From Hyaloperonospora brassicae (Eukaryota; Oomycota; Peronosporomycetes; Peronosporales; Peronosporaceae), in assembly GCA_947650285.1 (NCBI GenBank), contig CANTFL010000183.1:1-64000 (forward strand): a stretch of 64,000 nucleotides of DNA, given 5' to 3'. The notes beneath the pieces are model-generated. The model did not search any database and had not been told where the DNA came from. It was given only the letters and a program-made list of their open reading frames with translations. How positions within the stretch are numbered: the first letter of the stretch is position 1; every line of letters begins with the position of its first letter. A program made the translations under genes and the position numbers. Positions 1 through 64,000 of this stretch are shown in pieces.

Positions 1-967
1 CACGCATTGTACTTAAGTTCATGGGCAGCTTTACAATCAGATTGTAGTTCGGGTCTGCTACGGGACCCACCGGCACAAAGAAGGGTGTGAACGCTTTCTG
101 CAAATAGCAGAATGCCAGCACTTGACTCAAGAAGATGCGCAGCTCGCGCAAAAAGTATAAGGCTCGATCTTTCCGTCTCTACTACTCTTGGCTCGATTGG
201 TCTTTTAAACAGACGGGGGTGCAGCAATCCAGGCGTACAGTTGCTCAAAATGGGCATGGCAATCACTATTTGTTGGCGTGCCCGGCTCCACGTGACCACA
301 GATGTCGCGGACACGCTCGGATCGTTTTCAAATAGCACCGGCAAGTCATCCGGTAGACCCAGATCAGTACAAGGGGTCGACGCTGTGCACGCCAAGAACA
401 TGATTGGCAGGCTGCCTTGAGCTTGAAGAGTTGTCAACATCATCTTCAAGGTCAGGTGTATTGATTCGATTGCATTCTTCCACCGTAACTCAGCCTACGG
501 AAGGTAGAGTACATAGAGTGGCATTTCTGCGCCTTGGTGAGTCTCCGAATGAGTGCCTCTTCTGAATATTGCGAGTTCGAGTCGGCAACGAGGGAAGGGT
601 AGTACAGTGAGAAGTGTGTCAATCGTCTAATGAATGCAGTAGCGTCGGACCGATATACTGCTGTCCCATGCCAGTTTTGCCTGCAATCAAGACGCGAGGA
701 GTGGCAAAGCTACTTAAGCTTCGATATCAAGTGGACACGCTTCCTTTGCTCGCAACGTGCTCCTCTACGATCAGTGGGAAATAAATCACGACAATCAGAG
801 CGCATCCAAGAACTGTAGCTGCTTTTGCTCTTCTTGTAAGCAGCAGTCACGCCTGCAAGGCATGCACGATGGAAAGCCTTAGGACAGGCATCACAGCGAC
901 GAAGCTCGACCTCGTTTCCACGACAAACATTGAACTGATAATAGTCCACGATCCCATATATATCCAC
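1..967 (-). pseudogene. Broken ATAD2/Yta7-like PHD-AAA-bromodomain gene, 3' part off the left edge
   Basis: Three pieces on the minus strand occur in the order expected of a chromatin AAA ATPase. First, positions about 933-855 encode a degenerate PHD finger (C-D-A-C-P-K-A-F-H-R-A-C core; the first Cys of the usual first pair is missing). Second, positions about 708-616 encode a peptide beginning TPRVLIAGKTGMGQQ and ending LLHSLDD, which resembles the second AAA module of ATAD2/Yta7; a further AAA-like stretch (PIMFLACTAS) lies at about 475-340. Third, positions 145-1 encode ELRIFL...PFFVPV...NLIVKLPMNLSTMR, the first half of a bromodomain. The pieces lie in different frames, with stops after LLHSLDD and elsewhere. 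Family knowledge: ATAD2/ANCCA proteins bind acetylated histones. The start lies upstream and is not identifiable. Inference: a decayed copy of a chromatin factor; short introns could explain some but not all breaks. Confidence 0.65.
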
Positions 968-2337
968 ATCGTTCCCTCTTTTGTATTTGTCATCTTTAGC
1001 CTAGAATCTTGGCTTGATTTGGTGCCGTCACAACGGCATCACTGGGTAGTGTTATTTAATAACTTGTCTCAATTTACCTTACTTTCAGTAAACAACGACA
1101 AAGGTATACTTAATAAATGTTCTGACAAAAGCAAATAGCGGGATGTGTCGATAAACATCTCACTACACCTAGAATTGCTGCCACTGTAGCAGTCCTGGAC
1201 CGCTCGCGCAGTGGCAGTGCGATGAAAAGTTAAAGCGTTCTTTTTGTGGCTTTGCCTCATCCCCGCGGTGTTGAAGGAGCAGTAGTTGCCACAAAACGTG
1301 GCAGTCGGCCGACCTCTTCTGCTGGAAGACAATTCCTAACCTCGGGTGGTGTAGTGACGTCGGGGCTCTAGTGGTTGGAGTCGAAGGGATGGAAGAATCG
1401 TATCAAATTGGTTAAGACATAATATAGCTTCTACTTTTGCGTTGGCATCTATAAATTATAAAACGATGGCTACCACCAACCTATTCGAAATGACATGAAG
1501 CTTTTTAAATAAAATCTTGATCTCACTACTTGCTTACACTTGTGGATACACACGACGGAGAGAGCACCAAACCGCTACGCGCAAAATGCTTGCTATAGGT
1601 GCCATTACAGCCCAATAATTGCGTAGAAATCTCGACTAGAAGATTGTTGAAGAACGAAGGGTAGTAATATTTGCTGTGGATTGAAAGTATGTTATTTCGC
1701 TCATTAACTCGGTAGCTTAAAGCCAATCTCTCGTTCATATCGTCCAGTGCGACGCGAATTAGGTTAATTACATCAGGCCGGCTAGTTATTTCAATCACCA
1801 CGACGCGTTCGCGTGTATGCATGCCAGCTGTAAGACCAATCATTTTAAATTAATCTTGTTGGTAGCTGCGCACAGGTGAATTGTAAGGGGGTGGACCTGT
1901 TACGTGACATTATCATTACATGATATGATTAAAAAAGAAAATTACATTCAATGTTTCTCAAATACTATCATAAGACACAAAACTTTCGTGTGGTGACCTA
2001 AGAGCCAGCTGGTTGCTTGATACATGAAGTGATATCTACCCACAAATAGCCGCTTGACGCTTGTGATGGGTGGTGAGTTGACGTCACGATACACGTTCTC
2101 ACATGTATATACTTAAGTTTAGACTAATTAACAAAGACCGAATTTAGGACTTAACCATATTTACTATAATTTACATTCTACTACTACTAAGCTTTGTAGT
2201 CTTAGTAGACAACCTTTCTCTACACAGGTGTATGTGAGGTGACAGAGCATCGACAAACTATTTTTGTCGGTAAGGATTTGATCGGTACTATTATCAGTTC
2301 GTGACTAACAGTTCCCCCGTTCGATTTGCAGAGACAC
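968..2337. other. Unannotated stretch between the PHD/AAA relic and the copia LTR
   Basis: AT-rich sequence with only short open frames. The longest is a 105-codon minus frame at 1,526-1,843 with no recognisable motif. Nothing here can be supported as a gene. Confidence 0.5.
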
Positions 2338-2776
2338 TGTTCGCGACATCGACAGATCAACAGACTGGATCGGGCGTTTGGGAAGGAGGATTCCACGGTG
2401 GTGAGTGCGGGTCCGAGTACCGCCGTGTGCAAGTTAATTGTGACTAACACTTACGACCTGGTGTATGGGTCTCACCAGAAGTGCGATGTGCACGCAGTTA
2501 CGTTCTCCACAACCACGTAATCTTTTTCATTCTGCATATGAAATAGCAGAGTTTTTACCAAAGGTATAGTACGAGACGTAATTACCCAGTGTTAAATGAA
2601 AATGCAAGCGGTGGAGACATAGCTAAAAATCCGTGACTAAGAGTCACTGGCGTCTACCAGCCATTTTGTTCGAGATAAGAACTATTTGAATCCAACTCAC
2701 TTTTCGGGTTTCATCCCCGGCCGTAAGTCGTCGTATTCTTAGTGACAGCTTCATAAGCTAGTTCAACTTTGACACA
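2338..2776 (+). repeat. Left LTR of the copia element
   Basis: Begins TGTTCGCGAC and ends in CA. It matches 8,455-8,893 along its whole length with scattered single-base differences, and the paired copy has the same length. The terminal bases are placed by where similarity stops on both sides, so they may be off by a few bases. Confidence 0.85.
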
Positions 2777-2777
2777 T

Positions 2778-4533
2778 ATGAACCCAAGAAACGACTTCGG
2801 ATACAATTTCAAGCCCTTCGACGGCTCAAATTATTGGTTATGGAGCTACAAGATGTACCTGATGTCGAAGGAGTTGTGGGCCGAAATCGCGCGCGATGAG
2901 ACAACATGTGAGGCAAAGGAACAGCAAGTCCACTCCACGATTGGTCTTAATCTGAGCGACTTGCAGTTGATGCATGTCATCTACTCGGCGACTGCAAGAG
3001 ACGGGTGGGAACGGTTGACCCAATTTTGTAACAGTCAAGATGTGGTAAATCGACTTTGGATGAAGGAGAACTTTACCTTGTTCAAGTCTGCAGCATCAAG
3101 CATGAGCGGTCTTGTCATGAAGCTGGAAGATCTCGTGATGAAGTTGAAGCGCGCTAACTGCAGTTTGAGCGAAGAGGACAGGTTCGCGGCAAGGTTGCGG
3201 TGTCTACCCTCAAGCTTCGAGAGCCTGGTACAGGCTTTTAGCATGTCCGTCGCAAGTGTGGTAAAGCGATCTCAAACTTTACCGTTGGGACGGACATGGG
3301 AGCCCATAGCCCGTTGGCGTCAGTTAATATTAAAAGGATTCTGGTCGGAAGAATACGAGCTGGGACGGGTGGCTCACGATCGTGTACTTCTAACGTACAA
3401 GATCGCGATATCGCTGGTGACAAGGGTGGGATATGTGGTGAAGCTGAGATGGTTATGTAAATAAAGACGAATCTCATCGGAGATCGCAATATCACCCAGA
3501 GATCGCGGTATCAGTTAAGTATCACAAGACCGACTAGATAAAGCGAACCCGATCTGAGATCTCGATCCCAATCTGAGATCTCGATCCCGATTCGATTCGA
3601 TTTTGAACGATTGGAATTATGCGTACAAGTCGGGTGTAGGCCACGTCAAAGTTCCAGGGAGAGCGCACTTGGTGTAAGCCACATAGGTACAAAGGTGCGA
3701 TCATCTGGAGAAAGAGACACGTGGCCTAGAAAGTCGTGATACAGATAGTTCTATCGAGGTGTTAGTTTTTGTCTGATTGGCAAGCATTACAAAAAGTTCA
3801 ATTTTCTTCTGAGAACACGAGTTAACCTTTTATCTGGGTTAGATAACTGACCACCCGACGTAAGGAAGTGTTACATACTTAAATAAAGTAGTGTTCCTGG
3901 ATTGTTTGTGCCAGGGATCGAGGACTCTCATACAAAACCCCTAATGCGATTCGACACAGCAAACAAGTAAAGGCGAAGGGTGCAAGATCGCTAGACGGCT
4001 CAAGTGGTCAGAAGTATCGCGAGTCACGTATCTACTTTAAACAAGGCAATTTCATAGAGATCAAGTTGATTGATATCGAGCACCTTACAAGTACAACCGC
4101 TATCGTGTGAATATTTCAACGCGACAGTCCCAATCTTTCCACGGTCAAGTTTTGCATTGACTCGATTCCACCTGGAAGAATGAAATTCGCCCTACCGACG
4201 GGAACACAAGGTGAACGAAGTATACAGCAAGGAATTGGAGTGACCACTCCGTTAGTCGGTCGGCTGGGGTCCAGTGGAGAGCTGGAATGGACTCCTCCAA
4301 ACGATCGATCGCCACTCCACCACAGAAGCATCGATTTTAGTGACCTCGTAAGTAAGTTGATTGCCGAAGAACTGCGCCCGAAGAAGGCTGCGCGGGTAGA
4401 AGAAGAAAGGGACCTTTACACAGGCAAGAGTAAGGTTAAGAGATACTCAAAGAAGCAGCAAAAACGGCGCACGAAAGGCCCATCGTGAGCCTGCTACAAC
4501 TGTGGCAAGGTCGGACACTACGCTAGAGATTGT
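2778..4533 (+). pseudogene. Copia gag, split by a solo LTR, with zinc knuckle
   Basis: The first half (2,778-3,256) has the copia Gag N-terminal signature F-x-G-x-N-Y-x-x-W and the helical L...L...R..LP..F/Y spacing typical of the family. The frame runs into the inserted solo LTR at 3,257. It resumes after 4,324 exactly where expected: SMSVAS joins IDFSDLVSKLIAEELR across the insert. An in-frame TGA (4,486-4,488) precedes an otherwise good CCHC knuckle, C-x2-C-x4-H-x4-C, at 4,492-4,533. Gag normally forms the virus-like particle and binds element RNA. This copy cannot do so because of the insertion and the stop. Confidence 0.85.
3257..4324 (-). mobile_element. Solo LTR (GATC-rich family) nested in copia gag
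   Basis: Read on the minus strand it starts TGTGGTGGAGTGG and ends GCTTTACCACA, giving TG...CA termini and a 6-bp terminal inverted repeat. The same ends and internal blocks recur in the complete copy at 30,231-31,400 and in the composite at 20,943-23,769. The flanks are caag (left) and gaag (right), a 4-bp target duplication with one change. No internal retroelement genes are present, so this is a solo LTR left by recombination. Its insertion post-dates the copia element. Confidence 0.8.
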
Positions 4534-4622
4534 CACTCCTTTCGAGGTCCAAGGGAGCAAAAGTATGAACGGTCTAATTTCTCATTCAACGCTAGCGGAG
4601 GATTCGCGAGTGACAGCTGGTC

Positions 4623-5720
4623 ATGGACAGTCGTGCGTCAGGACACATGTGCAAGGATCGGGATGCGCTCGAAGACTTTGAAGTAGTTAACCATGCACGA
4701 AGTACATTAATCGCGAAGAGCGACGTGAAGATGAGCGTCGTTGGAAATGGGACAGTGAAGTTGCGCATTTGGACAGGGAATGCGTCATTCGACGCTCGAC
4801 TTGAAAATACAATTCCTTCAAGTTCAAGATTTATTAAAGAACCTGTTTTTGCTCACGGCTGCGGCAGCCCGCGGCGTGAAAGCGGATATCATGTGCAACG
4901 AGTGTGTGGTGAAGCGTGGCGGCATACCGGTCGTAACAGATAGGAAGCAGAGATTCCTATTGTATTTGACTTGAATTATGGTACGGAATGTCACATAGCC
5001 GGAGACAAGACTGAGCTATGGCATAGAAGACTGGGCCGCGCGTCGTATGGTACATTGAATGCCATGGTCAATGAAGAAAGGCCAAATGCGCGGATCTGAA
5101 GTCGAACGTTGCGTGCGACATATGCGCAACGTCAAAGCAATTGCGCGAGTCATTTGATACAAGCTAAGAAGAAGCTGAAACCAGGGAGAGTTCGCGCTCA
5201 AACTTGGTAATGTGCTCCAACGTTTTAGGACCTATTACGCCAACGTCTAGATCCGGCTTCAGTTATGTCGTGACTATATCATGACGATGAGCCGGCACGT
5301 GATGGTGTATACGTTGCAAAAGAAAAGCGACGTTGCGAGTGCGTATAAGAGGTTCTAACAAGAGATCAAGACCGCTTTTGGAACAACGATAAAGGTGCTA
5401 CAAAAAAAACGGCGGAGCGTTCCGTAACGCGGCGATGAGAAAACATTTCAAGGCAAATTTTCCAAGCAAGATTTCACAGTTCCTTACAACCCTGAACAGA
5501 ACGGGATGGCGGAGCGTATAAATTGCACGCTGGTGGAATTGCCGCGCTGTATTCTTAAGGAAAACGGTCTCGACAAGTCCTAACGGTGCGAGGCACTATT
5601 GACAGCGGCAGACATCCCGAGCATTCTGCCGAATGCGTCGAACAAGAACTCAAGGCCGTACGATACGATATTTAAAAAAGGATCTGCGCATCCATCACAT
5701 GCGCGTGTTTAGTGCGTAAT
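4623..5720 (+). pseudogene. Copia protease and integrase remnants
   Basis: The protease begins with D-S-R-A-S-G-H-M, the copia D-S-G-A-S-x-H-M active site with the catalytic-loop Gly changed to Arg. A GAG-pre-integrase segment follows (about 4,981-5,065, with LWHRRLGRASYGTLNAM). The integrase core remains as fragments, including NPEQNGMAER at about 5,489-5,517. Frameshifts and stops separate every block. Known role: protease matures the polyprotein and integrase inserts the cDNA. Neither can be made here. Confidence 0.8.
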
Positions 5721-6324
5721 GTTATGCACACGTGCTAAAGGAGAAGAGGCGGAAGCTGGACAACTCAGGCGTAAAATCTTTCTTTCTCGGCTGCGCGAAG
5801 CACCTAAACGCGTATTGACTTCTAAACACGGACGACGGATCAATTGCAGTTTCAAGAAGAGTAAGGTTCTCGGAGCACTCCGTTTCTGAAGTTTCGAAAA
5901 AACAAAACACGCGAATCTTCGATGTCATTAAAAAGAGAAAAGAGTGGAGGCGCCGTTACCCGATGATGAAGACATGGAAACATCGATGACCGAAGAAGCG
6001 CTCCGTCCACCACCATTACGAGAACAGGACGTCTCAAATATTGATATGGGTAATCGACCAAGCTAATCCATTTCGACGTGCGCATCCAGCACACCCCGAC
6101 AACACGGATAAGAAGATTGAATGGTGAGACCGGTACGGAGAAATCGCGGCGTGGTTCGCTACGAACAAGGTTTTTTAAACCATTGTCGCGGGCAATCTAA
6201 TCTGGACGACTATGAAGCTGACTTCGACTTATTTTACTTGTTTTCGGCTAGAGAAGATGAGTAAAGAGCGTCCAGTGATATAGGTGTGATGAAGAGCGAC
6301 TAATAGGAGCGGTGGCTGTAGGCA

Positions 6325-7110
6325 ATGAAGACCAAGACGAAGTCGCTTGAAGGACACATCATATGGAAGCTAGTGAACAGATCATCAATCAACAAGACTG
6401 TCGGCCGCAAGTGGGTCTCTAAGATCAAGCGCGACCCAAGTGGTGATTCTATCAAGTTCAAGGCTCGATTGGTTGAAATGGGGTTCACAAAGAGTCCTGA
6501 AATTGACTACAATGAGACCTTTGCAAGAGTGGCGTGCAAGGAATCAATCAACATAGTGTTGGCGATCGCTGCAGCTGAATGCCAGGGGACAGAGAACGTC
6601 GATGTTGATACAGCGTTCTTCTATGGTGAAGTGGAAGAAGAGAACTACGTGGACTAATCTGACGGCTTTGAGGATGGAGAAACCCAACAAAGAAATGTTT
6701 GCTGCAGAAGGCGCTATAAGATACGAAGCAAGATGCGCGGCCGTCGAACAACACGTGTAGCCAGCACTTAAATGATCAAAGATTAAGTGGCAGTCATAGT
6801 ACCCGTGTTTCTTCATTCGAGTAACGAGAGAAGAGTTTATCATCATCGTGATCTACGTGGACGACTTGATGATGTTTTGCAAAGCGAAGGGACACGCAGC
6901 AAGTATCGAGAACTCCGTGAAGGAAGAATTCACCATCAAAGATCTTGGAGTTAAGGTATCAAGTACTGCCTCGGGATCGAAATTCATTGTAAGCACGAAT
7001 ATGAAATGATTAAGATGAATAAGAAGGCGTATGTTAAGCGAATTTCGTAAAAGTTCGGCGTTGAGAAACGTAGGAACGTGTACATCTTTGGTGGATTGAA
7101 TCTCGAAGCT
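6325..7110 (+). pseudogene. Copia reverse transcriptase remnant
   Basis: A 110-codon open block (6,325-6,657) carries the copia RT start GRKWVSKIKRDPSG...KARLVEMGFTKSPEIDYNETFA, followed by VDVDTAFFYGEVEEE. A stop interrupts it at 6,655-6,657. The catalytic Y-V-D-D box is intact at 6,854-6,865 in a later fragment, followed by a KEEFTIKDLG segment. The enzyme would copy element RNA into cDNA, but this copy is fragmented. Confidence 0.85.
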
Positions 7111-7139
7111 GGTCAAAATGGGTCAAGAGGAAGTGCTTG

Positions 7140-8356
7140 TTACCAGTACTCATAACGTGAGCTGATGGGCGCATTGATGTACATAGCCACATGTACGCGT
7201 ATAATGTTTGCGAAGTTGGGTAGTTTTGCGAGCGCTACGACAATCCCCACTGGACAGGGGCGAAGCAAATTGTCAAGTATCTCAAGACGACTCAAATTTA
7301 AGCACCGTATTCAGCGGCGTGAACAAGGAAGAGCTGCTTAGATTTGCGGATTCAAACTGGGCTGGCGACCTCGATACGTGGCGTGTAACGGGGTACACGT
7401 CGACTGGTAGTCGACAATAGGTGTGGTGCACACAAGAGATGGGGTCCCCATTGAAGTGTTTTTAGGACACAGTAATAATTGTTGAAGACCGATGTCTGTC
7501 AACCATTGATTAAGAGATCTTTTGAGAGGTTTATTCAGGACATTATCGAGTAGGTTAATCCCGTTGTTCGAAGGTATTCTTTTAGGTTAAAAGAAGAAAT
7601 AAAGTTCGGTTCTCATTTTGATCCGATAGACGCGTGCCTCTTAGAGGCGTCCTGTGAATCGTAAGAGGAGGCATCAACGCCTTCTTAAGACAGCTACTTC
7701 TTGTGCACTCTTTGCATTGATTCCATGAATCGTTTGATCCCCCTGGAACATGGACCGAAAGCTCTCTGAGCTTGTTGACTCTTTAAGTCGGGTTCTTTAA
7801 ACCAACCCTTAGCTCTCTGAGTTGTTTGACTCTACAAGTCAGGTTCGTAGAGACAAAGTTGCTCGTTGAGCGTTAAAGCCTTTCTCTGACTAAAGGAGCT
7901 GTCTAGCTCCGTTAAATGGCGTTCGACAACAGGATGTGTTTTATTCCTCAACGGGAGCGCGATGTCGTGTAATCGAAGTGGTAGTCAACGGTCGCGACCT
8001 CAAGTACTGAAGCAGAGTACATGAGTCTGTGCAGCGTTACGCACTAAGCAATTTGACTTCGACGCCTGCTCAGGGACCTGACCTACTGCGCTACAATAGA
8101 GAAGACAAATATTAAGGACAATAAGGGTATGCTGCGCTGTTCAAGACCCCTTGTATTACTCGCGTACGAGGCACAACGTTATCAAGTTTCACGTTCTTCG
8201 TGATTAGGTTGCAAATACAGTGATCGCTCTCCAGACTAAGCCAACGGAAGAAATGGTCGCAGATGGATTTACCAAGTCACTTTCAAGAGACAAGCACACC
8301 AAGTTCATCATGGGTCTGGGAATGGAAATGTATGATACGCACATTGCACTCACATA
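7140..8356 (+). pseudogene. Copia RNase H remnant, interrupted
   Basis: The block starts with RELMGALMYIATCTR (about 7,160) and reaches a V-W-C-T motif at about 7,423. It is then interrupted and resumes at about 7,997-8,035 with TSSTEAEYMSLCS, the conserved copia RNase H acidic motif. It closes with PTEEMVADGFTKSL...KHTKFIMGLGME (about 8,236-8,330), the normal copia C-terminus. Several frames are used, so it is non-functional. Confidence 0.8.
7480..7931. repeat. Probable solo LTR inserted in copia RNase H
   Basis: The 452-bp piece has TGTTG...CAACA ends and splits the RNase H frame. It contains an imperfect direct repeat of about 50 bp at about 7,755-7,850 (agctctctgag...gactct...aagtc twice). 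No matching target duplication is seen (ataat against ggatg), so the boundaries could be wrong by tens of bases. Confidence 0.45.
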
Positions 8357-8454
8357 AAGAGAGAGTGTTAACGAGTGATGTTGCGGCGACAATTGCATGA
8401 AGTATATTGCATATTAGCACTACATATGTCCTTTGGCAGGGTTATACTGTGTAA

Positions 8455-8893
8455 TGTTAGCGACATCGGCAGGTCAACAGACTGGCTCAGGCGTTTGGGA
8501 AGGAGGATTCCACGGTGGTGAGTGCGGGTCCGAGTACCGCCGTGTGCAGGTTAATTGTGACTAACACTTACGACCTGGTGTATGGGTCTCACCAGAAGTG
8601 CGATGTGCACGCAGTTACGTTATCCACAACCACGTAATCTTTTTCATTCTGCATATGAAATAGCAGAGTTTTTACCAAAGGTATAGTACGAGACGTAATT
8701 ACCCAGTGTTAAATGAAAATGCAAGCGGTGGAGACAGAGCTAAAAATCCGTGACTAAGAGTCACTGGCGTCTACCAGCCATTTTGTTCGAGATAAGAACT
8801 ATTTGAATCCAACTCATTTTTCGGTTTTCATCCCCGGCCGTAAGTCGTCTTATTCTTAGTGACAGCTTCATAATCTAGTTCAACTTCCATACA
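8455..8893 (+). repeat. Right LTR of the copia element
   Basis: Direct copy of 2,338-2,776 with the same 439-bp length, start TGTTAGCGAC and end CA. It lies just after the RNase H C-terminus, as a 3' LTR should. Confidence 0.85.
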
Positions 8894-10770
8894 TAGCATT
8901 CGTATGCACGTTTAAGGACGCAACTGGCGCCATTTTCGGCCAAGAATCTACTTTTTTAGACACAGTGCATTGTCAAAGATAAGCGTATGGTCGCAAAATC
9001 GGCTGATAAGGTTTGTCGGTCTAGGTCTTGCATGCATGTCTACTCTTTGTGATGACAAAATTCGAACCAAGTTCGCTTTGTTTGCCGTATTCCTTCTTCT
9101 CCCCTGAATGAGGGAAGTAATCAAGTGCACATTATTGTAAAATCATGTATTTTCGTAGATGATTTTTTGATGATATAATTGACATGCACTAAGATACAAG
9201 GTGCTAAAATCTTTGTTATCGGGTAGAGATGGTGTGGGCTAGACCTCTGTGTAGTGGTGGTAATGCTCGAGCTTTAAAGTGCCGTCCAGCTCCTTGGAAG
9301 GCGTTGAACGCTTTATATCCGTATATATATAATCACGCAGACGGCTATGACCATTCGTAGGCAACCGTGCGTGTACTTACGTACAGTAAGCGAAAAAAAG
9401 ACACCCATTAGTAGGCAGCCGTGTGTACACAAGTGCGAAGATCTTTTTTCCAGAACCGAAAAATAGCGGTTGTTGCTGTTCCTGCGATATACCATAACTG
9501 AGAGTTTTGATACACCAACTGACATATAAAGAACTATGTTGGCAGGTATCACATATTTTGTTACCCGCGTGGCGGTGCTTGATTATTACATGAAACCGTT
9601 CCACGATGATTCAATGTCTATATAAGCGAGCGAATACAATTTTCTTGAATTGAAGGAAGCTGACCACAATCGATAAAACATCATATCGCTTCTAATCATA
9701 CCTTGCAACGGATTATTGGTTTAGATAAGGAGGCGGGTTTCAATATGCTGCTTTTTCGTGATCCATTCCGTCCCATTCATGCTGCACATTACCATCATAG
9801 TCGTACGCGGGTTAATCACATTGCACGTAAGTTTGCGAGCAACCGCCCAATAAAAATCACTCTTGAAGCTTGCCATATTAAACTACGTGTGATATCGCGG
9901 GCGAATTGGTCTTGGTCAGTCACCACTTGTAAAACCTCAATTTCCATACAGTTCCCAAATGCATAGGTTGTCATTGTCACCAGTTTTAGTCTTTATTTGT
10001 CGTCACCGTCATTAGTACTAGCCGTTATTCAAAGGTGGGAAAATCGTCGCCCGTTTTAATCCAATACATATAGGACGATATTCGAGTTCAAGCATACATG
10101 AATTGACTCCTACTTCATTCAACTTAGCACGTTACCGCTTCATTTGTGGGAATGACTGTGGAATGGATTGCCGTACAGCAATTTTGTCACACGAAATTGA
10201 ACAGATTTATATGCCTACGCGAAGGTCGGCGACATGCGTTGTCCACGTCATCAATAGAAGATAGATGAGTGATGTTATATACATGATGCGTGGAATTACA
10301 GGAACTAGAATCGGCATCAGTTTTTCTGACATCTTAAAGAGATCTGCATAATTGAAGAAATCGCCTGATTACGCGCGGATCGGGCAATGGGATTAGGATT
10401 TGAATTTATTACCTCTTCGTATTGGGACTTTCAGCCACCTTTTTATCAAAAGGTACGATCTGTGAAGATTTCAATGCGGTAGGAGCCGCTCAAACTGGAT
10501 ACGGCGTCGTGGGTGCGGCGGATGACCCAGTTCCTGTCAAAGTAACTATCATAGACGCTTGAGCTTGATTGTCTTGGTCATTTTGTAGTTGCAGCCTGCT
10601 TGCCGTCATTTCCTAAATTTCCGCCAAGCTGCCAAAAAGGCGTGGACAACTATGAAGCCTTCTAATTCCGTTAGGAAGTTACCAGGATACTATGGGCTAA
10701 TATTGATCCAATGTCTAGCACTACCTCCCAAACGGACGAACTAGCCACCGCATTGCACTGTCAAAGTGCT
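8894..10770. other. AT-rich intergenic stretch, no gene seen
   Basis: Only short, motif-free open frames. A roughly 25-bp direct repeat (cattcgtaggcaaccgtg and cattagtaggcagccgtg) occurs at about 9,351 and 9,408. Nothing else is supported. Confidence 0.4.
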
Positions 10771-12169
10771 TCAGAATGATAAGCCATCCAAATCAAATGA
10801 ATCGCTCCATTCTGCGTAAGAATATATTAGTACGCCAATCCACCGCCAATCCCTACAAAGTATAACTTTGGGCGTTGTATGTGCAGATATGGGGTCTTTC
10901 GGATCAAACTTTGATGCGCCATATTCCTGGAAGTACGCGGTAAGCCTTTCGAAGTATGTGAAATGGGCGACGATATGAAACTTTACTGCATACTTCGTGT
11001 ATGCATCGACGTGGGGTCCCGTCAAGTACAAACTACCGGGACCAGACAGATCCATTGGCGGTCGGACGCATATTGGCCACCCGGTACACAGCGTTCCAAA
11101 AGATAACGTTGACGTAAGAAGAAAATGACGCTTCGTATCTCTGTCAAAGAGAAAAGATACATACATCGCTTAAGTGGACTGTAGCTAATCGTCTTGGTGA
11201 TGTTGTATAAATATTCCATAGCTCTGTCATGATCACATTCAATCGACTTGCGTTCATCAACGTACTCTCGGTAACTAAATTATGTACGTAGGCGACAAGC
11301 CGAAATGTAGATATTACTACGCAGTCTAAAAAACACCTTCCAATTACGCTCGAATTGTCCTGTGTGTAAGTCTCGCTCCTTCGCGTCGAGAGCGATCTTC
11401 AAAAATTCAGACAAGCGTCTGCAGACTATGCCGATGTTCGCAACCCGATTCAGAATGCTACATCCGTTCTGCTCTTCGTCAGGAATTCAGCTGCTTGAAT
11501 GGATTTTTCCAGATGCAAGCAAAGCGCCCGCCAATTCTCGAAACATTGTGCGTTGTACACTACCAAGTCAAACGTGAATGTTTTGTATGTATACATGTGG
11601 TCTCGTGGTCGATAAGATACCTTGAAGGATAGTACATCCACCTTGGTAGCCTTCGCCCAATAATTCGTTAGTGTTAGATTGTCTCATTCGACTTTGGTAA
11701 TCATGTGAGTTGCAGAATGGACTCGAAGGCCTATTTGGTGTTGTACAGAATATGAGTCGCCTTTCTGGAAATCTAGTCTTTCATTGCTTATGAGGTGCGT
11801 CGCAGCTGCACAATGTTCCTCGAAGAAATGGTAAATAATACCTTTTTGTCGCTGTGTAATTGTAAAACCAATTTTCTCCCGGAAAACGAGTGCAGTATAT
11901 GTCTCAGCTGTGTCATTAATTATAGCATATAGTTCAGATAGCATTGACATCCTTGAATTTCGTATAGGTCCATAAAGAGCTACTTTACGATCCTCTACCA
12001 TCCCTTCATCCATTACCTGTGGCAGACCCTCCAATGACGGCTGGTCCTGTGTCTTCGCTCTCGCTTCGGGGATCGTGCTTCGAAAATTATAAGACATGAT
12101 CAACCTGTGAAGATTTCCCCCAGATTCAGTGCCGCCAGGCGTAAGTGGATGAGGCGTCAGATGCCCCAC
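10771..12169 (-). pseudogene. Decayed protein-coding gene of unknown family
   Basis: Successive minus-strand frames give protein-like, hydrophobic/charged balanced segments. They are 12,169-11,684 (161 codons); about 11,640-11,450 (contains FENWRALCLHLEKSIQAAEF); about 11,445-11,290 in another frame (contains RRLSEFLKIALDAKERDLH); and 11,166-10,771 (131 codons, contains HFTYFERLTAYFQEYGASKFDPKDP). The blocks abut with stops or frame changes between them. That pattern suggests one former gene of roughly 450 residues rather than random frames. I do not recognise the family, and short introns are an alternative for some breaks. No transposase or RT motif is seen. Confidence 0.4.
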
Positions 12170-14833
12170 GTGATTTCAATTTGATGAGGAATGCGATTGA
12201 GCCCAATGTGCTACAAGAACACGGTTCACCGATTCTGCTCTGCACTGATCTTCTAGTTTTGGTTTTAGGCACTTTTAGATTTAGATAATCAACAGCACCA
12301 AGTACGAACGAGTATGTGTCTGAACAAGATCATAAACTCGAGTGATCATGGACGCATTCACAAGGCATGTGACTTACACCGACCAAAATGCGAACTAACG
12401 TTTGTTTAGTATCAACACGGAGAAAATCCTGCGTATCTAATAAAATGGAAGTCTTTACCCTCTACTAGAGTCACACCTGCAACGCATTGTTGGTGGCTGA
12501 AGCGACAATGATTTTGAGAGTGGTTTATCCCATTGTACACGTACCAAGGTAATGGATGAATCACCTACAGTATACCTCCGTTGCAAAGTGCACCTCTGAA
12601 CGCTACGAATGCTACTTCCCAACCTCTGTGTCGGGTGGTTCTCATTTCATCAACGCTGGCAGATCGTCAGTGACAAGATCCGCTGATCAGCCAGCGTGGG
12701 GCGTGCTCCGATAGGGATGACCGGGCGCAAGATAATTAGCGTGTAACCGGCTTGTGTGCATGAAAACGTTTTAGCCTGATTGCTGGCACGTGATTGTTAG
12801 GATTGTGCGCTTACAAAACAAATTTGAAAGTGAGCTTGTCGGACATTTGCTAGTCTTGACCACAACTTGGGATCCGAAACAGGAAGCTTTGTCGAAAACG
12901 GAGACAGGCTGTCTTGTTCTGAGATGAAGCCACATTTATCTTGCGTATTTGGTCTAGAGATTTGTAGAGTAGCGCGTATATCGCTCATATCCGCCGAGTT
13001 TTTTCGACCATAATGAGAAGGTCATGATCAGGAAGGTCTTTTGCGGCGATAATGCCCTTACTGTCAAGTACTGAGGATCGTACGGAAGCAACTTATAAAG
13101 GCATATGGCTCTTCGCATCAGCGCCTTGACGTAGCCTGTCATCCAGGACTAGAGGTCGACCTGAATATCCTACAATTGACCGGGACGTTCGACACATTTG
13201 CTGGGTCTCGTGACAAATGGCACATCACAGCTCTTCACACATCGGAGGCGAGTCGACCGTTGTATCCTGAGCTCAATAGACGTGCACGCATCACTAAAGC
13301 AGGACAGTATCTGCCGGTTGTTTGATTCCCTGTAGCACAGCCGTTGCAGATTTTGGCCTCACTGCCCGCCCCACACACTTGTCCGTTTTTGTAGTTCTTG
13401 CTTGTCAGCGCTTCAGGCTGTACGAGGAATATGAAGTCTTTCTCAGATAGCATTACGATGCACGATTTAGCAGAGTGCTCTACGCTACTACAGAAGCTAT
13501 TTACACAAGGGTCATTTCTGTGAGGGAATTTGCCACTGCGTACATCGACGAAGTGATGACTTTAGAGTCAACTTCTTTGCAACTTCTTTGCCAGCGTCAT
13601 TTCAACTACTCGACGTTTTGGTGACTAAATTGGGGTGCGAGGTCATGTCGCTTGTGATGCTGTATCTTGTACTTGGCCCAATTATCAAACAGTTCGCGAG
13701 GGTTTCAGTCTCAAATTGTCGTAGTCAGGAGTAAGCCTCACAAGCCTTTACCCCTCATTGCGGCACCCGTCTGCGGCAAAAAGACTCTCTTGTAGGAGCC
13801 GAAGTCGGTAGGACATGCCTAGAAACGCTACCCGTGCGACCTCAGGACGCGCGGGTGGTTGGCACGAAGAGGTTTTTTTGACTTTTGGCGCTCCGCGCCA
13901 CGCGTCACTGCTCCGGCACACGCGCAAGTCAGTCCAAGGTATCGCGCGAGCGGTCAAAAATATGGGGTTTATACCACGGCATGTGCCATCGCTATGGTGT
14001 ATGTGCGCTTCCGATAAAATGGTCGCCGGGGCCGCCGAAACGGACACAACAAGGTGCTTGTCTGGTACTAGGCTACAGCAGCAGAACCAGGCAATTCCGA
14101 AAGCTTCACCGAGGTGGCTAGCCCCGTTGAACGACCGGAGACTCATTGCGCACGGGTGTTGTCGTCCAGGCTTCGAATGCATCAGGCATCTTTCAACGTA
14201 CGGTGGCTAAAAAGACAGGTCTGCCTCTTGCTCTACGAACATTTGCAATTGTTTGATCTTCGACATCACACTGTACTCGCATGTTGTATTCATGTCCAGC
14301 ACGCGTATCCCTTGTAGTCGGTCACGTCGACTTTCTGTCAATTTGGTGAAATAGTGCTTGTTATCGCGAATCGCTACCGTATTTCTACTCACGAAGTAGA
14401 TGCAGCAGGTGACACCATGCGTCTCGATCATTGGTAACATTTAGTTGCATTCCTACAACCTTAAAAAATGTCCATCAAACATTGCAGAGGTGAACAAAGT
14501 CTCTATCCTCATGCAGACTTGCACCACTTAAATGAGACTTTTTCGATACACATTATTGTTGTAGCATGCACTAGCGCTTCTTATATCGACACAAACAAAG
14601 CGTTTACTTCCATGCAGCTTGTTTGTCGCGATCGAAGAATGAACACAATACCGAATCTTGCAGTGTGTTGCACTGCATATCGATTTTTTGCGCTAGAAGT
14701 CTTACGATGCCTAATTTGTCTGGCAGGCGAAGTCAAGTCTAAAAACATGGTGTCTACACTCCAAAAATGTGGGTATGTCCGACATATACTTACTTTTATG
14801 TGTACACTGCAAAATTGACGAGACGCGAAGCAC
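12170..14833. other. Gene-poor stretch with a GC-richer island at about 13.75-14.2 kb
   Basis: Mostly low-GC sequence without motifs. At 13,748-14,210 the composition becomes GC-richer, and long frames are open on both strands (144 codons minus, 131 plus). Neither translation shows a recognisable domain, so neither is called. A 116-codon frame at 14,468-14,818 lies tail-to-tail with the effector and is also motif-free. Confidence 0.4.
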
Positions 14834-17800
14834 TTACACGAGTCTCGAAGTCGTCAGGTGAATCACATCTGCTGCTTCTTCATCGTAATACTCCGTGTAC
14901 ATGTCAACAAGCGTGGCCCAGTTTACCGCATCTCTCTCTTTGACTCTTTTGATGAATTCACTGTCAGGCTTTACGCTTTCACTACACCATCGGTCGAACA
15001 AAGACGTCAGGTATTCATAGGCAAAATCCTGTATGTCAGTATCTTTTTGATATGCTTCGACAAGCGTGAGCGCGAGATTGATATCGTCATCGTAGCATTT
15101 CTCCAGCGCCTCAAAGATCGACGGCCACGACCAACTGTGTTTCGACTCCATGTACTTTATCAGCAACTTGAATTTCAGATCTCTCGAAGCCTTGTGTACG
15201 TGACTCTTCATATCAAGTAGCGCAAACACCTCCTCGATTGACTTGTTCGCGCTATACCAACTGCTCAAGAGCTCTTTCTCCAGTTCCTTCACGTGCTGAT
15301 TTGATGGGCCGGCCGTCCTTGCCCTTACTAGTTCCCCCACCACCGCATTCACACCGAAGCGCGAGATGAAGGTTTCTAATAGCGAAAACTTGCGCATCGG
15401 GTACGCTTTGTTAAAGGTGTCAGCGTAATGTCTGACTATCGGAAGCACTGGGCTTGTCAGCTGATCTACCGTTTCAGCCGCTCCCAGCCGAACAAGGACA
15501 TCTCCCGGCGACAAATTCTTAGCCCCCCATCCCGCAAGTACCCTGTTCGACATTTTGACAGCTCCTTCACTATTGCTATCTTGTCTCGTTGCTTGAGACA
15601 AGATTACACTTGACTCTTTTCCACCACCGAAGCCTGACATAATGACCCTGAGCAAATCGACATGGGAAAAATTCTCTGTGTTGTAAAGCTCGATGTAGTT
15701 TTCCAAAACGGGGACTAGTTGATCAAAAAGTATTCTGGGTGTAACCCATACACCCTGCCTCAGTATCTTTAGCACGTCATCAGCTGTTTTACCTTCAGCT
15801 AGCCATATCTTCAATTGTTGTGGTTCCAGGACCTTCTCGTACGCATCCGGCAAGCGACCCGCCCTTGCCTTCGCCACTGCGTCCGCCACACATGCATGTC
15901 CGAAATACGTCGTAAATATCTTCAAGACCGACAGCTCACGCGTTGGATCTTCTTTCTGGTGCATATCCATAAATTTCACAAATATCTCTAGCTTTGGACC
16001 TGTCATTTCATCAACCCGTCTTGTCATACCAAGCCGATGCATGACAGCCTCTGGCGTCAGCTTTTCATTTCGCCATTTTTCAAGCAGCAGGTTCTCCAGC
16101 TCCAACGCTTTTTTACTTCGGTATTCATAACCTGTAGCCCATCCTAAGATCCGTGCAAGATTTTCTTCACTACCACAAATAGACGTCATGGTCGTCAGCA
16201 AATCGACATCGGTCAACTTACTTTTGTTGTAGATCTTCATAATTTCTTTCAACACCTCCACTTGTTGATCAAAAAATGCCATCGACTCCATTTTACCTAT
16301 CCCCAGCGACTTATACACACGATCAATGGGTTCGCCAGCGGCTAGCCGCCTCTTCCAAACCTGATTTATCAAGACCTTTATGTCTTCTTTCAAAACGTCG
16401 ATCTTGCTTGCCAATACCAGTGCCCCCATCATATCTTCGTCCCCAAGGCGCTCCGTGAACATTTCAGGAAGCGTACGCATAAGCTTCCATCTCTTTCTGT
16501 AGCTCGTAGCAATGTACTTCATGAACATCACTAGCTTTGGGATTGCCGATCCTTTCACGTCATCCGTCATTCTAAGCCTGCGTACGATATCATTCGGCCT
16601 CAACTTCTCATTTTTCCAATTTGAAAGCAGCTGTCTCTCCAGCTTCAAAGTTTGTTTGCTCGGGCCTTCGTAGGCCATGGCCCATACTAAAACCTGTGCT
16701 AGTACATGCTCACCACCGTAGCACGAAATCATGGCTGGGAACAACTCCAATTGGGTGGACATCCCTTCGTTGTAAAGCTTGAGAAAACTTTCGAACATCT
16801 CCACTCGCTGATCAAAATATCTTGGAGGCTTTGTTCCGAGAAATTTCAGTGTCGATGTCACAAATTTTATCGAATGCCTACGAGCTATCCAGTTCTGTAT
16901 CAATTGCGCTTCGAACATCTTTATGTCCGCTGTCGAATCATAGAACGGTTTATCCTTTACCAGTGCTTCTACCACATCGTTATATCCAAAGAGCTGCGTG
17001 AACGTATCAGGCAGCGAAAACCCGTAGCCCACATTCTCTTTGTTATACGTGGCACTGTACTTCAGGAGCGTTCCTAGTTTTCGGCTTGTCAATTCTTCCA
17101 CACTTTTGTCCATCTTTAGCCGATAGATGACATTTTCTGGCGTCAAATTCTCGACTTTCCATTTCTTATGTAGCAGTGACTCCAGGTCCAAAACTTTCGC
17201 ACTGGCAAGAGGATTTATCCGTAAGATTCCTAGCGTTGATGCCAAGTTGTCCTCACCACCACAGCCTGAGGTCATAACTTCAAGCAGCAAGACATGTGCA
17301 TTCTCCTTTTTGTTGTAAAGCTCAATGAAGTCTTCCAACACCACCACCTGCTGACCAAAGTGTGCGTCCGTCCTGGCTGCGTCTATATTCATCATACCGA
17401 AAACGTCCTCAGGTAATTTTCCATCAGCTAGCCAGATCTCCACAAGTCGTATTTCCAATTTATCCACGTGTGACTTCAAGAAAGCATCGTCCCTTGCCCT
17501 CACCAATGCCACTGCGACAGCTTCATCTCCAAAGCGATTCGTAGACATCTGAAGCAGCGTAATTTCATCCGCCGGATCCTTTGCGTCACCAGAGATACTC
17601 GCAATGTGCTTCAGGAACGTCGCTAGCTTTGGGCTTAGTAGATCGTCAATTGTTTCGGTCAGTTTAAGCCGATCCACGATGTCTAGCGCGGACAGCTTTT
17701 CATTTTTCCATTTCGAAAGCAGCATCTCCTCTAGCGCCACAGTTTTTGCATTTACGGTCGCGTCGCCGTTTGCGTCTTTCGCCAACACCGACGCCAACTC

Positions 17801-18466
17801 ACCTTCGCCGCCAAGTTTCAACGTCAAGAAGTCGAGTATATCGATGTGGCCGGGATTTTTCTTGTTGTGAGCAGTGAGAAATTGATCGAAAGCCTCCAGC
17901 TTTGCGCCCACATGACCTTCATGCAGCCTGAGCGAAGTCAGAAAATCGCCAGGCGATACAACGTCCTTTAGCCAGCCGTCCAACTGCTGCTCCGACAATG
18001 TCGTGGTGGTCGTCTTTGTCTCTACATCACCAAACTTCTTCAATCCGGCGAGCGCTATTTCCACGACGCCGTCCTCGTCCGCTTTTGTGGGTGCCGCAAT
18101 CGAAGTTTTTTGCGTATTGGAGCTTTTCAGAATTTCCAAGGCCTTTTTATTGACCTGAACCTCGCGGAACGCCTTCATTTCATTCGTCTCGAGTGAAAGT
18201 AATATGTTGGAAAGCTTGGCAAGCTTGGCAAGCTTAGACACGGCCTTTTGAGCCAAATTCGGCCACTCGACCGTCCTCTCGTCGCCGCTATCTTCTGGCT
18301 CATCACTTCCCGCGCGCATGGTAATTGATACTTCCTCCGGGTCCTCGACGAACGGACTAGTCTCGGCTAAGGAGCTGTTTCTCGCCACTTTTTGGACGGA
18401 CGAGCCGCCAACTCGTTTCAAAGGCGCAGTGGCCGCCAACAACGCCAGAAGAGAGAGAACCTTCAT
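14834..18466 (-). CDS. Giant secreted tandem-LWY (RxLR-like) effector
   Basis: A single uninterrupted 1,210-residue frame. Residues 1 to about 20 form a signal peptide (MKVLSLLALLAA core). It is followed by R-N-S-S-L at 29-33 (degenerate RxLR) and D-S-G-D-E-R at 59-64 (dEER-like), the usual leader order. From about residue 160 the protein is all helical repeats. About twelve units begin with a conserved Trp helix: WLKDVVSPGDFLTSL, WKNEKLSALDIVDRL, WLADGKLPEDVFGMM and so on. Most contain a downstream Y-N or F-x-x-Y motif, the WY/LWY fold of oomycete effectors. The units alternate between a WKNEKL...RL type and a more variable type, implying a two-module (about 190-residue) duplication unit. 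Family knowledge: such proteins are delivered into plant cells, and some tandem-LWY members recruit host phosphatase. The host target here is unknown. The surroundings are repeat-rich and gene-sparse, as expected. Confidence 0.9.
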   Translation of the reverse strand: MKVLSLLALLAATAPLKRVGGSSVQKVARNSSLAETSPFVEDPEEVSITMRAGSDEPEDSGDERTVEWPNLAQKAVSKLAKLAKLSNILLSLETNEMKAFREVQVNKKALEILKSSNTQKTSIAAPTKADEDGVVEIALAGLKKFGDVETKTTTTTLSEQQLDGWLKDVVSPGDFLTSLRLHEGHVGAKLEAFDQFLTAHNKKNPGHIDILDFLTLKLGGEGELASVLAKDANGDATVNAKTVALEEMLLSKWKNEKLSALDIVDRLKLTETIDDLLSPKLATFLKHIASISGDAKDPADEITLLQMSTNRFGDEAVAVALVRARDDAFLKSHVDKLEIRLVEIWLADGKLPEDVFGMMNIDAARTDAHFGQQVVVLEDFIELYNKKENAHVLLLEVMTSGCGGEDNLASTLGILRINPLASAKVLDLESLLHKKWKVENLTPENVIYRLKMDKSVEELTSRKLGTLLKYSATYNKENVGYGFSLPDTFTQLFGYNDVVEALVKDKPFYDSTADIKMFEAQLIQNWIARRHSIKFVTSTLKFLGTKPPRYFDQRVEMFESFLKLYNEGMSTQLELFPAMISCYGGEHVLAQVLVWAMAYEGPSKQTLKLERQLLSNWKNEKLRPNDIVRRLRMTDDVKGSAIPKLVMFMKYIATSYRKRWKLMRTLPEMFTERLGDEDMMGALVLASKIDVLKEDIKVLINQVWKRRLAAGEPIDRVYKSLGIGKMESMAFFDQQVEVLKEIMKIYNKSKLTDVDLLTTMTSICGSEENLARILGWATGYEYRSKKALELENLLLEKWRNEKLTPEAVMHRLGMTRRVDEMTGPKLEIFVKFMDMHQKEDPTRELSVLKIFTTYFGHACVADAVAKARAGRLPDAYEKVLEPQQLKIWLAEGKTADDVLKILRQGVWVTPRILFDQLVPVLENYIELYNTENFSHVDLLRVIMSGFGGGKESSVILSQATRQDSNSEGAVKMSNRVLAGWGAKNLSPGDVLVRLGAAETVDQLTSPVLPIVRHYADTFNKAYPMRKFSLLETFISRFGVNAVVGELVRARTAGPSNQHVKELEKELLSSWYSANKSIEEVFALLDMKSHVHKASRDLKFKLLIKYMESKHSWSWPSIFEALEKCYDDDINLALTLVEAYQKDTDIQDFAYEYLTSLFDRWCSESVKPDSEFIKRVKERDAVNWATLVDMYTEYYDEEAADVIHLTTSRLV

Positions 18467-18540
18467 GAGTCACGTTCGCATGCTTGAGGTCTATCGAGCT
18501 GTGCACAAAGTGTAGCGGGTCGATCCTGTTATATGATATT

Positions 18541-18700
18541 ACCATTTGTGACAATCTGGTTCTTGAAAACATAAGGTTTAGCATTCTCGTAAAAAAATCA
18601 CTGAGCTCAGTGATAATATTGTCATTTATGACAGTACGAGAATAGAGAACATTAAGTTTAGCATTATCGTCACAAAATTACTGAGCTTTGTGACATTGTT
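18541..18700. promoter_or_regulatory. 80-bp tandem repeat with palindromes upstream of the effector
   Basis: Two adjacent imperfect 80-bp units (18,541-18,620 and 18,621-18,700) share blocks such as tttagcattctcgt/tttagcattatcgt and accatttgtgac/gtcatttatgac. Unit 1 contains a perfect 18-bp palindrome (ATCACTGAG/CTCAGTGAT, 18,597-18,614). Unit 2 holds GTCACAAA...TTTGTGAC (18,669-18,694) at the equivalent place. The array lies about 75-235 bp upstream of the effector ATG. A role as promoter or operator-like element is inference. Confidence 0.45.
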
Positions 18701-20942
18701 GCGATGACCCAAGGGTCTACTCATTGGTTAATATAATTATTATATTGATCTACTTATCGCTGCTAGACGCGCGCAATGGATGGTGAGCGAGAAACCTACA
18801 CAGGATATTGTAGTTGTACCTATAGTTGAAGTAAGACACAGGATTTTGATTGAAAGAACATTTACTATACTGAATGAAGTTCTACTTTCACCATTTGCTA
18901 TGCTTCTTTCTCGCCTCCCCCAACAATCACGTGTATGTGTATCCGAGAGCACGCACGCTGTAATGATAATGTTGTTAAATGTGAAGCGTGTTGATGAACG
19001 ATTGCGACCATCAATACCTGTTACAGATAGATCTAGCTATCCGGTGGAGCTAATGACGAGTATCGTGCAGTGTTACAGGACAGACCTCTCCTCGTATAGC
19101 TCCCAGTTGATAGTTTGCTGGTGCTCGGGGTCGCACGGGGTTGACGAGCGGCAAGTCGGAAGGCTGGTGTCCACGTTGAGCGACGTCTCGAGCCAATGGG
19201 ATGAATGGAGATTGACAAATTGTCGGAGTCTCTGGGCGAAACTAAGCTCAAATGGTAGGTGAACCTGAAGCACTTAGATGGCACGAATCGCCACGGTCGT
19301 GGCATATCTGGCCATTTTGTTAAACTCGCAGATCAATGAGTTCAGATGGCAAGTAAAATATCATCCACTAGAGCCCGCGATATACATATAGTGCATCCAG
19401 GTGCAGTTTGAGAGATGATCGGTGTCGCCAAAGCTATGATACAATCGTAGGGCTGTCCCCAATGACATGCAACAGCGTAAAGCAGCTGGTATTTTTCTGG
19501 CGCAAACCGAAATTACACTACAGTACGGAGACGTTTATACGCCATTGAAGAGATCCAGGTGCTTTACTAGCAATCCAGACGATACCGGAAGTATGTAACT
19601 GGTCCTGAAGGCGGACGACGACGGACCCGATCAAACCAGATCCGGGGTTACCGCGCGATATTCCTGAAAAGAAAATGATCAATTGGTCCGTGTGCGACTG
19701 TCCCAAACTCGGGAGTTGCAAGGGTGGCAGAACCGAATTAAACATTAACTCATCCGCCCAAGCTTATCTAACACGTGGCCAGCACGAAATTCTCAGCAGG
19801 GTCACCGGTCTAGTGAGTGGACCCACGGAACCGAGCAACTGCACGACGAAAACCGTCTTGGGACGATGCGCGGTGGCTAGCATCGAATAAATTTGGATCA
19901 TATATTCGACATAGACGCTTCGACCAAATTCCGATAAGTAAAATCGAGACAAAACGCCATGATGCGTCCGTGTCCCTCAAACACGATTTTACGAGCTACA
20001 AATGTCCTCACGCACGGATGATGAGCAGGTTGCACTAAATCCAAGGCACGCGCGAGAGGTCCGAGAAGCTCCAGTAAAAAGATTGTGCACGACAGGGTGA
20101 TAACGGTGAGACTGCCTAACCTGCTCCAAACGGCAGCAATACTTTGCAACGTCACCGGGATAATGGGTAAGTTATAAAAAAATATAGCTCTTGGTGTCAT
20201 AGATAGTCGGTAAGCAATCGGTTTTGTAGCCGGGCAGAAGAGATTGTTCGCCAACCGGTTCCAGCGAGAGGAAATATTGAAATTCAGCCGGTACAGTTCC
20301 TCGTAAACATTAGGGGACAATGTCTTGATGCGCAAGAGATCACGCCAATCCACTCATTCAATACTGCAAGCAATTAGCGAGTGCCTAAGAAGTATAATAC
20401 GGTTCCCGTATTGCACAATACCTGCGAGTTTCCGCTGCCTAGGCGCAAGCTTAAGTAAGACATGAGCTCGCGGGAACCATCGGCTCGTGCCGACTCATAT
20501 CTAGGCGATACGTGTTAGGTTCAGATGCGCCTTAAACTGTATTTGTATTTTATGACCACACGTTGTAGCTTGATCGCATTAAGCCATAGTTTAAACCGGG
20601 GAACCGCTACACTTAAGCCGTTTCACGCGCTGTAACGTTAATTACAAACGAATTTGAACTCTATACTCTTTATTAAACGTTCCTTATTTTCATAAGAGAT
20701 TATAGATTCCGGGGGAGGCTATCTAGATGGTATAGTAGGAAAGTTATCTACCAAAGCGTAAGAGAAGCGCAAAAATGTCAGGTATTGGAAGGGTAGAGTG
20801 GCTTAGCGGGATCAAACGGTGTGGTACAATGAAATTGTCCTGACCTTGTATATGTTCACTATAATGCATCATTAGGCGTCGCTTTGACACTTTTAAAACT
20901 AACCCCGTGAAGTCGGTAAGTCAGACCTTCCTTGAAAGAATC
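18701..20942. other. Gene-poor stretch upstream of the effector
   Basis: Two longer frames exist: 18,780-19,262 plus (160 codons) and 19,898-20,353 minus (151 codons, with a hydrophobic central part). Neither has recognisable motifs. They may be chance frames or gene relics. The rest shows nothing. Confidence 0.35.
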
Positions 20943-23769
20943 TGTGGTGGAGTGGTGATCACAAATTCCTTGTGAATTCTACTCTCCACTGGCGCCCGGA
21001 CGATCGACTAAATGAGAGGGTACCCAGATTCCGTGATTTGTGTCTTCTTGCTCACCTTCTGTACCCGTCGGTGGGGCGGGTTGCGCTCTTCTTGATGAAC
21101 TTGAGCTGAAGCTGAACTTGACCGTTTTAGGGATAGGTGTTGATCGGGTGGATATTCTTCACCCGATCAAACGTAGGGGCGGATCGCGTGGAAATTCTTC
21201 ACCCGATCGCTTGTAACTTGGGCGCTCTCCCAGAGTCGCCTTTGCCAAGAATGATTATTGATCCGCGAGCTTTCTGACTACTTGAGCCGTCTCGCGATCT
21301 TGAATCTGAACCGTTAGGTTCCCTGCGTCCGATCGCAGTTGGGGGGGTGAGAAATGATGTTCCGCCTGGCCAAAAAATCCAAGGGCGAAGCTTGCAGAGA
21401 CGTGGGCGACTCTCTATTCAACGGGAGGCCAAAGTTCCTGCCCGGGAGAAGTCGACGCGTGTATTTCGTTGCAAATTCAATTCTGTTTATTGTCAACCAA
21501 CAAAATCCAAAACCTATCACTATGCCTATTTTTTCGTTAGGTCAACTGTTGTGTACCGCCTGTCTATGTTATTCACTTCTTGCCTCATGTAGTCCACATC
21601 AGACACTCCGTTTTGGTACGCTCCATAGTGTATAGCGGTACAGTGGATCGCGGTATGTGATCCACACTCATTATGTGATCCACCTCAATCCGCTTCATAG
21701 TGGATCGCTACATAGTGGATCGCGATGCCGCGGATCGCAGTGCAATGGATCGCGAGATAATGGATCGCATATGTGATCCACACCGATCAGCAGTACACAC
21801 CCAGAATAGATCGTGATCGATCGGTTGCATCTTCGATCGGGCATCCAAGGTCGTATTGCCGTCACGTCCGACACTTCGCATACTTGATTGTCTGGACGAT
21901 CTACTCTTCCAGCTTGCTTCCATATTTAACGATATCCCATTGTCATTAGCGATCCAGTACTCCAGTTTAGGTTCATGTAAAAAAAGTCGATCTCACTTAA
22001 TCGCAGATGTGAGGGTCGATCTTCCACTGGTCCAGACTTGCCGACTCACGGAGGGGGTACTCCGATCTGTGCCTTGTTGTATAGCCCTGTGCTCACCTTG
22101 TGTACCCGTCGGCTGGGCTGGCTTGAGCTCTTCGTAATGGCCTTGGGAGATGTCGATCTCGCTGAGAGGTTGGATTGAGCGTTCGCTTTCGGTGCGGAAA
22201 TCTTCACACCACGAACTGGGGCTCTGCGATCTGGTCTTGAGTCGCGACGATCACTATGTGGAGAGGTCGCGATCTTGATCTTGAATCACACCGATCTCGA
22301 TTTGTCTTCGGGATCGGTGTCTTTGCTGTGCGGAAATCTTCACTCAGCAAATAATAGTCTTGCGTCGAGCTTGCCTTGGAAGTGGTCCAATCTGGTCTTG
22401 GGATCGGACGATCTTGTCGAAAGTGCGCAGTGTAACAGATGAATCTTGCGCTTCGCCAAAATGAAACGAGCCGATCTGCCTTGTAGATCTCTTCGACCTT
22501 GCTCGGTCGTGTCTTGGACTCCTTGTCCAGATCTTTTAACCACTTGAGACGCTTTGCGATCTTGTGTCCAATCCTTTTCCGTTGTTGCTGCTGCCCTAGA
22601 AGTTGAGTTGAGTGGAGTACTTGATCGATCCGGACCAGATTGTGCGGGATCTCTCTTCTCGATCTTGGCCAAAAATCCAAGATCTGTCTTCTGTGTTCTT
22701 CCAACACGCGTGCCTTACAACGCCGGGGAAGCCAAATCAATCTTGCCCGGAAAAGAGAGGGGGAACGCGCGTCGTGTGCAGAAGAAGTAGAGTTCAAGTC
22801 TGTTTATTAACCAACCAAATTACTAGTTATCCTATTCTTACGCCTATTCCAAACTGTAGGTCACTCTCAAAATCGGTATAACCTTTAAACTTGACCGCCC
22901 CCTTGAACACGTATCGAAAATTTATCACCTGAACTCCAAAGATAGCGCCAATATCCTCTATATCGTACCTAAACGCCAAAAGGGCACCCAAATCCCAAAT
23001 ACGGTACCAAATTTCCATTTTTGGCACCGGGGAGCAATAAATAGTACCCAAATACCAAATATGTCTAAATCCATTTTGCGACGTCAATTCAACCGGCTTC
23101 TACTGGCTCTATCAGCCTGAGCTTTTGGGACATCACTCATAGACCTTCAACAAGCATATTCATTATGACCCAATAGTTCCATCAACGATATGTCCATAAT
23201 AAACCGAGAACATGGCCGATCTGGTGCCCAATCGAGATCGTTGAGGATCGACTCGGTACAATTCAGCAGTAGATGTTCTTCCGTTCATTGTACGTGCTCC
23301 AATACCACCCTTCAGAGTTTATATGGTCCCCGAGACTCTCCACATGTCTTAGAATAACTACCTGGACTCCCGTGAATATTCACACTTCCAGATTGAGCTA
23401 TAAGTAACCCAAATTCAGTACTCCCATTGTGAGACCGGTAAAGAATGTCACCGATCTGTAGGATGTTACACCTCCGTCGCAGGTTCATATCGCACTACCT
23501 GGTCCCAAAAGTACCTTTGGAAATCATATATATCTGCATCTCGTCCCGGATATTGGTCCATTGAAATCTACTCTTTCTGCTCCTCGTCCCAAATCGTTCC
23601 ATGTTCATCATCCTGGCGACGGTTGGATCGAATCGTTGATCTCTGTGGGGTTCACCTTCAATCTCCCATTGGATCGCTAGATCACCTGGTGTCGTATACG
23701 TCAGTAAATGACGTCTGAACTGGGTGGTCACTGATCCACATCCCAAAATTGATTAGCGACTTTACCACA
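20943..23769 (+). repeat. Composite of two GATC-rich family LTRs
   Basis: Starts TGTGGTGGAGTGGTGATC and ends GCGACTTTACCACA, the termini of the family complete at 30,231-31,400. At 2.8 kb it is more than twice the single length. The family block ending in 'cttgtgtacccgtcgg' occurs twice (about 21,050 and 22,095), as does the 'tctgtttatt...accaacaaa' block (21,480 and 22,800). The second copy lacks the first bases of the LTR. Flanks aatc and ttca do not match. The likely origin is recombination or nesting of two solo LTRs. Confidence 0.55.
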
Positions 23770-24441
23770 TTCACCCCTTGAATGATCCTGTTTTTGTACC
23801 TTGGTGATCCAAACCTTCGATCGCGGTTCGCGATCGGTCAATCGTCGATCCTTGACTATACTCCTTCTTGACCGTTAGGTAGATTAATCTGCATAATTCC
23901 CACAGTCATTTTCTGTCACTCAGTCGTGTGACACCATCATTCGTGCCAACGGGCCTATCTCCGAGAGCACTCCACTAATCAAATCGATCTCGCACTTAAT
24001 GCAGTAGGCGCAATCCACACTTTCTATCATTACTCTTCTGAACTTCTCCACAATCCCGCGAAATGTTCAGTAGCGAAGCATACTGCAACACAGCATATCG
24101 ACCAATCTGAAGAAGCCATCTTTTGTGTGGGTGAGGTAAGTTTCATCTCAGCGTAGGAAAGTCGACGACAACACTGTCAGCGGTACCAAAAATGTGCTCG
24201 ACTGTCCGCTGAATACGTTATGCTTTCAGTCTAAGACTGGATGCAGACCCTCCTCTGGCGTGTCGAGACTCCGCGATACCGACGACATCAGCACTATTGT
24301 CCCAAAGATACTGGCAAATAAGAATGGGAGCATCAGTGTCACAATTTATACTGTTGTAATCAGGCCCTTGCAGCCACTAGTTCACGGAATGTCACCAAGC
24401 AGACTGTCCACGGGGGCCTAATAAGGTGGCCCAAACTTCAA
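23770..24441. other. Short intergenic stretch, nothing identified
   Basis: AT-rich, with small motif-free frames only. Confidence 0.35.
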
Positions 24442-25526
24442 CTATGTTTGCCGCAAGAGTAATGAGATCGGTGGTGATACAAGGAATTGCGAGGCCACCC
24501 TATCGAATGGGCAGCTTATATTGAGGCTCAATTTTACATGGCGTTTTGCTATTTTAGCGCGCGTGCACCGGACAAAGTCGTTTAAAGTGCAGTGAATCCG
24601 TCGAAGAACAAAATAGGTGAGCAAGGTCAATAATGTATAAAAAATTAGGCTTATCAATGACACGTACAAGAAGTGCTCTCGGTTCGGCAAAGTATGTTTC
24701 TGCCTGTCCAAAGCAAAAGGAGCCCATACCGCCCGTATACAATTTGCCTAACTCAGCGTAATCGAATCGGCTTAAAACGGCGATCATCTTGGCATATTTG
24801 AATGAATCCCCAAAACATTTGAGCACAAAGAGGAGAATTATCGTTGTGAGGTATCCTAAATTCGCGAAATACAACTTCAGCACGAAGAAATGGTGCAAGG
24901 TGTCTTATGTCTGCACCGCAGCTTTAGCTGCTGCAACTGTAGCAAGAGACGTCACAATTTTGCTCCCAGGGACGAAATTGAGCTGAGAAGTGTCAACAAT
25001 TGTAGAAAGACGTGACCTAAGTCGTGCCGCGAGGATTTAGATAGACAATTTAAATTCCGAATTCAGGAGGGTAATGGGTGGCGTTCCAAGAGACTTGTAG
25101 ACATAGATGATTTCTTGACACAGGAGGATGTTGGCTCACCAAAAGTAGCCGGTGTAACGCCACAATCTATCCATCGCGCGAAAAGCGCCGCTACAATCGA
25201 TGCTATGGTATCCGAATAAATTTTGTAGAAGGTGTTGCCGAGTTTTTCTGGCCTAGCAGCCATCCCGTGTTAACATGTATGAAGTGTGCTACGACATCGA
25301 TGGTGTCAATAAGGGCAACGACATCATCGTCATGGAATACATAATGCATGTTGACGCGAGCGAAAAAGGCCTTAATGCGGTTTAAACTCGGTGATCGGCG
25401 CTGGTTCAAGTCCTCCCACCGACCCGCCATTGTATTCGCCGATGCTTTGGATCTGTTTGGTCCAAAAGTCGCTTTTCCATTGAGCTCGATGACAATATTG
25501 TGTCTTACTTTTGTGGATACTCGCAC
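24442..25526 (-). pseudogene. Gene relics, one with TRF4-like motifs
   Basis: The minus frame at 24,554-24,898 contains NLGYLTTIILLFVLKCFGDS and, further on, ELGKLYTGGMGSF. These resemble two signatures of TRF4/Cid1-type non-canonical poly(A) polymerases (NLG-x-L-L-x-x-F and the Y-T-G-G-x-G-S motif). Their order is opposite to the family norm and no nucleotidyltransferase D-x-D core is visible, so the assignment is weak. The neighbouring frame 24,442-24,711 and the frames at 25,063-25,526 are open but unrecognised. The tract is best treated as non-functional. Confidence 0.25.
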
Positions 25527-25674
25527 AAAATAACCGCGAAATCGCTCTCGGGAAGTATTTGTGCTGGTCGATCAGTAGTTAGTGCCTTCCGACGTTGCCA
25601 TCGTCTATGACACTCCGTTATTCTGGCTAGATGTGACACAATTTACTTGAAAGCACGTTCAATGCCGGTCAAGA

Positions 25675-26238
25675 CTAAATACAGGCGAAATCGGAGTCTG
25701 CGCAATTATCGTGAAGCGCGGCCCGCGCACCGAAAGTAACAAAGGTATGCTTCGCAGGGAAAGGGAAAAAGAGAAAGGGGTCACGAAGGAGGCGAGAAAT
25801 TTGGATGAGAAGACCCACAATACCTACCGCGGAGAAATTATCGCCATATTCTCGGTTAAAAAAGTGGTGCTGAAATGAGTAGAATACGTTTTTTCGTATG
25901 AAGGTCCGAGCCCGTTGAGGTGAGACCCGATTCCTCAAGGTGGAACTAGGTTCCCTCAAGGGTGGTTCGGTTTCCTCATTGGGAACCTCACGTCCTTCAG
26001 GGTGGAACTCGGGTCCATCAAGGTGGTTCTTGGGTCCCTCAAAGAGAGCCTTGAGTCCTTCAAGGTGGAACTTGGGTTCTTTAAAGTGATTCTTGGCTCC
26101 TTTTTGGAGAACCTTAAGACCTTTAAGGAGGAAATCGGGTCCCTCAAGGTCAAGTTCCTTCTGTACAGTCGGATCAGAATACAGGACACAAAGTAAGGAT
26201 AGAGCAAATAAGTTCAAGGACAGGACTGTATTGAACAC
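25675..26238 (-). CDS. Putative secreted repeat protein on a 30-33-bp minisatellite
   Basis: A 187-codon frame starts MFNTVLSLNLFALSLLCVLYS, a plausible signal peptide. It continues into about five to six 10-11-residue repeats with a loose L-x-G-P/L-K-x-L/F consensus (LEGPDFLLKGLKVL, LEGLKALFEGPKNHL, and so on), then a non-repeated tail. The repeats come from a minisatellite at about 25,910-26,160, which is also open on the opposite strand, so openness alone is weak evidence of coding. No known family. It could be a small secreted candidate or a chance frame over a satellite. Confidence 0.3.
   Translation of the reverse strand: MFNTVLSLNLFALSLLCVLYSDPTVQKELDLEGPDFLLKGLKVLQKGAKNHFKEPKFHLEGLKALFEGPKNHLDGPEFHPEGREVPNEETEPPLREPSSTLRNRVSPQRARTFIRKNVFYSFQHHFFNREYGDNFSAVGIVGLLIQISRLLRDPFLFFPFPAKHTFVTFGARAALHDNCADSDFACI
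25910..26160. repeat. Minisatellite, 30-33-bp units
   Basis: Degenerate tandem units recognisable by recurring 'gggtccctcaag' and 'gtggaacttgg' blocks. The units differ by substitutions and small length changes that mostly preserve frame. Confidence 0.7.
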
Positions 26239-27462
26239 TACTCAATTTTCGATCTACGTGGCACGTCATCGTCGTGCAAAAAAAATAACTTGCTAAGTTT
26301 GCCCGCCTGTTCTGGTGGATAGATACACTTTCTTTCCCACGTTGAAGTCAGTTGCGTCGAAGAGACAAAGGGCTAGTATGATCCCAGGAACTATTTGTCC
26401 TGTGGGTTTGTTGAGTAGCACCCTCCCCTCATTATCCGCTATCGAAAGCGGCCTCCCAACCTAGCGATAATAGAGCACAGTAAAGGCCAGGAGGCTAGCA
26501 CCCCTGTGATTATACGAAAGGCCAAGAGCGACAAACTACCTGAATCATGCAGATGTAAGTCAATTCTCTACCAAGTCGATCGAGCGGTCACCTACCGGAC
26601 CACCTAGTGAAGCATAGCCACTCGAAGCTCATGGTCTACCTCTGACAAGGCTAACACATCTCAGTCTCCGTCCTAGTCTACTGAATGGTGCAACCCGCTA
26701 GCCGATGGGTACACAAGGTGAGTCAAATTTCATACGCGGCATCGGGGAACCCCCCCCCGTCCCTCGGCAGTCCGGCACAGTGAGTGTTTTGGGGGTTCAT
26801 CACGCAGCATGAATGCCCCGTTACACCAGACGAGAGACGCCATGTACGGATAATACAGGTTCGAAAAGTCGTCACATGTAGAATATAGCGTAAGTGATCT
26901 CGTAATGAGTGCACAGCGTGCTTTAAAGTACGCTGTCATGTCCAGATCAGTGCGTCCGCGAGCATTGTCTTCGGTAGGCTTGAGTTACAGAAGCGTCTTG
27001 TGTAAAGTGTCAATTTGGGCCGCAACGAGAGTATTCTGTTATACAAAGAATTATGCAGATCCAAATCAGGTGCCGCAAGGCCAATGTCAGGAACTAATTA
27101 CGAAGGCGGGCCGCAGCGGAGTCGATCAAGCTCCAATAGGACTGCAGCTATTGAATGGTGTTAGCAGCGCGCGTGGATGGCGGAGAGGTTGTGAAGGTTT
27201 TGCTTTGCGTTGGAGTTTCTGGATCGTTAGGTTAGGCGGAAAACGACTGGAGACCGGGGCGTACGCGGCGTCGGGCTATCAACGTGGCGATAGTCTGTGT
27301 GAACGAGACAAAGGTCCAGCGGACGAAGTGGGAGCGAAAATGGATCGTTTAAAGGTAGGGTCTACTGGCACTGAGGTCGACTTGTCGAAGCAACACCCTT
27401 GTACAGGACTATAAAGTTCGACTGTCTTACTCGTTTTGCTCGCTTACCGCTACAGGGTCATA
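26239..27462. other. Unannotated stretch; one 169-codon frame
   Basis: The plus frame 26,905-27,414 is open for 169 codons but has no recognisable motif and no convincing start context. It sits beside non-LTR-like relics on the other strand and is not called as a gene. Confidence 0.35.
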
Positions 27463-28708
27463 TCACGCACCGGCAATTCGGAAGGCCTTCGTAACAGAAG
27501 AGGCTTTATGTGAGACGCCATTCTGGGTTGGATAAGACAGGATTGCCGAGGTGGTCAATTGCAGGTTGGATCTCCGGAGTTTTAACCTGGAAATGCTCAC
27601 GAGTAGAGGGGGCTTACGCGCCGCTACAATGAGTATATCATCGATAATGTATGGATACGTAAAAGTCATATAAAATTGGTTAAATCAATCGGGCACGTCC
27701 ATGATACACGCCATACAAAGCGTCGGTGCTAAAAAAGGTTCGATGATGCTCGTTTTGAACGGAAACACCTAGTCTCGACCACCTCGATATCTTATGTGTC
27801 GCTGATCAGTAATATATCACGGAACGTGCATGAAATGACTAGATTCGTGCTAAAATGATAGATATCCGGCACCGAGACGTAGTTGACATTTTGAGCGGCG
27901 CAAGTCACTTACGCGACCTAAAATTTGACAAAAAGAAATGCGTACCATGAGCGTGCCTTGCCGCGGAGGAATCGCGTAAAACGGATTAACCTGCGCATTC
28001 CACACTGGCAGAAAAAATAGACTATTTGGCATCAGTGGAGACCCCTGAGGCGAGCACTCGTAGTTGATAACATTGTTGATCACGGCCATAATTAAAGGTG
28101 CTTGGAGCGTTGAGAGGAGAGTCTTCACGTTTGGAATTGTGGAGAAGAAAATTCCCAGACACGCACTTTGGTACTGAATAGTCTTGGAGTTTCACCCGAT
28201 CGTCACTGCTATATCCGCGAGTGTTTAGGTGAGGCGAATACAGGAATAATCATAGCTTGTGCGTATAGCCGTACGGAAGAGCTCGCGAACGAAAAGTATA
28301 CTAGACGAAGAATCATCTCTTCACTTTCAGCAGTTGGAGGAGAACTATTTTCCCGGCAGTATGACAAGGCATGCGTACCTGATGAAAATAATGGCAGCGA
28401 CGCTTCCTCCAAGGTACACCTGAAAGCTCTTGTATGACCACAGGCTGATCACGGGTGTGACAGCACGCTAGATATCTTATCGGCCGATTGAGTACGATAA
28501 TGCCCATCAGCCACGCGGTGAGAACAACATCCTCGACGGCAATATTCGGATGGAGGTCACCGTTTGAATTGGCAGACCATTGGCGAAAATCAGCTTTTAC
28601 CCAAACCAGGTGTCGCTCGACGGGAACATCAGCACAATGACCCTGCCGAACCGCGTCTTTATCTCTTGCAGGGTGAGGATCGGCAATGGTAGGCGATTCT
28701 TCACCCAA
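27463..28708 (-). pseudogene. Possible relic of a non-LTR retrotransposon
   Basis: Minus-strand fragments occur in order. The frame 28,708-28,313 is unrecognised. At about 28,040 there is E-C-S-P-Q-G-S-P-L-M-P, similar to the RT motif G-x-x-Q-G-x-P-L-S-P of LINE elements. At about 27,640 there is Y-I-I-D-D-I-L-I-V, resembling the Y/F-x-D-D catalytic box. The spacing (about 130 codons) is longer than usual and the frames change between fragments. Suggestive only. Confidence 0.25.
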
Positions 28709-30230
28709 CTTGACAACATCGAAAGCGACGCTAGTCGGGGACGCACATGACGTCGCCTAGTGAAAATTAGGGGAGGATCCCAGTGGTGCCATCGGGCTTG
28801 GGCGTGGAGAGGAAGTCAGAGGCCGCGTGTTCGCCGTCAGCTGAAGAATTGTCTATAGTAGGGAGCACATTTTCATGTGTCTGAACGCAATAGGTCGATT
28901 GCACTTGCCAGTGCAAAACAGGGGGACTCTTTCTTTTGTATAAGTCACGATGTATTATCAGTAAAGTGGTACGAAGTGTGCCTCGTTACAAGTAACGTCA
29001 GTATGCAATACCATTACGTCGTCTTTATTGACTCCGAGCTTCTGCTACAGATTGCGCCCTGCATTTCGTCTATGACACCAGGTGCGAGATCGGACGATCT
29101 ATTATCCATCCTGCTTCAGCACAGTCAAAATAAAAGTACTCTTTGTCATGGTTCAGTACCATTCTTACCGCCACGAAAAATGCACAATCTGTTATGGGAC
29201 GTGTCACGTAATGTATTGTCAACACTTAAGGGAAACCAAGATGCTGTCCGCATACTATATTAGACAGAGTAGAGACTGCCAGACAAAAAGCTCCCGACCA
29301 ATCAGCTGGTATTGTTGGGCACTCCAGTAGGAATGCAGCGCATCAAAGCCACATCTATGAACTTTGTTGTGTCAGTAAGTATTAATATCTTCATCAATCC
29401 ACAGACAAGGGTAGACTAGGCGTACCATAGATTTAATGCATCGATAAGAAGTATTAATCGCATTTTTGGATGAGCATAGTACAGTAGCAACTTCTAAGTA
29501 TTATTTTATCACATCCTTGAACCACTGGAGCCAATCAGGTATGGATAACTACCACGCGGTCGTGCGATGAAGCGTTTTGTAGCAATTTAAATTGATGGTT
29601 ATGGCTGGACTTTTGTTTCGGTGGCTCTGTCCATACAACAATGAGACCGCACCCCCACGCCGATGCATCTCTTACATGTATGAAGCTTTTACCCATCGTA
29701 ATATGACCCTCTCTTGTAGCATCATATAATTGGCAAAAAATATATGGGAAGCTATAAACATCCAACCGGTCACTACCATGTGTCGGACTTCTATTGCGTC
29801 ATATCTCTCACAAATGTATGGAGTTGTACTGAAAAGAGAGGAAGCCGTGCAACTCATTCGCACCATGGTGCAACTTTTTTGCATTACGGTTGTCACGAAC
29901 AAGTCGATACGCTTTCGTCCCCACGTAGGCAAATTATAACTAAAAACCTATACCACAACACTCTAAACACCAAAATACCGATACCGTTTCACGCAGCAGC
30001 CGAAGTTGCAGATGATGTACATGTGCGACTGCTGGGGGTGGTTCCCTAGGTTAGTGTTGTAGTAGGATAATCCATAAGATGGTAAATGCCGGTAAAATCC
30101 CCTCAATGTACAAATAAACCATGAAGATGACAATCGTAGTACCATTCCCACAGTAGCTGAAAAGCCTGCCACTACCTCTCAAAATCAATACTTAGAATAT
30201 ACCAAATATAGTCTGTCGTTCGCGTACCAG
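28709..30230. other. Unannotated AT-rich stretch
   Basis: The longest frame is 128 codons (28,877-29,263, plus) and has no motif. No RNA gene or repeat boundary is evident before the solo LTR at 30,231. Confidence 0.35.
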
Positions 30231-31400
30231 TGTGGTGGAGTGGTGATCGCTCTTTTGAGGAGTCGATCCCAACTGTCCACTGGCGCCCGGACGACCGTCT
30301 AACGGAGGGGGTACTCCGATTCCGTGTTCTTGGTTTCCTTCCTCACCTTGTGTACCCGTCGGTGGGGCGGGTTGCACTCTTCCAGGTGGACTCTTGTCAA
30401 TGGAAAACTTGACCATGTTTGCGATGGGGTCGAGGTTCGATCACGGTGTGGAAGTCTTCACACCACGATCGGGGTTGGTGTGATCACGTGGAATTCGTCA
30501 CGCGATCACTTGTATGCTTGTGGGATGCTCGATATGAGTCACCCTGACCTGTAACAGATCGCCTTGTCCAAATGCAGACCTTGATTCGCGAGCCTTCTGA
30601 CCACTTGAGCCGTCTCGCGATCTTGGGTCTTCAACCACAAAGGGCTTCCTGCGTCCAGTCGCAGTTGGGGTATTGTTTGAGATATCTTGATCCCTGGACA
30701 AACAATCCAGGGATATCACTTAATTAAAGTATGTGAACCTTTCCTTGACGTCGGGTGGCCAATGATCCACCCGGAGGAGAAGTCGACACGTGTACTTTTG
30801 ATGCAAATTGAACTCTGTTTAATGTTAACCAATCAAACCCAACAAACCTATTATCCCTATCCCCATGTCTTGGACATCGTGTGCCACATGTCGCTCTATC
30901 TAGACGGTAGCTATCTTGTACTTGCGTGGCCCACACCTGATATACTTGTCTGATCGCGATCACATACCTGATCACTGATCACGATCGCGATCACATACCT
31001 GATCCCTGATCAAGATCTCGATCGCTTCCTGATCGTGAATCATATGGTGTTCTCCACATCGACCTAACCTCGATCACGTACTTGATCGCGATCACATACC
31101 TGATCACTGATCATGATCTCGATCAATAATCACGATCTCGATCGCCTCCTTTATCGCGATTGCCTTGATGATCGCGATTCCCTTCTCGATCGACTGATCG
31201 CCAACGTTACCTTCCGCCTCATACCTTGACCCAAGATCGCAAGTCCCAGCCTGCCCGATCTCAAATACATTTTAGTCTGACTGTTCAATGGACGCGATCT
31301 GACCAGATGTGGGACCGGGCAGCCAGCCGTTAACTGGCTCGGACACAACGGGAATGCGATCACTTCCTCTACAGCGAATTTCCATAGTCGCTTTACCACA
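30231..31400 (+). mobile_element. Complete solo LTR (GATC-rich family) with 4-bp target duplication
   Basis: 1,170 bp, starting TGTGGTGGAG and ending CTTTACCACA (6-bp terminal inverted repeat, TG...CA). It is flanked by ccag on both sides (30,227-30,230 and 31,401-31,404), a clean target-site duplication. It has no coding content. A conserved 5' block contains ctggcgcccggacga. A 3' third (about 30,950-31,200) contains more than 20 GATC tetramers in about 250 bp, including a repeated gatcgcgatcacatacctg block. The same family is inserted at 3,257-4,324 and about 20,943-23,769. The parent element is not in the window. Confidence 0.8.
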
Positions 31401-33180
31401 CCAGAATATGCCTAAAATTGAACCAACCAACATGTGAGACTGCAAGATAACGCAGTGAGTTTATCCAGTCGAACGATATTAAGCTCTTGATATGGTTCCT
31501 TTTTTGAATTTGTGACCGAGAAAACTCATTGTATCGATGGCGTTGAGTATGAAATATACGGTGCTGTAGTGCTTCTAGGTTCTGTGTGTATGCTTACTTG
31601 TGGAAAGGCCTATGATGTGATGATATACACTCTCGAGGAAACAATTGTCGCAAAATGACCCCAATCATCGCATATTTTCCAGGTGGTAATATCGAGAGAA
31701 GAAGACATTGTCAGCGTACTTTGTGTATAAGCTATTAACGAATCATCGTAGTTTGAAGAATGTCTACGCTTCTTTAATAAAAGTAAAAAGCAAATTGGTA
31801 TCATTAAACCCGACTTGCTGCTGCAGATAATGTTCAAGCTACAAAGCCTAAAAAGTACCAGTAACTGTCAAGCTTTTCAACTTGATCTTGGCTAATCTTG
31901 CTTTTTCAATGTGCTTTGTGACAGAGAACACATTTTTGTGCCGTTGTGTAGTGTAGTACATTTTAGAAAACAGCAGTAGATGTAAGGGGTAAGATCATTA
32001 TATCACATTTAACATTAGAAAACGTCGTAGCGAATCAGAGAATCGTTTCTAAATACTTACTGTAGCGAATACATAAACCCAGATAACTTCAATTTTAAAA
32101 ACCCACAGATTCGAAAAAATATTCCCCAGTATGCATATATGGCAGTAAGTCATCAAAAGCTCAGGCACAGTATATCATAAAAACAGTTTTATAATCAAAG
32201 TTACGCATGACTAAGATCAGTATAAACACATTTACCTATATCGATTTCGTTCCCTCACAAATTCACCAATAAAAACCCTTCTCATCTAAATCCGTCGGCC
32301 ACGCTTTTAATGTGGAAAAAAGAAGGTTGAAGCTCAAAACGTGATCTGACAGGCTATATTTAGGGATGCAAACATTGTATAAGATACGAAAAAAATATAG
32401 AATACGATAGTAAGGTAAAACAAAAGAAAAGTCACTACAAGATTAGAAACCGAATAAGGGCACTCAATAGTAAAATGCGCACCACTTCCACTTTACTATA
32501 CAAAAGATGTAATATCCACTTAATATCGTCTCGGCCAAATCGTCTACATAGGATGAGATAGGACAGCGCCTAATTCAAATGGCGCGTATGCAACACTCGT
32601 ACTCTGATCGACTAAATTGTCGGTCTGGGCCACTGTATCGCATCTTTCAGTGAAAACAATTCTTCTTCGGTCTCAATTCTTCTCTGCAAGCGAACCTCCA
32701 AGCCCCGATCCCCTATTAATTTATGTATAAAAATGAATGCATGGTAAACAGTCGGTTCTTCATGTGCTTATACGCGTCCACTCAGCAGACTTCTTTTAGT
32801 GTGGCTATCTACCACACTGCGCTGATGTTCATCCGTTCTAGCTACCGAAACGAAGTGATACGATCGTAGTCCCTCATCGAAGATTCGCAAGCTAGTGGTA
32901 GACATATTTTATAATTTGAATGGTCATGCTATGAATTTACAGCAGCCAGTCAACACGTTGATGAGGACATTTGACCATTTTACCGGTACCCTGAGAGACA
33001 TTGTAAGACCTTCGATAACGTTTTGTAGAGTACGATACAATAGCACTCGATATTGGGGTCTTGCCTCGTAACGGGGCACGCACTTGTCAAATAACTGGTA
33101 ATACCTTTTGTTGACTGAACCCAAGGCTTCTTGCTTCCGACGTCACGTACACGTGGAGAGGAAGCGCAACCGAAGCAAAC
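31401..33180. other. AT-rich gene desert
   Basis: Few frames over 60 codons and no recognisable motif. Low GC throughout, especially 31.9-32.5 kb. Confidence 0.45.
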
Positions 33181-33500
33181 AGAACCCGCAAGCTCTGTCT
33201 GAGGGGAAATATAACTTTATTTAATATAGTTATGTTTTGTTAATAAACCATCCTTGTCTTCATCTAACTATATTAAACTACCATCTCCTAGGTGGGTTTC
33301 TTGCTCACCACCCATTGCGCGCGTCCAGCAGCGATTGGTGATTAATTTAGTGGATATACTGTGTACATCAAGCAAGAAGTGGATCAATCACGATTATTAC
33401 CCTCGGAAGTAATATTCTGCGAACATTACATCATTTCGAGTGATGTTAATTAAATATTATCGAAATAGATAACATACAAAAATTGATACAATAATACCAA
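33181..33500. repeat. Diverged LTR fragment related to the gypsy LTRs
   Basis: Positions 33,304-33,340 carry the block ctcaccacccattgcgcgcg followed by agcagcgattggtg. The same block is diagnostic of the gypsy LTRs at 35,404 and 42,736. Upstream lies a 13-bp inverted repeat (TTTAATATAGTTA ... TAACTATATTAAA). The outer limits are unclear because similarity fades on both sides. Confidence 0.5.
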
Positions 33501-35155
33501 TTTCTATGTAGCGGAATCACCCTTACATGCCTGGCGAACTTGAGTCTACAGTCTTCTAGCGACTTGCTACGAGTTATCTATGTGAAATAAACGGTCGACG
33601 AGGCACAAGTGAATGTCTTATGTGTATTCTTACTTCAAATGGTGGGAGACACTTCGTCCCCAAAGGACATACTTCACGATAGATATTTGTCAAGACCAAT
33701 CTTGTCAACAAAACCTGCAACTTCTCTTTTAACGTCGCGATCACCAGAACGTTCTGCCTCTGGCGACACCAACCACTTTTAGGACCCCTGATATGCTGTT
33801 AGCATTTGCAGCAATATCAGAATTGCGTCCTTGGTTCTTCTTGGTAAAGGATTGATCGTCATGATCAGTGTCCAGACACTATGTACGCGACACTAGCCTC
33901 ATTGACCTAGTATTTTATCTTCCAGAGGAGATCTTACCTTTGTGAATATTGTGTGACTGGTGAAGAAAGAGAACTTAGCATATTCACACGACCGAGTTTC
34001 ATGGGCTTCGGGCCCCCGTTTTCTGTAGGCTCAGTGCGACAGGATACCGAGTGGGTGTGAGCATGTCTCAGTCTAACGTCCTTCTGTATTGCTGTAGAAC
34101 CCATCCGATTTAGTCAATAAATTGTTAAATGAAGTCGATAACAATCAAAGATCCATTCGTTAGGATCTCAATACACACTCTTCTCGTGTGTGTTCGTCAA
34201 CCATCGTAACCATACTACATCTCTTGCAAATTTGTGCGTGCGGGGTCAAGCATACTCATCACAATTACCTTTTCGAATCGAGCAACTATTTCTGAGCCCG
34301 AATTTGGTATGTGGAGGCTCATACGTATGCCGACACCGGGTCTAAAAAGACCCAATATGACCCAAATCATATGAACGTGACTCTTGGGCCCAAGGGACCG
34401 GGTTTTTGTACGTCCTGCCATGCTAGAAATAGCTGAAGCCACTCTCATTGCATCGTCTTCGGTGCAACGAAACTCCATGGCGTCATCGAGGTCGGCAAGT
34501 TATCTTAGACGTACAGCCGCCTTTGACCTCCTTGTAATTGGAGACGCCTATCGTCCAGCACTCGGTAAATAAAAGATAACAGACCTGGCAGAAACAGGCA
34601 GGTGCATTTGTCGCCTCAATTACACCCGCTGAGATACTAATAGCTTATAAATGAAGTCTCTCGGCCGCCTGTATCGTCTGATAAACGATACTGTTGAGTT
34701 CCTGCTACAGTTGCAAGTCGTCCTTCTTCTAAGCTTCGTCAAGTAAGATGCTAAATGAACTTGACGATGATGGCGTGTTATTTGCTTACGCTAAAGTAAA
34801 CACTACATGATTCCAGTGGCGGCATCAATGATATCATTCGTACCATCACCTCTATCCCCTCTAGATACTCAGGTGACAAAATGTTTACCGAATTGCAAAA
34901 ATGTTTGAATACGCTATATGCAAGGTGTGTGTGCTTCCGGGCGGTAAGCAGACCGCGAAGTGATACTACATGTAGTGGTGTGCGTAAGCGTTTACACTGA
35001 ATGTTGTGTAAATTGCCTACATTGACAACAGTATGATCTAGCTCACCGATACTCCACGCGCAACAAGTGCAGGAAGTCTTTAATTATACAGACTACTTTA
35101 GTTGGGGAAGGGATATGTATATGCCAGAGGTGCGTCTCATACAACTTATTCCTCC
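33501..35155. other. Unannotated AT-rich stretch
   Basis: Only short frames. An 87-codon minus frame at 34,215-34,478 has no motif. No gene is supported. Confidence 0.4.
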
Positions 35156-35604
35156 TGTAACGGGGCACTGTTGACTACGTACTTGTTGACCAGTACGGAG
35201 TATACTTCCACTGACGACAGTGGTCGACAGTGCCCTGCTAGGTGTTTTAAGGAAACACAGACGAAGAAAAGGAGACTAAGTAGCCAGACTAGTCTCTTGG
35301 TAAAAGTAAAACTGTTATTTAATACAATTGAGTCCTATCACTCTTGTGTCTCTGTTCGTCCTGACTTAATTATACTAATATAACTATATGTATGATGACG
35401 TCTACTCACCACCCATTGCGCGCGTCTATCAGCAATTGGTGGATTGATATCATCACGATATCAACCAATGAGTAGACTCTTCGGTCATCCCAACAATATC
35501 ATCATCATCCTTTGTGATATTGTTAAAAGAATAAGTCGACGTGATATTCTTTATTGTCATTTTATACTTATTGACAATATCATGTAACGGGCTACCCCGT
35601 TACA
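35156..35604 (-). repeat. 3' LTR of the gypsy element (minus reading)
   Basis: 449 bp with a 10-bp terminal inverted repeat TGTAACGGGG...CCCCGTTACA. The distal end folds on itself (TGTAACGGG next to CCCGTTACA). It also contains TTGATATC...GATATCAA and AACAATATCA...TGATATTGTT hairpins. Confidence 0.9.
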
Positions 35605-35718
35605 TCACCTCTCCCTTATCTGATAGTCACCCTGTGACTATCGAAAACTTGGTGGCCACCCGTTGGACACCAGCGGGACAGGGAGCATTTTTTTGGTCAG
35701 ACCCATTCACGCCTAACC

Positions 35719-37353
35719 TTGCCTCGCATAGTTAACATGTCTATGCGAGGTGATTCGAAGACCACACAGCCTGCTGCTGTGCCAGCCTCTGCGGCAGACG
35801 CTTCGTCGTCTGCAGCTTGTTCTCCGTCTGCAGCAGAAGGTGCTGCAGACGCACGCGGTATCGCACCACGTGCACATGATGACCTTGGCAATGAGGTCAT
35901 CAATTATGGCGAGTCAGACGTGCCTGACTCGCGCAACGTTCCAGAGGCATCCCGATCACCGGCGGTGCCTCATCGTTCGTCAAGAGCACTGTCGAACGAG
36001 CGGACTCGTGAAATGCATCACAGTATGTTCGGCAGTGATGATGAACTCTATGGTGAGGACCACTATGCCTCACCAGTATCAACTCGTGCTTCCCCGCAAG
36101 AGCGTGATGACGATGGCGAGAGTCATCGTCATTATGTAAGCCGTGGTACCGAAACAGGTACCACATTAAATCGTGATGAGCTCAAGCCGTGGCGCTTGCC
36201 CGAGCAGCTCATCAATAGCTTGTCTCACGAGACAAGCTAACACCATCGAATTCCTTTATTCGATGCAACTAAGCTTCATGGCTTGAGTTCCAGCGCGAAG
36301 AACTTTGGCGCTGAAGAAGACTTCTATCTCGATGCCTTCCTTAGGCATCGATGGTATAATGGCAACCAAAAGCGTGGCAAGAACTTGCTTTTGGCAGCGT
36401 GAAACGCCTTCGTCCAAAACGTCAAGAATTTTAGACGAGAAGGATGGCTTAAGATGCTTGAGGCGATACGTCTCAAGTTCAAAAAGCGAACGCCAACCGG
36501 TGCAAGGTACCGGTTGCATAATTTGTCAAGTGAGGCCGGTATTCCGTGCCTCACTTGGGGTTATCCTTGTGCGAGTTGTGTTAACAACTCGCAACGTGCA
36601 CATAGGGACGTGTATTCCCTAAGCTTGACCTGAGTAAGGGCACAAATCTCGGCTGAGATGCGGGACGCGATTGCAAACTTGCAATTCGTCTACAAGCGCC
36701 AAAAGCGCGTGTTTACCGATGGGCCCGAGGACCTATCGGATGAGTCTCGTCATACTGGTGGACGAGACCTTCAACGTCAGCCATCAGCTGGGAACGAGGT
36801 TCCCAGCTGTCAAAGGAAGGTGGGTACACACGCCACCGGATGAGGTAACTCGTCCTTGATTCTGAATCGCCATGGTGGTTCAAGATACGCTCCACAATAA
36901 TGCGTTGACCACCGTGGGAATCCACCAGTGGTTCCGGTGGTGGTGGAAAGACAAGGTCCGGCTCAGCCGTAGGGCTTGCAGGAGACTTTAAGTAACCACG
37001 AGCGTTAACTGACTGAGCTGAGGGAGGACGTCGATCACGAATACGATCGTCGGCACGCCTTGCAGTCGGAAGTGCGACGTCTTCGTGCCGATCGGGAGAA
37101 GGACCGATCGGAATTCGCGTTCGCTCAGCTTGAGAGTGAACGCGAGAGGCGTCGTTTGTGCGACGAGCTAGAGACGGCTCGTCGCGAGGCCGCTTCGATG
37201 AAGGATCAAATCCTTTCGACGAAGGACCAACTCCAGTGTTTGGTCCGTGATCACAAGAATCTGTTGGGGATTCTTGAGCGCGCCGGTTATCTCCGTTCTC
37301 GCATGAAGCCTCGTACTGATGGTACGGGCGGAGACGACCAACATAAAACTTAG
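35719..37353 (+). pseudogene. Antisense ORF of the gypsy element, decayed, with coiled-coil end
   Basis: Three plus-strand open blocks share one reading frame: 35,719-36,240, about 36,241-36,843 (interrupted by two TGA codons) and about 37,018-37,353. The likely start is the ATG within the first block (MSMRGDSK). The first part is Ala/Ser/acid-rich. The middle contains FGAEEDFYLDAFLRHRWYNG and LKMLEAIRLKFKKRTPTGAR. The end is a strongly charged coiled coil (ELREDVDHEYDRR, VRRLRADREKDRSEF, LESERERRRLCDELE). Stops are concentrated opposite the chromodomain (36,844-37,017). The last block overlaps, on the other strand, the pol linker between integrase and chromodomain. Function is unknown. By analogy some plant gypsy elements, such as maize Grande with its gene23, carry antisense genes at this place. 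Confidence 0.5.
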
Positions 37354-38193
37354 GATGCGTGCGCATCTTCTACGAGGCAATTTGATCGTGTATGCATTTC
37401 CCTTGCGGTGCAACACACGAAAGGGACCAATGTATTTCGGCAGTAGTTTACTACTGCCGACATTAGTGACTACATGTCCAGGTAAGTTTACCGTAGACAG
37501 TATCACGAGGTCGTTAACCTTAAATGAAAGAACATTGGCTCTTCCTTTCTTGTCTGCGTTATGTTTCTGGCGGTCCACCGCATTTGCGATCGAGTCCTGA
37601 ACGAAATGGACTAACGCCTCTCGAGTAAGCAGGAAGTTCTCTACTGACTCGTTGTTTTGTTTTTCAGTGCGCTTCGGGCGCACTGCTAAGAGATATTTCT
37701 CTTCTTCAACGAGGGTGTCCTCATCCTCTCTGGCATTGTCGTTGACGATGCTGAATATTCCAGCATCGTCATCACTGTCTGATGTATCAGCAGCTTCACT
37801 GTTACTGCTAGAGCCAATTGCGTCGATGTCGACATTATCGACATCGGCATCAAACGTATCGACGTGTGCGATGATACGTGATGAGCAAGAGCCAAAATGC
37901 TTTTTGCTCGAGCGAGTCCCTCCCCCCCTTAACCCATATTCACTCTGTATTAGGGCGGGAATACGTGGGTGCCTTATACCATTCACGTAGAACGGTGTAT
38001 ACGTCATGGACGCATGCACGGAATTGTTGATGGCGAATTCGGACATCGGTAAGAACTCACTCCAGCTCGAAGAGGAGTGGACGTTTCCTCGAAGGACTTC
38101 TTCGAGGACGCAGTTCGCACGTTCTGTCTGACCATCTGTTTTAGGATGGTCAGAGGTTGACATTTTCAACCGTGTTCCCAATGTGCGGAACAC
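36713..38193 (-). pseudogene. Gypsy integrase C-terminal half, linker and chromodomain
   Basis: Begins with the end of the integrase core (FRTLGTRLKMSTSDHPKTDG then Q-T-E-R-A-N, holding the catalytic Glu). It continues through the acid-rich tail (SSNSEAADTSDSDDD) to FYVGRLRPYHQYE, the normal exit of oomycete gypsy integrases. A frame change near 37,370 leads to a Pro/Arg-rich linker. A chromodomain closes the protein (about 36,890-36,725: VERILNHHG...SYLIRWRVYPPSFDSWEPRSQL), with the aromatic and W-E-P signatures present. Chromodomains of chromoviruses guide integration to marked chromatin; whether this one binds a methyl-lysine mark cannot be read here. Confidence 0.85.
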
Positions 38194-38806
38194 GGATTGC
38201 CAAAACTCCGCCGTGAACCGAGGATCACGGCCGGATACGGGTTCACGGGTAATTCGTGTAGTCGAAACACTGTGTTGATGAAGACACGCGCACAGCCATG
38301 TGCATAGATCAACTCAGGGACCGCAGCAAGATGCATCATCTTGCTGAAACGAACCACAAACACAAGAGCACCATTATTCTTGTGAGTGTCTTCGGGTTTC
38401 CCGAAGACAAAGTCCATGGAAACGGACTCCCAACCTTCTATCGGCACCGGCAGAGGTTGCAACGGTGCACGGGATGAAAGACTAGGTTTCAACCTATGAC
38501 AGGCCTCGAAAGAACGAATGTACTTGCGGACAAACTGATACTGGCGGGCCAGTAAAAGGCGCGACTTACCGTGAGGTAAGTCTTTTCTCGGCCACGATGC
38601 CCACCTGATGGCGCATCGTGACATTCGAACATTATGCGTAATCGCAATTCATCATGATCGGGAACGACGACACGAGGAGTGTCGTCGGCAACTGCTGTGT
38701 AATACAGCAGACCATTGCGAGTCGTATATCGATCCAAAGAGGAACGGTATAGAGATATCAAATCCGACAAGGATTTTCGGGATGGTTTCGCAAGATGACC
38801 CATCAA
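38166..38806 (-). pseudogene. Gypsy integrase zinc-binding and catalytic N-terminal part
   Basis: Frame 38,806-38,489 carries the H2C2 region (HDAPSGGHRGREKTYLTVS and RAFYWP). The following frame 38,624-38,166 has YIRSFEACHRLKP, in which one Cys of the C-x-x-C pair is lost. The core first Asp is in WESVSMDFVFGKPED. The second catalytic Asp (R-D-P-R-F at about 38,225) sits in another frame, so a frameshift splits the core. The protein is inactive as encoded. Confidence 0.8.
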
Positions 38807-38860
38807 ACGCAGGAGATTCGTGTCTCCTGCTTACGCCTTCCGCACGTCGTCGAGTAAAGG

Positions 38861-40210
38861 CTACGACGTCATGATGACTGATAGAGCCGCAATAGTGGAC
38901 CAGGCCTCACTGTTGACGTGTCTGGTCGGCTCGAAATCCGGCCGACGTAATAGCGCATCAGCAACGACGTTAAGTAGTCCTGGTTTGTACTCCACGGAGG
39001 TGTTATACTCCGCAAAGAAAGACAACCACCTCGCCATTCGTTGCGAGAAGTGGGGACTGCTAGCAGCCGTGCGTAGTGACGGATTGTCCGTATAGACGGT
39101 GAACGGTCTATCTCCCAAGAGATAGACGCGAAACTTAAACAGTGCGTACTTCATGGCAAGGAGTTCCTTGTCATGCACTGGATAATTGCGTTCAGCTAGT
39201 TGCAGCTGACGCGATTGATAGCAGACGACGCGCTCCGCGCCGTCTGTGTCATACTGCATCAACGCACAGCCGGTAGCAAAATCGCTGGCGTCACAGACCA
39301 CATGAAATGGTCTATCCTGATCTGCAATCGCCAGGATGGGCGATTTCATCAAGTTTTTATTGATACTTTTAAAGGAACGCTGACAGTCAGCGTTCCATGA
39401 CCACTTCACATCTTTCTTGAGCAAGCAAGAAAGATAAAAAGTCATCTCGGCGTAGTTGCGCGAGTACTTTTGCAAGTACGCCGCTAAGCCAAGGAACTTA
39501 AGAATTCCCTTGACATCGACTCGCACTGGCCAGTCGGTGATTGCCTTGATCTTTTCGGAATCGGGGCGGGCGCCGTGTTTACCCACCATGCATCCAAGAA
39601 GTGGTATTTCGCTAGCCGCAAATACACATTTCTTGAGGCTGGCGTACAACTTATGCTTGCGTATAAGTTGAAGAACCTGACGGACGATAGTTAGGTGGAC
39701 TTCAACGTCCGTCCTTCCATCCATAGCCCGGCTATGGACGAACACATCATCGAAATAACTCGGTGCGAAATCCCGCACCGGTCTCAACAGATTTGTAACG
39801 CATCTGTTGAATGTTGCAGGGGCATTACTCAGCCCCTGTGGCATCACTAGCCACTCCCACAGCATCCCGCTGAGGGTACTCACTGCCGTGAACGGGATGT
39901 CCCGTTCACGCGTGATGATCTGATAGAATCCATCCATCAGATCCATGGACGAAAAGATGGTACTCTTTGACATACCATCTATGAGTACGTACTTTCTTGG
40001 TATCGGCATCTGAGCCGGTACCGTTGCAGCGTTCAACTTGTTCAATGCGTGAACTATCCGCCATCCTCCTGTGGCCTTTCGCACACAGAAGGTCGAAAAG
40101 ATGTGAGGGGATGTCGATTCCCTCACATGGCCTGCTGCTAAGCGATCGGCAAAGAACTTGTCGATCGCTATCACTTGTTCACGAGGCATTGGCCACTGTT
40201 CATGACACAA
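38861..40210 (-). pseudogene. Gypsy reverse transcriptase and RNase H
   Basis: An open 449-codon block. RT motifs in order are PMPREQ...F, LAAGHVRESTSPHIF, FSSMDLMDGFYQI, FTAVSTLSGMLWEWLVMPQG with LSNAPATFNR, and the catalytic Y-F-D-D. The RNase H motif VVCDASDFATGCALMQ and the VYTDNPSL and AEYNTSVEYKPG segments follow. It is the best preserved part of the element and catalytically plausible, but it is separated from the upstream protease by a frame change at about 40,200 and from integrase by another. In life it would copy element RNA into DNA. Confidence 0.9.
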
Positions 40211-41262
40211 TATTTCGACCCCGGTTTGAGCTCGATCTCGTGTCGAGTGTCTTTGTCCTTAGGCAGCTCGCAAGGCACGGATTCGGGGAACACATCCTTG
40301 AATTCGATCAAATCCTTATACAAAGGATTTTCCTGAAGCGACTTCCAGGATTGAGATTCATATATCTCAATCCGAGTCTTCTCATCGATGACACTTTCGT
40401 CCATCGATGAACTGCTGAGAACCCTCTCGGTCTCAGTAAACACCGTTCCCGATCGAATATCGGTAACGTACTCGTCCTCCGCGACGAGTACACAGATCTG
40501 CTTGACTTTGCCACTACGCAGATCACGCAAGAACCGTTTCGGTTCTAGCGTCGGCAGTTGAGTTATCTCCGAAGTTAACTTCGGAGGCGCAACCAGATCA
40601 AGCGTGTAAGCGCCTACGCTTCTTCCGTCATCAACCAAGACATTCACTGTCTCGATTACTTCCTGGGAAGTCACATCCACAGGGTCCAGGAGAGCTTTCT
40701 CCACAATGTAGTGATCATCTACATTGTGTTCTTGTACAGTCGTGCTAACGACCTTACCACAAGTGATGCCATCGCACTCACTCGTAGTACACCCACGTGA
40801 GTATGGGCGTTCCAAGATATTCGTCAGGTGGTTATATAAGGAACAAGTGGCAGGTATCGTAACCGATCGATACTGCCAGATCACCCTTGGCTCGTATCTC
40901 CTGAGCCATGGAAACCCTAAGATGACATCAAACTTGTCATCCAGATTGAGTACGATGAAGTCATCCTCGTACTGTTTATCTTCCAATGTGTAGTGGATTC
41001 CGACTACACGTTTCTCTACAGCGATTAATGCGCCTGTCGCTAGGCGCACCGTTTTCCTTGTTGGAGGTGTCTCCCGCTCCACGAAGTTGATACTTCCAGC
41101 CTCTAGTGACTGGCGACGAACAAAAATGTTCGACTCCCCACAGTCAACTAGGGAGCGAAGTGACAAGTCCTTTGTCACATCCAATGTCAAGGTGATGAGG
41201 GACACTTCATCACCAGATGCAGATAGACACAGAGACTGTGTGTCGGGAGCAATCTTCGTCAA
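40171..41262 (-). pseudogene. Gypsy aspartic protease region
   Basis: A 363-codon block. The retropepsin-like core contains L-V-D-C-G-E-S-N (D-x-G with Cys in the middle, where most retropepsins have Ser/Thr) and FDVILGFPWLRRYEPRVIW, the conserved second half. It ends with PKDKDTRHEIELKPGSKYC, which leads directly into RT but in a shifted frame. The protease would process the Gag-Pol polyprotein. Confidence 0.8.
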
Positions 41263-41312
41263 GAGATTTGAAAATTCTCTTGATGTTGCCGAATCAGCAG
41301 GGCGCTCCGCCC

Positions 41313-42440
41313 CTACTGACCCCGACCATTTTTTGATGTTCCGCTTCTCTGTTGCGGCTTTGCAATAGCAACGGACCCTTGTCCTCCAGTTCTTCTAACT
41401 GGTAGACGGTTACTGCGCTCAGCACCATGGAGTTCAGAGTAGGGGATACTACATTCGTATGCATAGTGTCCCAGCTTATGACATCGATGGCATCTCGCCA
41501 TTCGCTTGTCGTTCACAGGGCGAGGTTTCTCGCCCTCGACATGACAGAGGTCTATTGGTTCTGGACCTTCGACCGCTGATCGTCTTTGAGGACGATAGGG
41601 GGTCAACGTAGTGTGAGACTGTCTCACGCTATAAGCCTTCTTGCTCCGCTGCGAATATTGCTTCGGAGAGCGTCTTTAGCTCCCCGCGAAACAGGTGGTC
41701 CCTGACGGGACCATCTGCAAGACCTTGAAAGAATGATTGTGATCTTCAAAAACTCACTCACAGAGTTTACTACCATGCAACTTGCAAGGTAGCGTACATG
41801 TTGAGCGTAAGCGTAAACCTTACGCTTACCCTGTTTGATCTAAAGGAGTTGAGAGAGAGTCATGAAATCTGTCCTGGGAGGCTCAAACGTCTCACTTAGC
41901 AGGGTCTTGAAGATCGTCTAACGACCCGAACACGTTTGGGTCGAGTAACTAAAGATTCAGGGCCCAACTCCTGGCGTCCCCTGCCAAGTTACGACTGAGC
42001 AAATGCGACTTGCATTCGCTCATTGTCGATGCGACGGTCTTCGATGACACCGTCTACTTCGACGAACCATCTTAACAGGGAGTCGTTCCTCGACTTCCGT
42101 GATACTTGTATATCTCTTGCTTTAAAGACTCCTGTCGACGCTCACGAGTCGGCTCTTCGGACTGAGACTGTTGTTGTCTCAGTGCTTCGGTCCGCTGGTG
42201 ATCTTGTTATTTCAACAAGGTAACCTGCGCTAGCGACTCATCAATTTCTTGCTGCAAGAACTTGCTGATGACGACATGTTGCTGGTCCCTATCCCTTGAG
42301 GATAGCATGGCCCATATGGCTTCCTCGCCAACGGTCGAAGTCATTCGTTCGATCGCACTCCATTCGATGTCGCTCAAATGAGAGTAGCTTTCACGAGTTT
42401 CGTAAAATCTGTCGCCGTCTACATCGTCCAACATGTTCAT
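41313..42440 (-). pseudogene. Gypsy gag with CCHC knuckle, broken
   Basis: The first block (42,440-42,207) starts MNMLDDVDGDRFYETRESY just downstream of the 5' LTR and primer site. The middle (42,206-41,628) is frame-broken. The last block (41,627-41,313) has CHRCHKLGHYAYEC, a C-x2-C-x4-H-x4-C knuckle, before a basic/Gln-rich end. This is the normal Gag position in the element. Confidence 0.65.
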
Positions 42441-42490
42441 GTTGGGCGATGCGAGTGTGGTCCTTGGACGGACTACAAAGTGCTACCAGG

Positions 42491-42935
42491 TGTAACGGGG
42501 CACCGACGACTACGTACTGGACTATCAGTACGGAGTTTACCTTTCACTGATAACAGTGAAGGTCAGTGCCCAGCTAGGTGTAAACACTTACACAGAGGAA
42601 GGTAACGACTAAGGAAAAGGCTCTAGTCGTGGTAAAAGTAAAACTGTTATTTAATACAATTAAGTCCTATCACTCCTTGAATCTCTGTTCGTCCTGACTT
42701 AATTATATTAATCTCACTAAACGTATGATGACGTCTACTCACCACCCATTGCGCGCGTCTAGCAGCGATTGGTGGATTGATATCATCACGATATCAACCA
42801 ATGAGTAGACCCTTCTATCGTCCCAACAATATCATCATCATCCTTTGTGATATTGTTGAAAGAAAAGTCAACGTAATATTCTTTATTGTCATTTTATCCT
42901 TATTGACAATATCATGTAACGGGCTACCCCGTTAC
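42491..42935 (-). repeat. 5' LTR of the gypsy element (minus reading)
   Basis: 445 bp with the same 10-bp terminal inverted repeat as the other LTR. It matches 35,156-35,604 with many substitutions and small gaps. TGGTAGC-type primer site sequence abuts its inner edge on the minus strand. Confidence 0.9.
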
Positions 42936-43707
42936 ATGCTGAGTCGACGATTTGTATGAGATCAGCTGTCCATTAAGCTGGGGTAATGCAAATGAGGTAG
43001 AGAAGGACGGGGAGCCACACAAGTAGCTTCCATGAAGTTAAAGTAGAATCTAATCATCCACTTGTGTGCAAAGTGTCTATCTACCTTATGATACAACGCC
43101 TGCAAGCAATCCTTTACTGCATCATCCGGCTTATCTGACGGTCCGACTGAACCATATCTACAATATCCGATCACGCAAATGCAAATATTGGCACTCGATA
43201 TCAATAGGTTGGAGCTCCATACGCATTCATGTTGCGTTTAAATTCATTCCCCAAAGCATCCCGTCCCTTCGCGAAGCAGAAGAAAGACGAGCAGGTACGA
43301 ATCCCTACGCTTCATTGACGACCTGGGGTGGCGCATGCGTCGCAAACAGAGATCTACACTCAGTGATACGTCGATAGCGACGGGTCCACGTTGAAAGCTA
43401 AAAGAGTGCATGTGGTAGTGTACTTTCTGGGTGCAAGCTTGGCATGAATGTGAAGTAATTGAGCCAGCGAGCTCTCGGTTTAGTGTATGGTCTTGTGTGA
43501 TTGCAGCAGCGAGCTTCTTGCAGACAAAGAGTCGGATTGACACAAAGCAAACGTATGTACAAGATCCTGGTCACGAGCTGACCTCTTGCACTCGGACTTG
43601 GATCCATTTTCTGAGAAGCTGACGGCTGAAGGATTGTGTGTCCGGGCGACAAGCCGATAAGAACAGTCTGAAGCCTTAGGCATCTGTAGTTGCGCATAGT
43701 GGAATTT
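42936..43707. other. Unannotated stretch beside the gypsy LTR
   Basis: Overlapping short frames on both strands, with no motif recognised. Confidence 0.35.
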
Positions 43708-43772
43708 GCTACTTGCTACGCCGGTCCTTTCCTAATCTGTCAGACTAGGAAAGGACCGGCGTAGCAAGTAGC
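43708..43772. repeat. Perfect 27-bp inverted repeat (hairpin)
   Basis: Left arm 43,708-43,734 (GCTACTTGC...CTTTCCTA) and right arm 43,746-43,772 are exact reverse complements, separated by 11 nt. The hairpin is not inside a recognisable gene or LTR. It could be a small-RNA precursor-like foldback, a terminator or cruciform, or the collapsed ends of a small DNA element. Confidence 0.85.
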
Positions 43773-45065
43773 GGTTTGCTTTCTGCTGTGACGCTCCAAC
43801 ATGTATTGCTCTTTACCTTTGTAGTATTGCCCTCAAGCAGACAGGAGAAAAGTCTCATGACACCCAGCTTAGTCGCAAATAAACTGACCTAAGGTCAACT
43901 AAGATAAGCACAACGCGGCACGTCTTTGACTTTCGTCAGTCTGCAACTGCTGCAAGCAACGATCCTCTTAGCCTGACTTATGCCATATCAAACAACAAAC
44001 ATGTATATTGACACCTTGCTTACTACTCATTGGGCGTCTAGCACTGACTGGTGGGTTCATCGGTTGATATCATGGCTTTTGCCAGCCGACGTGCAGTGTG
44101 TCACCAACTGCTAAGAAGATCACCTGCCAAGACAATCTCTACATCGACATTTTTATGGATGTCGCTCACATGCAATTGGGTTACTCTGCCACACTAGCGG
44201 TGCTGCGTCGATGCAAAGTCCACAAAGTTGGCTGAGTAAATTAAGTGAGCATGGCATAAGGTTCCCTTCTTGTAGTCCACCCGCATATCAACGTGTACCT
44301 TTCTTGCCACTACGACTCATGATCTCCGTCATAGAAGCTTCCAATTGACAAACACGTTGCGTCGTATGTAAAATGTGACAATTCATGAGAAGCAACGTCT
44401 TTGTTCATTTTGCCGCCATCCGTCTCTATCAAATGGGACCGACCTTGGAAAAGTGACCGACGGTCATTTCGTCGTTGACCGGCACTGATGCAAGTGTCTA
44501 CATTCAGGTTTGTCATTCGGGTGATCCAAATTGTTGCACATAGTGTCGACTTTTTGTGTCTGCGCCTGCCTCGCGCAGCGTGCATATGCATGTATACCTA
44601 GATTATCGCATGCAGGTATGAGGGAGACTGTATGATGCATGGGAAGGGTCAATGTAGTGTACGCTCCGGCGTGAGCGACCAAATGGATAGCTCGGATACT
44701 CATCTCATCCAAGCAGTGATTGTATCTGCTGTAACGACGGTCAGTCCTTTTAGTCTGCAGAACGCTCTGCGAAGTAAAGCGACGCTGATCTTCTGAGATG
44801 AAGCGCCAGAGCAGTCACATCGATTTACCGCCAGCATCGTCTCAATTCATTAACGTTTTCCATTCGTTATATTTAAGTTCAATCTACACAGCTTAAGATG
44901 GTCTTTACCGATGCCGGCATGCCTGGCTCGGTTAGAGCAGCAAGAAAGACATGGCGGGTCAACGTACTAGTTGCGAAGACGTCAGCCTTCTCAAGTCTTC
45001 AGGTGACAATCAAGCATGCTGATACGCCGTGCTCGCTGCCCAACAAGCGGCCAAAGAAGTACTGA
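43773..45065. other. Intergenic stretch with a diverged LTR fragment
   Basis: At about 44,020-44,073 the sequence ttactactcattgggcgtctagcac...ggttgatatcat is a diverged match to the central block of the gypsy LTRs. Short frames elsewhere show no motif. This is the transition from the repeat-rich half to the core-gene block. Confidence 0.45.
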
Positions 45066-46535
45066 TTAAGTAGGCGTATGCACGGAGTCAAAGCCGGGAG
45101 CTTTCTCTACGCGATAGTCTTCGTCATACAATTCGACGTTCTTGCCACGGGGTTCGTAGCCGAAAAACAGCACGATAGCTGACACCACCATGAGTAGCCC
45201 GCCGAACACCCACATGATGCCCTCCAGAGACACGTTCCAGCTGCCAAACATGGAAGCACACAAGTATGGACCGCTAAACGAGCCAATGCGGCTGAAACCT
45301 GATGGGTACGCTGCTCCCATTCCACGGATAGCTGTCGGGTAGTTCTCTGGAGTGTACGCGTACACGCAGCCCCACGCGCCAAGCATAAAAAAGGACGTAA
45401 ACGAGCCGGTGATCATCACAGGCGTCTTGGTCGCGTCAACGTAGCCCATGGCAATAGCAGACAGGAAGGCGCCAATTAAAAAGACTACGAGCGTTTGCTT
45501 GCGGCCAATGACTTCCACAAGACCCGCAGCAGCAAAGTAGCCTGGCAACTGAAAAGCCGTGATAATGAGGATCGTCTCCCACTGGGCATTCATGTCGAAA
45601 CCCTTGAGCGAAATCAGCGTGGGCAAGTAAATAAAAATGGCAAAGTACGACATGGAGATGCCAAACCAAAGCGTCCACAAGACAATCGTGCGGACGCGGA
45701 ACTGGCGTCCAAACAGCAGACCAATCCGTTTGATATGGGAAGTCGGGAGCTGAGGCGGGACGACCGCCACAGACTCAATGCTCTCAACGTCCGTCTTCGG
45801 GTCGTACGGTTCCAACCCGTGCGCCCGTTCGATCGCCTCGACGATCGCGACAGCTTCGTCATAGCGGCCAACACTAGCCAGCCACTTGGGCGACTCGGGA
45901 ATGTACAAACGGATCACAATCGCATACACCACAGGGGCACAGCAGATAAAGAACGTCTCGCGCCAGCCAATTTTCGGCGCAGCAGCGAACGCCATGACAA
46001 CGGCCATCATGCACCCCACAGCCCAAAACGACTCGAGCAGCACAATGATCTTGCCACGTGTTTTGCGCGGCGACAGCTCCTGCACAAGCGTCGACGCAAC
46101 CGGCAGCTCGCCGCCAAGGCCAATGCCCGAGATGATGCGGGCGCACGTGATCGACGTGACGTTCCAGCTCAAGGCGCAAAAGCCGAGACCAGCAAGGAAG
46201 AGCACGAGCGTGACCATAAAGATCGGCCGGCGGCCGTACTTGTCAGCGAGCGTGCCAAAGGGAAAGGAGCCGATAAAGGACCCGACAAAGACCGCACCAC
46301 CGAGGAACGACGCCTGGGGTGGCGTCTGGGGAATGTCCTGGCGAATGAGCTCGGCACAGTACGTAAAGATAAACGTCTCCATCGAGTCCATGGCCCAGCC
46401 AAAGCCCGTGAGGAGAATGAGCTTGAGGTAGTACCACGAGAGGCCCATAAAGACGCCCGGAGCGCGCTCGCCAATGGCGTCAATGCGCTGCGTGATGCGC
46501 TGCACGGCCTCGACGGTATCTGCGGGGCCACTCAT
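45066..46535 (-). CDS. MFS transporter (sugar-porter/SV2-like)
   Basis: A 489-residue membrane protein with about 12 hydrophobic segments. Motif A of the major facilitator family is at residues 94-103 (GTLADKYGRR). The SGIGLGGELPVASTLVQEL stretch marks the fourth/fifth segment region, and PESPKWL at 213-219 is typical of the sugar/organic-ion porter branch. A G-W-A-M-D-S-M-E-T-F start in the first segment is SV2/organic-ion-like. The substrate cannot be read from sequence. The chosen start (ATG at 46,535, MSGPADT) precedes the conserved part. The frame is open for 63 more codons upstream, but that part is basic and unlike the family. Not clustered with functionally related genes. Confidence 0.9.
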   Translation of the reverse strand: MSGPADTVEAVQRITQRIDAIGERAPGVFMGLSWYYLKLILLTGFGWAMDSMETFIFTYCAELIRQDIPQTPPQASFLGGAVFVGSFIGSFPFGTLADKYGRRPIFMVTLVLFLAGLGFCALSWNVTSITCARIISGIGLGGELPVASTLVQELSPRKTRGKIIVLLESFWAVGCMMAVVMAFAAAPKIGWRETFFICCAPVVYAIVIRLYIPESPKWLASVGRYDEAVAIVEAIERAHGLEPYDPKTDVESIESVAVVPPQLPTSHIKRIGLLFGRQFRVRTIVLWTLWFGISMSYFAIFIYLPTLISLKGFDMNAQWETILIITAFQLPGYFAAAGLVEVIGRKQTLVVFLIGAFLSAIAMGYVDATKTPVMITGSFTSFFMLGAWGCVYAYTPENYPTAIRGMGAAYPSGFSRIGSFSGPYLCASMFGSWNVSLEGIMWVFGGLLMVVSAIVLFFGYEPRGKNVELYDEDYRVEKAPGFDSVHTPT

Positions 46536-49500
46536 CGCCCACCACCGCAGCAGCACTGACGTCACGTTCGACTCAACTTTTTTAAACCGCAGGCGCTCCA
46601 GTGTCCAGTGGCGTTCCTCGACGAATGGAAAACTGAGCCACGAGGCACTGCGCGGTGGAAACGACTCTCGAGATGGTATCCTGCGGCGCAGAAGCAGGTG
46701 CAGCCACTTGCGTCGCGGTACCAACTGCCAGACTTGATCGGCGTTTCGAACCCCACGTGTCGCGCGTGATGGCCCCCGGCGTCGGTTCTGACAGCGACTG
46801 CGATGGGCCGTCCAGCCAGCCGTCCGTCCGGCTCTTCCACGCGGGACACGTCTTTACGGCGCGACCTCTTTGTGGGCTTCTGTGCAGTGACTGACCTGTC
46901 CCTGCGTCGCGGGTGGAGGCGGTCCACCCACCCTCAAGTCTGTCCGCACGGGACGCGTCCGTACTGACCTCAAGTACGTTACCGCACGTTAAAGCGCGCG
47001 ACCAGGTCAAGGCTTGTCTGTCCTGTTGCGACACGCGTAGCGCGTGCTGTGAACGATGACGCGAGGGACGTGTTTGACAGGAACAGTGCGTGGCAAGCGC
47101 TGTTGCTATTGGGCGTCCCCGGTCCTGTGATTGAAGAGAGGTCAAGAGGAGGGAAGGCAGCGATGGATGGATGGATGGAGGTGGGTGGATGGCTGCACCA
47201 CAGATGGGTGGAACGTGACCGCGACGTGGCGACTCGGACGAAATCATGGGAGGCGTTCGCACGGAAACTGACAAGGTCTTGATCCGCGCGCATGGGAAGC
47301 AGACGAGGTCGACGAGGAGAGGGCAGTAACGCTGGGACTGATGGGTGGAGGGAAAAAGGATCGAGCAGAGCTGAGTCGGGGCGGCTACGTGCAGACAGAC
47401 GGACGAGATGCCCCAATGGGCGAAGACCTTTCATTCGCTACTACGGAAGACAGCAAACAAGTTGTCGCCATGATTGTTGAGCCCGGTCACACATGCGAAA
47501 GCGCTCAAAGTGTTACGGAGCAACGCTCAAGTGGCGATGGAACGTGTCGCCGATTGTCGTCAGCACAATGCAGTTGGGTACATCGAGGACCATGGAGATC
47601 GCTGTGGATAAAGAGGCGACTGCACGATCCCCCTAAAGTTTCCGCACGGCAGCCAGCAGCGCACTCACCGTGCACGTTCGCGCAAGCCATCGTCCAGAAG
47701 AATGTATGCTGGCCACCCGGGGAGGGGAATGATCATGTCGTGGGGTGTGACGGTGGCGCCTCCTCGATCAATGGTGCCTCGATAACGTAACAAAAAGGCA
47801 AGGCCACCGATCGACACGACATGCGAGCCTTTGTACCGACTTGCAGACGGATGTGCAAAGCACTAGCGATAACGACGTCGTCGACTAGGCGGTGTGCACA
47901 GAGCCCCCGCGCTTGAGCCACCTCCTCCTCTTAGAGCGAGGCCACTATAAATGAAGAGGGCATCCAGCATCAAGTACGTTGTCTTCGGCTAATTGACGAG
48001 TCTGCACCTTCATGTACCGCCTTCTCTACTCTCACGTGTTACATCGTAGACTTGGGAGCTAAGAACGCAGCGGCTAAAGGTTGTTTGTCAGAGGCAAGCA
48101 AATGCTTTTCCAAGACACAAGAGGGCATGCTGTGGTCAACGATAGCGCTTTTCGACGGTCTGAGACACGGTAGATATGCTGCGATGCAACGTAGCAGCAC
48201 TCATGGATCACTTACTACTCATCTATCGACAAGCAACAGAGCAGCACTAACCAGGCATCAATATTGACATGCATACCGCCTCTGTATTTGTTGTGTTTGA
48301 CAAGCACCAAGCACGTAACTAAGGGCCACCCTCTTCGCTCGGCGGCATAAGCAGCTCCCTCTCTTTCTTCTTTCGTACCAAGCACATTCATGTCGTCAGT
48401 TTCGTGTTGTAGCACACTCATGTCGTCAGTTTCGTGTCGTAGCACCGACATGGTCAACCGTCATCATTCGTTTCTCTTGTCCGTGTCTTCAGCACAGCAG
48501 CAACAAACAACAAGTTACGTCATCGCATAACGGCCCCAGCAACACTGTGGCTGTTACATGTTAATCCGACATCCCATTTCGCAGTCAGCCAACCTTAACA
48601 ACCCGAGAGGAGTTCGCGGATGTCCATGTCGTGATTCAGTTGTCCGACCTCATTCCTTCTGATCAAACATGGTGAACTCCAAAGCGCACGACATCATCGT
48701 CGGTCAAGATTCCCGTATAATAACGTGCGCCGTTGCAGCACAACAGAACACGTTTTGAACACACCATCGTCGTCGTTACTGATGTCTGATTAGAATAAGT
48801 GACGATATGAACCACCAGTCAAGGGTGAGTTGGGGTGCAATGTGCGTGGCGAATGTGAAGGTGAAGGTTCCATAGAGCTCTATGTGCAGCCCGGTGACTT
48901 TCCTCGAGTACATCGGGTAGGCAGCCGGCATCGCGCAGGAAGCTTATCTCTCTATCTCGATTGTGTCCCCCAATGGATGTCATATTCCAATGGCTACCGT
49001 TTTTCATGCTTTATTCCACCCGTAGGATCCTCATTCGTGTGTACCTCCGCCTCCTCGATCTCCTCGAACCATCTTGGTTCCTTTCCATCTCAATGAGTGA
49101 CCGACAGACTAGACATGTCGCTAACATACTGCCTTGTTATCGTCATTGGCAATGCCGTGGCCAAGATCTAGCTGGCAATAGTGTCGTAACGATGCCAGCG
49201 TCCGAATCTGAATCGTGGCCGTCGCATATTATGAACGAAGGTGCTTCTTGACACGGGCAAGCTTCGGGTCATCGGTGGTACCCGACGGCGCACTGTGATG
49301 CCGCATTGGACACCATCAAACATCTACATAACGACGGCTTCTATGGTCCATCAGCTGATTGAAGAAGAGTACGCGGGCATCTCACGCCGTTGGCCGCGAG
49401 CCAACTCGATGCAGGAAGCAGCATATAAAGTAGTGAAGCAGGAGTCTCTCCCGATCAGCAGAAATCTTGAGGTTAGTTCGATTCCTATCTCGTGACAAGT

Positions 49501-51605
49501 AATTTGACATGTCCGGAAGAAGATGCTCTTTTTTATTTTTGCAACGGACCGAATGCGGACCAAAATGCATATACTGATTTACTTCTGTCTAACTGCATTG
49601 CTGCTAAGTATCCACGAACGTGTACCCTCCGCGCGACGATGCATATCCCCATCGGCTGTACCCAGAACCCTATCCGAGACAGCAGCACTCTTGTTGACTG
49701 CGCTCGAGATGATGCACTAATCATTCCGATCACGCAGTTATCAGACCTTGCGGGTTGTGCAAATCACAAGCGTACATGGGCACTTGTGCCGGAAAAAGTG
49801 CTCTGCAGAAGATGCTGCTCTCGCACCCTCTCTGAAGTGCGCGTGCGTGCGCTCGCACAGTAAAGACAACGGCCGAGCAGTGTGGGCGATTAGCACGAGC
49901 CAAAGCAGCTGACAGAACGGGCGCAGCGCACGAGACGATATCTTGAAGCGGCTCACATTGACACGTTCGATCGCGTCAGAGTCTCTCGTCACGACTGACA
50001 TTGGCTTTGGGTAGTGTTAGAAGGCGCCGGCGCAGCCACTATGGAGCCCGACGAGCTGCGGATGCGATCGCTCTCGCAGAGTCAGTGGACGCCGCGGCAA
50101 CGCGTGTGACCGATTGTTGTCATGGCAGCACACAGACACCACCGCAGCAATTAGACGGACAGAATCTTCCCGTCGCTCGCGCTGTTGTTTGGGTTCTGAC
50201 TCAGACCAGACCGCTTCTCGCTGTCCGGTGCAGACTTTGCCTGCAGCACGTCGGGTGCTGGTCCCCGTGTCCATCGATGCCGACAACACACGCGGCGTCG
50301 GTTGGAGCAGTTGCTGCCTATATGGCAGTCTCAGCACACGCTGGTGCAACGACAGCTCGTTCTTCCCGTCTTCTCGGGTACTGTCACGGCACGTAGCGCA
50401 CTGGTAGAGCTGTCGTGTCCACGTTGCTCAACCCGCCACGTGCAGTACGGGCTGACGGACTTTACTCGCACGCGACGACAGTTAAATGCTCGACAGGCGC
50501 AACGACTGTCTCCCACAGCTCTGGAGCCCTTACGGGTAGCCCTCTCCAGCGCAAAAGATCGTGCGAGCTCATTTCCCGCGAGACGACGCTCGTCGTCTGT
50601 CCCTCTCGACTTGCTCACCTCTGGCACAACCCCTCGCATGCTCAAAAGCCGGACAATGTCGAGGCAATAATACATATCCCACAGCGCCATGCACGACAAC
50701 GTGGACCACTTGCTCTGTGCGTGTAAGCGGAGACCGCGACCATTCCATGTCGTATCTCTACATGACGACGACACAGGTGCTACGACGTACTGCATCCAGA
50801 CGTCCTGCTATGAACAACAACTGGCCGTCGCGCGTGCGGTCTCTGTCTTCTGCAACAACATCAGAAGCCAACAACACATAGACGAACCAGCACACACACC
50901 CACACACACTCACACACAAACACTCTCTCTCTCTCTCTTTCGGAGAATCCAGCAGCGCATGTAACGCATGTGCTCAAAAAGGCCCACCGGATCATGCGCT
51001 GCAGCACGCGGAGCGTAATCAACTTCCCGTCTATGCATAACTCGACGCAAGCAGAGCTGGCGGAGCGCACGAGGCGCGAACAGATCACGTCGAACCCACT
51101 GCGTCGCAGCCCCTCGAACCCATACCGACGGAACTCGCTACGCACAGCCCATACAAAAACGCGCACCCATCGGAATCAAACTGCCGCCCCCCCCCACCGC
51201 CACCACACACCCCGTCCAGCGCGCCAGCCATTCGCCATTGTCGGTACAAAGCCACACACGTACACACCCAACTCGATCGACCGAGAAAAGGGATCGATTG
51301 AAACGAAATCCTCCAACCGGTCGCAAGAGTCGGCGCATTCGAAAAGGTCTCTCGCTCTCGACATCTAATCCGCTAACACTCAATCAGTTCCATCGACCGC
51401 AAATACACAGACCGACCGACCGACCGACCGACACGGACCGACACTGACCGACACTGACACTGACAGAGAGACAGACAGAGAGAGAGAGAGAGAAAACGGT
51501 TCACACAAACGCGAGCGACCGCAGCGAGAACGCCGTCGCCCGTCCGCCGTCTTCTTCCGCCTCCGCCTCCTCCGTCGCCGCTCGTGACCCACTGCGGCCA
51601 AAACA
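46536..51605. other. Five-kilobase intergenic region between MFS and flippase genes
   Basis: No gene is supported, although many overlapping frames of 60-230 codons are open, a result of higher GC rather than coding signal. A 30-bp tandem repeat lies at 48,380-48,451. Simple-sequence tracts (CA/CT at about 50,891-50,940; CCGA/GA at about 51,407-51,495) mark the flippase 5' flank. It probably holds the promoter and leader of both divergent neighbours. Confidence 0.4.
48380..48451. repeat. 30-bp tandem repeat, about 2.4 copies
   Basis: Units at 48,380-48,409 and 48,410-48,439 share cattcatgtcgtcagtttcg or cactcatgtcgtcagtttcg. A partial third unit follows. No coding meaning is evident. Confidence 0.75.
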
Positions 51606-54600
51606 ATGGACGCCGCCGTCGCGCCCTCCGACGTGTACCACGCGCTCGAGCCGTCCACGGGCCACACGGCGTCGGGGGCCGCCGCCGCCCACGGCGACCG
51701 CCCGACGCTCGCGACGCGGGACAGCTCCGGCCGCGCGTCGGCCATTGCCGCCGCCGCCACGTCGCCGTACGAACCCGCGAGCGACTACCGCGTCGTCCCC
51801 CTCCCCCGTACGTACCCCCACGAGACGCCGTCGTCTCCGTCTCGTCCTCTCCCGGCGTTCTGCTCGAACGTCGTGATCACGTCCAAGTACACGACGTGGA
51901 ACTTCCTCCCCGTCTTCCTCCTCGAGAGCTTCCGCAAGTTGGCCAACGCCTACTTCCTCCTCGTCTCCGTCCTCCAGTGCATCCGCAGCATCAGCAACAC
52001 GGCCGGTGTGCCCACGACGCTGCCCGTGCTCGTGCTCATCCTCGCGGTCGACGCCGTGCTCGCGATCATTGAAGACCGGCGACGCCACGTGGCCGACGGA
52101 CACGCGAACTCGGCCCAGTGCCACGTGCTGAAGAGCGCCTTCACGGGCGCAGCAGACGCGTTGCAGAGCAACGCGACCGCTCTGACCACCGGTGCCGAAG
52201 CCGAAGAGGACGTTACCGACGACGAGGCCGTGATCCAGTGGGCAGCGCTCACAGTGGGGTCGGTCGTCAAGCTCTACAACCGCGAGATGGCTCCTGCGGA
52301 CCTCTTGATTTTGGCCGTCGCCGAGCCAAAGCCACAGGCGCCCGCTGGGATTTGCTACGTCGAGACAAAGAGTCTCGACGGCGAGACGAACCTCAAGCTG
52401 CGGCACGCGTGCGACGCGACAATGCACGTGCAGACCGCTGCGCAGGTCGCGGCGCTCGCGGGACAGCTGCGGTGCGAGAACCCGAACAAAGCTATTGGCC
52501 GCTTTGACGGCACGTTGCTCGTGACCGACGGCAGCGCAGGCGCGTCGGACGGGCAGCCGCAGCCGATTGCCATGAAGAACGTGCTGCTGCGGGGCTGTCA
52601 GCTGCGCAACACGGACTGGATCTACGGCCTCGTTGTGAACACGGGGCCCGACACGAAGATCATGCAGAGCGCAACGGCGGCACGGGCCAAGTGGAGCTCG
52701 ATCAATGAGACTGTGAACAAGATGATCATCTGGCTGTTCCTGCTGCTGTGTCTGTTTTGCGCGCTTTCGGCGACGCTGCAAGTGGTGTGGCTCGACAGTC
52801 ACATTGATGCCAGTTGGTACTTGAGCTGGGCGCCTGCGCTCGCGAGCCAGTGGTTTGTCGGGTTTGGCTACTACTTTCTGCTCATGTATCAAATGATTCC
52901 GGTCTCGCTGTACGTGACTATCTCGGTGGTCATGTTTATCCAGGCGATCTTTATGACGTGGGACGTCGACATGTACTACGAGCCAACAGATGCGCGCATG
53001 CTCGTGCGCTCGATGGGACTGAACGAAGAGCTGGGGCAGATTTCGTACGTGTTTAGCGACAAGACGGGCACGCTGACGTGCAACGTCATGGAGTTCCGCA
53101 AATGCTCGATCAACGGCGTGTTGTACGGGACCGGCACGACAGAGATTGGGCGTGCAGCACTGCGTCGAAAGGGCGTTGCGATACCCACAGACACGGAATC
53201 GGTTTCGTCACTGCATCGTGCCACTGTCCCGTACGTCAATTTCGAAGACGCGCGGTTGTTTAGCGCACTGGAGCGGCCGATGACGGACGACTCGCCGAAC
53301 CGTGAAGCTGAGTTTTTCTTGCACTTGAGCCTGTGTCAAACGGTCATTCCGGAGACTGTTGAAGATAGCGGTGAAGTGCGCTTTTCGGCCTCGTCACCTG
53401 ACGAACAGGCGCTCGTTTCAGGCGCCAAGTTTTTTGGGTTTAGTTTCGAGTCGCGCGGTTTGGGCGTCGCTCGTGTGCGCGTGAAACGTCCGGACCTGAT
53501 TCGTCGCTACGCCAATGGCTACCTCGGTCCGAACGCTTTGCTGGAGTTCAAGATCTTGGACGTCTTGGAGTTTACGAGTGATCGCAAGCGGATGTCAGTT
53601 GTGGTGCAATATCCCAATGGAGAGTACTGGGTGCTCACGAAGGGAGCTGACAACGTGATTTTTCCCATGCTGGCTAAGAACAAGAGTAACCCTGGATTAT
53701 TGAAGGAGACGAAGCGTCACTTGGAGACTTTTGGCGATGATGGGTTGCGTACGCTTACGATTGCGCAGCGACGTGTGGGCGAGAAGGAGTATTTGAACTG
53801 GAGTGCACGTTTTAAGAAGGCGAACTCTTCGCTAGAAGAAATTGACAAGCGCAAGAATGGCCAGCCGAACGAAATTGACAAGCTAATGATAGAGATTGAG
53901 CGTGATCTGGAAATGCTTGGTGCAACAGCGATTGAAGACAAGCTGCAAAACAATGTGCCTCGATGCATTGCTAATCTCATGCGCGCGGGTATGCGAGTGT
54001 GGATGCTTACGGGAGACAAGCAGGAGACTGCCATCAACATTTCGTACGCGTGTCAGCTCATGGACAGCGACATGGAGCAGTACGTGCTCAACTGTGATCT
54101 GTATCCTACGAAGGACGCGATTCTTGCACGATTGCTGAGTGCAAGCGCCGAGGTCCGTCAAGGCACCGGTCGCCATGCTGTGGTTATCGACGGTGAGTGC
54201 TTGGAGATGGCTCTGGCAGACGATCAGTGTCAGCAAGAGTTTTTGTCGCTGGCCATGGCCTGCGAGGCTGTGGTGTGCTGTCGTGTGTCACCCAGTCAGA
54301 AAGCTGAGGTGGTGTCACTAGTGCGTGCTACGAACAGAAAGGTGCGAACGCTGGCGATCGGTGACGGTGCGAACGACGTAGCTATGATTCAGCGCGCGCA
54401 TGTTGGCGTTGGTATCTCGGGCCAAGAGGGTATGCAGGCTGTGAACTCAAGTGACTATGCGATCGGGCAGTTTTACTTCTTAGAGAAGCTGCTTTTGCAC
54501 CATGGCCGCCTGAATTACAAGCGTATGGCTATTTTGGTTGGGTACATGTTCTACAAGAACATCGTGATGGTACTAGTGCAGTACTTTTACATGTTCTTCA

Positions 54601-55689
54601 CGGGTTCCTCTGGCCAGAAGTTCTACGGCGAGCTGGGGTTCCAGCTTTACAACGTCAGCTACACTTCCATTCCGATCATTGTGCTGGGTGTCTTTGACTA
54701 CGACGTGCCTTTCGAAGTGAGTCGATTCTTTCCTGAGCTGTACCTGGTTGGACCGCGCATGGAGCTTTTTAACAACTACACGTTCTTCAAGTGGATTTGC
54801 AGTGCTGTCTATGAAGCGGCTGTCATCTTTGTGTTCGTGGCTTACGCCTTCAACGAGAATTTATCTAATGTGGGCAGCGCGCCTATGGTTCAGTATGGAC
54901 TGCTCGCGTTTACGATGGTGGTTTTGGTGGCCAACATCAAGTTGTTAATGGTGCAGATGTCTTGGAGCCCTTACGCTGTGTCGTTGTGGCTGTCGGGTAT
55001 AATCGCGTACATCCCCCTCACCCCTCTCGTTTCGAGCTACTGGGTTGCCATGTTTCCGACGGAGTTCGGCAGCTTCCAAAATACACTAGGCCAAGAGACG
55101 TACTGGCTGGTAATCCCAGTCTGTCTAGTCGTTGCGCTCCTTCGTCATTTCACTTGGACAGCCGTCTGCCGCCGATTCTATCCGCTTCCGTGGCAGATTG
55201 TCCAAGAGCAGTATGTCTTGCACAAGGACAAGTACTCGACGCAAAATCGGCCAATGCCTTACATTGACGTCGAAGTAGGCGGCACATCGCACAACGGCGA
55301 AGGCGCTTTTACCGATACATCGTCTCCTGGTCGCGACACGGTACGTACAGCTTGTGCAGCGTTTGGTGCAGTGATCCGATCTCTGACATTGTCTACTGTT
55401 GTTTTTCATGCAGCGACCGCACGAGTATGCACATGCATTGGGTCGGTTCGATCGCAAACCGCGCGGGTCTGGTAGTGGGTTCGCGTTCAGCCATGACCCG
55501 CAGACTTCTTTGGCCGAGTCGTACATCTCAACGCACGATGTGCGTCAATCGTCGTCCGCAATGGAGGATGCTGAGCACCGCAGCAGCAGGTCTCGAGAAG
55601 ACTCGCGAAGCTCTGACTACGAGTCCTCGCGCTCGGGTGCTGTCGGGGATTCTACGAGAGCAACACGATCTTCGGGGTTGTTCGGTTAG
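51606..55689 (+). CDS. P4-type phospholipid flippase (ATPase), one 3' intron
   Basis: Joining 51,606-55,340 to 55,414-55,689 gives 1,336 residues. The N-terminal region has the P4 signature N-V-V-I-T-S-K-Y-T-T-W-N-F-L-P. The actuator loop D-G-E-T is at 258-261, phosphorylation motif DKTGTLT at 485-491, nucleotide-binding KGAD at 679-682 and hinge GDGANDV at 919-925. About ten hydrophobic segments follow the P-type plan. The family moves aminophospholipids to the cytosolic leaflet of plasma, Golgi or endosomal membranes, usually with a CDC50 partner. The intron (55,341-55,413, GTACGT...CAG, 73 bp, phase 0) is inferred: unspliced, the frame ends in a Cys-rich nonsense tail at 55,475; spliced, it continues into a Ser-rich tail ending SSGLFG. 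The start ATG at 51,606 has context aacaATGg. Confidence 0.92.
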
Positions 55690-56407
55690 CTGCTGCTACC
55701 TGATCCAGTTGCACGGCCATCGCCCGCACGCATGCTCACCATACAGTGGAGCACTACGACGCCACGTCGACGCCTGGACAAGAGGGTCCGTTTCCAGGTA
55801 CCGACGTCTGAGATCACTAGACTTCGTTTGTGCTTGTCTAGCTAGCTGTGAGATTGGGATCGTTGATGCCGCGGACGAGGCAGGATGTACGTGCGCAGCA
55901 AGGAGTTGGCTGTTGTTCGTGGCAGCTGTCGACTCGTGCACGGCGCTTAATATCTATAAACACCGAAACTCATTTGATAATGCTTTGGTCTTCCAGTGAG
56001 CTGTTTCGTCACGGCAGGAGCTACAGGGCGTGCGTCGCGCAGTTGCAGTATTGCGTAACGGTTGCGAATGGCGTGTGGGGTGTGCTTGTGTTGCATGACA
56101 ATTGATGACCATCGACGTTCCAGTTCGGCACCTCTTCCGAGCAAAGCAGGACTCAGATGCTGGTGCTGGTAGCTGTTGCCAAGTCAGCGTACTTTTGCGT
56201 CTCGATGCGAACACATACAGGACGGACAACGACGGCGTGCGTCCAAAGCCAAGACAAAATGACTGCACGTTAACGAACTGCCATGCACCCGCCAATGACG
56301 TCGAGTCCACTTGCTCGTCAACGATGACGTCGGGTCTCCAGCAGTGCAGGCTTTCTACCAGGAAAAAGTATCTCGCTCATCACGCGTCCGTCGTCGTGGG
56401 TATCACC
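55690..56407. other. 3'-to-3' intergenic region
   Basis: Shared downstream region of two convergent genes. Only short frames; no element recognised. Confidence 0.4.
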
Positions 56408-59017
56408 TCAAGGATGCTGGTCCTGCTCGGACAACTTCTTTGCCAGCGCCACGTAGTCCACCTCTTTTCTCACGCGCTTACTCCTCGAGCATGACAGAGG
56501 CACCGCAGCCGCGTCTTTGCTGCGCTTCTTCGTGCGCGGCACCATCACAGTCGAGCCTGAACCTGCTGGAGTCAAGTAATTGGCCAGCAACGCCTGCTCG
56601 TGGGCAGCCTCTTTCGCAATCTCGTCCTCGTCCCACCGCTCCTGCGCAGGATTGATGAGCGCCCGGGCGTGGGCCGCAACACTGCGTGCAAAAGGCGAGA
56701 CCATGCGACCGTGAAAGTTGTAGCCTCCCTCCAGAACCGAGATCAGTCTGCCCTCGCAGCACGTGTTGGCCACCTGCTTGACGTGACCCACGAGCCACTC
56801 GTAGTCTTGCTCCAGCAGCGAGACGTATCCCCAGTTCACAAGCTCCTTCCTGTGCGCATCAAAACCTGCCGATAGGAAAATAAGGTCCGGACTAAACTCC
56901 AGCAACTTGGGCAAAATGCGGTCGCGGAATGCGCTCCGCCACAGAAGACGAGAAGCTGATACACCTTCCTGGCAAAACGGCATACCTTCGTCCCAGATGA
57001 CAGGACTCTCTTTCACGTCCGAAACGCCCGATCCAGGGTAAAACCAGCCCTGCGTCTCCCCTTTTGCCAACTCTTCCTTGTTCTCAGGGTCCTTGCGTCC
57101 GTATCCGTGCACCGAACAAAAGAATACATTCTCCGCGTCATCCTCACTGCGCCACGGCTTGTACTGGTGCACAACCTGCTTGCCAACGCCGTATGGCGTC
57201 TCGAACGTCAGCTCTTGAGTAGACGGCACGAGCTGCCGCACGATCTCTTCCGTACCATTACCGTGGTGCACGTCAAAGTCCAGAATAGCTACTTTGTTGA
57301 TTCCGCGGTGTTTCAGATGTGCACGCGCATACGCAGCGCCGACAGCCACGTTGTTGAAAAGACAAAACCCGAGACTTCCTTCCGGATCGTTCTCGCACAC
57401 AACCTTACCCACCGGTCCAGCATGATGTCCAGGAGGCCGTACAATGCAGAACGCATTCCTACATTTGCCTGCTACCACCTCGTCCACTGCCTTGCACACT
57501 GCGCCAGCAGCACGGGCGGCTGCGTCAAAGGAACGAGCCGTCAAAGCTGTATCCATATCCAAGGCACACGTCGCAGAACTCTCCTCCGTATCGTCGGCAC
57601 GTTTGCCAGACGATACTGGATCAGACTGGTCCAGAAACTCATTGCAACTTGCGTTGTCGTCGTTGCTTGTGACAACACGGGCTTTGCTACCAACTGGCGC
57701 AGCGAGGGAAGCACATTTCTGGCGCAGGCGGTCGACGTAGTGGTATTCATGCACCCGCAAAATGTCAGCAATATCAGCGCGTTCAATCTCGTGGTTCCAC
57801 TTGACATTCGAGCGTTGAAATTCACGCGACCGCAGGATGCCAAACACTGGGTCGACCAGCGTATCGATCCGCTCGGGGTTTTCGGGTGGAAGGTCGGGTT
57901 CTCCGCGACGATGGTATGCCATGGGCAAATGCCGCCAGACCTCGGGGTGAAAATAAAATCGCGTCCCAGCTCCCTCCACATCGTCTCCTTCGTCACGTGC
58001 TGACGTTTCAGCGCCCAGCGTTCCTGCTTCAGCCGCCAGCAGGTGCACCTCCAGTGCACCAAACGCACACCTGCGCGCCACCTGCGCTGCCGTGCAGCCA
58101 TGCATGTCCTTGCGCGTGAAATCCACTGCCTTTTTGCGACAAGCAGTGCGCAGAATCTCGACACCATCGACAAAGTTAGCGCGCGCGGCAACATGCGCCG
58201 GCGTCTCGTGCCGCAACGTGACTGCGTTCACGTCCACGTTGTAGTCCTCGACCAGCTTCTTTGCAGTAGCTGCTGCGCCAAACTTCATTGCTTCGTGTAG
58301 CGGGCGGAAGCCCAATTTGTTGCCTTTTTCCAGCCACGTCTCGACCGCGAGCGGCGTGTCGGCCACCCCCTTCTCGTATCTGCTCCTCGTCCCGCCTTCT
58401 CCAGCTCGCAATGCTTCCCCCAGCTCGCTCTTCTCAGCAACAACACCAGCAACAACACCAGCAACACCAGCAACACCAGCAGTAGCAGCAACAACGTGCC
58501 GTCGATAGAACGCAACCAGCACGTCGAGACACGCCGCGAGGTCGTAGCGGGCACAGAGATGGAAGACGGAACAGCCCTCGTCGTCGCGGGCCGTCAGCTT
58601 GGCCGCCAGCACCGCCTGCACGTCGTCGCTGTAGCCACTCCACACGTCCATTGCGTCTGTATTTTGTACCGTATTCGCGCCACAGAGTTCCGCCACAATG
58701 GCGCAGCTAAACGGCGCGTTGAGTGCCCCCACGCGCAGCACGAGATGCAGAAACGGCGTGCGCAGGTCGCCGCTGGTGAGACAGAGCATTGCGCCCGTGA
58801 GTGCGCTCGAGTAGCGCAGCAGATGCAGCGCGCAGTCCAACTGCTGGTGGACAATGGCCACGTGGAGCGGTAAAAAACCCATGTCGTCTCGTTCGAGCAC
58901 ACGCGCTTCGCTGGCGGCGACGTCGACGCGCGACGCGGGCGCGAGCGGCAGCAGCCGACGGAGACAGTCGATGTGCCCGTGTTCGGCGGCGTTGTGGAGC
59001 GCGTACGCGTCGTACGC

Positions 59018-59048
<31 letters not shown>

Positions 59049-59161
59049 TGGCCGTCGAGCGCCGACAGAGCGGCAGCGGCGGTGGGCTCGGGCATGTTCG
59101 GACGCTCGAGTGGGTTTTGGGTGGAATTGTGGGTGGGTAAATGGGTGGATGGGTTGACCAT
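56408..59161 (-). CDS. Ankyrin-repeat class II histone deacetylase
   Basis: A 917-residue frame from ATG at 59,161; the ATG at 59,095 (MPEPTAAA) is an alternative start giving 895. The N-terminal half carries about seven ankyrin repeats (YALHNAAEHGHIDCLRRLL, FLPLHVAIVHQQLDCALHLL, RPLHEAMKFGAAATAKKL and others). The C-terminal half is a class II-type deacetylase. Catalytic features are intact: R-P-P-G-H-H-A-G (575-582, paired His), D-F-D-V-H-H-G-N-G (628-636, zinc ligands), S-A-G-F-D-A-H (764-770, zinc ligand Asp) and E-G-G-Y (811-814, Tyr). It ends with a basic K-K-R-S-K and RSKRVRKE tail, a possible nuclear signal. The ankyrin array probably selects partners and the enzyme removes acetyl groups from lysines; both roles are inferred from families. 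The gene converges with the flippase and diverges from the HSF gene. Confidence 0.92.
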
Positions 59162-61223
59162 CGTACAAGAATGCAACAAAAAGCAGAGATGATGATGATG
59201 ATGATGATGGAGTTGTGTTGCTGGTAGAGGGGCGTGGGAAAAAAGCGCTTTTGGTTGTGGCGAGTGTGGTTTGCTTGACTTTTTTTTACAGCGAGGCTGG
59301 TTGTAGAGGTTGTTGGAGGTAGAGGCGCAGGTTACTCGGATGGCTACAGTGTGGGGTTGACTGCTTGGAGAAGCGAGCGGATAAATGGAGGACGTTGTGC
59401 GCGGGACATCATGGGCGTGCGTGTGAGAGAGAGAGAGGGGTTGGAGAGAGAGAGAGGTATTGCAACAAGTAGTCGATTCGGTCACGGTGAGAGGACATAG
59501 TTTTCACGCATGTTACAGAACGAGGCGTTTTCAAGACGCTCGAAACCGACTTGCCCGACTTTGCTTACGGTCAAGGTGCTGTTACGTTTCCACGTGACGC
59601 AGTGATAGGACGCTATTCGTACAGCAAGACCACGGTGATCTTTTCGCACAGTGCTACGGCAGGCAGACGGGTGGGGCGTCGTAGCTGCTGCTGCTGCTGT
59701 TACTACTTCTTTTACTACTGGCTCGAGGCACACAGCTGCGATCCAGGAGCGGCTTTTACGACATACGCTGGCAGTGTGGGCATGCAACAATTGGCTGTTA
59801 TCGTGTGTGTGTTTTTTCAGGAGTGGACGCACAAAGGTCTGCGACTCGAACGCGATGCTAACGGCGGCAACTGGACTCATCGTCGCTGGCGGCAGTTGCC
59901 GTTGCGTTCGCTCTCGAGGAGATACAGTAGCTGGCCGTCATTCATTGGTCGTCGCACAAGTTGGTGTCGCCATTGATGGAGCCACTTCGCATTCAGGTCG
60001 GAAGAACTCGATGCGATTGACTGAGACTGACTATTGCCGTGCCAGCTGCCTCACTAGCCCTACCCCGTGGAGAATGTTGGTTTGCACTTGCGCCAAGTAT
60101 GGCGCAACGATGTGCGTGACCAGACCTGGGAAAGGGCAGTCGACGTGACCGTGCGATATGCTGCCGCTTTTCAGCCAATCTGTGACTATGTCGGCGTAAG
60201 AGCAGCTGCTCTGCATGTCGCAGCGGAGACCAAGTCCGAGACTACGCCTGTTGGACACTGACTGACTGAATGCCAGCGCTGTATCAGACAATTGGCCCGA
60301 GGCCGAGTCCTTTTTGTTGGTGATGACGCTTCGGAAAGATACACGAAAATCGCACTGGCGGTCGTCAACGACCAAACGTCTGTCTGTCTGTCTGTCGACG
60401 GAAGCCTTCGGCTGATCACACCCGGGCACTCAGTGTGTGCTCAGCGCCCGGTGCTGCTTGTCTCGCGTAACGGCAGGAACCGCTGTAGCAGTAGGAAGGG
60501 GTGTTGTCTGAGAGGAGACAAAGTGCGCACGATCGCAACGCTTTCGGCAACTTCAACTGCGCTGCAGCCGCATGGTATTTCGCCTTGCCGGCAGCCTCCT
60601 CGTTGGAGGGGAACCACTCGAGTGGTGCAGTGGTCGATTTGAAAACGTGGATGATACCAGGTCTCCAACTGGCACTGGCGTGGTCCGGTGACGTCAGTTA
60701 TCCAGCCAGTACCAGTACGAGTAAAAGTAGCAGTAACAGCAGTCGCAGTCGCAGTAGGAGGAGGAGGAGGAGGAGGAGGGGAGGGGAGGGGAAGTAGCAG
60801 TAGTACGGTCGTAGTACGTTTTTCAAGTCCCATCAGACGACACACAAGTCGTGGCCCTCCTCTTGTTTCGGCAGCATCGCTCCCTAGCCCTATCTCTTCA
60901 ATGTCGATATTGAAGATGGGCAATCTACTTTTGCAATTGGCTTAAACCTAGCACCGCGAGCGTTCATTGGCTCGCTGTTGCCTCAACCCTTCACCAGGTG
61001 CTCACTGAATTTTTTACCCGCTTGCCCTCAGTTAGCAAAAAGACAGCAACAAGTCACTTGCACTCTGTCTGTCGACCGCACACGCCCTCTCGCCCCACAG
61101 TCCAAACAGCAGCAACACAACCAGCAACACAACAGCAGCAACACAAGCAGCACCAGCACCAGTAGGACCCCGTCCAGCAGCAGCCACACAGCCCCAGTAG
61201 TGGTCCACATCTGCTCATTGACA
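59162..61223. promoter_or_regulatory. Divergent promoter region of HDAC and HSF genes
   Basis: About 2 kb between divergent starts. It contains a (GAT)n run (59,188-59,209) and a GA run (about 59,427-59,458) near the HDAC side. A purine-only G-rich tract (60,757-60,791) and CAG/CAA-rich leader sequence (about 61,105-61,165) lie near the HSF side. Frames such as 59,651-60,148 are open but motif-free. No specific factor site is claimed. Confidence 0.45.
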
Positions 61224-62429
61224 ATGCAGGAGACAAACCCTCCCCCGCCGACGCCGCTCGGCCTCACGGACCCCACTGTCCCGTGCACCACCACCAGCAG
61301 CAGTAGCAGCAGCAGCAGCAGCGCGACGACCACGAGCGCCACCACGAGCCGTCGTCCGCGGGCCCAGAGCCTGCAGCACTTTGGCGACAAGTGCGCTGTG
61401 CCGCGCGAGTGCTGCAGCTCGGGCTCGTTCGTGAGCAAACTGTACCGTATGGTGGACTCGGAGCCGTCGACGATCGTCGCGTGGTGCCGCGGCGGCAGCG
61501 CGTTCTGCATTGTCGACCCCAAGCTCATGGCCGAGCACTGTCTGCCCAAGTACTTTCGCCACCGGCGGTTCTCGAGCCTCATTCGGCAGCTCAATTTCTA
61601 CAGCTTTTACCGCGTCCAGGAGGGGCAGCTCACGATCTACCAGCACTCGTTCTTCCGCAAAGGACGGGCGGACCTGCTCGTGCACATTAAACGGCGCGGC
61701 GCCGGCAAGGCCAAAGACCCGTGGTTTGACCCGCTGGCTGCTGCTGCCGCCGCTACAGCGAGCACGAAAGTCGCGGCAGCCGAGTACCCACTGGCGACGG
61801 CCACGAGCGGAGCGCTGACGCCGACGATGCCGTCGACGTCGCTGGGCTTTGTGGCGTGCTACTCGCCCATGGCCAAGTCGGTGGCGCTCGACAACATGTC
61901 GCCGGCTCTAAAGCCTGCGATGGTGCAGCTCTGTCCGCCTTCGGTGGAGCTCGGGAGCCCGGACGTCACGGACGGACTGCTCAAGAAGGACGGGGACCCG
62001 GCGTACCCGTTACTGTCGGCGTTGAGCCCGAAGAGTGAGCTTTTGTTTAGCGACATGATGGACTCGAACGTGTCGCTACACAAGACGCCAAGTGCTTTGG
62101 CGGCAGCGCCGCTGGCGATGGACATTCCGGACTTTCTGACGGACGACTGCAACATTACGCCCGGGCAGAGCGACGACCGGCTGTGTAGTAGTGGCGCGCA
62201 CTCGAACAAGTGCGCGATGGTGTCACGGGACTGCCTGAAGCTGGACGACGTGGAGCACACAGCGCCAGCTCCCGTGCTGGCGCGACAAGAGGGCGAGCCC
62301 GAGCCAGCAAGTTTTGACAATGAGGTGTTTCTGGACTTCGCCAGCGTGGAGCCGGGGGCGTGGGAGGTGCCGCTGTCCCCTTTGAACGACGAAGAGGACG
62401 TCATGCCGTGGCTGGATCTGTGCTTCTAG
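61224..62429 (+). CDS. HSF-type DNA-binding transcription factor
   Basis: 401 residues from ATG at 61,224 (gacaATGc). The frame is open 82 codons upstream but there is only Gln/Asn/Ser low complexity. A Ser/Thr run (about 23-41) precedes a complete heat-shock-factor DNA-binding domain at about 68-160. It includes FVSKLYRMV, W-C-x-G-G-S-A-F, the recognition helix FSSLIRQLNFYSFYR, and FRKGRADLLVHIKRR. No clear HR-A/B heptad coiled coil follows, so trimerisation is not evident. This is common in the expanded HSF families of stramenopiles. The C-terminus is acidic and hydrophobic (SPLNDEEDVMPWLDLCF), activation-domain-like. It likely binds nGAAn elements, with targets unknown. Confidence 0.9.
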   Translation: MQETNPPPPTPLGLTDPTVPCTTTSSSSSSSSSATTTSATTSRRPRAQSLQHFGDKCAVPRECCSSGSFVSKLYRMVDSEPSTIVAWCRGGSAFCIVDPKLMAEHCLPKYFRHRRFSSLIRQLNFYSFYRVQEGQLTIYQHSFFRKGRADLLVHIKRRGAGKAKDPWFDPLAAAAAATASTKVAAAEYPLATATSGALTPTMPSTSLGFVACYSPMAKSVALDNMSPALKPAMVQLCPPSVELGSPDVTDGLLKKDGDPAYPLLSALSPKSELLFSDMMDSNVSLHKTPSALAAAPLAMDIPDFLTDDCNITPGQSDDRLCSSGAHSNKCAMVSRDCLKLDDVEHTAPAPVLARQEGEPEPASFDNEVFLDFASVEPGAWEVPLSPLNDEEDVMPWLDLCF

Positions 62430-63077
62430 ATTGACTATTTCTACGGTTGCCGCCGCCCCCGTGCGGCGATTGACTGATCGATCGATAGACGACGCTGATA
62501 TTTATCCACGCTGCGCAGCCAGTCCGTCCAATGTCCCATGCCCCATATGCCCCTTGCTCGCTCCTTCAAGGCCTTCACGGACGTCCCGTTTCCGTCGTCC
62601 CCGCTCTGACTCGAGTGCCATAGGTACTTTGCAGGCAGGAAGAGGGGTTACATGAAGATAGCAATTCATCAAGCCAAGGGCTAGGCCGTAGCAGTATGTA
62701 AAGTAGGATGTAGGTGCCCAGAGCAGCCGAGTAAACGAACGACGAGGAACATTGCGGTCCATTTGCATTGGTGACGGCCTTAGTTCGGTTGTCACGTTGA
62801 CACGGCGTCTCGGTCCTCGATCTCGCTCAGTCAGTCAATCCGTCAGTCAGTCGGTCAATCGTACGCTCTATACTCGCCGTTGGCGTGGACAAGTAAGTGC
62901 GCCCGCACCTGTCAACAGGCGTAGACGTGTGGGATAGACTATTGTTGATGGCATTTTACCAGCAGCTCGTGCGACATGTGCACGTGCGCTGCAGCTCAAC
63001 ACGACCACTGAAAACTGGATCAACGCACCGTTGCAATCGATTCTTTGCTGCCTCGTTCCGTTCTTGACCGCTCTGCT
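62430..63077. other. 3'-to-3' intergenic region HSF/LTV1
   Basis: Contains short direct repeats of 'cagtcagt' and 'gtcaatc' type at about 62,827-62,862. No gene is supported. Confidence 0.4.
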
Positions 63078-64000
63078 CTAGTACTTGAACACGGACACAC
63101 GTCCTGCCACCGTCTGTGTCGACTGCCGCGCTTCCTCCTCCTTGAACGCCAGCTTTGTCTCCTTCTTTTCAGCGCGCCGCGCCATCTTCTCCATCTTGAC
63201 AGCCGTCTTGCGCGTGCGCTTTTGCTCCTTTGTCTCACTCTTTGGCCTCCGACTCGTCTCAGGCTGCTGCGTCTGGTGCACGTGCTGCTTACTTGCCTCC
63301 GCCTTGTTCGGTTTTGCACTGTCAAACACGCCCAGCGGCATGCCCGTCTTGCGCGACAGCGTCACCTTGTGCTTGCGAGTGTCTCCTTCACCCTCTGCGG
63401 TGCTGCTAAGCACCGGCTGCTTCTTCTTCTTGCGCCGAGTCGGAGCTTCCCGCAGCACTGTCGGGTGGTTGCTCGACGTCGAGTATGTGCTCACAATGGT
63501 CTCGCAGTCCCACTGCTCACGCTCTTCACGCTGCAAATACCGGTTACGCTCATACAGCTCCTGCAGCTCTTTCTTCTCGCGCTCAGCACGCGCCACCTGA
63601 CCTTCGGGCTCCTCTTCCTCCTCTGTCTCTGCACCTTCATCATACTCGTATGCATGACGCTCTGCCTCACACGCCTCCAGCACTTGCTTGAGACGATTGC
63701 CTTCGCGCAGCGGGTTGCCTAGCTTGCCCTCTGCGTCAGCAAGTTCCTGCTGAACAAAGACATAGTCCTCCACCACGGCGTCGAGAAGCTCGCCGTCGAG
63801 CATCTCCTTTCCGCGCGTCTCGGGGTCACCTTCGTCTAGTTCACCGAGCTGCTCGTCGTCGTACTCATCCGCCAGCGTCTTCTCAAAGAGTTCGTCCAGC
63901 ACACGCTGTGCCTCATCTCGACTTTCCAACGTCTCGGCATTCTCGTCGTTGTCTTCGCCTTCTCCATCGCTCAGCTCATCATCGTCTTCGCTATCAGACC
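63078..64000 (-). CDS. LTV1: LTV1 40S ribosome assembly factor, 5' part off the right edge
   Basis: The C-terminal part of an acidic-then-basic protein; the minus frame stays open to the window end. Family signatures in order are FEKTLADEYDDEQLGELDEG, D-C-E-T-I-V-S-T-Y-S-T-S-S-N-H-P (the diagnostic LTV1 segment), LSRKTGMPLGVFDS, and a Lys/Arg-rich coiled C-terminus (KTAVKMEKMARRAEKKETKL). LTV1 acts in late pre-40S maturation and export, placing Rps3/Rps10 at the beak in yeast. The acidic SDSEDDDELSDGEGED stretch at the edge fits the family. The start codon is outside the window. Confidence 0.88.
   Translation of the reverse strand, partial: SDSEDDDELSDGEGEDNDENAETLESRDEAQRVLDELFEKTLADEYDDEQLGELDEGDPETRGKEMLDGELLDAVVEDYVFVQQELADAEGKLGNPLREGNRLKQVLEACEAERHAYEYDEGAETEEEEEPEGQVARAEREKKELQELYERNRYLQREEREQWDCETIVSTYSTSSNHPTVLREAPTRRKKKKQPVLSSTAEGEGDTRKHKVTLSRKTGMPLGVFDSAKPNKAEASKQHVHQTQQPETSRRPKSETKEQKRTRKTAVKMEKMARRAEKKETKLAFKEEEARQSTQTVAGRVSVFKY

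Follow-up and report, generated by a model that had tools for sequence, protein, structure and literature searches.

Short perfect hairpins tile a chromovirus-type Ty3/Gypsy retrotransposon in the oomycete Hyaloperonospora brassicae

The closest known kind of organisation to the one described here is genome-scale ordered RNA structure, which is found in hepatitis C virus, pegivirus and coronaviruses. According to the excerpted text of PMC7642675, structure in these viruses is genome-wide with many stem-loops, paired sites are less variable, and stem-loop positions are not common to distant relatives. The folding excess quoted there for whole genomes is about 7-23%, with 23% as the highest coronavirus value seen; single regions reach 35% and more. 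For cellular genes, template switching has been proposed to create and maintain the hairpins of rRNA genes (excerpts of PMC8794818).

We analysed a window of 64,000 nucleotides from Hyaloperonospora brassicae (contig CANTFL010000183.1, positions 1 to 64,000). It contains a decayed Ty3/Gypsy chromovirus on the minus strand (Table 1). An earlier note, based on the letters of the DNA, had placed a Gypsy element packed with short inverted repeats at 35,750-42,430. This span lies inside the element but is too narrow, since the element extends from LTR to LTR over 35,156-42,937. A younger copy (L037) has LTRs that are 99.0% identical and shares about 80% identity with the window copy. Pfam searches on three frames of a younger copy returned Retrotrans_gag, Ty3_capsid, RVP_2, RVT_1, RT_RNaseH, Integrase_H2C2, rve, SH3_Tf2-1 and Chromo. 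The order Gag-protease-RT-RNase H-integrase together with the chromodomain is that of a chromovirus, and LTRs of about 390-450 bp and 5-bp target-site duplications are in keeping with it. Of the 17 fetched copies in which an LTR pair was detected, 7 had identical 5-bp flanks; two of the 17 pairs are short (38 bp in L029, probably spurious; 167 bp in L032, where the locus end cuts it). L029 was excluded from the copy comparison because its supposed LTR pair is a 38-base match, and L026 and L030, which have no LTR pair, were excluded as well. The RT frame of the window copy matched 13 relatives at 59-78% identity. L046 had been considered as a third family; this was rejected, since it is an older copy of the window element's own family, as is L049.

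Table 1. Parts of the element and individual hairpins in the window copy.
Feature	Position	Strand	Basis or remarks
Ty3/Gypsy chromovirus, decayed copy	35156..42937	-	LTR pair 86% identical over 453 aligned bases; 60 perfect inverted repeats
5' LTR (sense orientation)	42491..42937	-	direct repeats; LTR-pair alignment
gag remnant with zinc knuckle	41313..41627	-	PF13917 at 3e-05, below curated cut-off
Aspartyl protease frame	40171..41262	-	RVP_2, E=1.6e-4
Reverse transcriptase + RNase H frame	38861..40210	-	RVT_1 8.8e-24, RT_RNaseH 9.1e-32
Integrase C-terminal (SH3 Tf2-1-like) frame	37168..38193	-	PF24626 1.8e-7
Chromodomain frame	36713..37366	-	Chromo 5.6e-11
3' noncoding part	35606..36712	-	counterpart in L037 is its densest segment, 18 repeats per kb
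3' LTR	35156..35605	-	direct repeats; LTR-pair alignment
Hairpin, arm 10, loop 4	42914..42937		LTR end; 11-bp arms if one more base per side is counted
Hairpin, arm 10, loop 3	41807..41829		compensatory pair in L037
Hairpin, arm 10, loop 7	40702..40728		compensatory pair in L037
Perfect 20-mer palindrome, arm 10, loop 0	40567..40586		
Hairpin, arm 10, loop 6	40348..40373		
Hairpin, arm 11, loop 2	39887..39910		
Hairpin, arm 10, loop 6	39410..39435		
Hairpin, arm 11, loop 1	39374..39396		
Hairpin, arm 10, loop 3	38387..38409		compensatory pair in L037
Hairpin, arm 10, loop 3	38324..38346		
Hairpin, arm 10, loop 8	38127..38154		
Hairpin, arm 11, loop 7	37743..37771		
Hairpin, arm 11, loop 2	37437..37460		
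Hairpin, arm 11, loop 3	36785..36809		compensatory pair in L037
Hairpin, arm 10, loop 4	36570..36593		
Hairpin, arm 10, loop 11	36527..36557		
Hairpin, arm 11, loop 2	36216..36239		compensatory pair in L037
Hairpin, arm 11, loop 5	35825..35851		compensatory pairs in L021 and L037
Hairpin, arm 10, loop 9	35722..35750		
Hairpin, arm 10, loop 4	35582..35605		LTR end

Repeats were counted as perfect, non-overlapping inverted repeats with an arm of at least 8 and a loop of at most 12. By this definition the whole element carries 60 repeats, each of which was followed in three other copies. The internal region (35,606-42,675) holds 54 repeats, or 7.6 per kb, whereas 200 dinucleotide shuffles averaged 1.34 and never exceeded 6. 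The excess described earlier as more than 20 repeats is real, but that count was too low. Fifteen of the 16 repeats listed at the time are exact; one, given as 41,809-41,831, is off by two bases. In seven younger copies of the 7.9-8.0-kb class with an LTR identity of at least 99%, the density from LTR to LTR is about 13-14 repeats per kb (12.9-13.8), and the 8-kb copy L037 holds 112 hairpins. Codon-preserving shuffles, a check suggested in the earlier note, were run 100 times on each frame of L037 and yielded 0.48 repeats in gag, 1.35 in pol and 0.74 in the integrase C-terminal frame. The observed numbers of 15, 56 and 14 are far above these values. The comparison with other copies, suggested in the same place, also bore out the hairpins: in L037, 57 of the 60 window hairpins still form 7 or more Watson-Crick pairs, and 12 show one or more compensatory pairs.

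Repeats are present in LTRs, genes and noncoding parts alike. As background, the rest of the window and five samples of other elements were used. Outside the element, about 56 kb of the window contain 25 repeats (15 in 1-35,342 and 10 in 42,938-64,000) versus about 11 expected from 20 shuffles of each part. No repeats were found in 10 of 18 sets of flanks of the copies, and the window copy's own flanks contain one. The flanks of two copies also carry repeats (12 for L036, 8 for L028). The five samples, each 4-5 kb, were picked from the Pfam RVT_1 listing and not at random. From domain lengths and translations, L042 and L043 read as LINE-type and L044 as a member of a different Gypsy clade. The host controls were three frames of the window, of which 51,606-55,475 alone was identified (flippase). 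A comparable hairpin excess was found in none of the other sampled RT elements or host frames of the same genome, and hairpin tiling is absent from L044, a retroelement of that genome.

A typical hairpin of the window element's family has a stem of about 9 bp, a loop of 4-6 nt and a span of 24 nt. In L037 the mean span is 24.0-24.5 in gag, pol, the integrase C-terminus and the noncoding 3' part, with the stem likewise equal across them, and every one of the 103 internal 5' arms is distinct. No common loop motif beyond base composition was found in the loops examined; of the 19 four-base loops in L037, two carried GNRA/UNCG-like motifs in sense and two in antisense. Facing third codon positions are rare in pol of L037 (7/56) but not in its gag (4/15), its integrase C-terminal frame (4/14) or L040 (11/31). 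Codon phase is therefore not a general rule. Two related, recently amplified families of the same genome are hairpin-packed as well, but their sizes differ: stems of 5-6 bp and 3-nt loops in one, stems of 8-10 bp and loops around 3-4 in the other. L048 is a near-identical copy of L041. No relatives were found among viral contigs in two scans. One scan of prokaryote genome contigs turned up just one candidate, a distant Ty3-like contig whose enrichment was weak (10 repeats with an arm of at least 7, mean z -1.2).

We then compared variation inside and outside the stems. Hairpins were picked in L021 and variants shared among copies were counted in 14 other copies. At third codon positions there were 10 shared variants per 360 stem sites versus 97 per 1142 sites outside (p=9e-5), and in noncoding parts 33 per 566 versus 143 per 1174 (p=3e-5), p-values which, as in all copy comparisons here, are optimistic because the copies share ancestry. 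Between subfamilies that are 83% identical, double changes kept Watson-Crick pairing in 36 cases and lost it in 14. The decayed copies L050 and L051 showed no compensatory changes. The hairpins are older than the individual copies and show low shared variation and slow compensatory change, as under purifying selection. Selection therefore appears to maintain hairpin pairing.

The folding strength was calculated for both strands. The folding excess was 46.2% for the sense and 49.8% for the antisense strand (11 fragments each), versus 0.2% for L042, -1.2% for L044 and -1.0% for the host flippase gene. Thus the minus strand, whose folding the earlier note had proposed to calculate, folds about as well as the sense strand. 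The mean sense z was -7.0 per 200 nt, and all 20 sampled 200-nt segments lay below z=-3 on either strand. The difference in mean z between strands changes sign with the kind of shuffle, and therefore we make no strand claim from it. The energies of single hairpins revealed no significant strand difference in L037 (p=0.35 as RNA, 0.23 as DNA) or L040 (p=0.30 and 0.43).

We favour, at a probability of roughly 55%, the reading that the whole genome of this chromovirus-type Ty3/Gypsy element is selected for local self-folding into short, perfectly Watson-Crick hairpins, on both strands and with a stem size set by the element. As to function, we infer that two complementary strands would both be required to self-fold, the sense genomic RNA and its minus copy (antisense RNA or minus-strand cDNA). 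Folded in this way, the strands would be compact and kept from annealing into a long duplex usable by host RNA silencing, while a single stem may be too short to serve as a silencing substrate. Because stem length differs by family within one host, what fixes the size is probably a partner encoded by the element, either Gag/nucleocapsid or reverse transcriptase, and not the host. The same family-specific sizes count against a purely host-silencing benefit. More tentatively, and with the odds somewhat against it, the three families may represent an oomycete chromovirus clade with a "hairpin code" that is strand-symmetric, genome-wide and strictly Watson-Crick. An element protein would set a separate stem ruler for each family, with stems of 5-6 bp and triloops in one, stems of 8-10 bp and loops around 3-4 in another, and stems of 8-11 bp and 4-6-nt loops in a third. 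Selection at synonymous and noncoding sites would preserve the code. This would be a new organisation of a retroelement genome.

Among the alternatives, structure of the sense-strand genomic RNA only survives best. The hairpins would then be an extreme case of genome-scale ordered RNA structure, serving packaging, compaction or shielding in particles. The strong sense folding and the compensatory changes are in line with it. Loop composition likewise hints at one preferred strand, counter to a strand-symmetric reading: sense loops of L037 are purine-rich (p=5e-4) and A is enriched in the loops of all three families, its excess over T being significant in L040 (p=0.012) and not in L037 (p=0.10) or L041 (p=0.24). 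Against it, no advantage of G-U over A-C was observed in this family. One-mismatch stems in L034, L027 and L037 had 12, 12 and 13 G-U versus 12, 14 and 12 A-C. Shared variants gave 14 G-U versus 20 A-C, a second test with the L021 hairpins 4 versus 9, the majority states at L021 pairs 20 versus 21, and pairwise comparisons 20/41, 39/46, 25/24 and 26/28. In the L040 family two such tests conflict. The constraint in the window element's family looks strand-symmetric, and since G-U is tolerated no better than A-C, folding of the sense RNA alone is insufficient as an explanation. Together with the nearly equal antisense folding, this makes the sense-only alternative unlikely. The ordered RNA structure considered in the earlier note is supported as selected, ordered folding, by compensatory changes, depleted stem variation and strong folding of either strand, and is doubtful as a property of the sense RNA only.

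The strand symmetry of the mismatches would also suit a role at the DNA level, in which double-stranded DNA forms hairpins or cruciforms, or only the minus-strand cDNA folds, for protection, compaction or integration. The repeats in LTRs and noncoding parts point the same way, as does the slight A-C excess over single and shared variants (59 versus 41 G-U), which corresponds to G-T on the minus strand. However, loops centred on 4-5 nt and the composition of the sense loops resemble single-strand hairpins, and cruciforms are without direct evidence. We consider this role improbable.

Slightly less probable again is a mutational process, which the earlier note had raised as a source of quasi-palindromes. 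Here the element's reverse transcriptase would fold the nascent strand back and copy one arm into the other, with no benefit to the element. Such copying would produce strict Watson-Crick pairing without preference for wobble, and the family-specific sizes could be a ruler of the enzyme. At one pair, 17 copies divide 8 to 9 into two Watson-Crick states, and none is intermediate. However, copying or reversion at 1:1 predicts about 28 shared double changes in noncoding and about 22 in coding parts, and only 1 and 0 were seen for hairpins picked in L021; when the hairpins were taken from L037 instead, double changes accounted for 4 of 55 shared variants. Transitions make up 43 of the 56 distinct double changes between subfamilies, a share to which coding constraint could add and which fits two independent hits (69%, p=0.25) but not one copied hit (51%, p=1e-4). 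Changes were not one-sided either: in 30 of 115 hairpins (at least three substitutions; ungapped in L021) the left/right split is more even than random, 41 versus 55 expected. Frequent arm-to-arm copying is contradicted; a process of this kind may still act rarely.

Finally, chance, an artefact of composition or codon usage, or one inserted unit copied many times can be dismissed with near certainty, since dinucleotide and codon-preserving shuffles yield about 1 repeat, the 5' arms of L037 all differ and the RT frame matches its relatives.

If confirmed, these elements would be a eukaryotic retrotransposon clade with the strongest genome-wide hairpin constraint we have come across, acting at synonymous sites, and with a hairpin size that varies by family inside a single host. 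As tiled and untiled elements occur in one genome, it becomes directly testable whether a mobile genome folds so pervasively for packaging, to escape RNA silencing or to protect its cDNA. Synonymous and noncoding sites of such elements would not be neutral, which affects dating and phylogeny of the copies.

In the open-licence literature searched, no prior description of such hairpin tiling was found, and the earlier statement that no equivalent is described is not contradicted there. The element resembles Ty3/Gypsy chromoviruses in its Ty3-type capsid Gag, protease, RT, RNase H, integrase with Tf2-1-like SH3 and chromodomain, LTRs and 5-bp target-site duplications, and differs in its hairpin tiling. 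With the multiple dispersed packaging signals of RNA virus assembly (excerpts of PMC6281560) it shares many stem-loops along the genome, but no common motif beyond base composition was found in its loops. Like the template-switch hairpins of PMC8794818, as excerpted, its hairpins are perfect and show compensatory changes. The signature of that process, instant paired changes and multi-base conversion of one arm, was not seen (1 versus about 50; arms 41 versus 55), and a frequent process would have left far more shared double changes; those present resemble two independent hits. As in genome-scale ordered RNA structure, the element is structured throughout, with many stem-loops, less variable paired sites, and hairpin positions that distant relatives do not have in common. 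Unlike those viral genomes, it has perfect stems whose length is uniform and characteristic of the family, it gives G-U no advantage on the sense strand, and its folding excess is 46-50% compared with about 7-23% for whole genomes in the excerpts of PMC7642675; its LTRs are included, and the carrier is an oomycete LTR retrotransposon in genomic DNA.

Inverted repeats were counted when perfect and non-overlapping, with arms of at least 8 bp and loops of up to 12 bases. The internal region of the Ty3/Gypsy element in the window held 54 such repeats, whereas 200 dinucleotide shuffles averaged 1.34 and never exceeded 6. Repeat density began and ended at the element boundaries; the window outside the element (approximately 56 kb) held 25 repeats versus about 11 in shuffles. 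The earlier note had listed 16 inverted repeats, 15 of which were exact and one shifted by two bases, and had counted more than 20. The hairpin excess is confirmed, is no artefact and is stronger than had been claimed. The frames of the window copy match Ty3/Gypsy protease, RT-RNase H, a Tf2-1-like SH3 domain and a chromodomain. It is a decayed copy; the full domain set, including a Ty3-type capsid, was found in a younger one. In several other copies, open frames as long as 539 aa run antisense across the 3' part; they may be coding or arise from the palindromic sequence.

Positions of the element and of other features observed
Feature	Sequence	Position	Strand	Remark
Ty3/Gypsy element	window	35,156-42,937	-	LTR pair 86% identical
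Internal region of the element	window	35,606-42,675		
Antisense open frame	window	35719-36240	+	
Inverted repeat	window	43708-43772		27-bp arms, 11-base loop; just outside the element
Three inverted repeats in 150 bases	window	18597-18746		surrounding part otherwise repeat-poor
Flippase gene	window	51606-55475		3 repeats of arm >=8 (loop <=10) vs ~0.5 in codon-preserving shuffles
Inverted repeat near pol-frame start	L040	26-53		encodes PVGAGRPTG
Inverted repeat near pol-frame start	L041	from ~41		encodes PVGAGRPTG; L041 otherwise without long stems
Inverted repeat near pol-frame start	L037 pol	100-125		
Ty3-like pol, eukaryotic-looking	L047	1-3612		filed as Acidobacteriota MAG

The 100.6-Mb genome was searched with the RT DNA as query, which gave 2,188 candidate places on first look. 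Forty were scored, and 19 further copies were taken with their flanks. In seven copies of a 7.9-8.0-kb class with LTR identity of at least 99%, the internal density was 12.9-13.8 repeats per kb, and the 5' LTR held 6. An eighth copy with this LTR identity, L021 of a shorter subfamily, had 11.2 per kb internally. Ten of 18 flank sets were free of repeats, and the flanks of the window copy held 1. The flanks of copies L036 and L028 held 12 and 8 repeats in roughly 1 kb, perhaps from neighbouring copies.

Copy L037 (LTRs 99.0% identical) carried 112 repeats over the entire element, or 115 with loops up to 16. Densities per kb were 12.6 in gag, 13.9 in pol, 10.2 in the integrase C-terminus, 18.0 in the 3' noncoding part and 15.3 in the LTR. 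Mean stem and span were equal between genes and noncoding parts, and all 103 internal 5' arms were distinct. The codon-preserving shuffles proposed in the earlier note were carried out, and the density lay far above them (56 repeats in L037 pol versus about 1). Stems whose codon phase sets third positions opposite one another were rare in L037 pol (7 of 56; other phases 25 and 24); they were not rare in L037 gag, in the L037 integrase C-terminal frame or in L040 (11 of 31). With loops up to 16, stem lengths in copy L034 formed a peak, with 37 cases at 8 bp and 34, 25, 13, 4, 0 and 1 at 9 to 14 bp, and the hairpin span was 24.3 +/- 3.0 nt.

Two related families of the same genome, L040 and L041, also bear hairpins. 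Their pol sequences are 51% and 50% identical to that of L037, and both amplified recently, since many of the 40 scored places for each were 99-100% identical to the query. L040 had 31 repeats of arm at least 8 in 5 kb versus 1.29 in codon-preserving shuffles, with 17, 9 and 5 stems of 8, 9 and 10 bp; loops of 4 (9 cases) and 3 (7 cases) were commonest. In L041, 2 repeats of this arm length were found versus about 1 in such shuffles. Its excess lay at 5 bp (77 versus 29.4) and 6 bp (48 versus 9.7), with little at 7 bp (5 versus 2.6), and centred on a 5-bp stem with a 3-base loop (32 versus 3.4). A nearly identical L041 copy had the same stem spectrum. Three hairpin positions were common to L037 and L040 (random shifts: mean 0.76, maximum 4); therefore, the sites turn over between families and the habit persists.

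As comparison sequences we used other RT-bearing elements, L042 and L043, which we take to be LINE-like, and L044, presumably a Gypsy element of another clade. Their frames had no repeats of arm at least 8, and L042 was slightly high at 5 bp (35 versus 22.9 +/- 5.1). Three long frames elsewhere in the window had 3, 1 and 1 repeats of arm at least 8 versus about 0.5 each in shuffles. The flippase gene among them matches a protein of the host, Hyaloperonospora brassicae, at 100% identity over 97% of the query. The folding excess of L037 (11 fragments of 350 bases per strand, 12 shuffles each) was 46.2% sense and 49.8% antisense. It was 32.6% for the window copy, 16.4% for L041 and 13.0% for L040, and 0.2%, -1.2% and -1.0% for L042, L044 and the flippase gene.

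Some further features were observed. Among 125 stems of L041, 89 had a pyrimidine as the 5'-side closing base and 76 had a purine as the outermost 5' base; L037 showed no such orientation preference. The inverted repeat near the start of the pol frame, common to all three families, may be a separate functional signal. Inverted repeats of 7-9 bp are mildly in excess in contig L047, which is probably misbinned, because its pol looks eukaryotic and Ty3-like.

Support for selection on folding is good. Of the 60 window hairpins, 57 retained 7 or more Watson-Crick pairs in L037 and 12 showed a compensatory pair there; both checks on other copies had been suggested in the earlier note. Between L037 and L021 (82.8% identical), 36 double-changed pairs were still Watson-Crick and 14 were not, and 118 pairs were altered on one side. 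In L021, L022 and the window copy, all of the subfamily other than that of L037, distinct double changes that stayed Watson-Crick numbered 56 (transitions in 43 cases) and distinct single changes 283. Because picking both from the same sequence was to be avoided, hairpins were chosen in L021 and variants counted in 14 copies from the subfamily to which L021 does not belong. Shared variants at third codon positions numbered 10 per 360 sites in stems and 4 per 278 in stem interiors versus 97 per 1142 outside (Fisher p=9e-5 and p=6e-6). In noncoding parts they numbered 33 per 566 in stems versus 143 per 1174 outside (Fisher p=3e-5), with 30 per 176 sites in loops. Single-copy variants were mildly reduced in stems (96 per 1632 versus 358 per 4617, p=0.012). 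These p-values are inexact because the copies are related. The pattern is the one left by purifying selection on the lineage that replicates, with free decay afterwards.

Template switching has been proposed to maintain hairpins in rRNA genes, as put forward in PMC8794818, and therefore frequent correction of stem mutations from the opposite arm had to be tested. Equal two-way correction predicts about 28 noncoding and 22 coding shared double changes, and 1 and 0 were found. Double changes made up 4 of 55 shared variants when hairpins were picked in L037, and one pair was split 8 to 9 among 17 copies with no intermediate; such copying may therefore occur rarely. Changes were not biased to one arm. 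Transitions make up a share of the double changes that agrees with two independent hits (69% expected, p=0.25) but not with one copied hit (51% expected, p=1e-4), although coding constraint could also raise this share. Frequent copying between arms does not account for the hairpins.

From what is generally known of RNA helices, stems under selection in the sense RNA would be expected to accept G-U far more readily than A-C. One-mismatch stems in six copies showed no G-U advantage (G-U/A-C 12/12, 12/14, 13/12, 10/15, 9/9 and 6/8), and background outside hairpins predicts about 1.07:1. Shared variants gave 14/20 and, with hairpins from L021, 4/9; majority states at L021 pairs gave 20/21, and pairwise copy comparisons 20/41, 39/46, 25/24 and 26/28. 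Antisense folding was about equal in strength to sense, and single-hairpin energy did not differ significantly between strands. Other observations speak against full symmetry. Sense loops were enriched in A in all three families (p=7e-4, 1e-3 and 4e-3). The strand-specific comparison of A with T was significant only in L040 (p=0.012; L037 0.10, L041 0.24), and a purine excess was found over all loops of L037 (p=5e-4) and not of L040 (p=0.37). In the L040 family, changes from L040 to L045 gave 14 G-U and 5 A-C, whereas one-mismatch 8-bp stems gave the opposite, 4 and 15. Given the loop composition and these conflicting tests, we conclude 'not sense RNA alone' rather than 'DNA'. The data moderately support a strand-symmetric folding constraint. 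The inferred purpose would be to keep both strands compact and apart, beyond the reach of silencing, with a hairpin size that the element sets.

No description of such hairpin tiling was found in one open-licence library, judged by title and start of abstract. Among known kinds, genome-scale ordered RNA structure comes nearest. In PMC7642675, genome means of the folding excess in 350-base fragments are 7-10.7% for HCV, approximately 15% for SARS-CoV-2 and 23.4% for the top coronavirus, with single regions at 35% and a peak over 50%. The element resembles these cases in its genome-wide spread and in that paired sites vary less. The differences lie in the magnitude of its folding, in its perfect stems of uniform size, in the absence of a wobble advantage and in its being a retrotransposon.
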